Assembly (NCBI GenBank): GCA_025617375.2
Contig: JAMYGW020000003.1
Coordinates: 1,922,001-1,986,000 of the forward strand
From: Acarospora socialis
Lineage: Eukaryota > Ascomycota > Lecanoromycetes > Acarosporales > Acarosporaceae
Length of the DNA: 64,000 nt
Reading direction: 5' to 3'
The notes beneath the pieces were generated by a model that was not told the DNA's origin, made no database searches, and saw only the letters and a program-made list of their open reading frames with translations. The position numbers and the translations under genes were made by a program. Of the stretch, positions 1-64,000 are shown one piece after another. How positions within the stretch are numbered: the stretch's first letter is position 1; each line of letters begins with the position of its first letter.

Positions 1-3000
1 AAAATATTGAAGTGTTCTTATGCAGTTCTTAAGATTTTTTCTTAGTTCTTAAATATTTTCTGAGATATCATAATCTTTTCATTTTATGAGATAGTGAACT
101 TTCTCACTAATCATTTTCTTCTCTAAAATGTTCTCAACTTTATATTTTTTATCAGATTTAACAGATGTTTCAATGATTTAAAGTGATATGAATTGATTAC
201 AGTGCTGTAACATAAATGCATAAAATATCAGATGTATTCTCATCTCTCTGAATAAATTTAACTTATAGTTTAGTTTCTTGATGTTTTGTATGATCTTGAA
301 TAATTTAATGTTTTTGTTTTTCAGCTTCTTGCTTCTTTCTTTAATTTATATGTTGTTTATTTTTAAGTATATTTTTTCTTCTTTTTCAAATGATTTTGTC
401 TTTATTGTTTGTTCTGTCTGCTGTTTGATTTGTTTTATTAAATTTTGATGCAGTTTCTTCATCTGAGTGATATTCAAAATTACTTTTTAACTTTGTGATT
501 TATGTTCTCTGAGATCTTGTCATATCTTTGAATTATAATTATAATTTACATAGAAAGATGTTTCTTTCATGATCTTATTTTTAGTGTTGTTGTACACAAA
601 CTGTGCTGTTGATAACAGTTGTACTCAGTTATTTTAACTCTTATTAATGTAGTGTCTTAAATATATTTTTATTATCTGATTCATTCATTCACTTTGTTTA
701 TCTGTCTGTAAGTGATACATTATTGACATCTTATATTTTATTTTAAGTTCAGCTGTAAGTGTTTCTCAAAACTTGCTTGTAAACAGCTTGTCTCTGTCAG
801 TAATAAATTCTTTTAATAGTCTGTAATTGTTAATCAATTTTTACAGTATAATGTACATCAATATTGATGTTGTCACAGTTTCTTTGAATGAAATGAACAT
901 TGTGTACTTAATTAATCTATTCACTATAATCAATATACTGTTGAATTTCATTTTTCATGCTGAGTTCTTTGATAATAATAGCTTTATAATGAAGTTCATA
1001 ATAACTGATTTTCATGATGCATCTGAGACATCTAGTTGTGTTACTTCATTGTATTATTTATTTTGATTGATTTTATTTTTTTAACATAAATCACACACAA
1101 TGATCATCTTGATGACTCAATTTCTAAAATTGTTAACATTACATCTTCTTTATACAAGATTTTCTGTGCATTTAACTTCTAAATGTCTGTTGACTCTGTT
1201 GTAATGATATATTTTAATGAGTTTTTTGTCTGTTAAGAAAGCTTACTTTATCTTGTGTATTGCTGTTAAGCTCTTCATAAGAATTTTGTTGTTATTTTCA
1301 CTTAAAATTCTGACATATATCATCTGTACATCTTCATAATCAGATTGTTTGCTCAAGATATCTGCTTCATTATACTCATTATTCTTTTTGTAATGAATTT
1401 GAAATTCATAATCTGTTAATTGTTTTGTTCAATGAATCTGTCATTGATTGAGTTGTTTTATCATTGTGAAGTTTCTCAGATTCTTGTAATCTGTATAGAT
1501 CTGAATTGACTTGTTTATTTTTATAAGATAAGATCTTCAATCTTGCAATGTTTTTATTATTGCAAGAAGTTTCTTATTGTGAATCTCATATCTTTTCTTG
1601 AGTTCAAATAGTTTTCTAAATCAGTACATTATGAATCTCTGTTACTCATTCTTGATCTGATATAGATATGCATTTATTGTGAAATTTGAAGCATTGATTT
1701 TTAATGTTTTTTTACATGCTGAATTGAATATTCTCAAATGTGTCATTTCACTAAAACTTTTCTTTAATACATGAAACACATTCTTCTGCTTTTTCTTTCA
1801 ATGTTATTCTTTGCTTTTGTGTGTTAAATGTGTTAATGATTCTGCTATTCTTGCATAATTTGATACAAACTTTTAATAGTAGTTTGTTAATTCTAGAAAG
1901 ACTTGTACTTTCTTGATTCATTTTGATGTCAGTCAGTCTCTGATTACTTTTATCTTTTTTAAATTCTTTTTGATTTGTTCAGATCAAATCACATAGTTTA
2001 AAAACTCAACTTTCTTGATCTTAAATCTGTTTTTTGACTTTTTCACATACAAAACTCTTTCATTGAGCTTTGTCAGTATCTTTCACATATGTTTGCAGTG
2101 CATTTCAAGATCTTCTAAGTATATCAGAATATCATTAAAATATGTGATCACAAAATCATTGAGATATTTTCTCAACATATTGTTGATTAATCTCTAAAAA
2201 ATAACTGAGACATTTTTTAGTTCAAATAACATAATTGTGTACTCATAATGTTCATATTTTGTTCAGAATGCTGTTTTTCATTCTTTATCTTCTTTCATTC
2301 TGATTCAATAGTAAACATTCTTGAGATTTAAATTTATGAATTACTTAATCTTATTTAATTGATTCTGCAACTCTTTTATTAATAATAGAAAATAATTGTC
2401 TCAGTGAGTTATTTTATTAAGTTGTCTGTAATTGACACATAATTATTTCTTGTCATTCTTTTTTGATATGAACAGAATTGAATATCTCATTGATGACTTT
2501 GATGATCTTATGAATTCTCTCTTGAGATTCTTGTCAAGATAAGTTTTAATTTTCTTGAGTTGATCTTTGTTCATTGAGTATAATGATATTCACTTAGATT
2601 GCTTTCTGTTCAATAATGATATTTTATGATTTCATAATTTATATTTCAGTAAATTCATCTTTAATTGTTCAGAGATCTCATATGCATTCTTAACTGCACA
2701 TATTTCTTTTGTAACTCAATCAATTCTCAAATTCTTTTTACACAATCAGAACATCTTTAGCATTGTATTATATCTGATTAATTTCATGATATTGAATGTT
2801 ATTTCTTGTGTGTTTTCAAGAATTGAGACTTTCACACAGATTTTCTCATCAATTCTTTCAATAATTTCATTCATTATTCATATATTAGATGAACAGTGCA
2901 CTTACTGTGTCTCTAATTTCAACATATTGATTATTTTACAGTTTATAATGTTACTGTTCACTTCAGAATTTATTAATGTGTTGATTTGATGTTCATTGAT

Positions 3001-5319
3001 TATAATTGTGATTCATATTTAATAATCATTATTGTGTTTTTAAGACACTGCTAGCTTCTTGTTCTCTAATTTTGTCAAGAAAGCTTTTCATTTTTTGACT
3101 TATTTGATTGTTTAACTTGTTTTTAAAGTTCTTGAAATCATCTTGATTTCTTTTTAATCATAAGATTCATATACTTTAAACTGTACTGCTCAATACATCT
3201 TTCTGAATGTAGTCAGAGTTCATACTGATTATACTTTATCTGCAATTGACTCTTTAAGATTCTTACTCTTTGCAGAAATTCAAATGACATATATTCTTCA
3301 CTAAAAATTCATCTGTCTTCATTCTGTGTAATATATTTTTTAAATAGATGTATCTCAATCTTGTGACTTTTTGTCTTTCATATAAGAGATTTCAGCAATA
3401 CTGTGTCATCATTATTGAAATATTTGTCTTTAACAATCATTATCAACTCATTCAGCTGATCATATGTCTTCTGTTCTTTTACATTCTTGTGTTGTGTTTT
3501 TTGTTTTTAAGTTTGCATTTCTTGCTCAAGTTTATTTTTCTTGAATTAAAGCTTTTCTTCTTTCAACATTTTGTGTTGATTTTCTGAGTGCTGATATACT
3601 TTCTTCAATTTTATATTGATTTCTTATTTATTGATCTCTTTCTGATCTGCATTCAAATTCAGTATTTGTCAAATATTATCACTGTAGTCTTCTTCTATCT
3701 GAATTTCTTAAGTATTAGTTTCTTCAATCTTAACATTAAGAATGTTTTTCTTGACATATTCTTTTATTAAAATAATTAATTCTTTCTTATAAATCAATCT
3801 GTTGCATCTGTCTTTGTTTTTTCTTTTAAACTTCTGTGAATATCATCTGACTTCATTTTTTGTGTTTATATGTACTTTGCACATATCATTGTAACAGACT
3901 GTTTAGCTGAGAGTGTTGTGCACTATACATATATTCTTTTTGACTGTCACTGCAACATTTTTTCTTTTTATTTGAGATTTGTTGCATTTTCAGACAAGAT
4001 GTCTGAATTTTCTGCAATTATAATACATTTATGTCTTGTTTTGTAATGTCATCTGAAACTTAGTAAATCACTCTATCTGACATTCAGACTTCACTTATTT
4101 AGTTTTTTATGACTTCTGATAGTGTTTTTTAATTATATTAAGATTTATAGAGTTTGTCTTTTTATATTTTATCAGTAAAATATATTACTTAACTCACAGT
4201 CAGAAGCTTTCTTCTTGATCTTTTATCATAGATGACATTCAATATTCTTTTTGTTTCATCTATTGTTCTCACTGACAATTATCAATGTTAATATTCAGAT
4301 CAATCATTCTCTGAAGATTGTTTGATTGTTTTACTTAAACTATCTTGTTTTTGATGAACTTTCTCAATTCACAATAGTACTGATAAATAAGTGCTTTGTT
4401 ATTTTATCTGATAAGTATTGCTAATTGCTGAAACTCTGTAATATATACTGTTGCTGATTCATTTTATCATAAGATATAAACTTATTTCTCTGCTGTTTTC
4501 TTTTCATCAATTATTCTGAAGACTTTCTTGAGTTTTTTTTTAAATTATTTATAGTCATTAAATATAGACTTCACATCTGCATTGTATTCTTTGTATTTTT
4601 TCTCTAAAAACTCATGCAGCTTGAGATCAATTCAGTTGAAGACTGCATTCACAAAATAGATTGTTGCAAACAGTGTTTTCTCTTGATTGATTTGAAACTT
4701 TAATTGATTGAATTTGATGTACAGATTGAGTTTAATCACAAAGATTTACAATTTTTTTCATTCTTCATCAAAGATATCTGATATCTGTATCTTAGATGCA
4801 CTCAAAGATAGTTGTATTGTGTGAACTGACATCATCACTGATTTTACTGCTGTTCTATCTGAAGTAGATGATAAAGATGAATTTGCTTGAGCTTATTTTA
4901 AAAATAAAATTAAGACATTCTTCTGTGTGTCAGACATCATATTTGTTATATTATAAGAGTGTTCAAAGTGTAATGTTTTAATCTGAGCTTTCTTGAATAT
5001 GTAGAACTAAAAATTTGTGCTTATTAATATAATAACTGATCTGAAATGATTCTGATCTTTAACTTTTAAATGATTATTTAAGTTGAACATGATTGTTTTC
5101 ATAAGAAAAATGATTCTACTATATAGTGAGCTTGTTTGTCAAGCTCACTGTTGAACATGTTGAGACAGCTTGCTCATGCAATTTGTTGAGCTTGCTTCTC
5201 AAGTTCATTGTTGAGCATATTGAGATGTCATGTGACTGCTGTCTAAATATTCTCTGAATATACACTTTTCATGTGTATACATCAGTCTGTTTCTAGTTCA
5301 TTCTGACTTGACTGTAACA
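1..5319 (-). mobile_element. Ty3/Gypsy LTR retrotransposon fossil, hypermutated, left end outside window
   Basis: The minus-strand translation, although heavily broken, keeps the order of a Ty3/Gypsy element. A gag-like region lies at about 4160-4940, a CCHC zinc knuckle near 3965-4040, a reverse transcriptase core near 2110-2450 (a YRQLNK motif survives), then an RNase H region near 1400-1700 and an integrase region near 620-1110. A likely 5' LTR lies at about 4970-5319, beginning TGTTACAG on the minus strand; its inner end is uncertain. The 3' end and second LTR are beyond base 1. Many breaks are present throughout, so it is plainly inactive. Its GC content is far below that of the neighbouring genes, and it lacks CC, GG and CG dinucleotides. 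Age cannot be judged from divergence because mutation looks saturated. Confidence 0.85.
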
Positions 5320-6155
5320 ATGATTCAAACTGACTTTCTTCATGCATGACAAATCATGATGACTTGATCAAATCATATTCTTGTTCTTCAATTTGAAGAT
5401 CTTATCAGAATCAAGTACTTATGAATCTTTCAGACAGCAACTTGATGAATAAAATAAGTTAAAAAAGATCAGCTGATTGAAGCTGAGACATAATTTGTTG
5501 AGAAATTTGTCTTTTCATGAAGCTTAGAGAGATGTCAATTGAATAATGAAAGAGACTTGAAGAAGAAGATTGAGTTTACTTTCTGATTCAGACAAGTGCT
5601 ATGTGCTGTGATTGTGTTATGTTAGACTGAATTAACTTATGAACTCATCTGACTTGATCTTCATCAGTGTGACTCAAAGAGTTTTCTTCAGATTCAATGC
5701 AGAGTTGATTGACAGACTGTTTGACAACTCATTGTTGAGCTATACATTGATGATGCAGCAGAAATCTGCTTGATAGTGTGAGACATATTTTCAATTGACT
5801 GTTGTCACAGACAGAACAGCATCAATCTAAAGTCACTTCAACTACTTAATTTCTCAGTTTCACATCAATTCAATTGCTCAGTCAGTCACAGAAATGCAAC
5901 AGAGTTAAGACAACAAGAATATCAGTCAGAATGTTCACTGAAGTGTTGCACAAGATAAGAAGAAACAGATAAGAATCAGAAAGCATGTGTAGAAAAACAG
6001 ACTGAAGATGCATTTCAGAGTGCAAAGAGTATGTGTGAAGATACATGAATTCAAAATGATCAGTTGACAATCACACTGTAAGAGCTTCTCATTGTTAGAC
6101 TGACACAAAGTGATGTCATAGCTGAAGAAATTGTCAAGACTGTGTCAATTGATAA
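5320..6155. other. Hypermutated AT-rich DNA without recognisable gene
   Basis: This stretch lies outside the presumed LTR of the retroelement fossil but shows the same complete lack of CC, GG and CG dinucleotides. No reading frame of useful length or recognisable motif survives. It may be part of another repeat, or single-copy DNA into which the mutation process spread from the neighbouring element. The short open frames here look like chance. Confidence 0.7.
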
Positions 6156-6335
6156 GGGTGACAGCTGTGGGTTGAGGTTCAAGTGAATTGTTGCAAGAAG
6201 ATGGGAGGACAGTCAATAGCTGCACAATTGATGTTAATGAGGGATGGAGAATGAAGGGAAGAAGGATGAAGTGTGAGGGGGAAGGTGGTATTTATGTTTG
6301 AGAGAAAGTGGTGATGGGTGATGCACACACACTTT
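6156..6335. other. Strand-asymmetric border of the hypermutated island
   Basis: GG dinucleotides reappear at 6156 and occur many times in this 180-bp stretch. The first CC appears only at 6336 and the first CG at 6359. Every C on the + strand here is followed by A or T. Thus + strand cytosines show the same depletion as the island, whereas minus-strand cytosines do not. The stretch ends about 125 bp upstream of the chosen MRM1 start codon, so it probably overlaps that gene's promoter or 5' UTR. Confidence 0.65.
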
Positions 6336-6460
6336 CCCCAATTGGGAGAAGCCAAACCCGGCAGGGCGAACACCAGCAAGCAAATAACGCTCAATATTAT
6401 TTCCGACCGACCATCAAAAGTCCACTGTCCTTGCTGAAAAAGCTCTGCCCTTTCGAGGTA

Positions 6461-8455
6461 ATGCGTACCGCTTCTTGTATTATTGGCGGTACATTTACAC
6501 GGGGAATTTTGCCTCTGAGACGGCAGTGGGTTTATATTGAGCAGTTCAACAGACGGTTGTCTACCAATTCAGCAATAAACCGTGGGATTCGACGAGGGAA
6601 GAGCAGCAGCGTCAGAGGGGATGGCCGTTCTTTGGTCGACCGCGGTGGCAGGTCAGGAGGGGAGAGGAGCACTCCCAAAAGAGATGGCCGATCACAGTTT
6701 GACTATGGTGAGAGACTGAGGGGGAAGAGCACCACTAGTCGAAGCGATGACCGTTTACCGAGTCACCGTGGTGATAGGTCGGGACGGGAAAGCAGCTTCT
6801 CTAGGACAGATGGCCGTTCACTGATCCACCATGGTGAGAAGGGGGGATGGGAGAGCAGTATCTCGAAAAGAAGCTATGCGGGAGATGGCTACTCACGGAA
6901 TGGGACTGGTAACAAATCCATGACCAAGAATCACGAAAAGCCTCAACCAAGAACAGACCAGGATAGTGGCAGATCGGGTAGTTTTGAGAGTTCAAGCTAT
7001 GCAGATAAGAAAGACGTGGTGTGGAAACCGAGGGAGAGTCACAGGTGGATCGGCCGTGGTAACGTCGCCAATCGAAACGTACGCCGTGGGGCACAATTCC
7101 TTCCCGAAGGTGATAATACCCTTGACGGAAAGCGCCCCAATTTTCGGTGGGATGACAAGGATTCGTCGTTCCCAGCGAGGAAGAACAGGAAAGATATACA
7201 TCCAATGCGCCACCACGTTACGGAGGATTCAAGAACCGGTCACCGTTCGCCTCAACCCTTAGATGTGGATGACAGCGTTGAAGACGAAGAGGTAGCTAGC
7301 AGCAGAACCAACTCACGCAATCGCAAACCTACATTGTCCATACCTTATACGACACCCGCCTCTGAATTCTTGTATGGGACATCTGTTGTTACCTCGGCTC
7401 TGAAGTCTAAGCGTCGGAAGTTGTACAAGCTATATGTTCATGACGGAAGCGGCCAATATGGAGGGCTGGGCTCCCAGGAAGCTAGCGACCGACTTGCTGT
7501 CGCCCGAAAATTGGCTCTAACCGCTGGAGTTGAAGTCGTACCCATGAAGTCCGTCTCCCTCCCTCTGATGGACAAGATGAGTGATGGCAGGCCCCACAAC
7601 GTACGACCCGAGCTATGTCCATTGTGACGAGGGCATCTCACTGACTGCATACTTAGGGCTACATCCTGGAAGCCTCGCCATTGCCGAAGCTACCTGTTAC
7701 CAGCCTTCAATCGATCAAGGTTCCACAATCCACATTTCAAGTCACGCTGGACCATCAGTCGTCTGAAGACGAAGCAATCAATGGGATTGGTACCACTATT
7801 CATTCTTTGGGGGAGTCACAGAGATTTCCGTTTGTACTTCTGCTCGATGGCATTGTGAGTTCCCTCCTTCCTGCGCGTCATGTCAGTATGTCCGGTTCGC
7901 TTGTTGTATGGTTCAGCTTATAGCAACTAGTTGGATCCGGGAAATCTTGGAGCTATTCTTCGTACTGCCTACTTTCTCGGCGTTGATGCTGTAGCCATAT
8001 CCACCCACCAGAGCGCCCCCTTCACTCCGGTAGTGCTCAAAGCTTCCGCAGGCGCTTCCGAAAACATAACGCTATTTTCCGTAAGTAAAGCAGAGGTGTT
8101 TCTCGAGGAGAGCAGCAAGAATGGATGGCAGATTTACGCGGCCGTTGCGCCACCCTCAGGGACAAGTGCACGCAAGGGCCACTTTCTCTCCACATCAACC
8201 CTCAACGCGCCGCTTGACAAATCGCCGGTCGTGTTGATGCTTGGTGGAGAAGGCGAAGGTCTTCGGTACAGACTGCAGAAGCAAGCCCACCATTACATTG
8301 GCATTGGAGGAGCTAGAGCTGGACTCGGAGGCGTGGATAGCCTGAACGTCAGTGTTGCGTCTGCCTTACTGGCAGAGGCTTTCCTGCGGCCATACACCGC
8401 TAGTGGCCGCACAGTTACCGAAAACTCCCAACCTACGGAGGAACGACTGTTCTAA
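6461..8455 (+). CDS. MRM1: Mitochondrial rRNA 2'-O-ribose methyltransferase, SpoU/TrmH (SPOUT) family
   Basis: Exons 6461-7600, 7657-7854 and 7931-8455 join in phase to give 620 aa. The C-terminal part carries the SpoU motifs: DPGNLGAILRTAYFLGVD, then VLMLGGEGEGL, then VDSLNVSVASALLAEAF. The exon 1/2 junction restores MSDGRPHNGYILEASPLP, a segment typical of Mrm1/Pet56, which methylates a guanosine of the large mitochondrial rRNA using SAM. The N-terminus (MRTASCIIGG..., with LPLRRQW and NRRLSTNS) looks like a mitochondrial presequence. I chose the ATG at 6461 because the in-frame ATG at 6308 lies in the hypermutated border and would put extra residues before the presequence. Between presequence and enzyme lie roughly 250 Arg/Ser/Gly-rich residues, including four 21-aa repeats. 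That makes the protein longer than I expect for the family. Confidence 0.88.
6620..6871 (+). repeat. Four in-frame 63-bp tandem repeats inside MRM1
   Basis: Units start at 6620, 6683, 6746 and 6809, each opening with GATGGCCG or GATGACCG. They encode four 21-residue units that begin DGRS or DDRL and end in a Ser/Thr/Lys/Arg-rich tail. The units are diverged, so the array is not recent. It expands the disordered, basic N-terminal region of the methyltransferase, which could contribute RNA binding; that role is inference. Confidence 0.85.
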
Positions 8456-9957
8456 TAGCCGAGAAAGTTTGGGCGGAATTTTGTACTATATGGATCTCTA
8501 GAGAGAAGGTGTTGTTCAATGAAGAGCTTGCCAGCTTACATTACTTTTGTTTCAGCAGAGGTTGACTTAGGAAGGCCGGTATCGGTTCTATAACAGGGCA
8601 TCGGGTGAGCCTGATTCATGTATTGGCTCCACAACTTACTTTCTTTGTTCTGTACACTATAACTGTTACCGCCTCTGCGTTAGTTTGCACCTCCACGCCG
8701 TCTCTACTTTTCCCGTTTTATCTCTTGTGGCATTGTACGGATGGAATATTGTAATAGAAGACGATCATGTCGAGTGTACATGGATTGGAATCTCCCATGA
8801 AATGTCGTTGTTTTGAATACCCTTGAGACGATTGGAGCGAACTTTAAGAAGTGGTAATATGTTGATGGTCAATTGAGTCGAGCAGGTACCGGTAGGTTAT
8901 GTAGTCATCTTACAGCGTTCGATGGTTCTACTGTTACGTCTCTATACTCAAAAGTGTGGAAACATGGGGCACTCCCGGAATACATTCCTTTCATTATAAG
9001 GCTTTTGGTTTTTCTCTAGTTTGCCTAAGCTTCTGGTTGTCAGCTCAATCATTAACTTCCAGAATCTGACCGATCCACCATGCAGGTCTTCAAGGGACTG
9101 TGCAATGCTTCCATGGATGACACCTGTCAGCGGATATGCAACCACCCGAAGCGCAGATCTCAGTTGACGGTAACAACACGCTTGAGCGTTGGGGGGTGGC
9201 TGACACAGCTTGTGGTTCGCATACTTGCGGGAAGTTGGTTGAGAGTTACGAATTGTTTGTTGATAACATTGGCCATGGCTCTGCCACATCACCGTCCAGC
9301 TCAATAACATCTGGATTCACAAGATAACACATTCTTTCCATTCGTCTCAGTGTTATTGAACCGACACTGATTACACCCTCGCTGGCATTCACCTCTGAGA
9401 CGGTGAATTGCACAAATTGGTCACCTTCGGGTTCTTAAACCATCGCTCCCACTGCGAGAAACCTTTCTTCTTTACAACATCCTGTCAGCATCCGAGAGAA
9501 TCTACTAGCAAGCCCGTTGCTTTCCTTCCTTATAAGTCAGCTAAACTAAATAGCCCGAGTGTCATACCACCTTCAAAATATCTTAGGTACCTACCTCGTC
9601 TTCTCTATCATTGCAATCTCTCAGCATACTGGCAAACACTCACTGGCATGTAGAGCAGCCGTTCGATAAACCCAGCACACCGTACATCGTCTTTGGAGCC
9701 TGTGCATCACCAAAGCCATCTATGAAATATCCTCTAAGTGGCAGTCAACTTCGTTATAGCAAGGCATTAGCATCTCCTACTTCTTTAGCTCTATCATTCT
9801 CACACGGTGCACTTTTCGGCAATTGCTTCCCTCACTTCTTATAATCGAACCTCAGGCCCGAATTTCATCAATAGCTCAGTTCTTTTTTGGGCATTTGGAA
9901 AGCAGAGATTGTGTGTTAACACATCTTGTCCTGATATTACCCCCAACGACAGGAAAG
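8456..9957. other. Intergenic, 1.5 kb, no supported gene
   Basis: This is the 3' flank of MRM1 followed by the 5' flank of the CCCH gene. Short open frames (for example 8948-9310 minus and 9408-9653 plus) have no recognisable motifs. The pyrimidine-rich stretch just before 9958 may be promoter or 5' UTR. Confidence 0.5.
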
Positions 9958-11470
9958 ATGTCGGCTTTCCCTCATCCCCACTTCTTTATCGTTCGTCCTG
10001 GTGGGACCAAGACTCCACTGATCGCGGTCGACGAACTTCCCTCCAACTTTCATATACTGGGCGTTCCCCCAGTCATAACTGATGCCCAAACTCAGGGCAT
10101 GGTGAGCCTTGGTCGTATCCCTAGCAGCGAACGCTGTTACGTTGTCCAGCAGGATGAGTCTCCGTCGAGCTCCGTGTCACTTGGTCCCTCATTTCAGTCG
10201 GACAGCGACAAGCATGGTCCATGTCTGCTCAGGAAGTACAAAGCACCCGATGCGGGTGTGAATAGCATAGAAAGCCTCTCTCCAGCAAATAACGTTTTCA
10301 ATAACTCTCAAGAGCGGTGCGGTTTATCTTCGACTTCAGACCCCAGAGATGCAGCCAGTAAAGCCCAATGGTGCCGCCCTGAACTCCGCGTTGACGAGAC
10401 TCAGGTAGGGATTGAATTTCTCAGAGCAGGACGAAGTGCTAATCTTTGACCAGGCCATCATCGACGCAGTCATTAGAGCCTCAGGCGAGACGACTCTACA
10501 ACGAAACCAACAGACCTTAGAGCACCCTGCGGCTGGCTCTTCTCATTCTGTGCGCGGGAAGAAGATTTACTGCAACTATTGGCTCCGCAAGGGTGAGTGT
10601 GACTACATGCAACAAGGTTGTCTATACAAGCATGAGATGCCACTGGACAAAGCGACCTTGGCTAGCTTGGGTCTTCGAGAAGTCCCACGCTGGTATAGGG
10701 AGCAATGCGCCTCTACTGCAGCATCCGCTCGGCCGCAGAGGGAAGATCATGTCAATCGCCCCTGGAGGGCATCTAAAACAGCTTCTTCGTTCTCAAACGT
10801 TCAGTCGGACGCTCCTGGTGCTCTATCGTTCACTTCAACGAACACTGAGCCCACCCAAATACGGCAAATACGTGTACTTCCACACATGCCGCCGCCCTCC
10901 CCGCCAATACGTCCCCAGAAAATTATCCAGATGAGCGCACAACGTCAAGCGCCGAATTCGAATGGCACCATTAGCTCTGTCACACAGAGCTGCAACGGCA
11001 GCAACGGTTCTAGATCAGGATTGTCTAAACGGCCCAACAAAACACAGCCCGTCCAACCGGGCAGCATCGCCCCTAACACACCCATGACTCCAACAAGAGC
11101 TACCGGGCAATCTCAGTCAGCTCACCGCTGTCCAGAGAGCCGGTCTCGGCACCAGCGGGACCATGCCCGATCTGCAGCGAACCCGGAGGCAATCATTCCG
11201 GTCATGACGCCTTCGGCACCATTGAAATGCCCTTCCGAAGAAGCGCCCCGTCAGGTCTCATCTAACGCGACGTTTTACCCCGGTGTGCCACGCACCGCAT
11301 CGCCGGCTCATCCAAGGTTGTTCGTCAAAGAGGGGCAGGGGAAATACGTAATCAATCTGTCCGCCGAGTCCGAAGATCCAAAAGCCGCTGTTAACCGGAA
11401 ATCAAATCGTCAAATTATTAAGAAGCAGTCTTCTAAGACGTTGAATATCTTTGACGACCTAGGAATCTAG
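9958..11470 (+). CDS. CCCH-type zinc-finger protein, fungal
   Basis: The start at 9958 gives MSAFPHPHFFIVRPGGTKTPLIAVDELP, a conserved-looking N-terminal segment. The frame shifts between 10357 and 10425. A GTAAAG...TTCTCAG intron at 10358-10424 (67 nt, with a TTGAC branch-like site) joins the frames in phase and gives 481 aa; this boundary is my best inference. The finger starts at about residue 183 and is C-x8-C-x6-C-x3-H (CNYWLRKGECDYMQQGCLYKH), a variant of the RNA-binding CCCH type. It is followed by TLASLGLREVPRWYREQ, an extension I recall from fungal homologues. The rest is Ser/Pro/Gln-rich and probably disordered. A role in mRNA handling fits the domain, but the specific function is unknown. 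Confidence 0.75.
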
Positions 11471-12479
11471 AATGACAATAGCGAAGGACCCAGATGTGTC
11501 GTCCCTAACGGGTTGAACGATGTCCTTCCCCGAGGGATGTCGAAAGCGGGCAATCGACTCAGCGCAACAATCTTCGAACACGCTGAGTATCTTAATCGAT
11601 CTGCTGGTCTGTCTCTTCAATCACGTCACCTCGCTGTCGCCATGCCTCGCCGCGACGTCCCTACGCCGGCCCATCGCGGGCGCCCCACTCCCTCGCCGGC
11701 CCCCGACTCCTCGCCGTCCCTACCCCGCTGGTTTGGGACAGCGGCCTCCGCTGCATCAAGAGCATGTCAGCGAACTTGAACAGATGGAGTCACCGTCAAA
11801 TTGGCTTCGAAAAACATGCATCAGTCCAAGATATGGACGTTCTCAGTCCGTCAAAAGTTACATGTATTGAACGAAGGATGATATGTAATCCTTTGCTGAG
11901 CGACGAGGTTGTCATCGCCCGTGTGGTTCCGAACCTAATCCATCTTGACTTCGCCAGGCCTGGCAATATTCGCCTTCTTTCGAGTTGCAAGCATGGCTAC
12001 TGTGATGCGCCCCTTCGGCTTTTCAATTTCTCAGATCTTATGTCAAGAATACGCTCTTGATCGACGTCTCGGCAATGCTGAGCTGCGCACGTACGGACAA
12101 CGATTTCACCTCGTACAACGTCCATTTGGCCAATCCGGCACAAGATACCTGGAGAAGACTGTGCGTGGTGGCACCAGACAGGCACGCATGACTCTTTTCA
12201 CAGACTCCTTTTCAGGGACGCTTTCGACCATAGCTCTTGCAACCAAGCGTCAGCGTTGCGTATGATTACGAAGGATTGTAGGCACAGGTGGAGATGAGAA
12301 TCAAGACCGACCTGAAGAGGTTCGGCGACGACTGGTGAGAGTTCTGGGGCATCGGCCCCATATCGTCATGGAGTGTTGTGGTTCAAGAGCCACGGCTTCC
12401 GTTCTCTCGACTCACATCGATGAGAGCTTGGAGATGGATGACATCCGCTTGCCAGGAGCACGAAATACTGGTGAGATGT
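11471..12479. other. Intergenic or decayed DNA, 1 kb, no clear gene
   Basis: Overlapping short open frames of 60-116 codons occur on both strands, none with a motif I recognise. A C-rich patch lies at 11640-11750. It may be the upstream part of the decayed zinc-finger region that follows. Confidence 0.4.
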
Positions 12480-13440
12480 GAGCATCCTAATAACGAGCAC
12501 AAATATCGAACGTGCCCTGCACCGGGATGCCGCAAATTCTGGAAGGCGTGCCGATCATTGGGGCAGTGCAGTGGGAGATTGCCCTAGATTGCTGCCCTAT
12601 GTCCCAACATCCTGCAAACAGGATGCTTACAATCGATAAGACCTTTGCTTCATATGACCAGAACGAGTGTGAGAGAATACGTGTTCTACCTACGATAAAA
12701 CGCAACTATCGGTCAAGGCGCTAAACTTTCAGTTATGCCGGTGCCATTAGATGGGCTAGGGGTTTAATAACATCTGCATATACGAAGGAGCTCCGGCAGA
12801 CGGCGTCTGTTCTTGGATTATCTACGAGAACCTCGAGGGAACAGCCAGGACCGGCATGCCGATAGACGTCGCGAATAGTGAGATATGTTTCGGTATCGAC
12901 TTTTCAGGGCTAAACAGAGCGGATCGGATTTGCTAAGGGATCGCGGTCATAGTTTGGCGGTGGATGAAGGCACGGATCACAGGAATAGAGCCATTTCCAG
13001 CCACCATCGACGAATCTCAGGTTACTGTGCATGCTCCATGGAATGAGATGCACGTTGCATGTTGATTTACCGACGGGAGAACATGGCAAAAAGGGTATCA
13101 GTCCCGGCTGTTGCTCATGTGCCGATTACCAGACTCATCTGTCATAAAAGTGACTACAGTCGGGAGTTCTCGAATCAGACCTCACTAGGTCAACATATTT
13201 GAAGAGATCACAGAGGAGATGCTGCAGCCGACTCCGAGCTCACATGCAACAGAGAGCCTTGTAATGACGGTCACGTTTTTTCAGCCAGGAGCTCCCTCAA
13301 TCGACATCTTCGTGGTGTTCATGGCATGACTTCAGTTGAGATTCAACAGATGCGGGTAGACAACACCGAGAGGAGGGAAAAAAGAAAGGTAATTGCGGAT
13401 TCTGAAAATGCTGTTACAGACAAAGAGCAAGTGGGTGGAG
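12480..13440 (+). pseudogene. Probable decayed C2H2 zinc-finger protein gene
   Basis: Pieces of C2H2 fingers occur in different frames. Around 12508-12560 the reading contains CPAPGCRKFW, which then lacks the His pair. Around 13140-13215 there is a finger-like stretch ending in GQHI and RDH with an in-frame TGA between them. Around 13231-13320 there is a complete-looking finger, TCNREPCNDGHVFSARSS followed by LNRHLRGVH. The last piece runs open into an Arg/Glu-rich tail (MTSVEIQQMRVDNTERREKRK). The stops and frame changes lack convincing splice sites, so I favour decay over a spliced gene. A spliced gene with unseen introns remains possible. Confidence 0.4.
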
Positions 13441-13842
13441 GTGTAAGCAGAACTAGAGGTGATACAACCACGCTTTGCTCTGTGGCATGGGCTTGTTCTG
13501 GCATATATGCAACTGTATCATTAGCATGTTAAAAAGCGGCGAGGTTACGCTACAGATTATTAGGAAAAGGGGCTAGGTTGTTGCGCTCGGTAGATGATAA
13601 CGGGAGGTACGAGTCTTATATCTCAATATTTGTTCACAGATCGTAAGAGCTACTCCATTCGCCAATGTACTGTTTTCCACCTACACAAGAGAGGATAACA
13701 GGAGAAGGAAGCGTTAAGCACTTAGGGGTATTATAGTCTAGGTCTTTTTCTACAATATGAACACTTTTAACCATCAATCTTCCTGACGCAACGCCACGAG
13801 TGAGACTTCGATATATATGTACATTGTTATCTACCGTTCCCA

Positions 13843-15093
13843 TTACCGTAGTCTTTGTCTACTGAGTTTCTTTCCCTTGCCTTTCACCTTCGCCCCCTGT
13901 TGCGCCTCCATCAAAAGCGCACTCTCATCCCTGACCTTGATGCTCCTCAACATCGTCTCAATGAGCCTCACCCCATCGACGAGCTGCCCTTGCTCCGTCT
14001 TCTCCTGTTCCAGCAACATTCTCTGCCTTCGGGTCGCCTCAAGCTGCTGTTTCCGCTGAGGCGTCATGCGCCAATGATCAGGAAACTTGGGCTTTGTCAC
14101 GAACTTATGATGCCGGAAGTCAAGCGGGATATCGGCGAACATGTCTGTCGAGTCCTTTGCCTCTGCCATCAACGTGTCGACCAAGTCGCCCAGATACCGC
14201 TTGTTCTGGGCTTGGGTCTCGAACATCTCGCTGCTCATCTTGACGACATCTGTTTCGGGGTTGTAGCGGACGCCGACAAGTTTGACGAGTTTGATGCGCT
14301 GCTCCTCGGTCAGGCCAGGGAGGTCCTTGGTGCAAAACTCTAGCACGACTTTCTTTTCGGCGGGGTGGCGCTCGCCCATGTACGTCGTGTAGCGGAAGCG
14401 AAGAGGTTGGTCGAGGGCTGGCGGTTCATATGGTTTTGCCAGTTCTGCGCAATAGCCCTAGTGTTAGCCAGTTACAGTCCGGGTACTGGGCCCATGGGCT
14501 GACATACTGCTCAACAATGGCATTTCCCAAGCCGCTATTCGAGCATACTCCCTCATCTCCCGATGCTGCTCCAGTTCCCCATGACCCAGCGAGGTGATAT
14601 CATCATCCTCAAATTCGTCGTCCTCGCCCGTACCCTGCTCATCCTCCTCGCCCATCGCCATAAACCCTGGTCTTATCTTCTCCGGTAGCGTGTCCGCCTC
14701 GGGTGACTCCAGCCCGGCGTCGTGAACGGCTTGTGATACTGCGGCGGACAGCTGCGATTGCACGGCGGGACTGGTCATGTATTCGTCCATCTCGCGAGAT
14801 TCGGCCTCGAATGTTTCTCGCTCTTTAGGAGAGAGCGTTTCATAATGTGCGCGGGCGGTGGGTTCGAGAGAGTCTATAAAGGACACGGGGGTTCGCCGTG
14901 ATGTAAAAAGTCCGTCGTCCTCATCGTCATCGTAGTCGTCGTCCTCGTCCTTGTTGCGACGAGCAGAGGGGGGAGAGGTGGTGAAGGCTCGGAAGGGACG
15001 ATATGGGCCTTGCAGCTGCGTACGGCTTCTCGACGGTATCTGGCATGTACATCGTCGAGCCGTGAAGACTAATCTGTGGACTGCTGCAGCCAT
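13843..15093 (-). CDS. RSM24: Mitochondrial small-subunit ribosomal protein mS35
   Basis: Exon 1 is 15093-14508 and exon 2 is 14444-13843, read on the minus strand; the protein is 395 aa. The intron (GTATGTCAG...GCGCAG) joins MPLLS to KLAKPYEPPALDQPLRFRYTTYMGE, matching the conserved core of fungal Rsm24/mS35, followed by HPAEKKVVLEF. The N-terminus is Arg-rich and lacks early acids (MAAAVHRLVFTARRCTCQ), as expected of a mitochondrial presequence. An acidic run (DEDDDYDDDEDD) follows near residue 50. The C-terminal half is a charged helix ending in basic KGKGKKLSRQRLR. It acts in the mitoribosomal small subunit. It is divergent from ALG13 across 163 bp. Confidence 0.85.
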
Positions 15094-15256
15094 TGCTGCT
15101 TTCTAGGGTTGCAGGGGAGCTCCGGCGATATCAATTTGTCGAAGCGCATAAGGTGTGCGCCGCGTCCCTAAGCTTTGGCTTATGGTCAGCCGATCAGACC
15201 AAGTGCGCAGTGCCCTCAACCTTCGAGCCCTCGCGACCGTTTATCAAGGCACGATA
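15094..15256. promoter_or_regulatory. Short bidirectional promoter region, mS35 / ALG13
   Basis: Only 163 bp separate the two divergent start codons, so both promoters and 5' UTRs must lie here or overlap the genes. I saw no clear TATA box or named transcription-factor site. Confidence 0.5.
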
Positions 15257-15969
15257 ATGGGCTCTCCGAAGAGCCCCTACAAAAAGCTTTGCTTTGTCAC
15301 GATAGGCGCCACAGCTTCGTTTGACTCGCTCATTGCAGCTGCTCTCAGTCAAGAATTCCTTCGGACTATACGTAATGCGGGCTACACCGATTTACTACTA
15401 CAGCACGGCAACGGAGGACAGAAGATCTTCGAAGATTTTGTTATACAGCATAGGATCGATAGTCCTGAGCGCTGTGGTTTGAATCTTAGTGGGTTTGGCT
15501 TCAATAAGAGAGGTCTGGGGTGGGAGATGAAAGAGGCTAAGGGGGGAAATGGCGCGAAGGAAGGTGTGGTTATAAGCCACGCCGGTAAGCAGCATCGTCA
15601 ACTTGGCATCGCAATAGCCAGTTGACGAGAACACAAGGCTCTGGATCTATCTTGGATGCCCTCCGGATAGGCGTGCCCCTGATCGTTGTTCCGAATCCAG
15701 ACCTGCTGGACAATCACCAAGTCGAGCTAGCGGAGGAACTGGCAGCGCAAGGATACGTGGTACATGGACGACTGAAGTAGGGCATCTCCTGACTCCATCA
15801 ACAGTTCACTTGGCTTATTACAGACATTAGTGATTTACCAGCAGCGATCCGGGAATCTGAAGAGCTGCGCAGAAGACGAAAAGAATGGCCCCCGGTCAAC
15901 AGTGGAGAAGACCAGTTGAGGAAAGGCTTGGCAGGCGTTATGGATGATGAGATGGGATTTGTCGACTGA
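15257..15969 (+). CDS. ALG13: UDP-GlcNAc transferase catalytic subunit Alg13
   Basis: Exons 15257-15584, 15638-15776 and 15831-15969 join in phase to 201 aa, the usual size for fungal Alg13. The N-terminus reads [18 protein letters not shown], the glycosyltransferase-28-type opening. The first junction restores [25 protein letters not shown], the UDP-GlcNAc-binding core. The next part is [24 protein letters not shown] and the protein ends [10 protein letters not shown]. Alg13 pairs with the membrane anchor Alg14 on the cytosolic ER face and adds the second GlcNAc of the N-glycan precursor. The second intron uses acceptor ACATTAG; the nearer ACAG would create a stop. Confidence 0.9.
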
Positions 15970-17328
15970 GTGCGACAGTTTCGGCGTGATTGGTACTCTT
16001 GGATCCCCGATCACCTGCACTCGGAGCGCATAAGACTGGACCTGAATTGGAGCGCAACATCACTTCCAGTTCATACAAGGCTCGGATAGTCACTTCATAC
16101 CTAAACCCTGAAGAATCTTCTTGGAGAGCTTCTTATCCGGGTCATCGGAGCGCTTCCGTTCCCTGCAATATATGGGACGAAGAGTCTTACTCACCAGATT
16201 CTGGTTATGGCTGCGGTTCAACCGGCAGACTTCAATATTACCTTGAGCACGCGAAGACTCTTGCTCGAGGCAACGAACGGGATATGTTACCTATACGTCA
16301 TACCCGTCATGACCGGAGGCTCTGATTGGATAGAGTCGCCAAGTCTTGGATGTTTTTTCAGAGACGAGGGGTAATCGCGGACAGCAATATTAGTTGAGGC
16401 GTACGGTTAACACTCGTACACGTGGTGGGTAGACGGGCGTCTTGGTACTGTTCATAATACACTGCCGAATCGAAGCTCGCGCATTGGCCCCCTTGGCGGG
16501 CAACGGGAAACGATACGAAGGTGGCCTGACAGTGGCACGACTATGGGATGACAATCATAAGCACAGGAGAGACAGGCTGCACGAAAGATGTGACACAAGC
16601 CCGGTCTTGGGTGATTGGCAAAATTGTTCGTAATCGCATTAGACGTGTGATAGAAGTTATTCCTATTGCATTTGTATCCATACAATAATGTAGCTATACG
16701 CTCTCTACGCTCCAAAGTGCTTTTCAACCAATAAAAGGTGATTGTGTAACCTGAACAAACTACTAATGGTCTGCCCTGCTGAATTACTCATGGGACGATA
16801 GAGTGCTTGTGGGGGTGCCAACGAAACTGCGTCTGGATGGTTCCCCGCTGACAATGCAGTTCCTTGAGCGATCCTTCCGGTCAAGTTAAGACACTGCTAG
16901 GCGTTAGACGATGCGTTGGCGACTGCTGGATCAACCTGACAGGGTTACGGACTACCAAAGTTTTACAGTCGGTTAGCTGTTGCGTACAGCCGGTACTTGG
17001 GAGGTTATAGTACCTGGTGATGCAAGCCGTGGGATCGAGCATGGAACTTTTATCCTAAGATACGGAGTGGCCATGAGCACAGCATCGGAGTTCACGGCTA
17101 GTAAGTGATCTAAGGAGAAGGATTAGAAGCAATAGTGAAGTTTTGAAGGGTAAGGCTTACATGTAGGATATTTGTGTGGTACGTAGGCCATAACAGCAGT
17201 CGGACCATCATCAGGTTTGTGCAGATGTGCCCAGGCGCTAACGATGGGACATCCTGACCTCTCGACTGACACAGACCCGCGGTAGTAAGGGGGGCATACC
17301 ATTCGCTCTCCAGTCTAAGTTGCATGGT
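15970..17328. other. Intergenic, 1.36 kb, no supported gene
   Basis: This lies between the 3' ends of ALG13 and the next minus-strand gene. Open frames of 61-111 codons show no motifs or convincing starts. It is probably 3' UTRs plus spacer. Confidence 0.5.
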
Positions 17329-18669
17329 CTATAGTGACATTCGACTCCTGTATGGTCGGTTCAGTGGCGTCGGAGAACCTAGATTCTCCTTCCGAGACAC
17401 AGGAGGCAACACACCCATAGCTTCTGGGGTCCAGGGCCGGTTCCGCACATTCGAATAAACCGATCCTGGGGTGTCATACTCTGATAATCGGTATGGACTA
17501 CTCACAATGCTTTCCTCTCGGTCTGACCTAGTTTTCCTGGTCCTCGGGACGTTCAATGTATGACCTGCCAATCCGGCCATATATGCGGCATTGCTACCCG
17601 GAGTGTCACGACAAAACGCAGAAGACGAAGGAGTAGTCTTCCGCCTCTGATGCACGTTGGGGCTGGAATCCTCCGACCAAGACCAGCAATGAGGACCTGG
17701 AGTGTTCTTGGAGCCATCCATGCCGAGGAGATTGCCTGGCGATGGGGCAAGCTTCGTAGGCCCTTGAGGCCGCACCTTGTCACCCAGAAGCTTCTCGGCT
17801 TTCCCCATCAGATCGCTCACAGGCGTGGGTGAGCAGCACCGGCGACGAATATGGTTTCGGTCGACGAACCGTTCGAGGTGCTCGGAGCTTTCGGACTGAG
17901 AATCCCTGCGTACACGGTCGATGATTTCGGCTCGTTGAGAGGCAGTCAAGCTGAAAGGATCTGGGAACGGTGAGCTCTCGGGAAGAGTAGGCAGGAGCCG
18001 TTGTGGCGTAACGGGCTCCCTAGGCCCAGGCACGAGCCGTTGCGGCGTAACGCGCTCCTCGGGGCTGGACAAATTTTCTTTGAGGGGGCTCGGGGTGCTC
18101 TGGTCCATTATCCAGCGACTTGTGTCGTTCATGATGTCTGACGCCGAATTACTCTTTGTGGTCTCTTCCAAGAGTCGAGTCGTAGTACCGTCCAGTGAGA
18201 TATCAACACTCTGTGACTCCTCTTGATGTTTCGCACTCGATGAATGTTCAGGCGACGTAGAGTAAAGAACCTGGCTCCCGTCCGTGGTTTCCGCGGTACT
18301 GTTGGGAGCAATTGACGTAGAGCTTTCTCCGAGCGTTCCGGTCTGCCCATACGCGTTGGAAGGCGCAAGCGTGCAGATAGAGGCTGATTGGGACTCTGCA
18401 TTGAAATGATGGTTCAACCGTTGAAGCACCACCTCCGAGGACACGAAAGCCGTATCAAAGAAATGTGCGACGTCTGTGAGAGAAAAGAAGTGGGACGCGG
18501 TAGAGATGATTCGACAGATCAACAGGAGACTTAGAGAAAGAATTGAGATCACCACAAAAGATGTGGGCACGTCATCCTGACGGGGGGTGTTGTTTGAGCT
18601 CTCGTTGGATGTGGCTGTGAACTGGATGTGGAAGCGCTGTATCATCTGATCCGTCTGTTCTGTAGGCAT
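17329..18669 (-). CDS. Unknown single-TM, Ser/Thr/Pro-rich protein
   Basis: This is one open exon of 446 codons. Residues about 37-56 (SFVVISILSLSLLLICRIIS) form a single hydrophobic segment, so a membrane anchor near the N-terminus is likely. The remainder is hydrophilic and Ser/Thr/Pro-rich with several SP and TP sites, and a short motif VTPQRL occurs twice at about 30-residue spacing. A basic tail (NRPYRSRMSL) ends the protein. I do not recognise the family. The continuous frame and non-random composition support a gene. It could be a nuclear-envelope or ER protein regulated by proline-directed kinases, but this is inference. Confidence 0.6.
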   Translation of the reverse strand: MPTEQTDQMIQRFHIQFTATSNESSNNTPRQDDVPTSFVVISILSLSLLLICRIISTASHFFSLTDVAHFFDTAFVSSEVVLQRLNHHFNAESQSASICTLAPSNAYGQTGTLGESSTSIAPNSTAETTDGSQVLYSTSPEHSSSAKHQEESQSVDISLDGTTTRLLEETTKSNSASDIMNDTSRWIMDQSTPSPLKENLSSPEERVTPQRLVPGPREPVTPQRLLPTLPESSPFPDPFSLTASQRAEIIDRVRRDSQSESSEHLERFVDRNHIRRRCCSPTPVSDLMGKAEKLLGDKVRPQGPTKLAPSPGNLLGMDGSKNTPGPHCWSWSEDSSPNVHQRRKTTPSSSAFCRDTPGSNAAYMAGLAGHTLNVPRTRKTRSDREESIVSSPYRLSEYDTPGSVYSNVRNRPWTPEAMGVLPPVSRKENLGSPTPLNRPYRSRMSL

Positions 18670-18930
18670 GTCTGATTTGTGAGTTTGCTTGGCCTTTTTG
18701 AAGACGTCATTCGTTGGACGAATGTTGTTCTCCGACGACGCTGGAGCAGTGGAGGCATAATATTTATCAATTATTGGCTACCTCTTGCCGTACCCAGAGT
18801 CCGTAGTTATAGGTGAAGAAGGTGTTGTCCCAGGGTCGCTAGTCTTGTAGGTTTCGGCAGTGACGAGCTCGCCTTGGATGGGATTGTTGGCACCATGGCT
18901 CCTTCCCGTGCGTCCAAGGAACCTCGTTGA

Positions 18931-20154
18931 ATGTCAATGCTGAAGGCAGGTCGGACTAGCTACCAGCCTGTTCGGCGTGCGTTTGCGGCGATGACTGCTC
19001 GCAGCGCACGTCGTTTCGCTCCTTTGAACCCTGAGAAGAGCAAAGACAACGATGCACCAGTTTTGAAAGGCATTGTTTTCGATGTTGATGGCACATTATG
19101 GTAAGCAACGCAGTCTCAGAATTCTGTCAGAAATACTGTTCACAATCCTTACTATAAGAGCTCTTTTCTGCTCCGCTCTTCTCTTGTGTTATACTCGTAT
19201 ATCAGGCCAACATAAACAAAGATAATTAGCCCATATAGCTCCTTCCTTATTACCAAGAAGCACACGCATATATACCCACCATTGTGACTGCGACTATTAT
19301 GTCGACTGGGGCTGGACGCCCTAACTATTCCTTTTCTTGGTACCCTAGCTTATGGGCTTCACTGTTAGTTCAAGGCTGTTACCGTGGATTGATTGCTGAC
19401 AGGGCTTTGCAGCGAACCCCAGACCTACATGTTCGGCGAGATGAGGTAGGCTTTTCTAAAGTCGTCTCTCTGACACGCCGAGAGCGCCGTTAACTAACAG
19501 ACACAGGGCAGCCGTCGGCATACCCAAAACCACCGACATCCTCGACCACATCTACGCCCTGCCCCAAGCCGAACAAGAGCAAGCCATGACCAAGATCCGC
19601 AAGATCGAAGGCGAAGCCATGCTCAAGCAGCAACCGCAAGCCGGCCTCATCGAGCTCATGGACTATCTCGAAAGCAGAGGCGTGAGGAAGGCAATCTGCA
19701 CGCGGAACTTCGAGTCAGACCCTCCGAACCTCTTACCGACGACTGTTGACTAATGCCTCAGTATAGCACACCAGTCAACCACCTGATCTCAACCTTCCTG
19801 AACGGCCAGATCTTCTCTCCTATCGTGACGCGCGAGTTCCGCCCGCCTAAGCCTGATCCTGCTGGCATCCTTCACATCGCGGCGCAGTGGGGCCTACCGG
19901 ACAGGGGTAGTAGCCTGATTATGGTCGGCGATTCGCTCGACGATATGACAGCAGGTTTTCGGGCCGGAGCCGCCACGGTTTTGCTGGTCAACGGGGTGAA
20001 TGCACATCTTGCAAGCCATGAGCATACGGATCTCTGCATCAAGAGGTTGGACGACTTGATTGGGGTGCTTGACGAGGGTTTTAAGGGAGAGATTGGGCAA
20101 AGGGAAGAGCAGCCGGACACGGAGGCGCAGGCTAAGGCGGCGTTGGGACGATAG
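18931..20154 (+). CDS. HAD-superfamily hydrolase (YOR131C-like)
   Basis: Exons 18931-19100, 19413-19445, 19507-19713 and 19767-20154 join in phase to 265 aa. Motif I is GIVFDVDGTLC (nucleophile Asp plus Asp+2). The core continues CEPQTYMFGEMRAAVGIPKTTDILDHIY in two short joins, then GVRKAICTRNF (motif II region), REFRPPKPDPAGI (motif III Lys) and IMVGDSLDDMTAGFRAGAATVLL (motif IV Asp pair). This is a complete HAD subfamily I active site, so a small-molecule phosphatase activity is likely; the substrate is unknown. The N-terminus is Arg-rich and could be mitochondrial. The first intron (312 nt) is much longer than the others in the window, and the second exon is only 33 nt. Confidence 0.82.
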
Positions 20155-20732
20155 CATCCTTATGTAGAAGTCCAGTTGAGAGTCTTGATGATGAAGAGTT
20201 TGCTTCAGGCGCCTGCACTCCAACTTCTACTTCTACAATGTGCACTGGAAGTCTCATGGAAGTAATGAGAGTAGATGCCTTAATGCCGTATCGTTTCATC
20301 AGTTCATTGTGATACTGTCTACAGGTCTGACCAATCCTCCCAATGATTCCTCTTAGAAGCTGCCACGTCTATCAACGGACTGGAAGACGGCCCAGTAAAA
20401 CGATACCAGCGCTTACACGATCATACTGAAGCTCTAGCCCACCATGGAACGTGAGACCCGAGCGAATGGTAACGCCATTGGAAGTTAGAGTAGAACTAGA
20501 AATCTCATGGTCTGATTGCTCCAGCAAGCCTGCTCCGACCCGCATGCTATGATAGCTCAGCCCCAAATGAAGAACCTCTCATGACCCAGCCTAGTAATCC
20601 ATAAGCACTTCCTTGCCACGCAAACCCAACCCTGACCAGAACACCGTACAGCCAGTCTAGTCGCTCCGACGCTAAAGATGTACACCGTAAAGTACATGAG
20701 CTAAACACAGGTGCCCGCAGCCACATGGTGGC
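20155..20732. other. Convergent intergenic spacer, 578 bp
   Basis: This spacer lies between the 3' ends of the HAD gene (+) and the ISWI gene (-). It contains only short open frames without motifs and presumably holds the two 3' UTRs and terminators. Confidence 0.5.
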
Positions 20733-23700
20733 CTATTTCTTCTTCCCTTTCGCCTTGCCCTTCGCTGCGGTGCTAGATGTTGTCGAGCCGACACTGCCAG
20801 CCCTGGATGTTACAGCAGATGTTGCCTTGCTGCCGGCACCGGATTTGACGACATCTAGTTGCTTATTCTATACCATTCCATGTCAGCAGCCCGTAGCAAA
20901 ACTATATAAGGGCAGCTTGGCCACTCATACCTTGACGCCGTTCTTAGCCTTTTTCTTAGCCGGCCCAGTATCCTCGTCATCAACTTCCATCTCGTCTTCC
21001 TCAAAGGTTCGGCCTTTTGCTTTGCCGACGCCGTTGCCATTCACTTTCCCATCTCCAGCCTCAAACTCTCTCGCCACTGTGGTAAGAAGCGTAGCGCATC
21101 TCCTTCCAATCTCGACTGGTGTCCGACTTAGGAAGAACCAATCGAATCGGAAAAGTGGACTCTCTCTGATCTCGTCTCTTATCCTCTCATATATGCTCTC
21201 TCCATCCACGCCGAAACGATCCAGCATAACGAGCAAGAATCGATCTTCTTCCTCGGTATAGATCTTCTTATTTGTTGTGGAGACGGAGTAGTTGAGCTTC
21301 AGTTGTTGTAGGGGAACGCGATACATCTCCATCTTTCTCCTCAGCATCTTCCGTTGATGGTTCAATTTCCGTGATTTCTCTTCTCCAGCTTCAATTGTGG
21401 CGATATACTTTGGGAAGTCCTGGATCTCGGTGTAACGCTGCCAGAAGACCTTAGCATACTCCTTGACTTCTCTCTCGTTTTTACCATCAATCTCGCTGGC
21501 GATATCGGCGTAGTTGAATCTTCCGTGCTTTGCCGCACCATTGATAAACTGTTGGAAGTCACGACGGTTCCAGTTGACGAAGCCTTCTTCGGCATAACGT
21601 TGTTTCATTTCTTGCTCCTCCTCGGTCAAAGGCGTCGCATCATCGATTTCTTTCTGCTCTAGATCCCGTTCGGCTTCGCGCTCGCTCAGATCGCCCTCTT
21701 CGCCCTCGGCGAGGGGAACTTTGTAGCCAATCTCTTTTCGGAAATAGGCCGTCTCCCGCTCCTGCAAGTCACGCAGGACCGGTGGGAAGAATTGATAGTC
21801 GTGTACTTGAATTTGCTTCGGTGCTCGTGGAGCCTTCGGCTTCTGCTCGGCAGTTCTTCCTCCAGTCGACAAAGCTTGGCGATAATATTTGTCCATCGAG
21901 TAGGATTGCTCTTTTCTCTCACGCTTGGCAGGGTTAATCCAGCTGATTCCGATTTCTTTCTTTCGGTTTGTGAAATCCTCCCCATTCCACTCATAAGCAT
22001 TATCAGAGGAGAACTTCTGCAAATCGTCGATGCCCAGTTTTTCGTACCGTGCATTGAGCTCTGCCGTTCGTTGCTCACCATGTTTCAAGATCTCATCGAT
22101 ATCATCTTCACTCAGGTCGGACTTGCTGCCCAAAACTCCAGTAGCCCCTTTGGTCTGGAAGACCTTCTCAGCACCGTGCTGAATCATATTCAGAAGCTCG
22201 TCTTTGGAGGCGGCGTTCTTAGCTGCCTGCTGTGCACGACCTTGTTGAATGACCAACTGATCGAGCCGAAGTTTCTGCGCGGCTCTCTCGAGCACTTTCT
22301 CTTCAATTGCATTCTCGGTGACGAACCGAAAGACGACTACTTGCTTCGTCTGACCGATACGATGGGCTCGGTCCATGGCTTGCAGGTCGGCTTGTGGGTT
22401 CCAATCACTATCGTAGAGAACAACAATATCTGCACTTGTCAAGTTGATACCAAGGCCTCCGGCGCGGGTAGTCAGAAGAAAGACAAACTTCTCTGAGCCT
22501 GGCTTGTTGTAATCGTCGATTGCAGCAATGCGATCCTCGTGAGCTGTAGAACCATCAATACGACAGTACTTGTGGTTACGGAAAACGCAGTAGTCTTCCA
22601 GGATGTCGAGAACTCTGCTCATTTGGGAGAAGATCAGGACCCTGCTGCCTTGTCGCTTCATTCGAACCAGGATTTTGTCGAGCATCACCATTTTCCCAGC
22701 GTTGTTGATTAGATGCTCGTCTGTAGTATATGGTGGACCAGGCTCTGCCCCTTCGAAGAGATATGGATGATTACAGCATTTCCGAAGCTGCATGACGATG
22801 TTCAATAGTCGAGTTTTCGACTCGCGTTTGCCGGCTGCTCCGTTAACAGCATCAATGTCCTTCTCCAAAATCTTTTGATACCAACGGACTTGCATCTCGG
22901 ACATGCCAATGTACAGGTTGACCTCTTTCTTCGGTAACAAGCTCTTTTCGACATCGCTCTTTACCCTCCGCAGTAGGAAAGGTCGGAGCACTCTATGCAG
23001 TTGCTGCACAACGGTGTCTTGATCGGCTTCTTGATTTGAGAACCACTGGTCAAAGGCTTCTGAGTCCCCAAAAACATCTGGTAACAGGAAGTTGAGCAGT
23101 GCCCAAAGCTCGTGGAGATTGTTTTGAAGTGGCGTGCCGGTTATGAGAAGCCGGTTTCGTGAGCTGAAAAGTCGGATTATCTGAGCTAGTGAGGACTCCT
23201 CATTCTTGATGCGGTGAGCCTCATCAATGATGATGTATTCCCAAGCAAACTTCTTCAAATGCGCCTTCTCTCGTAAGATCATCTCGTAACTCGTGATGCA
23301 GACATCGAACTTTTCATCGATCAATCGGTCATTAATCAGCTGATGTCGTTCGTCCTTGGCGCCCTGCAATACCAGAACATCGACTTCAGGTGTCCACATG
23401 GCGAACTCACGCTTCCAGTTATCCAGTGTCGACTTTGGAACTGTAATCAGATGTGGTCCTTTGATACCACGGAGATGGCGAAGGTAACCGAGGAAAGCGA
23501 TGGTCTGCAGAGTCTTCCCTAGACCCATCTCATCTGCGAGTATACCAGATATGCCATTCTCATGCAGTGAAACCAACCAATTTAGGCCTTGAACCTGATA
23601 ATCTCGCATCTCCCCTCCCTTGATAAAGCCTGGAGACTCTCGAAAGAGTGTTTCGGCTTGACCTCCACGTTTCTCGTCTTTCAGCAGCTCGGCATCTTCT

Positions 23701-24437
23701 TCCTGCTCCGTTCTTCGTCGACGCTCACCGGCAGCACCGCCAGTACGCATCTGAACTTTCTTTGCTTTCGCTGCTTCTTCCTCATTTTGACGATCGATCT
23801 CAGCCATAATCTCCTTGATTCGCGGATTAGGATTTGTTTCGATGAAATGGCGGAATAGGTCTGTAAGCCCTAGCAGATAGCGAAAGCGTCGTATAGAGTC
23901 ATCTTCCTATGAAGAGTAAGACATGTCAGCTACATTGTTTCCGCACCCAAATGATGGTATCGGCAACAGTGAATTACCTTCGATTCATCCAAGCGATTAT
24001 GTTTCTTCCCAAATACACTTTTCCTCAGCTGAGTCGCCTCTGATCTCCGCTTCCGACCGTCAACATGTATCACATCCCCCGCCACACTACTCGCTGTGGT
24101 GTTAGGGTTTGTGTCGGAGTCCTAAAGCAGAAAGATTAGTATACCGAAAGCCGCTGCCTATAATGTGTCGTCTCTTTCTCCAACTGACTCACAGTATAAT
24201 CGGGAGTCTCTTGTATGTCCTGTAAACTTCGGTCAGTACGAACTCTCTGGGACGGGTACAGTTAAATATGGCAGACATGGGATACCCCATTTCACAGGTT
24301 TAACCACTTACCGCCATGCTGTCGTCGAGGTTCGCTCCATGCTGATGATTCACAACACCCTCATTGCCATCTGCCATTGGCGTATCGGCCTGGGATGTGT
24401 CGCCAGAGTCTGGCAAACGAGACTTCGAGGGCGCCAT
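20733..24437 (-). CDS. ISWI: ISWI-type chromatin-remodelling ATPase
   Basis: Five minus-strand exons (24437-24312, 24219-24193, 24121-23978, 23906-20931, 20861-20733) join in phase to 1133 aa, close to yeast Isw1 and Isw2. Exon 2 is a 27-nt micro-exon. The SNF2 ATPase domain has [12 protein letters not shown] near residue 222, the DEAH box in [21 protein letters not shown], and the helicase-C signature [10 protein letters not shown]. The C-terminal half holds the HAND/SANT/SLIDE region, including [17 protein letters not shown] and [19 protein letters not shown]. The last exon adds a Lys/Ser tail (GKAKGKKK), plausibly nuclear localisation. ISWI motors slide and space nucleosomes using ATP. The sequence does not decide between the Isw1 and Isw2 type. 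Confidence 0.93.
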
Positions 24438-25050
24438 GCTCCAGGGCCCGCGGACGAGGTGATATCTGACGAAGCGGGTTGATATTCAGGTCGTAGATGA
24501 ACTGATATTTTAAGAAGATATGCACCATGCACTAGAACGGAGGGTGGAGAGGAGCCGACAAGTATGTGTAGCTTTACGATTGATGTTTAGCAGTGAATGA
24601 AACGGAGAGCTTGGAGACCGATTTCCGAAGGTAAGGGCATCGCGTACCCTGCAGTACGCGACCATTGGTCGAACACGCGAGCCATGCGTTGCCTTATTTA
24701 AGTGAATCTGGTGGGGGCCCTTGTGCCTTGGGTTTCTTTCATCAAGAACACAACAACACCGCGGGCTAACTTTCTCTGTCGTCCTCTAGACTTACTTCTG
24801 CAGCAAACACGACGTTCACATTGATCTACCGGGCTCCGTACTCGGTGTGACACAAAGGAGATTTTCCGTCGTCGACTTCGCACACGACGCTTTCAGGAAC
24901 TCGAAGATCGGGTCATAAGACATACACATAGTCGCTGTTCGGTACGGCGGGTCTGGCGTTGTGCTCTTTGGTGCGCTTCTCCCTGCGTTCCTTCATCGCA
25001 ACGCTCGTTTATGATAGGTGTACTGATGCAGATATAAGATCCCCACAGCC
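24438..25050. promoter_or_regulatory. Divergent intergenic region, ISWI / HAPSTR1-like
   Basis: These 613 bp separate two divergent start codons. Short open frames (60-82 codons) on the minus strand show no motifs. Promoters for both genes must lie here; no named site was recognised. Confidence 0.45.
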
Positions 25051-25896
25051 ATGGACTCGATGCGAAGCCTGAACACTTCGCTACCAACGTCATCACCGAA
25101 GGCGCGATCAGGACAGCCGCCAGAACAGCTCCTTCAAGCATTCAAGACCGCTGCACTCTCGGTCACGAACCTTTATAAGACTGCAGCAACAGATCAAGCT
25201 CGAGCACGGCAGTCAGGCTACCAGGATGCACTCGACGACCTGTTAGCATTTCTCGATAAGCAGAATATAGGTTTGGGAGATGGGGAGGGGTGGACAGTCA
25301 GGCAGTGGGCGACGGAACGATTAGATGGGAGTCCACCAGCCCATAACGGTAGTGACAGCGATGATGAGCGGGGCGAAACCGAGAAACGAGCTGGAAGCTC
25401 TTCCCCAGTAATACCACGGAAGTCTAGTCGAGAAGTGCTGCAACATCGCCAAGCTACGAGATCGGTCTCTCCAGTCCGAACGGAGTCTGCTCCACCGGCA
25501 GCGCCTCTCACGGTGCAACAACAGTCAAACGTTTTTCCTAGACCAGAAGCATTCACCTTTCGATCGTCACATCTATACCCCCAAGACATTGACATGCAAG
25601 CATCGGAGCCGGAAGTGTCAAGCGCAACAACTCATCCAGAAGTACAAGCGCTGGCACAAGCAAATACCACCACTCCCTCGGTTCGTGTAGATGTGGTCCC
25701 TCGAGGATCACGGACACCGCATCGACACGGACATTCTACTCGACACAATACTCGGGCGTCAACGTCAAACCGCACTCTAGGATCAGGGGCTGGGTCGAAG
25801 AGGAGAATACCATTTGGTGACTTCTTCGACCTCGGGAGCCTTGGGGATGGCAAGGATGGTCTCGGTGGTGGCGGGAAAAGGGGACGGTTTATCTGA
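25051..25896 (+). CDS. HAPSTR1/C16orf72-like (DUF4588) protein
   Basis: This is a single exon of 281 codons. Residues about 26-80 hold a helical domain (LLQAFKTAALSVTNLYKTAA followed by GYQDALDDLLAFLDK). It resembles the core of animal HAPSTR1/C16orf72, in which FQNAAxxVTNLYK and GYQxxxxDLLAW occur in the same order. In animals that protein works with the HUWE1 ubiquitin ligase in stress responses; a similar role here is inference. The rest is Ser/Pro-rich and disordered, ending in a Gly/basic segment (GSKRRIPFGDFFDL). The C-terminal KRGRF could aid nuclear entry. The family assignment is from memory of the motif, so treat it as probable. Confidence 0.68.
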   Translation: MDSMRSLNTSLPTSSPKARSGQPPEQLLQAFKTAALSVTNLYKTAATDQARARQSGYQDALDDLLAFLDKQNIGLGDGEGWTVRQWATERLDGSPPAHNGSDSDDERGETEKRAGSSSPVIPRKSSREVLQHRQATRSVSPVRTESAPPAAPLTVQQQSNVFPRPEAFTFRSSHLYPQDIDMQASEPEVSSATTHPEVQALAQANTTTPSVRVDVVPRGSRTPHRHGHSTRHNTRASTSNRTLGSGAGSKRRIPFGDFFDLGSLGDGKDGLGGGGKRGRFI

Positions 25897-26322
25897 GTGA
25901 TAGTTAACTCCGAGCTTACCGAGGGGGGCAGCTTTGGTTCATAGAAGCATTGAAGGGCGTTGTTGAGCATCGAGCATCTTACGGCGGCTTAGAAGAGCAT
26001 ATTTAGCAGCGGTCTTGCATTCTAGACAAGTGGAGTACGAGTGGCGGTTGTTATCTTTCATGAGTACCGAAGTTAGCTCAGCTCTCCGAGCTTTCAATCA
26101 ATATCATCCATATAGATCAACGCACTTTAGATCTAGACCGACTGTCGCGGCGCCGCCCAAATCCCACGATGTACCTCCGGATCCTCTTAAGTGAGTGGTG
26201 GCTTCTGCGACGAGCTTGGCAAGTCCCTTTTTATATGCTCAAGCGCAGGTGACTGGAGTTCTTATTTCTGCCTACCAATCTCTTCCAAAATACAAGCAAC
26301 GGGCTCGTTGTAGAGCCCAGTT
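25897..26322. other. Convergent spacer, 426 bp
   Basis: This spacer separates the 3' ends of the HAPSTR1-like gene (+) and the DMAC1-like gene (-). No gene or motif was seen. Confidence 0.45.
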
Positions 26323-26697
26323 CTAGTTGAGCAAACGCCAAAGGCCCATTCCCACAAATGCAGCTGCGATCGTAGTGATACCGGCCTGCCGTGACTGGAG
26401 TCCGAATCTGGATTTGCTTTTCAATATGGCGTTCTGTTGCAACCGTAACTGGTGCTTTCCGGAGAAATAGCTGTATGCCCCTAGGCCGATGAAAGCTGAT
26501 GCACCTGTGTTGCATGCTACAGTCAGTAAAGCTGCGCTGAAGACTACGTCTTGCATGAAAAAAGGAGCAGGACTACCAAGGAGCCTGCAGGACAAGCAGT
26601 CATCCGGGCTATCCTCTTCTAGCACAGTCCTTAACTTCTCAGGCTGCTGAAGTTGGTGTAGAGTAGGGTTTGAAGCATCCCGAGAAACTTGAGCCAT
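26323..26697 (-). CDS. Small mitochondrial membrane protein, DMAC1/TMEM261-like (DUF4536)
   Basis: Exons 26697-26577 and 26504-26323 encode 100 aa. The intron (72 nt) is in frame and free of stops, so an unspliced reading of 124 codons also exists; splicing gives CLSCRLLGASAFIGLGAYSYFSG. The CxxC followed by a Gly/Ala-rich hydrophobic segment, and a second hydrophobic segment (GITTIAAAFVGMGLW) near the C-terminus, match the DUF4536 family. Its human member DMAC1 assists assembly of the complex I distal membrane arm. A role in complex I assembly is inferred from family. The gene is divergent from AP-3 mu. Confidence 0.7.
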   Translation of the reverse strand: MAQVSRDASNPTLHQLQQPEKLRTVLEEDSPDDCLSCRLLGSPAPFFMQDVVFSAALLTVACNTGASAFIGLGAYSYFSGKHQLRLQQNAILKSKSRFGLQSRQAGITTIAAAFVGMGLWRLLN

Positions 26698-26882
26698 CGC
26701 CCTGCGCGAGATGGAAAGTCAGTACAGAGCTAGTGAAGGAGGTGCGCGGTGTCGTTGCTAAAACAGCAGCTGTGGTGTCACCGCCTTGAAAGACAGACGC
26801 CGATTGGTTACGAACATCTGGCAGAACCCTCCAGCTTCCAAAACCCCACCGGCTTTGACAAACATCAAGAGATTGAGCAACA
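26698..26882. promoter_or_regulatory. Short bidirectional promoter, DMAC1-like / APM3
   Basis: These are 185 bp between two divergent start codons. No named element was recognised, but the spacing implies shared or abutting promoters. Confidence 0.45.
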
Positions 26883-28651
26883 ATGGGCAGTGCGATAGAA
26901 GCAATATACATACTTGATCAGCACAAGTAAGTCTCCAATAACATCCAATGACCATACTTCAGCTAACAACACCCTCTGAGCGAGCCAATACTTCAACATA
27001 CATATCGCTCGCGCCCCCCACCGCCCAAAGCCCTCGTGCCACACTATCTTGCACATCCAGTACCGCGTCCCTCCTTGATCTATCTACCAAACACTGCGCC
27101 GCCGACATTACTCTACTCGATAACTCATGCCAATCTTCTCTTTCTAGCCCCCACGTCTAATGACAATGAACCTCTCCTCGTACTCGAATTCCTACATCGG
27201 GTCATCGATGTCCTTGAGGAGTTTCTTGGCGCACCATTACTGGCGAGTAAGATCGAAGGATCCTACGATGTAGCCGCGCAGCTACTTACGGAGATGTGTG
27301 ATGCTGGAAGTGTGTGTAACACGGAAATTAATGCATTGAGGGATGTTGTCGAAGTTCCGGGGTGGATGGGGAAGCTCTTAAGCGGTGTTGGACTACCTGG
27401 GTAATCATCCATAGGGCCATCTGGGCCATTCGTGGACGACTGTTGATCTTTGCAACATTTAGTTCGTCGCCAGCGCTTGGCCCATCGACAAGCGGTTTGA
27501 AGCAGCAACTCGCTATCAGCTCCACCAACACGGGTCCCGCCATACCCTGGCGTCGGGCAAACGTACGCCATACGAGTAACGAACTTTACGTCGACATCGT
27601 GGAAACCCTCTCGGTTACTTTGGCACCATCAGGCATCCCACTTGCCGCCTTCGCAAATGGAAGTATTGCATTCACCTCCAAAATCTCAGGGGTGCCGGAG
27701 CTGCTCCTCACACTTTCCGCCCCCGGAGGCAAATCGGGGATTGAGAGAGCATTAGAATTACCGGTCTTCCATCCATGCGTACGGTTGGCGAGGTGGAAAG
27801 AGAGGCCTGGGGAGTTGAGCTTCGTACCGCCAGATGGCAGATTTGTACTTGCGGGATATGAAGTGAACCTATTACCCTCAACTTCAGACCTCAGCTCTCA
27901 TTCCAGCGCCAACCTCCGTCTACCTGCATCAATCGAGGTTAAAACATCACTGGGCCCTACTGGCTCTGAGTTCGAAGTGCGCCTTGTCCTGACGAGCACC
28001 TTTTCCAGTTCGTCGTCCGCATCGGTGGCCTCTGCGCGTTCCGGTATTGGTTCACGTATTTCTAATGCAACAGCACCAACGTTTGGTGTTGGTAGCGGCT
28101 CTTCTTCCCAGCCTGCGCTCGAAGATCTCCTTGTTTCGGTCCCAATCTCAGACCAGGTAAGATCCATTACAGACTTACGGGCTAGCCGAGGCGAAGCGCA
28201 ATTCTCGCCGGGCGATAACTCCGTCGAATGGCGTATACCTAGTAAAGATGCTTCTATCGGTTCAGCGACACTACGTTGCACCTTGGTGGGTCCATTGTCG
28301 ACTGAGGACGAAGACGATGATGTGGGGACTGCCTTCCGCTTCGACGCCGTGACAGGAGACTACGATGACACCGAGTCGACTTATCAGTCAAGTGCGACAG
28401 CCAAAAAAGAGCAAAGGCCAAGGCAGCAGCAGGACGAGCGAGATCAGCGGAAGATACAACAGAATGCGCCACTCATGCCATCGTCTGCGAATTTGAGCTT
28501 CAGCGTAAAAGGATGGCTCGCGAGTGGGATCAAGGTTGACAGTCTTCTGATTGATACACGCAAAAGTAGGGGTCTAGGCGAGGGCGTGAAGCCGTACAAG
28601 GGAGTGAAGTATCTGACCGTGAGCCGGAAGGGAATTGAGACAAGGTGCTGA
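26883..28651 (+). CDS. APM3: AP-3 adaptor complex mu subunit
   Basis: Exons 26883-26926, 26981-27400 and 27463-28651 give 550 aa. The 44-nt first exon MGSAIEAIYILDQH joins NEPILQHTYRSRPP in phase and opens the longin-like N-terminal domain (PRPSLIYLPN, ANLLFLAPTSND, LLTEMCDAG, DVVEVPGWMGKLL). The mu-homology domain follows: IPWRRANVRHTSNELYVDIVE, ISGVPELLLTLSAPGG, FHPCVRLARWKERPGELSFVPPDGRF, and finally SFSVKGWLASGIKVDSLLID. AP-3 carries cargo from endosome or Golgi to the vacuole; mu binds tyrosine-based signals. A Gly/Ser/Asp-rich insertion near residues 320-480 looks disordered. Confidence 0.9.
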
Positions 28652-29163
28652 GGAATATTAGATGGGGTGTAACTGCATTTAGTCATGCACATCAGCCGGG
28701 GCAATCGAGTTTCGCTGGGCGAGGTATTAGGGCTTGCCACACTTACGTAGATTACACTGCTAAAATGAAGGATTTCGAACGACCCTGAGCACAGTCAGGA
28801 CTGTTCCCAGGCTTATGGCATCGCTGTTCGACCGAGAGACAATCGCGGTTGTAAGAACTCATATACCGGTAAATGTACATGTAAAGGGAATGCGTAACGA
28901 TATAGAGCGTCGACTGAGATGTTGTCGGGATTTGCCGTTAAATAATCGCGTTCTTCGTCCGTCGGCGTGTTCAGAGCGTGAAGGTGTTTAATTGGGATGG
29001 GTACGTTCAGCCTAAAAAAACAATTTAGTTGATTGACCTTCGCGGTGACTTGCTTCGAATTGGTTCAGAGGAGGTTCTCCAAACGACCGTCCGCACTTCA
29101 TCTGGTGCCAATCCAGTTATCCCGCCTCCACATAACTTAACAACCACCTAAAACAAACCCACC
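28652..29163. promoter_or_regulatory. Intergenic, 512 bp, upstream of ARP1
   Basis: This contains the 3' flank of APM3 and the presumed ARP1 promoter. The sequence just before 29164 is C/A-rich (ACAACCACC...AAACAAACCCACC), typical of a fungal 5' UTR around a start codon. Confidence 0.45.
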
Positions 29164-30548
29164 ATGACTGACACCCTTCACAACGCACCCATCGTCCTCG
29201 ACAATGGCAGCGGCACTATCCGCGCCGGCTTCGCGGGCGACGACCTACCGAAATGCTACTTCCCATCCTTCGTCGGGCGCCCGAAACACCTCCGCGTTCT
29301 CGCCGGAGCATTGGAAGGGGATGTCTTCATCGGGCAAAGGGCGCAAGAACTAAGAGGGTTGCTGAAGATCCGATATCCGCTGGAGCACGGCATCGTGACG
29401 AACTGGGACGATATGGAGCGGATATGGCAGTATGTGTACACGGAAGAACTGAAGACGCTGAGTGAAGAGGTATGTTTCGACGAACCGGGGCGGGAGGTTG
29501 GGCTCGAGGGTCGCTGAGACGTTTCGGTGGAATGGAAGCTTACACCGAGACCGTTGATGGACCATCTAGCATCCGGTCCTCCTCACCGAACCGCCTCTGA
29601 ACCCGCGCACGAACCGCGACATCGCGGCGCAGGTCCTTTTCGAAACCTTCAACGTCCCCGCCCTCTTCACCTCCATCCAAGCGGTGCTCTCGCTCTACGC
29701 GTCCGGCCGCACGACCGGCATCGTCCTCGACTCGGGCGACGGCGTCTCGCACGCCGTTCCCGTCTACGAAGGCTTCGCCATGCCGAGCAGCATCCGGCGC
29801 ATCGACGTGGCCGGGCGAGACATCACGGAGCACATGCAGTTACTGCTACGGAAAGGCGGGCACGTGTTCCACACCAGCGCGGAGAAGGAGGTGGTGAGGA
29901 TGATCAAGGAGAAGACGACGTATATCGCGCTGGATCCGAAGAAGGAGGAGAAGGAGTGGCTGGCGACGAAGGGCCGGGCGGACGGGAAGGAGGTCGAATA
30001 TACGTTGCCGGATGGCAACAAGCTCAAGGTCCGTTCTTTCATTCACTCACCGAAGCCCTTACAATCGCAGTCCTTGACATTGACTGTCTATCTAGATCGG
30101 CCCCGAACGCTTCCGCGCCCCGGAAATCCTCTTCGATCCGGAGATCATCGGCCTCGAGTATGCAGGTTTGCACCACATGGTCGTCGACGCCATCAATCGT
30201 ACAGACATGGACCTGCGCAAGTCCCTCTTCGGCAACATCGTCTTGTCCGGCGGCTCGACGCTGACGAAGGGGTTCGGCGACCGGCTCTTGCACGAGGTCC
30301 AGAAACTGGCTGTCAAGGACATGCGTATTAAGATCTGGGCGCCGCCGGAGCGTAAGTACAGTACTTGGATCGGGGGCAGCATTTTGGCGGGGTTGAGTAC
30401 GTTTCGGAAGGTCAGTGGGCTGTTTCTTTGTGTGCCGTTGTGCTGCTGGGATATGCAGTGTGGTTGCTGACGAGGTGTGGCACAGATGTGGGTTAGCATC
30501 AGCGACTGGCAGGAGAACCCGGGTATTATCCATTCGAAATTCGCTTGA
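29164..30548 (+). CDS. ARP1: Actin-related protein 1 (centractin), dynactin filament subunit
   Basis: Exons 29164-29469, 29570-30028, 30096-30410 and 30486-30548 join in phase 0 to 380 aa, the expected Arp1 size. The actin-fold motifs are [20 protein letters not shown] (phosphate loop 1), [20 protein letters not shown] (phosphate loop 2), [17 protein letters not shown] and [17 protein letters not shown]. The last exon encodes [19 protein letters not shown], with a C-terminal end typical of Arp1. It forms the short filament of dynactin, which links dynein to cargo and supports nuclear migration in hyphae. Coding third positions are strongly G/C-rich in exon 2, more so than in most neighbours. 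Confidence 0.93.
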
Positions 30549-31643
30549 TGCCCTTCTTTCGAACCTCACGGATTTCCCGCTATGGACCTACACCACCTAC
30601 CACGAGATCGGGAACTAGATCCACCGAGGAAAGACCCGCCATCTATCAGTCCACTCGGACCCTCCGTCTCGACCGTCCATGACCACTAATCACTCCCACG
30701 CCGCAAGATGCAGATCTGCTCGAATGTTCCGTCGTTCTTGTGCGGATAGTATAACTAAGAGGTTACCCTATTCGAATGGCGTTGGGTTGGTGTTTGTGCT
30801 GGCGCTCGCATTGGCATTGTTGGCGTTGGAGTGTGCCAGTCCATCTCCCGGCATCTTGTCCAAGTCCTCGTCGGTGCTTATCATGTGTAGTAACGAGGAC
30901 AGAATTTGTCGGTGTAGGGGGAAGTATCTAGTTATGGAGAGCTGGCGAGGTACCCAGAGTAGTGCTGGTGTGATTAGCAAATGTCAAAGCCTGCTGCTTA
31001 CAGGTCCACGAACATGGCCCACACCAAATCTACCGCAAGAACACGCAAATGGAGTTGGCTATGACGCGATCTGTTTTCGTATGGTGCTGCTATGGTACAT
31101 TGTTGACGGCAACGTTTGTAAATACAAGACCGCACGCAAGCAAGCACGTAGCCAAAGAGACATGATAAACAAAACAGAACTAGGTACAGTGGGCCAGAGC
31201 AGGCGCCCTCACCGGGGTATATCCTTGAGAAAGAAGAACTCCGCTGGTTGTTTGGAATCGGTGTAGATGTTGTTGATTCGATCGTGAGTGCGTATGATAT
31301 CTTGGCAGTGAGATCCCAGCGCCAGGGAGGTAGGCAAGGGACTAGCGACAGAAGAGGGTCATGACGAGATGCAACGGGACTGGTACCCGACGTGGTGTAA
31401 GTAGGAAGTAATGTCGAAACGCCGATGACCCCAGGAAAGAATCGAGTGCTTTTGGATACCCGCCGTCCAGACGTCCGTGTACGCTTAGTTTTAGAACTCG
31501 TGAAATGTTTGCACCGCCAACGATACGAGAATCAGAACCAGCTCGCCTTGCGCCGTTGACGACAGAAGAAACCGCTGAATAACCGAGAAGAGGTGCTGTC
31601 GAAGTTACGCAGATGCGAAGACGGATAGCGATCGAATATGCGG
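30549..31643. other. Convergent intergenic region, 1.1 kb
   Basis: One open frame of 195 codons (30679-31266, plus) includes a Leu/Ala-rich hydrophobic stretch, but it has no recognisable domain or conserved-looking context. I do not call it a gene. The rest is probably the 3' UTRs of ARP1 and the Par32-like gene. Confidence 0.4.
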
Positions 31644-32126
31644 CTATGGCCTCGAGAAGGTCCGGCTAACTTTTCGGAACGCACCCTCGACGCTCCTCCG
31701 CGCCTTGTCACTGACGTCGCTGTCCCCGCTCATCATGCTGCTGGCACTGCCCTGCCGGGACGAATCCATGCTGGGCCGACGGTCGTCGATCAGGTTTCCC
31801 GCTCCTCCCCGGCCGATGTGGTAGACGGGCGCGACCTTGGCGTCGACGATGCTCTGCCGCTCGAGCTCTTCGTCGAAGGAGAAGATGGCGCGCTCGGAGG
31901 CACGGTGGACGTTGCCGGCGCCACCCCGGCCAGAGGTGAAGGCTCGGGTGTTCGTGTCGGCGCCGGGGAGGGGCGTAAGTGAGGCGGGCCCAGAAGCCGA
32001 TGACGGTGCGGTGATGGTCGAGGGGTCGATGTGCTTGAAGTTGCCGGCGCCGCCACGGCCGGAGTGGATGTAGCTTGTGCGTGGCACGGAGGGGTGCGGC
32101 TCGGTGAGGTGGAATGGCATCTTCAT
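31644..32126 (-). CDS. Par32-like protein (DUF3602), GRGGAGN repeats
   Basis: This is a single exon of 160 codons. The motif GRGGAGN occurs three times (about residues 23, 66 and 104), the hallmark of DUF3602 proteins. Yeast Par32, the best-known member, is phosphorylated on TORC1 inhibition and restrains ammonium permeases. The rest is Ser-rich, and a FSFDEELERQ segment lies between motif copies. The C-terminus is basic (SVEGAFRKVSRTFSRP). A nitrogen-signalling role is inferred from the yeast family member only. Confidence 0.78.
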   Translation of the reverse strand: MKMPFHLTEPHPSVPRTSYIHSGRGGAGNFKHIDPSTITAPSSASGPASLTPLPGADTNTRAFTSGRGGAGNVHRASERAIFSFDEELERQSIVDAKVAPVYHIGRGGAGNLIDDRRPSMDSSRQGSASSMMSGDSDVSDKARRSVEGAFRKVSRTFSRP

Positions 32127-33671
32127 TGTGATGTTTTGTGTTTGAAGGAAGCCCGACAGTGAGATGTCAGTATATTGAGAGAAAACGGTAACGACAATGA
32201 GATGTTATGGTCCTGTTGAGTACTTTTTGCAGTGTCAATAGATTAATTCAGGTCAGTTTCAGTAGCAACAGAGGCCAGCGGTACTCTTATAGCCGCCCGC
32301 AGCCATTTCCAGGAGATTGACTGTGCCCCGGAATGATGAATGTCACGATGCCGTTAACTGCATAGTCAGCGGAAAGGTTTTCAATTGCAGCAATTTGCAT
32401 GGTCACGCTGTCAGTTTTTCACAAAGTGACGCCTCCTTTTGGGTTATGCGCTTTGCAGTTAACTGCAGGCCGACGCATCAAACTTTCGCTTCTGTTGTTA
32501 GCTTCATCGCTGCCCTGACAAAGCGGCGAGTGTTCCGCTGCGCCTCTGAGGCCGAGGCGACGCCGTCATGGTGACTAAAATACCGCAGTCGTAAAATGGC
32601 AGCTGGAATCAATCCCATGGTGCGTTGCAGAAAGGGCTGGACTGGGATTTTCAGGTACCATGCATTCGACGCGGACATTCTTAGCGATCATCGCTGCTTT
32701 TGATGACCCAAGGAATCCCCAATATAGGGGGCGGCATCAGTTGACCACCGCCCCCAGTTGGACGCCATAACGTAAGAGATTTCTCACCGTACAGAGCGTA
32801 CCTTGTACAGTGGGCCAAATCAGGGCTTGTGTTGCAAGGCTGAAAGGCGACTGGTCGCTGCAAAGTCTCCATGTAACCAGCAACGGAATTCTCTACGGCC
32901 CAAACGGGAGGCGGGGCAGGTTTGAAGGGGGTAATAGGAATTCGGAGCTCGTTCAGAAACATGTAATCGATGATACCTTGACCTTGGCTGGCTGGCTGGT
33001 GTTGGCTGATAATTGAGGTCACGTTGACTCGGTGGCCATCTCACCTCGTAATGGTCGACTCGTACCTGCGTGCTTGCTTTTTTCTTCCAGATCCCATCTC
33101 TCATCCGCATGGTACGGAGCAATATCCGGAGTTTTCTTGCGAAGAGGTGACGAGTAAGTGAGTGAGTGGTCTGTTGACATCCGTTCAAATTGCGGGCCAA
33201 TAAAATTCTGCAACCGTGCAACGCTTACCCGCGGGATCTTGGGGAGAATTTGGTGACAACAAGGTTAAGGTTGTTCTTAGTACTTGCCAGTCGGATTCCC
33301 CCGCATCGACTTAGCCAAAGATGAAAGAGACACGCGAGAGTTGTTAGTCAGCCATGCAGCGGAGGCCCGGCTGGATCGATGAGTAGGCGCCTGAGGTATC
33401 ACCAGACCTGTACAAAGTACGAAGTACGAGAGCTTGACAGTCAGCTCAAACAAGACAAACCAGAGCATTACGTGTGGATCCCCAGTTGTAGTTGGAACAA
33501 GCTTCGGAACCCTTGAAATTTGAATAAACTTGCCATACATTGAATGCATTCAATGGGTTACACGTCCAACATCCTTCGACCGAAGTAGGATTCCGTGGAA
33601 CTGAGGCTCAGAACCGGCTTGCCACCTAGGTACTAAGCTTACAAAACCACCCCTCAATCCACCACATGCAC
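32127..33671. other. Intergenic, 1.5 kb, no supported gene
   Basis: This spans the upstream region of the Par32-like gene and the 3' flank of the aldehyde dehydrogenase. Several open frames (up to 133 codons on the minus strand, 32820-33221) overlap each other and lack motifs. The length suits a regulated promoter for the nitrogen-responsive family upstream, but no GATA-factor cluster was established. Confidence 0.4.
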
Positions 33672-35449
33672 TTACAATTTCGCCCGGCGTTCGGTGTACT
33701 GTTTGTAAGCCATTGCAGCTGCACGTCTGTCAGCCCACAGTATAGCCTCAAGGTTCTTCTGCTTGAGATCACTCACCCAGCACCACTGCTAAGAACCTCA
33801 TAAGTGCTCCTCTGGCGGATCCTGCCCCTAACGTCAAGATGTAGTCGAGAAGACTGAACTTGACCTTCCCGTCACGGTCGAAATTCGGAGTGAGCGCCGA
33901 CATCTTCTGGAACTTCGCCAGTTTGCCCTTGTACGGCGGATACCGGACGCTGATCAAGCTCTCGACCCAGCCAGGAGTGGTGGTGATGCTTCGACGATGG
34001 GTGAAACAGTCGAAGGAGGCTTTCCCTCGGTATGCGCCCTGACCGGAATCTCCTACGCCGCCGAAAGCGAGGGTTGGAATCGAGGCGTGGAAATATGCAT
34101 CGTTGACCGAGGCACCGCCTGACCGCAGCTCGCTGAGAATGCGATCCGTCTCGTATTTATTGCCAAACGGATAAAGTCCCAGCGGTGTACTGTGCACCTC
34201 GCGCGCAATCCGGATCGCCTCGTCCAGGTTGTTGACAGGTAAGATCGGGATCAGTGGCCCGAAACTCTCCTCCACTATCAAGCTATCATGCGCATCATCT
34301 ACAACCACGACGGTGGGCTCAATGAACCTCTCCGTCTCATCCATCGTCCCACCGAGGACGATCTTGCCACTGCTATTGTCGATCATGCCCTTCAGACGAT
34401 GATACTGCCTCTGGGTGACGATGCGGCCATAGTCTGGTGATGCCTTTGCGCCATCGGGGTAGAATTCCGCCATTGCTGTCTTGAGTTCCGAGATGAATGC
34501 AGGCAAGATCTCCTTGTCGATCAGTATGTAATTCTGAGATGTACAAACCTGCCCTGCGTTCAAGAACTTTCCCCAAAGTAGCCTCCTGGCCGCTAATCTG
34601 GAATCCGCATTCTTGGTTATGATCGCAGGATTTTGTCCACCGAGCTCTAACGTCACCGGCGTGAGCGTCTCTGCCGCCTTCTTTGCAATGATCTTGCCCA
34701 CAGCGCCGCTGCCGGTGTAGAAGACCTTATCCCACTTCTGCTCCAGGAGTGCAGTCGTTTCGGGGATACCGCCTTGCACCACGGTGTAACATGATGGATC
34801 CAAGTAATCTTTGATAATCCTTTCCATAACCGCCGCCGTAGCTGGAGCGTTCTCGCTAGGTTTGAGAACTACCGTGTTACCTGCAGCCATCGCTCCTATC
34901 ATCGGCCCAATTGAGAGTTGTACCGGGAAGTTGTATGCCCTAATCCATTGGTCAGCACCTCCACTCTCAGGTCACTGCACCCTGGATGTCCTCCCCAAGT
35001 AAGGCGCATACCCAATAATGAGTACACATCCCAACGGATCCTTCCTTATCTTCGGGCTCAACGCCGCGTTCATAAGTGGGATATCCGGCGCTTTCTCGTC
35101 CTTCGCCCATTTCTTCAGATTATTGCAGACAAACACAATATCGTTCTTACACCAATCGATCTCGGTGAGGTAGGCTTCGAATGCGGACTTGCCCAGGTCC
35201 CGCTTGCAGGCTTCAACGAGGGCGGCCTCATTGTCCTTTAGACTGTTGCACAGAGGTGTAAGCAGCCGGTACCAGGGAGGTGAATCACCATGGCAGGACG
35301 ACTCACCCCCAATAGAGCTTTCGTAGTTGTACGAGTCTAAACTCCAGCGGTTTGGTCTTCTGCGCGTTGAATGACGTTCGTACTTCGTTTACTATGCTTG
35401 GAATGGCCTGCACCGGGGTATTGGTGAACTCTGGGATTGCGGCTGCCAT
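33672..35449 (-). CDS. HFD1: Fatty-aldehyde dehydrogenase, ALDH3 family (Hfd1-like)
   Basis: Exons 35449-35307, 35242-35012, 34939-33777 and 33718-33672 join in phase to 527 aa, near the length of yeast Hfd1. The sequence shows IRKDPLGCVLIIGAYNFPVQL, GNTVVLKPSENAPATA, GSGAVGKIIAKKAAE (NAD-binding), TLELGGQNPAII with the general-base Glu, and GQVCTSQNYILI with the catalytic Cys. Later motifs are EESFGPLIPILPV and LAFGGVGDSGQGAYRGKASFDCF. The C-terminal hydrophobic stretch (LMRFLAVVLAAMAYKQY), completed across the last intron, is a likely membrane tail. The family oxidises long-chain aldehydes from sphingolipid breakdown, and in yeast also a ubiquinone head-group precursor. The last exon is only 47 nt. 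Confidence 0.9.
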
Positions 35450-36050
35450 GGTGAATTAAAGACCTTTGGGTGGTCTCAGCTTTGATGTGCTATGATACAA
35501 GTAGGGCTATGAATTCAGAGAATGGGAGAATGAGATATAGTTAGTAGTAACTTGGAGCAAACACCAACATCCGCTGCAAAGTTGCCTCGGCTTTTCCCTA
35601 TCTGGTTAATCGACTGCATATGTAAGCGTACAAGTTCACATGCAAATTCAATCGCCCGAATGAACATCAAATCGCGGCAAGATATTCTGTTCTCAAGCTT
35701 CGACGCTATTTATGAGCCCTGTGACAGCTGTATTAAGTTCCTAAGTCATGAAAGAGATATCCGTCTGCTTTGGCTCGTTGACTTCTCCGCTTTGTCCGGT
35801 TGTATATTATCATGCTGCAACGTTCGTGCTGGCTCCTAATCAGACTTCTCTCGGCGTTCTTGCTGGTCTTTGTCTTTGTAAATCAATAACAATGCTGTTG
35901 GTTATGGGACGAGTTTATTGTCATTGCTCTGCTTTTCTACTGCTACTGCTAGGGCTAGTGACTGCTTCCCTAGTCTAGCTGTCCCGCTGCTGTCCTTGGA
36001 CTCCAATTTCCTAAACTCCACCCTTCCACCGTGCGAGTAACTCGCTCTCT
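35450..36050. other. Intergenic, 601 bp
   Basis: This contains the upstream region of the aldehyde dehydrogenase and the 3' flank of the F-box-like gene. Open frames at 35552-35839 and 35748-35978 have no motifs. Confidence 0.45.
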
Positions 36051-37217
36051 CTAATCCCAAATCTCCTGAAGTCGTGATACTAGATCCGTGTGCCTCTCCT
36101 TCCATACGCCTTCCTCCGTGATGATTTCTCGGAGGTTAGAGTCTCGCAGAAAATCGACCTTTCTCAAGCAAAACGTCTCCCCCGCCAATTGTTCGTCGGG
36201 TGGTGGATCTCTGATATGCAACAGAATCTGGCCTAGGCCTCTCTCGATCACCTCTCGCATCAGCCAGTTCTCCATCTCTGCGAACAACAATGCGTGAAGC
36301 TGGGGGATTTGCCTGTCATGGCCATCTTCTTCCTCCAGCCGCTCCTCGTCGAGAATCGCGCTCAAGCAGATTGCATTCACACGATAAGTCGTTCCCAGGT
36401 TCGATGCCAAGATCTGTAGGAGACGTTTGAATTGTGCCCTGGTTTGTACCGGTTCGTCCGCGACAAGTTTAACCCGCTCATCATCGTACAGGACTCGATA
36501 GCGCTTGCGAGCCACGATGAACGAAGCTGGGTCGGGGACGGTCTCTATCTTCCACCACCTCATCCTCCATAGCAGCATTACTGCAGAGCGGAAACTCTCT
36601 ATGTCGGTCACGCCTGCCGTGGCTAGGTCCTCCTTGACGTTCCTCATATCTGCGTCCACACAGTGGCTAATGTCGTCCAAGAGTTTCAAGTACCCGAACC
36701 CACCTCTTCTGGCTTCAACACTCAAGTTCTTCATCGGTGCAGCGCATAGAGTACCGCCGTGCATCCATTGGGTGTGTCTCCTCATCACTACCGCCTGCGC
36801 CGCACTTTCTATTGTCGCCTCCTGCTCAGGGGTCCGCTGACGCTCTGTGCTCCATTCCTTCCGCCCTGCCAACTCCCCGAACGATGGGAAGCTTTCCGCT
36901 GGACCCAGAACTTTCGACTCCATTTTATACCTCTCCTTCAAGATCACGTTCCAGATCACTTCGCTCTTTTCAGTCCATAAGCTCCACATCGTGCGACAAG
37001 TTCCTGCGAGGTTCTTTATAGAGTCGAGCTCGGCCAACTCCACCACGCGCAACTTTAGCTCGGCTGGCAGGCGCAGGAATGGATGGAAAGTACGTTCACT
37101 GAGCCTCTGTCGTTGCTCCCGGAGGAGTTTGCGCTTGAGGGTGCAAGGGTTGAGGGCTCTGCGTTCGTTGGCTCGGCGGGTACGCTGCGCGCGCTGACGT
37201 CTGCTAATACCAGCCAT
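36051..37217 (-). CDS. F-box-like protein of unknown function
   Basis: This is a single exon of 388 codons. The first 45 residues are strongly basic (RRQRAQRTRRANERR), then FLRLPAELKLRVVELAELDSIKNLAGTCRTMWSLW matches the layout of a fungal F-box (LPxEL...L.....C+). No leucine-rich or WD repeats follow. The remaining helical region is typical of lineage-restricted F-box proteins. If the F-box binds Skp1, it would be an SCF ubiquitin-ligase adaptor; this is family knowledge applied by inference. It lies in a block with an orphan gene, and the two may be accessory. Confidence 0.62.
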   Translation of the reverse strand: MAGISRRQRAQRTRRANERRALNPCTLKRKLLREQRQRLSERTFHPFLRLPAELKLRVVELAELDSIKNLAGTCRTMWSLWTEKSEVIWNVILKERYKMESKVLGPAESFPSFGELAGRKEWSTERQRTPEQEATIESAAQAVVMRRHTQWMHGGTLCAAPMKNLSVEARRGGFGYLKLLDDISHCVDADMRNVKEDLATAGVTDIESFRSAVMLLWRMRWWKIETVPDPASFIVARKRYRVLYDDERVKLVADEPVQTRAQFKRLLQILASNLGTTYRVNAICLSAILDEERLEEEDGHDRQIPQLHALLFAEMENWLMREVIERGLGQILLHIRDPPPDEQLAGETFCLRKVDFLRDSNLREIITEEGVWKERHTDLVSRLQEIWD

Positions 37218-37789
37218 CGTGTCTTGGATCTATAGTGTCAAAGCTAGATCAAATATGGAACCGCATACCCGACTTGCGATAGTGTTCTAGTGGGATATCT
37301 CCGTGTATCACTTCGCAGGCGATCGAAGAAGCCTTTCCTTGTTTGCGAAAGAGAAACGTGAAAGAGAAATAGAAGTGGGAGTGCAGGAAAATGAAGGCGT
37401 GTAACTGGGTCGACTTCGAGAGTGCGATGGAAAGAGTAAGAAAGTACAGAAGAGGAAAGCAGAAAGTTCTCAAGTCTTATGGGGGTCGCCATATTGATTC
37501 ACCGACCGACCCAGCTGTGCTAAGTAGAAATAATTCCAGAAATAGCATAGTGCCTCCATCGCTGTCCATGAAGTTTACTGATTTCCGTATCCGGCATGGT
37601 ACGGAAATGGCGTGGTGTTATCGACGGTTAGTCAGGCCCGCAACAAATCGACGCCGACAAGATCGGAATACTACGCCACGAAATCCACATATGGAGACCA
37701 CCCACTACTCTGTTTCCATCCGATATTTTCATTCGATCTTATAGTACTCGAGCGGTTATCTGACATACTCCGATAGCAGTGGCTGCTGT
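37218..37789. other. Spacer, 572 bp
   Basis: This lies upstream of the F-box-like gene and downstream of the orphan gene. Open frames here are short and lack motifs. Confidence 0.45.
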
Positions 37790-38968
37790 TCAAGCCGGGC
37801 TGTGAAGCTTCTTCTTCACGTTCTCCATTTCGGTGACAGCTGCTTTGAATTGCTTGGTCAGCCAAACCTTGCGTAGATATTCCTTCTCCGCTTGCAAATC
37901 CGCGCACTTCGCTTTGAGCTCCTCTATCTCTCTTCGATCCTCCTCCTCCTGGGCTTGCCACGCTTTACGCTCCTCGAGCCGCCTTTCGCGCGCTTCGTTC
38001 TCTCGTGCGAAGGCTGCGCAGGTCTCGTCGTATTCTTGTCGGAGAGGAGCATTTTCCATGGCGTCCTTGAGATACCTCGACCAATTCAACGCCGTAACGC
38101 CAATAGCTGTGTAGTTGCTCCGGCCGGCGAGGTAATGACTGAAACCTCCACCGTTGGGGGTATATCCCTGACCAAGTCTGGTGAAGAGGATCTCGCTCAC
38201 CGCCGCTTGTTCGAGTCTGAAAAGGTGGTAAATGATATACTGTTCGAAGTAGTACTTTCTGTGCAATAGCAATCTACAGACCGCGTCAGCAAGGTTCATG
38301 ATGTAGTTAGACTTCTGGTGCGTTCGATGCTCCTTTAGCCTTTGAACCGGGAAACGGGCATAGCCAAACTCGACGAGAGGAACGGCAAAGGGTTCGGTCC
38401 ATGCGGGGCTTTGTCTGACATGTTGCAAACGACGTTCGAGGTTCCTACAGAAGTCGTTAGTATTGTCAATGTGAGACTGACAGGGCTTGTGATGCGAATC
38501 CCTATCCTGACTCGACCAGAGGTACTTAAGCTTGCCCCGCTTTACTCTATCAATACCCCATCGTGAGTTGGCATTGAAAGCTGTGTCGATCTGGGCAGCC
38601 CGTTGTTGCTGTATTTCGTCCTTGTCGAGATCGCAGTAGTCCCTCATCCACTCTATAACCCTTGTGAGCTCTTCGGGAGAGGGAGAATATCCTTTCGAGT
38701 CAACCAAGAGCTGCATGTGAATCGCCGGCTGCGAGTTGCCCTTGAGTCGGAGTCTCTCCAGATGCGCTCGAATGACTGGGTCCCGGCGCTTCGCCTTGGT
38801 AAGGTTTCCATTGATGATTTGGTGGAGTATACGTCTGTTCGTAGATCCTAAAATACTAAAGAGACAGCTGTCCTCCAGCCATTCTCTACTGACACTTTGG
38901 AAAGACTTCGCATGCTCGTTTTCATCCGACAAGGCCGCTGTTATAAGCGGTATTAGACCTGCTTCCAT
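37790..38968 (-). CDS. Orphan protein with C-terminal coiled coil
   Basis: The frame is 392 codons from the ATG at 38968. The frame is open a little upstream (LDERTILAQKYENA precedes it), so an upstream exon is possible; I found no phase-consistent splice pair. Residues about 310-375 are rich in Glu, Arg, Lys and Ala with heptad-like spacing (RRLEERKAWQAQEEEDRREIEELKAK in part), a likely coiled coil. The central part is helical with His/Tyr-rich HRKYYFEQYIIYHLF. I do not recognise the family. The long frame and biased composition argue for a real gene. Confidence 0.5.
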   Translation of the reverse strand: MEAGLIPLITAALSDENEHAKSFQSVSREWLEDSCLFSILGSTNRRILHQIINGNLTKAKRRDPVIRAHLERLRLKGNSQPAIHMQLLVDSKGYSPSPEELTRVIEWMRDYCDLDKDEIQQQRAAQIDTAFNANSRWGIDRVKRGKLKYLWSSQDRDSHHKPCQSHIDNTNDFCRNLERRLQHVRQSPAWTEPFAVPLVEFGYARFPVQRLKEHRTHQKSNYIMNLADAVCRLLLHRKYYFEQYIIYHLFRLEQAAVSEILFTRLGQGYTPNGGGFSHYLAGRSNYTAIGVTALNWSRYLKDAMENAPLRQEYDETCAAFARENEARERRLEERKAWQAQEEEDRREIEELKAKCADLQAEKEYLRKVWLTKQFKAAVTEMENVKKKLHSPA

Positions 38969-40259
38969 CGCGTTCTCGTATTTTTGTGCGAGTATTGTAC
39001 GCTCGTCAAGCTCATCCGGTAGGCTGGTGGACTGGTCTCACCTTCATCCCTGTCCAGATCGTGCTCGTCGTTCCAATTAAGTGTGTCTCTGTCGAACTGG
39101 TCCTCCGGATCACCTTGCGCATTAGCGTCTTGTGCCATCTGCTTCTCCTCTTCGTGATCGATTTGGGTGCACTGTACTCGGTCGGTGGTGTTTCGACTGG
39201 CCTACCACCGATCGACCAACTCCGGCCCAAGTAGCTCAAACCTATCCGTGTCCATCATTAGTGAAATTGGCACTTGAGCAAGATCTGGATCTAGATCTTG
39301 ATCAGCTTCAACCGAGCTGAGCTGACGGCACACAGTAGTGACAAGAGGGTTGTGCTAGGCACACCCTGGAAGTTGACAGATGCTGAGAGATGATCTCTGC
39401 AGCAGAGCTGACGACACTCGGTAATTAGAAAGAGGGTTGTGCTAGGCACACCCTGAGGCGGACAGACACCGAGAGCGAACTCTGCGGCGAACAGTCCAGA
39501 CACACAGATGATAAAAAGCAGGAAGTGCGAGGCACCCCTGGGAAGTAGACAAGGTATGATAGTCAACAAAGAGTAATAGAAGCTGTCGTCGTCGTCTTCG
39601 TCGTCGTTGTTGTTGGTGTTGGTGATGTGAAGAGAAGACAAAAAGAGGTGAGAGAAAAGAGGGGAAGTTTTATCAGCTGGGGCGGGTCCACTCGAGGAGC
39701 TCCACATAGGGTTCATTCACCACACACAATAACCCATGACGCGTAACCATCGTTGGAAGTCTGAGAATTCACTCGAGCTTCACGTTGATCACGCAATAAT
39801 CGATGACGACGTATAACGATTGGAAAGACGATGGGATTGTCTATCGGAGATCAAGATTGCAGAGATTGTCAGTCTTTTCCACCACACGTCCTGGCGTTGC
39901 GGGGCGCGAATGGTGAGTATTAGGGTGAATCTCATCAAGTCAGTGGGCCGTTGAGGTTCTTTTCACAGGTTAGCGGATCTTGGAAATGGTATCTAAAACA
40001 TGAATGCAATCTCAATTCAAGGCTATGTGCTGAACAGCCCGACTCAGCTCGCGCTGCGAACCTATACACAGTGCCGAATTTTAGGCAGAATGCCATTACA
40101 GATGATTAGATGCAAAGGTAAAAAGACGCTCATCCCATCATCGTTATGTTCGTAATATGTCCAGCTCTGCAGAAATCCCAGAGCGGTGAGGTTTGTGCGG
40201 AGAAAAAACAACCAACTTTTCCTCTGCGTGCCCTCGGATCATTACCGTCTCATCTGTTC
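38969..40259. other. Intergenic region with tandem repeat, 1.3 kb
   Basis: This stretch contains an approximately 86-bp tandem repeat (39316-39560), a GTC/GTT trinucleotide tract near 39583-39625, and AT-richer DNA to 40259. A minus-strand open frame (39291-39716) is produced by these repeats and is not called. Confidence 0.45.
39316..39560. repeat. Tandem repeat, about 86-bp unit, about 2.8 copies
   Basis: A 26-bp core containing GTTGTGCTAGGCACACC is identical at 39343-39368 and 39430-39455, 87 bp apart. A third, degraded copy (GTGCGAGGCACCCCTGG) lies near 39515-39532. Flanks such as GAGCTGACG, GACAGA and CTCTGC also recur at matching offsets. A trinucleotide tract follows it. Confidence 0.7.
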
Positions 40260-43200
40260 CTAAAAGGTGACGTCTTCGGTTGAATCGATCGCGTTAGGGG
40301 AGCCTCGATATCGTTGTCTCTTTGGGGTACCGACCTTGTCGAGGGTGTAGTTCCCGGAGGAATTGATGGGTCTCGGGCCGGTCGGTTTCCGCTGAGGGAC
40401 TTGACCAGACGCCGTAAGTGGAGAATCGTTCACCTTCACAAGTCAGCTGTGCATCTTCAAGGTAAAAACTTATGTGTGGGAATGAGTCTTGGGCATACCT
40501 GCTCATAGCCAGACCCGCTACTGTATCTCTGCTCTTCTTCCGGTACGGCCAAATGCTCGGGTCCCAACTGCGACTGAGCGTTGCTACCCTTTACTGTGGT
40601 CTTTGCTGGCCGCTGTGGCACTAATGGACCATCATCGCGTAATTTTGGCGGTCGAGGAGGCGCAGACGCTTCATTGGCAGCAGAAAGTTCGGAATAGCCT
40701 GCGTCTGATATGGGCGATAAGTATCCCGCACCCCCACTGTGGCGCTTACTGGGACCGGGAACAAAGCGGGCAAGGCTAGGATTAGATCCCCATTGATCGG
40801 ATGTTGGTGACATAGGAGAATCAAAATGATGAGCCTGGGATTCAAGGTGATTCTGATATCGCTGAGTCGGTCCAGGTCTTGGCTGAGGATGTTGTAGATT
40901 CAGTGAGTTGCGATGAGCCTGGTATTTCGGATCCTCCGACACGTGGGAAGGGATCAACGGCGATGGAGGTCGAATCTGGCTCCCGCCTTGCCCATTTTCA
41001 AGAGAATAACTGGACCGAAGCCGATCATCGTCGTGCGTATCGTAGTGATCGTTGGCATCATAGTTCATCAATGACCCTGAATGCGAGCGTGAGGCTTCCG
41101 AAAGCGGTCTCTCTTTGCGGTTACCACCCTTGAAGTTATCTCCAACCGAGGATGCGGTGGTCTTGGACCAGCGTGATATCTTAGGGAAGAAGGACGAGCT
41201 GCTGGACTTGTGCTTCCGGCTCTTATCGGTGGCCGTTCGGGGCGTGTTCTCGTTGCTGTGCGCACCGGTAGGAATGTGCACTTGTGGAGGGGTATTCAGT
41301 GGCACAGATCCGTGACGGGCATAGTCACGTGTTGGAGTGAGGAGTTGCTCGCTGTTCTCGAACTGATTGCTCAAGAGAGCTTGCTCGTGCGCGTCGAGTT
41401 CTTCGTCACCTTCCAAGACTGTACTCACACGATTGCCAGAACCTCGACGGCCTTCGTAGCTCCGCATAACGCCATGTCGTGACGGGGAATTGGAGAGGTA
41501 GCCAGATTGATTTCCTGTGGATCCGGTCCCAGCGTGGCCTTCCGGCTCGTAACCAGCTTCTGGAGCAGTGGCATGAAGATCGTCGTATGAGTTGAAACTG
41601 TTAGTATGTTGAGTGCTAGTATTTGGACGTAGACCTTGTGCAGCCTTGAGGCCCTCCACTTCGCCAAGGAGCGTTTGTAGCATCTCTTCAATCTTCCCAA
41701 GATCGTTAGAACTTCTCATGCTAAGACCTTTGAGGGCTCGCTTGAAGACGTTTCTCCGCTTGGCTGGGAGGTCGTCCAAGGCCTCGTCTTCCACAGACAT
41801 TCCACGGGGTGCTCGAGGACCAGTATTGGGTTGTGGCCTTGGTCCTCCGATGATTTTTTGCGTCGTGCGCTCGTGCTGCTTGTCCGCAGTATCAATAATC
41901 ATGTCGTCCTGGTCAGCAATAAAGCGTTTCATGTCTTCAAAAGAGTTTCGCATCTCAGCTGCGCTTCGAACGAGTGTGACAAGGATTTCCGTGTCGCGAG
42001 CATTCCGTTGAGCGTCACGAACGGTAAGCTTGGTAGATGTTAGTATAACGATGTCGGTGGAACGTAGACAGTAACTTACATGGTCCATCAAAGCGACAAT
42101 GTCCTTGGACTGAATTCTGTCGATGCCCTTGCCCGTTGCACTATCGTAGAGTGGAGACTGCATTCCGTGGGAGTTACCGCTAAGATGCCTAGCATGACGA
42201 TTGCTGAGAAAGGGATCCTCGCCAGCGAGAATGTAATCGATGCCATCGACATCGTCCTCCTCCTCCACTCGCGCATTCTTACTCAGCGGCTCAGGTGTGT
42301 AGTTGCCCGGCGAACGAGGATTAGCGGCAGAGATATAACCTTCATCTTTCGCCATTGGCGGTGTGGGAATTGATTTGGTGTGCACGAACGGATCGCGATT
42401 AGAAACCGAATCATGATTCACGCCATGATAGTACTCGTCGTCAACGGCAGGCGTACTCTCATAGTTTCCATTCACCTCGCGGTCGTGCTCGGAGCCATTG
42501 CCATGGTCGTCAATATCAGATTTGCGATTGTGAGTAGCAGCTACCGCAGCAGCAGTAAGTAGACCAGCCTCCGTGGTATGCAGGCCGTTACTGTCACCAT
42601 GGTCACTGTGACCGGAGAAAACATTCCCTTTTGGCTGAGGTGGCGTCGGCTGATATGGCCAGTGATCTCGGCTTCCCTGAGGAAGCCCACCCATGGGGCC
42701 CTGAATGATTGACGGATTGGTATTGATATCGGACTCGGAGTCAAGACCATGCCCAATTTCTGGTATTGGGTCGTCCGCAATTGGAAGGCCACTGGCACCC
42801 ATGCGCACAGCCCCTTGACGTCCTTCTAGAGAGCGAGTGGTACTCTGCGTTGGAGAGCTCATAGCTGAATAAGGAGCATTGTGCTGCTGCTTTAGAGGAC
42901 TGCCCTGTTCAACAGCGTCCAGGCCGGGTTCCGAACCCGCATAATAGTCTCTCGATTCCGGATGACCTCCATTCAAAGAATTCGGATAGGAGCGCTCACC
43001 GCCTTTCGATCTTCCGGACTGGGTAGAGTGAACGTCTAGAACTGACGGATCATGAAGGGAAGCTACTGCTGACTCGACTGCCACAGGTGTGTGGATATAT
43101 TCGGGATTCGCACCGACTCCACGCACCTCCTGCCCTGCAGTTACCCTGTCGAGGTAGGGCGCATCCAAGCTGTCGTCAGTATAGTTCGTCAAGTGCCTCA

Positions 43201-45676
43201 CGTCAATCGTTGTGTCTCTATAACTGCTATCTCCTGTAGAGTCTCGGTACCGTTCGTTCTCTTCGTGCTGTTGATCGTACCATTGCTCCATGCCTTCAGC
43301 GGTAGGCTCATCCTCGTACTGAGTCTCCAAAGGTTGCGACCGATCCGATCCAAACACCAGGCGCCCCTCTTCCACAATGAAACCTTGTGGTCGTCTGGAT
43401 CGCGCCAAGTCTGTGCTTGCGGCCGAGGACAATGAGTCAATCGACAAGTTCGAGGCTTTGGTTGGTGCTCTTTCGGAATGAGATAGCGAGCCAGTGCTGT
43501 GAGTGCGAATGCGGGACCGTCGGTCAGGGGGTTCGCTGGTTTCGTCCCTATAACTTGCAACGCTCTGAATTGGGCTCAGCGCACGGTTCTGTTCCCTGGG
43601 AACATATTCATGCGGGACGAGGGTGTCATGGTAATCAAGACGATGATCTGCGGCTAAAACGCCAACACCGGCCGTCGCACTCGCCAAGCCTGCTTCCCTG
43701 GCTTTTGACTGCTGGTCACTGGCGCTGCGGTGACTTCGATCACTATCCACACTACGAACGCTGAGATCTCCACGGGAGTGATTGCTATGATGAGTTCCTA
43801 GACCTTTCTGTAGCGCCACCGGAGTGCGGGTTGGGGTCCTTGAAGCGGGCGATGAAACCTCCCGAGGAGAACCACGAGATACCTCGTGCACTTGTGCGCC
43901 GTGATGCCCAGGAGTCGAGGCGTGCGGTCCAGCGGTCTGTTCAGATAATATCGAGTCCCGTGTCAGCTCCGACTCGTTGATCTCGCTACGCATAGGCATA
44001 AGAGGGACATCGTGCTTGTAAAAGATCTCCTCCGTACTCTCTGCAAGACTCGCGCTTCGACTTCTGCTCTTCCCTTGCTTTTTCCTTCGCTCCCTCCTAC
44101 TATCGACGCTTGATCGTGAATCGTGGTGCTTGAGTGCTGCAGCAGTGAGTACGCCCCCAGCGAGCCCAGTAGCCGCAGCATCTCTGACGCGGTGATCATC
44201 CTTGCTCCTTCTCCGCCTCACTTTCTCCTGTTCCCGAAGTAAAGTCTCATCCCTCATATCCCGGTTGTAGCTTTGACCTGGTATTCCTCCTGAGCCTCCG
44301 TCACGCCAAAAGTCCTTCCTCCCCTTCACGGAGTTTCCTGACAAAGTGATTCCTGGGTCGTTTTCATCGCGATTCAGAACCACCTTAGGCTTACCAGCGA
44401 AGTCGGGAGCACTAGCATGTTTTGACACGCGGCGGGTGAGACCTTCCCCAGAGGCGCCGTTACCGGATCCTATTGAATCTCGACTGCCACGCTCGAATTT
44501 GGTCCGGTTGTGTTCGGTCTTCTGCTCTTTCTTCAACGCACTAAGCTCGGGAAGAATAAGACGACGGACCGCATCTTCGACCATATCAAGTAATTTGGGA
44601 TTGTTGATGGACGACTTCGAAGTGCCGGAGCGAAATGATTGCTGATCGCCAGACTTCCTTTCAGCCGAGAGCTGTGAGGTTGTGAGAAGACTGGATTCGG
44701 CACCGCTTGTGAGTTCCTCGTCGTGGTGATGTCTGCTGGAACGCCGCCTCGGTGATTTGACGCTTTCGACAATGTGCTCTTTGCTGGCGTTACGGCTCCT
44801 AGCTTTACTGCCACTGCCACTTCTATGCTTTCCACTGCTAACCTCCCGGGGCTTGCTACCGAGCTTCTCAATAACCTTCTGGGCGGCAATTCTTTCTCTG
44901 CTCAAGCTTCGGCTGCGCCTTCGGGAAGGCGTCTTTAGCTTATCCTGAGTAGTGAAAGCTTTTTCTCTACTCATACTTCGACTTCGGTTTCGCCGTGGGG
45001 TGATGTTCCCAGCATTGCCATCTAGCATGCTATCTGGCGGCATCGAAGATATGTCGGATGTATTCTGGTAGGTGTGTTGTTGACCTTGGACTTGGCTGGC
45101 GCCAGAGAGATCGCTGCCCTGATCTCTGTGCAGAACTTCAATCTCGACCGGCGGGCCTCGTTGCCCCACATTCGAATCTTCCGCCGCCGAGGTATAAGAG
45201 CTGATACTGCGATCGTCCCCGGTCTCTGTAATCTGCCTGTCGCGTCCGACTTTAGGGCCCAATGATATCCGCCGCGAATAAGATGGCTTTCTAGTCCCAC
45301 CGGTCTCGCTAATCTGAATGTGATCGCTCGTATCTTTGATCTTCCGTGCAGCTGAAGGTGTAACTTTAACCCGTACGCTCGGTCTGGTACGCAGATTTGG
45401 CCCTTTCCCACCCTCAAAATATTCGATCAACAGGGACGTCTGAGAGTGGTGCGATGCCCGAGTCAGCGTGCTCTCTTGATCTTTATCTCGATGATCTCTT
45501 TTGCGTCTGGTCGAGATGGTGATGGGACTGCCGTCATCAGGAATTGAGTAGGACGTCTGGTCTGTTCTGCGAGATACGTCTGTAGCAAGGTCAGTGCCAG
45601 TAATGCTACCGGAGGTATTCAACATGGACGATTCCGTTGGCGCAGGTAATGGTGGCTTTCGAGTGTCTACACCCAT
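40260..45676 (-). CDS. Very large disordered conserved fungal protein, unknown function
   Basis: Exons 45676-42080, 42028-40499 and 40433-40260 join in phase 0 to 1766 aa. The first intron (51 nt, GTAAGT...ACCAAG) is in frame and lacks stops, so it also reads through. The N-terminal segment LLIEYFEGGKGPNLRTRPSVRVKVTPSAARKIKD looks conserved and is the best search handle. It is followed by Arg/Ser repeats (RNRSRSMSREKAF, RRRSRSLSRER). Near residue 1195-1240 a helical segment (VRDAQRNARDTEILVTLV, EDMKRFIADQDDMI) precedes EEMLQTLLGEVEGLKA, a likely short coiled coil. Most of the rest is Ser/Gly/Asp/His-rich and disordered. A scaffold role is possible, but no function is claimed. Confidence 0.8.
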
Positions 45677-47580
45677 CGTGAGGATGTCTTAAGTCAGAGA
45701 TGGCATAGGTAGAGTCGGGATTAGATCGTAGTGCGTTGGCCACGACCAAGCTGATGCTTCAAAGCGGTAGCGTGAAGAGCTTCTTATGCTTTGAGCTTCA
45801 CAATGGAGGATGAGATCCAACCCAACGTGCGTTCAGCTCTTAGTTTGCGGCGCAGTGAAATGCCACATCTAACTTCGGGGTTCGAAATGTCAATGACAAT
45901 CTCCGTGTTGCCGATAAGACGATTTTAGATGGTCTCCAACTGGCGAATAATGGAACGATACGGAGTTGCAGGTCGGTGGAGGTGATGGACGTTTTGCTGT
46001 AGCCAGCCGAGTGATGTACAACAGTAACCGTCAAACCGCTGCTCTAGGAGGACCCCAACGGTAAATGAATGTTGAGGATCTGTAGCTGGAGAGTTTTCGG
46101 AGATGCGAGCTAGCAGAGCGTACACATTATTGCGCAACGCAAAGTAGATCGAGGTGCGACCAGGTAAGATGCTGGTCGGTAATGGAGAGGAACGGACATG
46201 GGAGAAGCAAGCAGGGCAGCGAAAAGTTGAACGAACGTACAACGACGAGGGTCTTTGGCAGTACGGAATACTTCGTAGACTTCAAAGATGCACAAGGCCA
46301 AAAGGGTGTAGGATGTAGATTAGGTGGGATCCCTCCCATGGGGGGCCTCAAAGCTAGGTACAAGGTCGAAATTCGTGACGAGGCAACCCTCTTCACGGGA
46401 ACTGGAGACTGGGAGACAACAAACGAAGGAGGGCAACCAGCCTACAGTGTGTTCGGCCCACCCATCAACGGGAAAGGTCAGGTCAGTGTGAGTGATTAGG
46501 TTGAGTTAGAAGCAGCGTCAGGATCATCGGGAAACTGAGATGGCGGGAAAGCATGGTTTGCGTGTGGCGTGGTAACGCTGAAGTCTGGTTGGACGAGATG
46601 GCTTTGACTGAGCTGCTTTAGTTGGCCCCGTCGTCCCGTTGATGTTTGCCGCTTTACACCAAAATATACCTGCATCCAACGGAGTACCGAAAATGATGTT
46701 ACCTCAATCCAGAGATCGAAGCCCGAGTATTGTAACACACACAATTTCTGTCCCTGATAATAATTGAACGAGGTTATCTACTCCGAACTGTGAGATATTT
46801 GTGCCACTGCTACACATCAGATACCATCTTAACGACCTTTGCAATTGTAAACCTCACGCAGGCTACCTACAGGACCTGATCAATTCAGTACGCAAAAAGG
46901 CCTGATCGCCAATAAGTACTACCTATATATGTCTACCTACCTTAGCCTGTCCCAAATGACCGGCGCCAAACTCTTTGCCTCAGCAAGAATGTCGGCTAAA
47001 GACGCCAGTTGTCTAGACGACGTTGAATCGACAGAAGTTCACAGAACAGATATTGGTAGCATGATTGGACCCGGTCAGAAGAGGTTGGGACCGTTCGATG
47101 CACAGTTGGCTACGCTTGACAGCTCATCATGACTGAAAACATCCTACTTCGACACCTTACTCGCTGAGCCGAGTAACAACTTCAACCAAGTCGGTTGGAA
47201 GTCGGTAGGGACGCTTGAGCAAACCTATCGCTGGCGATATGAGATATATAGAACTACACGCTAAAAGTAATCTTCGTACGTAGTAGCCATGATTGATCGT
47301 TGCTCGACCATAGTTGGATCATACCTTATGTACTTCGTGGCCGTGTAATGCTTGGTATAGAGGGTGGTTTGCAGATCACATGGATGCAGGTTGGTCACGG
47401 ACTATGCATAGTCCGTGACGAGCGCACAGCAAACCCTCTGCATGAAGATACAGCTCCAGGGCAAGTGAAGGAAATTATAAAGATCTGCCACGTAAGAGCC
47501 TCATCTTCATAGAGATAAACTGATCACTATGCTGTGGATCTCAGGGCCTAGTTGTTTGCACGAAGCCAAATACTAATACA
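45677..47580. other. Intergenic, 1.9 kb, with a long hairpin
   Basis: This lies upstream of the giant gene and downstream of HAS1. The longest plus frame (46182-46499, 105 codons) has no motif and I do not call it. A strong inverted repeat is listed separately at 47359-47439. No tRNA or other RNA gene was recognised. Confidence 0.4.
47359..47439. repeat. Long hairpin with a perfect 26-bp palindrome
   Basis: Bases 47394-47419 are a perfect palindrome with half-site GTCACGGACTATG and no loop. Outside it, AGAGGGTGGTTTGC (47359-47372) pairs with GCAAACCCTCT (47429-47439) apart from a 3-nt insertion. It starts about 160 bp downstream of the HAS1 stop codon, so it could lie in that gene's 3' UTR. 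Confidence 0.8.
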
Positions 47581-49570
47581 TCAATCTCTTTCGTCATCCC
47601 TTTTACGCTTGAACCTTTGCCCTTGCCTGGGCTGACTACCGTACGCTCTCCGGCCTTCCTTCTTCTTGTCCCGACTCATACTGGCCCCTAGAGTTATATC
47701 CACCCTCGGCGGCGTCTTGAAGCCGAAGCTCTTGGCCACTTTGACCAGATCAAGCTTGTGAACATCAAACACTGAACGAAGGCTGTGGGAAGCATACGCT
47801 TGAAGATAGGAGCGATACCCATCTTTGGCGGACTTTACGCAAATCGAATCAGTAAAAGTGGTTGAACAGGCGCCGAATTCATAACAAGTACTCACCTTGT
47901 TCAGATAGTAGTTCTGCCCAATGAGCTTCTCGAGCTGTGCCTGCACATTCACGATCCGCTTGGCCGGAAACTCGAATTCGACGACTGGCACTCTGGCTTC
48001 ACTGAGATGCTTGAGAAAGCCAACCTCGGACGGTTGCAAGAACATCAGACTTCGCCCCTTCCCGTTCGCTCCGCGTGCTGTCCGACCCACACGGTGGATG
48101 TAGTCACGAGGGTCATCTGGCGGATCAAACTGTACGATCCAATCCACGGCAGGTATCTAAGCCGAGAGTCAGCCGAAGAAGTATACACGGAGTGCGTAGT
48201 CACACATACATCTAATCCTCTTGCGGCCACGTCCGTGCAAATCAACGTCCCTTGCTGGGCATTGCAGAATTCAAAGAAAGTGTTCGTCCGCTTTTGTTGC
48301 TTTTGCTTACCATGGAGGTCCAACACGGGAAGATCGATATAATTCAGCAGTTCCGAATGATACTTGACACAATTGCAGCTTGAAAAGAAGACGATGATCT
48401 TTTTCTTAAGATTCCTCTTCAGGAACGAGAAGAGAAGAAGGAATCTCTTGTCCGAATCGCATATGACGTAGCCCTGCTCCAGGCCTTCCACAGTGCTATA
48501 CTCCTTGCGATGGTCGACGTTGACGTATAGTGGTCCGGAACGTAGGGATATACGCGCCAGATCTTCGACTTTTGTGGTCTGTGTGGCGGAGAAGAGCATC
48601 GTCTGTCTCTCGTCCTTTGGTAGAATCTTGACGATCTGCCTCATCTCGTCCTCAAAACCAACTTCTAGTATTCGATCGGCCTCGTCGATGACAAGTGCCT
48701 TGATATTCTTATAAACAAAGCCCTGAGTATTCTGTAGATGATCTAGTAGTCGGCCCGGTGTTGCGATCAGTAAGTTAACTCCTTTCGTCAGCTTTTCGGC
48801 TTCAGCTCTCCGGTTTGCGCCGCCAATTACTATCCCATATGTCTGCGAGTGATGCGCCATGAGTTCTCTGGCGACTCCAAATATCTGTAGTGCTAACTCT
48901 CTAGTCGGAGATACTACGATAACGCCAGTCCCTAGCACATGTTAATGCATACACAACGCGCCGTTGAGTACAGAGGCGCTTTACCATTTCGTGGCTTGAA
49001 GCGCAAGGCACTCAGCATCTCCACCGCAGGTATCAGAAAAGCCAACGTTTTCCCGGATCCTGTCTTGGCAGCCCCCAGCACGTCTCTGCCGGCCAGTAAT
49101 GGTGGTATACCCCTCTGCTGTATTTCTGTCATCGTCTCGAATTTCATATCTTCGATTGCTTGCATCGTCTTGCTTGACAGATTGAGGTCCGCGAACTTCT
49201 GAGGATCTGGCCCTGAGGGTGGAAGCGAGAGAGCTGAGGTAGATGGTAACTTGTCGTCGGGCTCTTTCGAGTCCACATCCTGGACCGATGCCGCTTCCAT
49301 TGTGGAACGTTCAGGTTCGATTTCAGTTTGACTAGCATCGTCATCGGGTTGACCATTAATTCCTTGGGCGGTTGTAACCTCCTCGTCGTCATTTGAACCT
49401 TTATCACTTGAATCATGGACGTGCTTTATCTTCTTCGTCTTTGACTTCACCCCTGATGCGATGGCACCACCAGGTCCGCTTTCTACCACGGTTGAAGAGG
49501 TTGTAACTTTTGCAGAGACACTGCCATGCTTGCGCTTTCGTTTCCTCGAATGGATATCGGTTCCCTCCAT
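47581..49570 (-). CDS. HAS1: ATP-dependent DEAD-box RNA helicase Has1
   Basis: Exons 49570-48985, 48931-48210, 48156-47896 and 47832-47581 give 606 aa. The N-terminus is basic then acidic and disordered (SRKRKRKHG). The helicase core has [17 protein letters not shown] with a Q-motif region, [32 protein letters not shown], the DEAD box as [15 protein letters not shown], and [14 protein letters not shown]. The C-terminal [13 protein letters not shown] and [15 protein letters not shown] followed by [14 protein letters not shown] are typical of Has1. Has1 acts in the nucleolus in 40S and 60S biogenesis. An upstream in-frame ATG group would lengthen it; [10 protein letters not shown] is preferred by family resemblance. 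The last intron is 63 nt, in frame and open. Confidence 0.93.
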
Positions 49571-51174
49571 TTTTGTTACTCTAGACGTCGTGCTGGTTGA
49601 TGAGAAAAGTTTCTCCGTATTGTCTCTCTCCGCTAAGCGGTTCTGCCCAGAGCGGTGTGACTTAGCTGGTCTCATCACGTGATTCATACTTTGATTCGAT
49701 AAGACAGCTCTCTTAAGGTATGAGGGCCAAATATTTACACAGTACCTGTGGAGTACTCTACTCGTACCGTCAGAACTACTCCGTAGGTGATCCTCTCTCT
49801 CAGCTCCGATCCAGTCAATCATCATATGAGCGAATCATATGCACTTACTGGGGCTTGTGTGACCGCAACGAGGGGCAAAGAAGACTTTTGCGTTGACGAT
49901 AGGACCGGCGAAATTCCCTAAATTAGCGCGTAGCTAGGTCTTGAAATAGCATCGCATCAAACGTAACAGTCGCCAGATTACGAGTGTCGCAAATCTACCA
50001 TGATACAGTAAGAGCGTAAGTCTTCTGATACATGATCATGAATGAGGTTGTAAGGTATGTACTCAGAAGTGTAAGGTACTTGGGTTCCAGTCTCACTCTG
50101 GCGCCGAGAGTAACATCCGACAAAGCTCGTGATGCATATGTGTACACAACGGTTTGCAGCTGCTATTTGGGTTTAGATCCATTAACAATAGTGATCTCGA
50201 ACTGCGCTGATCATACTCATAACTTCGAAGGCCATTGATAATACAGGTAAGGTGTTGAAGGAGAGTTAGCCTCGGTACATACTAGGTAGGAGGAAAGAAA
50301 CCACAAGCAAAATGTTGTGGCTGTCTTCTGATGAGGCTGAGGGTGGCGGTGCCTGGTCACTCAGCACGGAGCTCGGGGTTAAGTGATGAATAAAGTAAGG
50401 ACATGAAGGCTGGTTTATATCTATACGAAGTCATCTTTCTCAAGGGAACTTTGCGAATGAACCTTACTTATGTATCTACTTCGTTAATGATAATATTGAT
50501 ACGAGCAGTCCTCAATCCTATTGCTTACCTTATAATCCTATCAAGTGCCCGCTCCGTTGCCGCGTCAGCGATCTCGTACACTTGGTGTTTAGTCCCAGCT
50601 TGGGTGCAGGCGTGCTCAGACCGCTTTGGCTCTAGCCTGAGCTGTCTTACTCGCATTTGAGAGAAATCTCCCCTGAAGGGAACCTTGGCACAAATCAGAA
50701 TAAGAATCATCATAAGCGGCTGCATTCTTCAATCCTCTCAGACTGCAACTACACCACAACAATCTACAACTGCCTCCGCTTTCTTTATCCGACAATCTTC
50801 GACGTCGCTGTTCACTGCGCCAGGCTTCTCTGAGGAGAGCCAGTCCGTCGTTTGAGACATACGTCGCTCAACCTTCGTGCTCTGTGCCTTGGTTGTCAGT
50901 CGCCGCTCGCTACTTTCCAGGATTTGCGTACTTGTCTGGCCTGCGACCCAGCTTGAACTCGGCTTGAGGAACGATCACGAGAACATCAATCCACACCTTT
51001 GCCGTGCAATTCAAAGTAATTGAGAAAGGTTGATTCGATGTTCACTTGAAGTGGTGATCTCGAAAAGGTTGTGCCATACGCTCCTTGCGCGAGATTGGGC
51101 ATTTCGGCCCGACCGTGCATCACGCTCCCTCAACCTCAGTCATTACTATATCTCATCAAGTCAGAACGATCACC
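49571..51174. other. Divergent intergenic region, 1.6 kb, HAS1 / FLC
   Basis: No gene was supported. Open frames up to 85 codons show no motifs. The 300-400 bp before 51175 are C/T-rich and may be a long 5' UTR of the FLC gene. Confidence 0.4.
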
Positions 51175-53680
51175 ATGCGCCTACACTCGACATTTCCGGC
51201 GTTGACGCTCATTCTCACCTCTTTCTTAAGCATCCTACCTACAGTGACTGCCGTTAGATTAATCGAGTCGAAATCTCTGAACCCCTGCCAGGCAAACTCG
51301 AGCTTCACTGCGACGCTTTTCAATGTGGTCTTCACCCCGGACAACAATACGCTCGCATTCGATGTAGTCGGAGTCTCGTCGATCCAGGGCAATGTTACTG
51401 CCGAATTGCAGGTCATCGCATATGGGTTCACCGCGGTCAGGCAAAAGCTCGACCCATGCACAATGCACCTACGAGGACTGTGCCCGATGAACACTGGCCA
51501 AATCAACATTCAGTCCAACATAGATATTCCTGATAATGTTATTAAGCAAATACCCGGTACGTGTCTTCTGTGCTTTTTCTTTGAACAATTGCTGACGGGT
51601 CGTTTTTGCATAGGCATTGCTTACGGCGTTCCCGATTTGGACGGTTTAGTCAGAATCTATATCAACGACACTGACACGAATGAAAGCGTGGCATGTGTCG
51701 AAGCGCAGCTCTCCAACGGGAAGACCGTGGCTCAGAAAGCTGTGGGCTGGGCCACTGCGGTCATTGCAGGGTTGGGTCTCCTTGCCTCTGCCGTCACCTC
51801 CGGCTTGGGACACTCGAATACCGCTGCCCATGTAGCTGCGAATGCACTCTCGCTATTTGGGTTCTTCCAAGCCCAGGCAATGATTGGCATGGCCGGTGTT
51901 CCGCTGCCTCCGATCGTACAATCCTGGACCCAGAACTTTCAGTGGAGCATGGGCATCATTCGGATCAAATTCGTTCAAGACATCTGCACATGGTATCAAA
52001 GAGCTACAGGGGGCAAGCCGTCCACCCTACTCTCCACTCTGGCAACAACTTCCGTTCAGGTCCAGAAGCGCTCCTTAGACTTGGCACAAGACTTGTCCAA
52101 ACGAGCTTATGCACAAATGGTCAAGAGAAGCAATAGTGATTCCGGTGTCGCCGAGACCACTAAAGTCATCGTCGTCAAAGGTATCAAAAGAGTTGGTTTC
52201 CGTGCACGGATCGAAGCGACGAACATCTTTCTGACCGGATTGGTCCTTTTCGTTGCGTTTGTCATGATTGTCGCCATTGTGGTTGCTCTGTTCAAGGGCA
52301 TCTGCGAGCTGGCCGTGAAGGCAGGTTGGCTGAAGGGGGATAAGTTCCAGGACTTCAGGAACGGGTGGAAAGTGGTTTTGAAAGGGATCTTGTTCCGCTT
52401 GGTATGGTTCCACATCCCAGACCTGGGGTCGCTGTAAGATCTTCAGACTGACTATGGCTTAGGTCTTGATCGGATACCCGCAGATGTGCGTCTTGTGCCT
52501 CTGGGAGTTAACAATGAGAGACTCCGCCGCCGAGGTTGTTCTGGCTTTATTCTTCTTCATATCAATGACCGTTGCACTCGCCTGGGCTGCCCTCAAGGTC
52601 ATTCGCATCGCGAAGCGATCTGTCAACATGCACAAGAATCCAGCTTACATCCTTTACTCGGACCCGTCCGCACTCAATAAATGGGGTTTCCTCTACGTTC
52701 AATTTCGTGCGACAGCCTACTACTTCATCCTCCCAGTACTCGCCTACGTTCTCCTCAAGGCAATCTTCATTGCTTTTGCACAAAGCGCAGGCACCGTGCA
52801 AGCAATTGCTCTCGTCATAATCGAAGGCCTCTTCCTGATCGCTGCATGTGTTCTTCGGCCATGGATGGACAAGAAGACCAATGCGTTTAACATATCTATC
52901 GCGGTTATCAACTTCTTAAACGTAATCTTTTTACTAGTCTTCACCTCGATCTTCAATCAACCTGTAAGTCATCGGAGCCTTGAAGTCCGTGTGATTAAAC
53001 TGACATTCTTCCAGGGTATCGTTACTGGTGTCATGGGAGTTATATTCTTTATCATGAACGCCATCTTTGCTCTGGTCCTGTTGATACTGGTTTTGATCGC
53101 CTCGATCTATGCGATTGCGTCCAAGAATCCGGACATGCGCTATCAGCCAATGCGGGACGATCGTGGCTCTTTCATCAAATCCCAATCCCAATTGACCACT
53201 GAGCTCGATGCTCTGGGTGCCACCGCTCGAGGCGACTTCAAAACTCCTTACAAGACACGCGACTTGGATGACGATGACGATTCGTTTTCGTCAGACTCGC
53301 TAGGCCGCAAGCAATATGATACTTCTGGCGTCGCCCTACCCCCATCTACAGCAAATTCTACCCGAACCCCTACTCACCGAGATCCACCACTCTCTCCCAT
53401 CGACCCGTCGGTACCTCTCTTCCCGAGTGACGGCTCCCCAAGACACGGAGTTCCCGCTCACTACGGAGACCAACCGCGGCCGATGTACCAAAGCTACAAC
53501 GACAGCCGTCCGGGCAGTGATCTACCACTCCTCAATTCTAGATCGAATACTGCCTCGCCAGCGCCGAGATATGATTACCAGCAATATAGCCGTACGGCGT
53601 CACCGCACTTGAACGTCACGAATTTCAGGCAACAGAACAGCCCAAGCCCTTGGCAGAGAGGAGCCGGGTATGAAGGTTAA
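51175..53680 (+). CDS. FLC/TRP-like membrane protein (flavin carrier family)
   Basis: Exons 51175-51556, 51614-52401, 52463-52963 and 53015-53680 join in phase to 778 aa. Residues 1-27 form a signal peptide (LTLILTSFLSILPTVTA). A luminal ML-like TRP_N domain follows with Cys-containing motifs (CQANSSFTATLFNV, PCTMHLRGLCPMNTGQINI). About nine hydrophobic segments make up the TRP-like domain (AVIAGLGLLASAVTSGL, IFLTGLVLFVAFVMIVAIV, VVLALFFFISMTVALAW, ALVLLILVLIASIYAI). The tail is cytosolic, Ser/Pro-rich and acidic (DDDDDSFSSDS). Yeast Flc proteins sit in ER and cell membranes and affect FAD import, calcium and wall integrity. Introns 1 and 3 are in frame without stops. The ATG at 51175 starts directly at the signal peptide. 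Confidence 0.9.
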
Positions 53681-54323
53681 TGAATATAATCGACGGCCGC
53701 AGCACACTCTTTGTCTATAAACCGCTCCTTTGACTTCGTATATCACTGTGTCTGCAGGTGCTCCAGTATCAACAACAGTGGCGCAAAGGCCCGCACCGAA
53801 ACTGGTAACATGAGTAACTCTCGGCCCTACTGCGACTTCATGTTACATTGTACTACGGATTTCTTTACTTCGCTGTGAGGACTGGTTCCTAGGGCGTTGT
53901 ATCCATCGTCATGGGTTGCATCGGTGTTTGGTTGTCATGTTGCGTCACTGGTTATGCGCTCAGTTGTTCGATAGAGCCACGATGGTGTTTGGAGTGGTCT
54001 TGTGGATATTCTACGCACCAGCGTTGGAGCCGCCGTGGAAGGTCTCTTTCAGAAGTCTAATCTACCTAGACCTGTATAGTAGCCGTCCCAAGAAGATCGT
54101 GAACACCAATGTGCGGATTCGTTAAAATAATAATAGCTTACTGACCAATAGGTTTTCATGTTATACTGACTAAGTGATGTGCATCAAGTGAGTGGTTTGT
54201 AGCATTTGGTAACCCCTATGGTAGTGACTGCTGAGATAACGATCAGTTCGCCCGTTATGGATCCTGTCCAGGAAGTCACAGTTGTAAACCTGACCTATAC
54301 TTGACCAGTCGTCGATTGCGTAT
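53681..54323. other. Intergenic, 643 bp
   Basis: This is the 3' flank of the FLC gene and the promoter of the next plus-strand gene. A 69-codon frame at 53916-54125 has no motif. Confidence 0.45.
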
Positions 54324-56080
54324 ATGCCTCACCCTCAATTCCAGCTCAAAACCATGACAACGATGCATTCATTACAGAAATCCGACGCAGGCCTCGAGAA
54401 AACGAGCAATGACACTCAACCACGGCCCATCTACCGGCCCCCCAAACCAATCCCTTACGAACTGCGCGAACACTGCGTCATCTACTTCGAGGAAGAACTC
54501 TGTACACCCCTCCTCCCCGGCCCGCATTCCGCCTACTAGATAATTAAGCTCACAACCCACTCGCAGACATCCAAGCTCTAACCCTCCTCCTCAACCTCCT
54601 CGTAGCCGGCACGTCCTCCCCGACGCCCGTCCCCGCCTTCGTGCCCCCACCCCAACACCTGGCCCTAGCCGCCACGCTCATCGTGCACCCCTCGCTCACC
54701 ACGCGCGCCAAGTCCGCCGAGCGTCTGCAGGCCTCCATCCTCGCGCTGCGCCTCCTCCGCCATACGCACAGGCTTGTCGGGCCCGTGAACGCCGACTTCG
54801 ACGCCGCCTTCGCGTTCACGTACTTCAACACGTCGCGGCGCGGCGGCGATGGCCGGGGCGGGCGGCGAAGGAGGAGGAGTCGAGGAGGCGACGATTGCTC
54901 GCCGGGCAGCGGGGACGATCCGGAAACGATCAATAGCGAGATCGCGAATGCGGGGTCGGTGTGGGCGCGGGCGGAGGACTTCTGGCAGGTGGTGGGGTGG
55001 GGGTTTAATTGTAGTGTGGGCCAGCCGAAGAGGTGGGTGAGGTGGAAGGTGTGGTTGGAGTTTATGATGGATGTGTTGGAGGAGGATTGGGCGTTGAGGG
55101 AGAGGATGGGTGGTGAGATGGAGGGGGAGAGTGCAGAGCAGACGATGGAGCGGAGTTTGATTGCGAAGTATTTGCGGCTCGAGGGCGGGAAGTTGGGGGG
55201 GAACAGGAGGGTCGTCAGGGCGATATTTGCGGATGGAGGGACGAAGGCGTTGAATGAGTTTACGGAGGTGTTTAGAAACGAGACGAAGGAAAGGAAGAAG
55301 AGTGATGGGGTCGTGAAAAGACCAGAGCGGAAGGTCAACGTCGAGGAAGACGAGTTCGCCGACTACCTGGACGATGATGACGACGACGACGACGCGGACG
55401 ATGTTGTCAACGGGAAACCCATGCCCGAGTCTGCTCCGTCTCCCAGCAAAGACGGCAATCCAGACCAAGACGACACCAGCACAGACGGCTCCGCCCTCCT
55501 CGGCGGCATGGCCTCTCTCGCCCTCCGCCTCCGCCTCCTCGCCCTCCTTAGCACCGTCTCCGACGCACTCCCCTCGCACTTCCTCCCCATCACCGCCCTC
55601 TACGACCTCTACAACGACCACATCCGGCCCCTCCCCGTCGCCACCTTCCAACTCCTCACCTCTTCCTCCTCCCCCACCATCCCCACCTTCTCGCCCGTCG
55701 CCCGCTCCGCCCTCAACCAGTTCATCCTGCGCTCGCTCATCGCCTCGTCGGCCCCCAACCCGCCGACCGACGACCTCGATCAGGATCTGCTGGAGCGCTA
55801 TTTCCTGCCGTACGCGGCCAACACGGCGAGCGTGGCGGATAATGCCAAGGTGTCGTTGCTGCTGGAGAGTTTGTTGAGGTTGGTGTCGAGGTATATCGGG
55901 GTAAGGGTCACGGAGGGGTTGGAGCGGGCGGTGAGGGAGGGGATCGAGGCGAGGGAGAGGAAGAGTGGGCAGGATCGGAGGAAGAAAGGGGTGGCGAGGA
56001 AGGGGGAGGAGGAGGATAGGGAATGGTTGGTAGGGAGTGGGGAGAGATTAAGGAGTTTGTTGGAGGTGTGTAAGGAGTAG
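54324..56080 (+). CDS. Conserved ascomycete protein of unknown function
   Basis: Exons 54324-54501 and 54567-56080 give 563 aa. The join yields HCVIYFEEELYIQALTLLLN and then PPPQHLALAATLIVHPSLTTRA, a pattern I recall as conserved in fungal hypothetical proteins. Then come RLVGPVNADFDAAFAFTYF, an Arg/Gly-rich linker (GGRRRRRSRGG), INSEIANAGSVWARAEDFWQVVGWGFNCSV, and an acidic stretch (DEFADYLDDDDDDDDADD). The rest is helical with a basic C-terminus. There is no enzyme motif or membrane segment. The coding strand switches between C-rich and G-rich blocks, which creates long antisense frames. A later ATG at 54354 is an alternative start. Confidence 0.75.
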
Positions 56081-56463
56081 AGGGTAGTGGGAAGGAACTG
56101 GAGCGTTACCTGGGCTGTTAGATCTGGGGGAAATGGGTACGCCTCTCAAACAGCTGTCTATAACGCAAAGGATGGGACGGGGCGTAGTTTGGATTTGTAG
56201 GAATGGTGTGGCCGGTCCGGCAGTGATTAGAGGAAGTGGGCATAAGCACAGGCTACGAAGTACATACCCGGACGAGATTGTCTGGTGCATCACCTTGCAG
56301 TTTGAAACAGTAGAAGTGCGTTGAGACCGGTTGTAGCCAACTTCTGACGTTAAGGGCGAAATGTAGAGGCAATGGCAGGTGTGCTGATCCTCAACCCTCC
56401 GAAGCCCAATATTCCCGCCGGTACAGCCTTAAAGGAACGCGCTAATTAGGGAATGAATCGTAG
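56081..56463. other. Convergent spacer, 383 bp
   Basis: This lies between the 3' ends of the 563-aa gene (+) and ORM (-). No gene was seen. Confidence 0.45.
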
Positions 56464-57283
56464 CTATCGGTCTTCCAAGGCACCAGAGAACAGTCCGACA
56501 CGCATTCGATGGCTCTGGAAACCACCTGTCAGCCTATCTGGCCATGAAGGAAACAAAGCGGACTGTTCTAGACTTACTGAGGGCAACTTCGGTATGACGA
56601 CTCCCAGCACGGCGAGGAAATTGATCATAAAGTACGTCAGGTCATAATGCGTGTAGTGAGTGCTCAGTAGAAACAGCACTATCGGCACGCTCAACAAGAA
56701 CTTCTTGGCTGGCGTGTACTGGTCTCCATTGTCGATCTGCTCCCACATGTTCAGGTTGTCGTAGGCGCCCGCATTGAACTCAAATGGCACTCCCTTTACC
56801 CAGTGGAACATAAGGTAGGTGGCGAACATGTAGGAGATATTCGTCAAGGTCCACGATGTTTCCTGCGATACACCGGGAATGATGTCATAGAAAATCTTGA
56901 GGGCGATGATCAAGACGAAGTGGATGGTCCAAGCCCCTAGATGTGACGGAGAGTTAGCACGAAGTAAGCCAAGACGCGAATCCACCAGCACTGAAAGAGA
57001 ACTAGCAATGTCCAGAAACGAGAAGCAACGCCATCATGCGTGTTCTGTGCTAATCGTAAGACCATCACAGCACGTTATTCATAAATAGAGGCATCCGAGT
57101 TCCACATGTCCTTCCGCCACAGTGACTGCAGATATTAAAGGTAAACCCACCTTTGGCATTGACCCAGTTCGCATTCAGGTTTGGCAGTGCCGACTGGTCG
57201 CTTATGTGTTCTATCGATTCGGGCGGCTCTTGATAGATCAAGCTACTGGAGCGCCGCCTCCGCCCCGTTTTCTGCCCGCTCAT
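56464..57283 (-). CDS. ORM1: ORM family ER protein, regulator of serine palmitoyltransferase
   Basis: Exons 57283-57151, 56936-56578 and 56514-56464 join in phase to 180 aa. The N-terminus is basic and Ser-rich (GRRRRSSSLIYQEPPES), the region phosphorylated in yeast Orm proteins. The first join gives NLNANWVNAKGAWTIHFVLI. The family signature continues with DIIPGVSQETSWTLTNISYM, GVPFEFNAGAYDNLNMWEQID, YTPAKKFLLSVPIVLFLLSTHYTHYD and MINFLAVLGVVIPKLP. About four hydrophobic segments place it in the ER membrane, where Orm restrains the first step of sphingolipid synthesis. The last intron (63 nt) is in frame and open; splicing it gives the short tail SHRMRVGLFSG expected for the family. Confidence 0.92.
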
Positions 57284-58047
57284 CTTCCTTTCCAGCGACG
57301 GACGCCTTTGTGGTGCGGAGTTGGTGTTTGCTGCGAAGGAGACGGTGCGTGGGAGAAGGAGGGAAGACAGATTGGCGGTATTGAAGTGTTCAAAGTCGAC
57401 AGATGGAGTCTGGAGTGTGGAGATGGCTGCAAAGCGGTATCGGGTCCTTATCTTAGGATCTGTGTCACAATATCAGTGTCGGTATCGGTGAATGAATCGT
57501 GATCAAACATATCTCTGGCACGGATGCCAGAAAGGAAAAGTGTTTCTTGTTTAGAGAATGTTCCGTAAACGCAAGGTGGAGGCTTGTGGCTTACACAAGG
57601 ATAAAGTATGACAGTTGCGGTTTGTCAATGGCAAAGGATAGAAACTCGTCAATGAATGTTGTTGTTGTTGTTGGTATAATAGTAGTGGTGTAGATACTGT
57701 TTGAAGTTTCTGGAATGTAATAGTCCTGATCAAGAACTGCTACTACCTTATCCTCGTGATGATGATGTTGCAGGGTGAGGGACAGCCAGGATGTTCCTTT
57801 CCAAGGTTTATCGGAGGTGAGCTCACACGGCAGCAACGCTAACCGGTGGAATAATATAAATCCGCTAGACCCTTGCTTTGTTGGCGACTTCGTTGGTTCG
57901 TGAAACTTTTCTGCGCGTAGCTTCGATCTGCTGCAGGCACAACAATTTATGCCGCTGCTTATGCAGCAGCTTGACTTGGTGACACTCTCAATCATTGATC
58001 CACCATTAGCTTGACTGCCCACTTGGTCTCACAATTACTCGGAGATT
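57284..58047. promoter_or_regulatory. Divergent intergenic region, ORM / AIR, 764 bp
   Basis: This contains promoters of both genes. A short GTT repeat lies near 57658-57675. No gene was seen; small open frames are without motifs. Confidence 0.45.
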
Positions 58048-59745
58048 ATGGACGCTCCTTCAGGTGCAGATTCGCGCACAGCTTCCTTTCGAAAGAAACG
58101 CCACTTGAATACATCTAATCCCAACAGCAACTCGCAGCGGTCGTCGAGTGATGGGAGCACGCCAAGGAAGCGTGCAAAGCGCAACCTTCGTACTGGAGAT
58201 CAGGATTTGAGAGACTTTGTGCCACCAGGAGCAGGTTTTACTGCCTCGGCGGAGTTTCTGGAAGCACATGAAGGTATAGAGACTCACTACATCAGCGACG
58301 ACTTGTCGGAAGGGAGCGATGGGGGCGTCATACTATCTACCTCGGAAGCAGCGAACTCAAGTGGGCTTGCGCCAGCCATGAACTGGAACTCTGGTAGCAA
58401 GGCTACAATAAGGACAACACTTGGCGGTGGAAGAGGACAGTCCACAGTACCTTCAGTAACTGAGAAGTTGGAACCACAGAAATTCTCGTTGGTTAAGCCA
58501 ACAGGTCTCTCATCTACTGCACAGGACCGGGAAGGAAAGTATACGGTAGGTTCTGGTGTTGAGATCAGAGACAATAAGGAGTGTCGGGTGCTGGAGAAGG
58601 ATGGTGATGCTGAAGCAAACGTTGACGCTCTAATGGATTACTCCCAGTCCGAGCCAGCCACAATCATTGAAAACAACGCAAATCACAGCTTACAGCAACC
58701 CAAGACGCTAGCAGATCTCTCAGAGAACGACTTGAGGACGCAAATAAGGTATACTGCTATCACTAAGAAGCCTGAAGAAATCTCTCTCGATCATCTGGTC
58801 ACTTGTCTTATTTGTTGGAACCTCGGACATATGGGCAGCGATTGTGCTGCTTTGACATGTCGAGTCTGTGGTGTTTATAATCAGCATTTCACGCACGCTT
58901 GTCCGCGCACTCGAAAGTGTTCGAAGTGTCGAGAACCGGGGCATGTCGAGGAAACTTGCCCATATAAACTTCCTCGCGTTGTTGCGAGCGAGGTTATATG
59001 TGACCTTTGCCAACGGCAAGGGCATACCGAGGATCGTTGTGAGATGCTGTGGCGGACGCTCAAGCCGCAAGCCACGGAAACACCTCTAGGTAGAATCTGG
59101 ATCGCCTGCTATAATTGTGGTAGTGACAAGCATTTTGGCAATGACTGTCCTACTCGGTTGCCAGGAAAGCCAATTCGGAGCTCTACTTGGTCAATGAAGG
59201 GTCTGTTGACGAGTGGAAATGGTCCTCCACCTCCTGTGATGCACATCATCAAAGGGCGAGCTACTCAAAGCGTAGCCGCACTGAATGATGGCAGCGACGA
59301 AGAGTCAACGAACTTCTACCGTCCAAGAATTACCGAGGCTCCTCGTGGGCATATCAAGATGGCTGGCAAAGTCAGAGGGGTTGGTATGCAAGGCGGCAAC
59401 ATACGGAATCCCATCAGACAACCAGTTACAGATTTCCAGACAAGACGTCCGAATCAATACTCGGGACCACCTCAGAACCTTGGTAGTAATGATTCTCGGA
59501 AGCCAGATTCTTACCGATCGAGAGGACGTCAACGCTCATTTTCTCCTCAGCCTCAGCATCCTCAAAGAATGGGCGGGAGGGATGGCGGAAACAGATGGCA
59601 ACCCCCTTTGCCTCCTGAACCAGTACCCTCACGCAGAGGTCGGGGTGGCAGAGGCTACGATGGGCGTAACACAGCATCGCAGCCGGACGTTTATAGACCT
59701 ATGCCGAGCGCGGCAAAGAGTGCTTGGATAAAACATCGTACTTGA
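58048..59745 (+). CDS. AIR1/AIR2: Zinc-knuckle RNA-binding protein, Air1/Air2-like (TRAMP complex)
   Basis: This is one exon of 565 codons. Residues about 255-370 hold a run of five CCHC knuckles: CLICWNLGHMGSDC, CRVCGVYNQHFTHAC, CSKCREPGHVEETC, CDLCQRQGHTEDRC and CYNCGSDKHFGNDC. The segment after the last knuckle (TRLPGKPIRSSTWSMKGL) also resembles fungal Air proteins. The N-terminal part is Ser-rich and acidic; the C-terminal part is Arg/Gly/Pro-rich with RGRGGRGYDGR. In yeast, Air1/2 tether the poly(A) polymerase Trf4/5 and RNA to the TRAMP complex for nuclear RNA surveillance. It is longer than the yeast proteins because of the disordered flanks. Confidence 0.88.
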   Translation: MDAPSGADSRTASFRKKRHLNTSNPNSNSQRSSSDGSTPRKRAKRNLRTGDQDLRDFVPPGAGFTASAEFLEAHEGIETHYISDDLSEGSDGGVILSTSEAANSSGLAPAMNWNSGSKATIRTTLGGGRGQSTVPSVTEKLEPQKFSLVKPTGLSSTAQDREGKYTVGSGVEIRDNKECRVLEKDGDAEANVDALMDYSQSEPATIIENNANHSLQQPKTLADLSENDLRTQIRYTAITKKPEEISLDHLVTCLICWNLGHMGSDCAALTCRVCGVYNQHFTHACPRTRKCSKCREPGHVEETCPYKLPRVVASEVICDLCQRQGHTEDRCEMLWRTLKPQATETPLGRIWIACYNCGSDKHFGNDCPTRLPGKPIRSSTWSMKGLLTSGNGPPPPVMHIIKGRATQSVAALNDGSDEESTNFYRPRITEAPRGHIKMAGKVRGVGMQGGNIRNPIRQPVTDFQTRRPNQYSGPPQNLGSNDSRKPDSYRSRGRQRSFSPQPQHPQRMGGRDGGNRWQPPLPPEPVPSRRGRGGRGYDGRNTASQPDVYRPMPSAAKSAWIKHRT

Positions 59746-59890
59746 ACCTTTCAGGTTGTACTTCAATCTCCGGAGCATTATGAAATATAACACTTAGCTA
59801 GAGCCGCTCGAGATAGACGAATTTATCTAAACGATCACTCCTAAATCGCCTTTGCTAACCTCCAAATGCACGAAAGTAACTATTTTACAC

Positions 59891-60614
59891 TCATCTCTTC
59901 ACAACCCCTGGGCTCCAAGCCTCCGGCTGATACTCTTCACTAGGCCCGCCCTTCTGCCTCTTCCACGGATTATCCCTCTTTCCACTCTTATGCTGTCCGA
60001 TCTCCTCAGGCGTCCCCACCGCGTTCCTCACCCCTTCTTTCTCGGCCGGTTCTGTCTGCCCCACATACCCTCCCGGATCTCGCGGGATTGTTTCGAGGCC
60101 CGGCTGCACGGTAGGCCTGTCAAGGAGAGACGGTTTACTAGCCCAACGCTCATCGGCCTGTAACGCAAGGTGCTTCAAACGCGCTTGACGCGCGACATCG
60201 GCTTGTTGTTCGCGGATGGATGGAGGGTCGGATCTGGTTTGGCGGAGCCATTGATGCCATTGCGCTATAGGCGGAATGGAGGGACCGTCAGTCTTCGACA
60301 GGAGAGGAAGAGGAAGTTGTTCAGCAGCACATGTACGTACGACTTATCTTGATGTCGGCGTAGTGGGCGCGTGGGTGATACTGAACGATGCGCCGTAGTC
60401 GGTTGGCATTTAAAGCGTCTTTGAACTCCCAGAACGTGTTACCTGCTAGGTCCGCGCCTGAGGCCTGTTAGTAATGAGTAGATCTGTCATGGCAGGCAAC
60501 GATCAATTATGGGTTGTTGAACATACCAACAAGGTATCTTCGTCGCCATGGTAGCTTAAGACTCTTCCATCGATACCATAGCCTTTTAAGCGGGTTCACA
60601 GCGCTTGACGACAT
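59891..60614 (-). CDS. NDUFAF2: Complex I assembly factor, NDUFAF2-like (NDUFA12 family)
   Basis: Exons 60614-60527, 60457-60341 and 60264-59891 join in phase to 192 aa. The joins restore KRLWYRWKSLKLPWRRRYLVGADLAGNTFWEFKDA and HYADIKISPQWHQWLRQTRSDPPS, the NDUFA12/B17.2 core. I favour the assembly-factor paralogue (NDUFAF2, N7BML in Yarrowia) over the structural subunit because of the long hydrophilic C-terminal part (SKPSLLDRPTVQPGL, PRDPGGYVGQTEP, WKRQKGGPSEEYQPEAW). It would act in the mitochondrial matrix during complex I assembly. For the second intron I chose donor GTACGT over the closer GTCGTA, because it keeps the ISPQW sequence. Confidence 0.82.
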
Positions 60615-60985
60615 GCTGGCTGGACCGCTGGCTGAGGTTGCGTATATCCGCGAAGACGTGATGCTTGATCAAGCCACAGCGGATTTACATCGCTGTGGCG
60701 CATTAAGGTATGCCTGGTGGGCTGTCGAGGCGCAGTTAAAGTTGAACGTGGGATGCGACTGCCTTATATAGGAGTGGTACGTTTACAGTCAACAACATTC
60801 CAAAATCCCCACCTCTCCGAAACATATTTCCAGGTCCAACGACAGCTTTCAATCACCTCTAGGTTCTGGTATTCAATCTATTCAATTAAGCAGTCTCAGA
60901 AGCATCAACGGTGGCGAATGGCACGTTCCTAAAGTACAGCTGACACTGGCATACTTCTACGATTTCGAATAGAATAACGCGCATC
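60615..60985. promoter_or_regulatory. Divergent promoter region, NDUFAF2-like / CH protein, 371 bp
   Basis: This separates two divergent start codons. No named element or extra gene was seen. Confidence 0.45.
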
Positions 60986-63141
60986 ATGGCCTCTGTTACT
61001 TCTCTGGACAAAGACCTGCGCAGTATGCGCCTCTCGAAGTATACCCAACAAGCAGCGAACGAAATCCGAGAGTGGATCGAGGAGATCTTGGGGGAGAGAT
61101 TACCCAGTGGGGATTTGCTGGGAGCCTTGAAGGATGGTGTTGCGCTGTGCAAGTGAGATTTCTTGAATTCCTTGCTCTGGTGCGCATGCTTATGTGGTGA
61201 CGCTTTAGACTCGCCAATCGTGCTGTCGGCCCACCAGGGGTGCGTTACAAGGAGTCACGAATGCCGTTCGTCCAGATGGAAAATATTTCACACTTCCTCC
61301 GAGCATGTCAATCCCCACCGCTCAACCTTCCGCAACACGACACATTCCTAACTGTTGACCTTTACGAGTTCAAGGATCCTGCGCAGGTCTTGCAATGCAT
61401 TATTGCATTCAGCAGACGAGCTACTGCAGTTCAGCCCGGTACATTTCCGAGGGCTATTGGCGGTAAAACCAAGGGAGGTGTCCTCACTCCACAGGTAACT
61501 GGAACCGGCAATGGTGGGAAGTTCACTGGCGGCACTGATGGCGGTCGAAGTAGAGGTGTAAGCAACGTCAGCGATACTAGCTCGACAACGTTCAACCCTG
61601 TGTCGCGCGGCGCGACAGAAAGGATGAGTCCAGTGCGCACTGGTGGGTCGAATTCCTCTGCGACAACAAACGGTGGGAAGCCGACATCTCCTGCTGGCGG
61701 GGTCAGTAGCTGGAGCAAGAGAAGCGATGAAGGTACTACGGCTCCGGCCTGGAACATCCATCAGTATGGCTATATGGGTGGAGCAAGTCAAGGGAACCAA
61801 GGGATCTCGTTTGGTGGTCGAAGGCAAATCACTAGTCCTGCGCCTAAGGTGCCCAGTATGGCGGACAAGGAACGTCGCAGGCGGGAAGAAGAGGCCGAAA
61901 AGGAACAGTTGCGCATACGAGCGGAGGAAGCGGAGCACAAACGACGAGTGGAACGGGAAGCAGAAGAAGAGCGGGAAAGAATTGCCGAAGAGCGCAAATG
62001 GGAGGAAGAGACCAGAAAGCAGCGCGAGCGAGAGCGCGAAGAGGCCGAGAGAGAAAAGAGGCGATGGGAGGAAGAAGAGAAGAGGTGGCGGGAGGAAGAG
62101 GACGTGAGATTGAGAGAAGAGAAGGAAGCTGAAGCAAGACTGGAAGTGGAGAAACAGAGAAAACGAGCCGTAAGCGATGCCAGACTGGAAGGCCAATTTC
62201 TCAGCCAGTACCAAGCGGAGCAGCGCCGAGTGTCCAGGAATGCAACGGAAGATACTTCCAGAACAGCAGAAAGTGGCCGAGTGCGTGAGTTGGAACGGGA
62301 GCTCGAGAAAGCCAAGGAACGGGAGAGGCAGTATGAGCTCGAGCGACAACAGCGCATCCATTCTGGTAGTAACAATGAACGGCATCAAATCGAAAATCAT
62401 GACTTGAATAGCCACCTTCAAGACAAAGCCCGTCGGGATGTTTCCAGGGGCAGCAACCAAGACTCTACGCCCCTGCGGCCACGCGACAGCAACGACGAGT
62501 CGTGGCGAGCAAGCGAGCGGGACTACCTACGCCGCGAATGGGCGAGCCACCACAATAAGCCCATGGGAACCACACCATCTCCCGAGCAGACGGCCACGCC
62601 GCGCCCACTGCCAGAGCCGACCAGTTCACTTCCCATCCACGACAAGGCCAATCACACGGCCCCATCCAGCCGGCCTCTACCCGACCCAACAGCCTACGCC
62701 TCATCAAACCCCACTCCCAACCCAAACCCAAACTCAACCCGAACCGACCGCTTCCTCGCCACCAACCCTGCCCCAACCCCATCCTTTCCCCGCACCCACT
62801 ACCCCGCCGAACTAAGCCTCACCAGCACCTCCGAGCACGCCGACGAGACCGCCCGACGCCAAGCCTCGCAAACCTCGACCAAAGCCGGCGCCTGGGCGTC
62901 GAAGTCGCTGCTGGAGCGCGAGATGGAACGCGAGCGGCAGCGGCAGCAGGAGTGGGAGGACGCGCAGAAGCAGACGAAGGAGGCCGTCGCCAAGGGCGTC
63001 AGGGATGGGGCCGCCGGCGTCGGGCCGGGGGAGAGCTGGGATGTCAATCAGTATGGGTATTTGGGAGGCGAGAATCAGGGGAAGAGTGGGGTTGCGTTTG
63101 GGGCGAGGAGGCAGATTATTGGGCCGAGGCCGAAGCCTTGA
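60986..63141 (+). CDS. Calponin-homology protein with two calponin-like repeats and long coiled coil
   Basis: Exons 60986-61152 and 61209-63141 give 699 aa. Residues about 15-135 are a CH domain (QQAANEIREWIEEILGE, LLGALKDGVALCKLANR, MPFVQMENISHFLRACQ, LFTVDLYEF-like end), as in Scp1/transgelin actin-binding proteins. A calponin-like repeat (WNIHQYGYMGGASQGNQG) lies near residue 237 and a second (WDVNQYGYLGGENQGKSG) near residue 666. Between them is an Arg/Glu-rich segment of about 150 residues, a long helix or coiled coil, then Pro/Ser-rich linkers. Yeast Scp1 is only about 200 aa with one such repeat, so this is a much extended form. Actin bundling or crosslinking is the expected role. Confidence 0.85.
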
Positions 63142-63548
63142 GGTTGGGGATCTTATGTTAGGGGTCGAGAGGTGGAATGAGCTGGAGCCGAGAGAAAAGC
63201 TACTTGGCGCACCCTGTTTGTCAGGGCTATCAGGGTTGTTTTGTGCCAAGTATTCACAATCGCGGGAAGTTATGGGATTGTTCCACGGTTCGGGCTGGAG
63301 TTCTTGGCTTCGCGAGTAATGATACCACAACGGGCACAGAATCCAGAGGAAGATTGATTAGCATTGGTGAAAGTAGAATTCTAAGCAACTGTAGACCCAG
63401 ACCGTGAACATAACGAAGCCAAATAGCCTCGTATCTCAGAATAACAGGTGGTTTATCTACATCGCCTTTCTCCTTCCTTCCCAAACGCCATGACAGACAA
63501 CAGCGCCACCCACCTCTCCTACACACCAGCGAACCCGTCCCCCACAGG
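63142..63548. other. Convergent spacer, 407 bp
   Basis: This lies between the 3' ends of the CH protein (+) and the proline-rich gene (-). A plus-strand frame at 63448-63690 is the antisense shadow of the proline-rich coding region. Confidence 0.45.
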
Positions 63549-63952
63549 CTACCGTCCGCCACCAAACCCAGCCCCAGGCGGAGGCGCCACAAACCCACCA
63601 GGCCCCGACCCCCCCTGCGGTCCCGGACCCGCACCGACGCCCTGCGCCCCGACCGCCGGCGGGAACGCGCCCACAGCCGGCGGGAACTGAAAGTTTGGCG
63701 GCAGCCCACCGGGAGGAGGGAAGGTGATCGGCATTCCGTTGGGCAAAGTCGGAGGGAGGCCGCCGGGTGGGGGGAAGGGGATAGGCATGCCTCGACCAGC
63801 GGGGACTGTTTCCGGTAGAGATAGATCAGTACGGAGTTTTTGGAGAGGGGGAGGAGGGCGATGCTTACGTGGTGGGAGGCCGGCAGCTCCGGGGAGAGGT
63901 GGGCCGCCGGGTAGGGGCATGGGCATGCCGAAGGGCGGGGGTGGCATGCCGG
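63549..63952 (-). CDS. YHC1: Proline-rich C-terminal part of a U1 snRNP C-like protein (partial)
   Basis: Exons 63952-63869 and 63805-63549 are the visible 3' exons. An acceptor (CCACAG, with CTGAC branch-like site) at 63953 indicates that more coding sequence lies beyond the right edge. The text is Pro/Gly/Met-rich ([50 protein letters not shown]). This matches the low-complexity tail of fungal U1-C, which helps U1 snRNA pair with 5' splice sites. The diagnostic zinc finger is not in the window, so other proline-rich spliceosomal proteins (SmB, SF3A2) remain possible. The 63-nt intron is in frame and open. Confidence 0.5.
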
Positions 63953-64000
63953 CTGTGGTTGGCGAACGGTCGAGGGTGTCAGTTATGTCGTCTTGGACTT

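Follow-up and report, generated by a model that had tools for sequence, protein, structure and literature searches.

The first 6155 nucleotides of the window, by which we mean the whole 64,000-nucleotide stretch of DNA analysed here from Acarospora socialis, a fungus that probably forms lichens, raise the question of how six kilobases come to contain no CC, GG or CG. A count of all 16 dinucleotides gave exactly zero of each in positions 1–6155, as a sequence-only reading had reported, where base composition predicts 115 CC, 108 GG and 111 CG. CpA/TpG, CpT/ApG and GpC were said to remain common, and they do (observed/expected CA 1.61, TG 1.52, CT 1.21, AG 1.13 and GC 0.95), with TC at 1.35, GA at 1.53 and TA at 0.64. 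The remaining 57.8 kb of the window is ordinary (CC 0.92, GG 0.93 and CG 0.95 times expected). GG first occurs at 6156, CC at 6336 and CG at 6359; since positions 6156–6335 lack only the plus-strand targets, the true end of the mutated tract lies at about 6337. The same reading described positions 1–6155 as repeat hypermutation; the tract is not a single repeat, being made up of one retrotransposon and a separate duplication.

Copies of a Gypsy-type retrotransposon

Positions 1–5319 hold the greater part of a dead Gypsy-type LTR element whose left end lies outside the window. Its degenerate internal part (1–4968, minus strand; no CC, GG or CG) adjoins a 351-bp LTR at its right end (4969–5319, minus strand), recognized by its TG...CA ends and by its partner, the left LTR at C3:1921109–1921459, outside the window. 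If the element is encoded on the minus strand, the right LTR is its 5' LTR, and a likely 5-bp target-site duplication (ATAAT/ATGAT) marks the element ends. Among the four of 17 short reading frames on which Pfam was run, only SH3_Tf2-1 exceeded the cut-off (E 5.5e-9, minus strand, 178–345). The internal part has at least 37 sequence matches, and at least 24 of these are further copies of nearly full length (≥4.6 kb) with 80–85% identity.

The two LTRs of an element are identical at insertion; this pair has since accumulated 58 transitions and 2 transversions, which places the mutation after insertion. Twelve of the LTR sites are TG/CA alternatives, and the same CpG site was resolved as TG in some Gypsy copies and CA in others; the changes thus arose on separate copies. 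For the element in the window these observations exclude an ancestor already without CC, GG and CG, a possibility that the sequence-only reading had itself raised. The idea that the elements lacked these dinucleotides when they spread draws some support from the younger LINE-like family described below, which is CG-poor although most of its copies are 96–97% alike, so that some CG must have been lost before the family spread; its CC loss is nevertheless visible on individual branches, and we judge prior lack to be highly improbable.

CG is absent from 27/27 rows of two Gypsy alignments, and none of 2735 CpG-origin cells is still CG. These sites became TG or CA, with TA at only 6–24 of 126 per row. 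CC/GG persists in the least mutated rows, and lingers in the younger family, so CpG and CpC are not equal targets. Nor are CpA and CpT spared, as had been claimed, but change slowly: in 17 rows covering positions 3763–5319, 10–33% of inferred CpA and 13–32% of inferred CpT cytosines are now T. The GC content of the Gypsy rows is 23–36%.

Naive pairwise dinucleotide counts had suggested heavy CpA/CpT change and were set aside as confounded by CpG and CpC ancestry; for this reason each Gypsy column was assigned to a context anew according to the column after it, and the LINE-like family was added. The LTR search database excluded L001, L003 and the methyltransferase loci. The Gypsy pairwise counts and row alignments excluded L002, L004 and matches above 99% identity, the pairwise counts also matches below 300 bp and the row alignments rows below 80–90% coverage. 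Columns with fewer than 8 letters (Gypsy) or 6 letters (LINE-like) were uncounted, as were those with other bases beyond a set tolerance.

Target preference in a younger LINE-like family

Transitions from C:G to T:A dominate the differences between repeat copies, and the alignment of 15 LINE-like copies contained 343 transition columns versus 36 others. C/T variation was present in 19/24 CpG, 183/296 CpC, 66/965 CpA and 52/739 CpT columns, where the CpG rate rests on 24 columns because the family had lost most of its CG before spreading (7 copies carried 1–6 CG per 3.5 kb; most copies 96–97% alike). Singletons in 7 copies fell at 4/8 CpG, 46/147 CpC, 10/587 CpA and 7/441 CpT. Mutation at CpA was 6- to 18-fold lower than at CpC, depending on the data set. 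The proposal of a preference not directed at CpA, unlike that of Neurospora, was upheld, and the opposite case, CpA mutated as often as CpC and CpG, is contradicted by the same columns. As a point against so strong a preference, the bias is less pronounced on some branches: private C-to-T changes in 11 LINE-like groups preceded C in 72 cases, A in 38, T in 24 and G in 12. Some of the polarity is also uncertain, one cluster having six apparent T-to-C changes before C.

The mutating base of CC is its 5' cytosine, as judged from 381 cells that read CC in 299 cases, TC in 77 and CT in 5. UV damage and APOBEC3G alter the 3' C or convert CC to TT. Lichens are sun-exposed and many CC sites are mutated, both of which would suit attack on cytosine pairs by UV light or by a deaminase of the APOBEC type; however, the predicted 3' or tandem change is not what the 77 TC versus 5 CT display, CG is the dinucleotide most affected, and survey sequence outside CG-less windows mostly has ordinary CC/CG counts. 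We therefore give this explanation almost no weight. A candidate rule that CCC mutates only at its middle C (14 CTC and 40 CCC of 54 cells) failed in 15 copies, which contained 22 CTC, 9 TCC, 7 TTC, 3 CCT and 2 TCT; the middle C is preferred, not exclusive.

Classic Neurospora-type RIP, which converts CpA to TpA, would share with the present case the C-to-T direction, the repeats and a RID-like gene. It predicts TpA excess and CpA/TpG loss, however, whereas positions 1–6155 have a TA/AT ratio of 0.665 and a (CA+TG)/(AC+GT) ratio of 1.62, and the low use of CpA relative to CpC also opposes it. Simulated exhaustive mutation of CpG and CpC, together with 15–30% of CpA/CpT, came close to the observed composition, which neither CpA-only nor CpG-only simulations approached. 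Classic RIP is, in our estimation, scarcely credible here. None of the six windows within 1–6155 was picked out by standard RIP criteria, as expected from the earlier suggestion that TpA, CpA and TpG indices would misjudge such a region, and 0 of 120 sampled windows were flagged, though 15 have at most one CG. With the preference reversed relative to classic RIP, the usual indices are blind to these mutated repeats, and species lists of RIP-negatives drawn up with such criteria may conceal similar cases.

We consider it likely that a RIP-like defence has repeatedly hit repeat DNA in this genome, converting C to T on both strands; its order of preference would be CpG ≥ CpC >> CpA ≈ CpT. The claim of near-complete change on both strands at cytosines before C or G in repeats survives in the Gypsy copies (0/2735 CG left) and the LINE-like columns (CpG 19/24, CpC 183/296). 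In the proposed mechanism, a genome-defence process would sense repeats, act in the sexual cycle as in Neurospora, and convert C to T on both strands of the repeats; CpG would become TpG or CpA, no longer a preferred target, and CpC mostly TpC, such that repeated rounds would exhaust CpG and CpC while CpA and CpT eroded at a rate some 6- to 18-fold lower, depending on the data set.

The main alternative is passive decay, in which DIM-2/DNMT5-type methylation at CpG and CpC in heterochromatic repeats is followed by slow deamination of 5mC in all divisions, with no repeat-sensing mutator. DIM-2-like and DNMT5-like genes exist, and the loss is graded across copies, CG before CC, as such decay would have it. 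Methylated CpG in mammals mutates at tens of times the transversion rate. Here, pairwise transversions among Gypsy copies (0.0201 and 0.0088 per site, or 0.9–2.0%) set against 0/2735 surviving CpG-origin cells imply that CpG was lost at several hundred times the transversion rate or more, by arithmetic that involves no clock, and CpC singletons in the LINE-like family arose at ~270 times the transversion rate, a figure based on only 4 transversion singletons in 3500 columns. Passive decay also needs a CpC methylation preference, which would be unusual, and we regard it as rather unlikely.

Repeat association, candidate enzymes and known systems

Many repeats of the genome have lost almost every cytosine preceding C or G. 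A genome survey for windows without CC, GG and CG had been suggested, and in 120 kb surveyed 30 of 240 windows lacked CG. These were spread over 5 of 20 stretches, each of which contains repeats in the parts queried (the queries left out L048:1–1999 and L049:5001–6000). In these parts the mutation stays within repeats apart from some spill-over, the low-CG sequence of L043 and L051 extending some hundred bases beyond the repeat. One gene of normal composition in the window has no close second copy, only short matches of 69–71% elsewhere. Short repeats escape in the one class analysed, matches of 5S rRNA gene type, with 10–17 CG per 220–229 bp (12 of 23 matches, with 50-bp flanks).

Genes like those for the RID, DIM-2 and DNMT5 methyltransferases, for which a search had been proposed, are all present in the genome. 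One of these enzymes would be responsible, the RID or DIM-2 type being the first candidates. The gene at C2:1420221, which we take to be of RID type from its motifs, encodes a DNA_methylase domain and has 13 homologues, 12 of them aligned over 99–100% of the query. In the catalytic loop, PCQVFS is followed by W here and in homologues P0001, P0002 and P0006, by F in P0008 and P0009, and by P in P0004, P0012 and P0013. We tentatively raise the possibility, itself doubtful, that the RID-type enzyme of this lineage switched its target recognition from CpA to CpG/CpC, giving a distinct, self-exhausting 'CpS' RIP that goes unrecognized by standard indices and is perhaps common and overlooked; the residue after PCQVFS would be a candidate change behind such a switch.

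With the RID/DIM-2-dependent RIP of Neurospora crassa this genome shares the conversion of C:G to T:A on the two strands of repeats, along with RID- and DIM-2-type genes. Neurospora and most species prefer CpA (PMC12543289, PMC2621366), unlike this genome. CpG is a leading target, as here, in the RIP-like mutation of Aspergillus nidulans MATE, Tuber melanosporum, Coccidioides and basidiomycetes, but CpA is named as the second target in A. nidulans and Tuber, and TpCpG as the context in Microbotryum (PMC2621366, PMC4352252, PMC4014442), unlike CpC here. In the basidiomycete Rhizoctonia solani AG8, CpC SNPs are densest, at one per 214 bp versus one per 370 bp for CpG (PMC4014442, Table 2), and in repeats are sparser than elsewhere (CpC one per 301 bp, CpG one per 583 bp); that case is described as CpG-biased and concerns SNPs over a whole heterokaryotic genome, whereas here the loss is near-total and in repeats (PMC4014442). 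The CpT-biased RIP of Botrytis, Sclerotinia and Magnaporthe is another non-CpA preference, with a proposed link to a RID motif (PMC4352252); CpT is not preferred here. The lichen fungus Cladonia rangiformis shares strong retrotransposon RIP, sharp edges, and RID and DIM-2, but its TE sequence is mostly 10–20% GC (PMC12542154, whose available portions name no dinucleotide context), lower than the Gypsy rows here, which keep much CpA/CpT. In the portions of the open-licence PMC literature available, we found no report of a CpG ≥ CpC preference in RIP; subscription journals fall mostly outside that scope and an earlier report is possible. One survey, covering 1,239 fungal genomes, ascribed a common CpA preference to RIP-like defences (PMC12543289); this genome looks like a counter-example. 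Its clear-cut context rule gives a way into the question of cytosine choice by RID/DIM-2-type enzymes, and the stage of mutation (CG gone, then CC, then CpA/CpT) can rank TE copies.

Strand pattern and the edge of the mutated tract

Strand phasing was examined in 17, 10 and 29 Gypsy rows, the LTR rows overlapping the first alignment, and in 11 LINE-like groups. The same-strand excess in Gypsy was weak: 43/56 rows, overlapping rows included, exceeded the shuffled expectation and 8/56 had p<0.05, p-values of which none would survive correction and for which the shuffle leaves regional bias uncontrolled. Phasing was absent from the 11 LINE-like groups (none p<0.05, lowest 0.063), in keeping with passive decay. 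Strand clustering is thus weak at most, and a burst within one cell cycle lacks support from strand phasing; slow accumulation would look similar.

The remainder of the tract belongs to a 1078-bp duplication (5320–6397) with 85% identity to C5:226499–227576, a third copy of which was not found among the 40 of 551 candidates scored. Both copies of this two-copy duplication are mutated, with a sharp edge: the C5 copy along its whole length, the window copy only to about 6337. The edge zone (6156–6337) retains one CC (6336), no CG and 23 GG, and 19 of these 23 bottom-strand CpC sites are mutated in the C5 copy. The changes in this plus-strand-only edge (5 TG>CA, 1 CA>TG) hint, on small numbers, at mutation of one strand. 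The final 60 bp (6338–6397) is unmutated in the window (5 CC, 5 GG, 3 CG) and mutated in its C5 counterpart (1 CC, 0 GG, 0 CG).

The depleted tract and its edge

The sequence-only reading had claimed that CC, GG and CG are absent from positions 1-6155 of the window, and the dinucleotide count bears this out exactly (0, 0 and 0, against 115, 108 and 111 expected from composition); the remaining window sequence has normal dinucleotide content. The window lies at 1922001-1986000 of contig C3 in a genome of 31.1 Mb and 38 contigs, and its positions 1-5319 hold most of a Gypsy-type LTR retrotransposon, coding on the minus strand, in which Pfam matches an SH3_Tf2-1 domain (178-345, minus strand) that we take to tie it to Gypsy elements. 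The right LTR (351 bp) occupies 4969-5319, the left LTR lies outside the window at C3:1921109-1921459, and the flanking ATAAT/ATGAT is likely a target-site duplication. Searches returned at least 37 matches to the element, with at least 24 other near-full-length copies at 80-85% identity, and at least 43 matches to its right end. Additional LTR or internal fragments of the family lie close to the copies at loci L028 and L031, which suggests clustered or nested insertions.

The two LTRs, identical at insertion, are now separated over their 351 bp by 58 transitions but just 2 transversions, with 12 TG/CA alternatives, and the hypermutation is therefore later than insertion. The same divergence rules out an ancestor of this element that already lacked CC, GG and CG.

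Window 5320-6397 is not part of the Gypsy element and is a separate duplication, with its partner at C5:226499-227576 (85% identity). Within it, 6156-6337 retains 23 GG, one CC (at 6336) and no CG, plus-strand targets being gone and GG kept, and 6338-6397 is unmutated, though the duplication with C5 continues there; the C5 copy of 6156-6337 is changed at 19 of 23 bottom-strand CpC, 8 of 25 CpA and 4 of 20 CpT. This edge suggests action on one strand. Strand clustering elsewhere is weak in the Gypsy rows and absent on the branches of a second, younger LINE-like family, so sites were apparently resolved mostly independently, and seem to have been so via many rounds or slowly.

Order of the target contexts

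Gypsy copies were star-aligned to the window in 17 rows (3763-5319), 10 rows (1-946) and 29 rows (LTR). CG is 0 in all 27 rows of the first two alignments; the least mutated row, L020, has 13 CC and 24 GG left over 3763-5319. Taking sites where both TG and CA occur among rows as former CpG gives 126, 61 and 33 such sites, respectively, with CG retained in no row and TA at 6-24 of the 126 sites per row. By inferred next base, C is now T at 10-33% of CpA and 13-32% of CpT in the 17 rows, 16-34% and 17-44% in the 10 rows, and 0-33% and 0-23% in the LTR rows, which makes CpA and CpT slow targets, not immune ones. The proposal that C is mutated before C or G and spared before A or T is supported in its first half, CpG-origin cells of the 17-row and 10-row alignments being still CG in 0 of 2735 cases, and not supported in its second, since CpA and CpT do not escape entirely.

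The LINE-like family, carrying reverse transcriptase and RNase H domains and reached from survey stretch L042, gave 32 matches, most 96-97% identical; that such similar copies are yet almost CG-free argues for spread or homogenisation after CG loss. Among singletons in seven copies (3.5 kb), 67 of 76 are C-to-T or G-to-A, falling by next base at CpG 4/8, CpC 46/147, CpA 10/587 and CpT 7/441 (CpC/CpA ~18), and cluster-level branches give CpC 48/181 versus CpA 15/599 (~11). Variable columns of 15 copies (343 transitions, 36 other changes) give CpG 19/24, CpC 183/296, CpA 66/965 and CpT 52/739 (~9). Private changes in 11 branch groups, with the next base taken from the mutated copy, number 72 at CpC, 38 at CpA, 24 at CpT and 12 at CpG (~6, using the 15-copy column denominators). 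The tabulation of C-to-T changes by next base that the sequence-only reading had proposed therefore yields CpC/CpA of ~6-18 in these copies: the magnitude of the preference, though not its ranking of contexts, is uncertain threefold.

The 5' C of CC is the target, 381 cells comprising 77 TC, 5 CT and 299 unchanged, and CC runs across the 15 copies include 149 with TC, 16 with CT and 5 with TT. The Gypsy rows agree less sharply, with 117 CC, 657 TC, 134 CT, 154 TT and 31 other cells at 65 sites with surviving CC in 3763-5319. In CCC, the comparison behind the 381 cells had the middle C mutated in 14 of 54 cells and other positions in none; exclusive targeting of the middle C was rejected, since the 15 copies also give TCC (9), TTC (7), CCT (3) and TCT (2) beside 22 CTC runs, the middle C being favoured. 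This bias, together with CpC mutation by following base in the 15 copies (CCA 134/183 > CCT 35/71 > CCC 14/41), hints at a preference at the +2 base. LINE-like matches lie at C1:2.66-2.80 Mb, C5:1.53-1.60 Mb, C10:184-267 kb, C7:1.32-1.36 Mb, C14:9-91 kb, C8:202-210 kb and C2:1.50 Mb, one cluster per contig, and these clusters are possibly centromeres.

Simulations started from a randomly generated sequence matching the normal dinucleotide content of the window (GC 0.52), not from the real ancestor. Exhaustive CpG and CpC mutation plus 15-30% of CpA/CpT gave GC 0.30-0.25, CA 1.59-1.48, TG 1.58-1.48, TC 1.51-1.39, GA 1.50-1.41 and TA 0.59-0.71; the values observed in 1-6155 are 0.269, 1.61, 1.52, 1.35, 1.53 and 0.64, respectively. 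CpA-only and CpG-only rules simulate compositions that do not match.

Extent across the genome

At right-end Gypsy loci, 22 of 30 have no CG across their full 3.3-3.8 kb, and the other eight have 1-79, mutated and normal parts counted together. The proposed genome survey, 20 stretches of 6 kb at preset positions on 10 contigs (240 windows of 500 bp), found CG absent from 30 windows, 19 of them with at most one CC or GG. All 30 fall in five stretches, each containing repeats in the parts queried (L048 only at 2000-3400, L049 only at 1-5000); matches, self included, number 32 (L042), 52 (L043), 22 (L048), 57 (L049) and 47 (L051). L043:1-1069 and L051:1-797 belong to a single family, ~0.8-1.07 kb long and present in about forty copies, of which almost all show 81-88% identity, and in both stretches low-CG sequence extends some hundred bases beyond the repeat. 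At least one copy of this family adjoins a Gypsy copy (C6:636023-637091 beside 636906-641904), and C4:1702000-1703400 (L048) holds a further dispersed family (~0.9 kb in common, 83-91% identity, 22 matches including self).

In contrast, an ISWI-like gene of the window, with only short matches elsewhere (69-71% identity), has normal composition, and 5S rRNA-type repeats keep 10-17 CG per 220-229 bp in 12 of 12 examined, of 23 matches. A window protein has best matches overall of ~90% identity across 63-69% of its length; its nearest named homologues (~59-61%) are in lichen fungi that include Candelaria, Candelina, Pycnora, Xylographa and Caloplaca, genera of the Lecanoromycetes, and the source of the window is probably a member of that class.

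Relation to RIP and candidate methyltransferases

The hypermutation is real and widespread in this genome, and its target rule reverses that of Neurospora RIP. Excerpts of published reports describe CpA, CpT and CpG preferences (PMC4352252, PMC2621366, PMC4014442, PMC5555474, PMC3828140, PMC4595289, PMC5602860, PMC7882544, PMC12542154, PMC2432034, PMC11969663, PMC13297926, PMC12543289). Stagonospora nodorum repeats are depleted in CpC/GpG alongside CpA, CpA being the dominant context there (PMC2621366); in Rhizoctonia solani AG8 the densest SNP class is CpC (PMC4014442, Table 2). RIP favouring CpG and CpC above CpA was not found in these portions of the open-licence PMC literature on RIP, nor in the titles and opening lines of abstracts that the literature searches listed. 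The process is most readily classed as a novel form of RIP-like genome defence, its main rival being passive methylcytosine decay plus unusual CpC methylation.

That standard RIP indices could misjudge such a region is borne out here. Positions 1-6155 give TpA/ApT 0.665, (CpA+TpG)/(ApC+GpT) 1.62 and a composite of -0.955, and by the thresholds of PMC7882544, applied to one-kb windows, none of 6 windows within the tract and none of 120 in the survey qualify, though 15 of the 120 hold at most one CG. The indices (CC+GG)/(TC+GA) and CG/(TG+CA), as defined in RIPCAL (PMC2621366), are both 0 in 1-6155.

Pfam DNA_methylase has four matches in the genome, at three loci. The search for RID, Dim-2 and DNMT5-like genes thereby gave one candidate each, under names that we assign by motifs: a RID-like protein at C2:1420221 (with a second exon match), a DIM-2-like protein at C3:855595, whose BAH match is slightly below cut-off, and a DNMT5-like gene at C8:614409. 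Homologues of the RID-like protein include Pleopsidium and Blastenia. In an alignment of this query with 8 of its 13 matches, the residue after PCQVFS, presumably in the catalytic loop close to the target base, going by other methyltransferases, could, speculatively, mark a specificity change: it is W in the RID-like protein (L034:1-1995), P0001, P0002 and P0006, F in P0008 and P0009, and P in P0004, P0012 and P0013, the motif itself reading PCKTFS in P0012 and PCQYFS in P0013.
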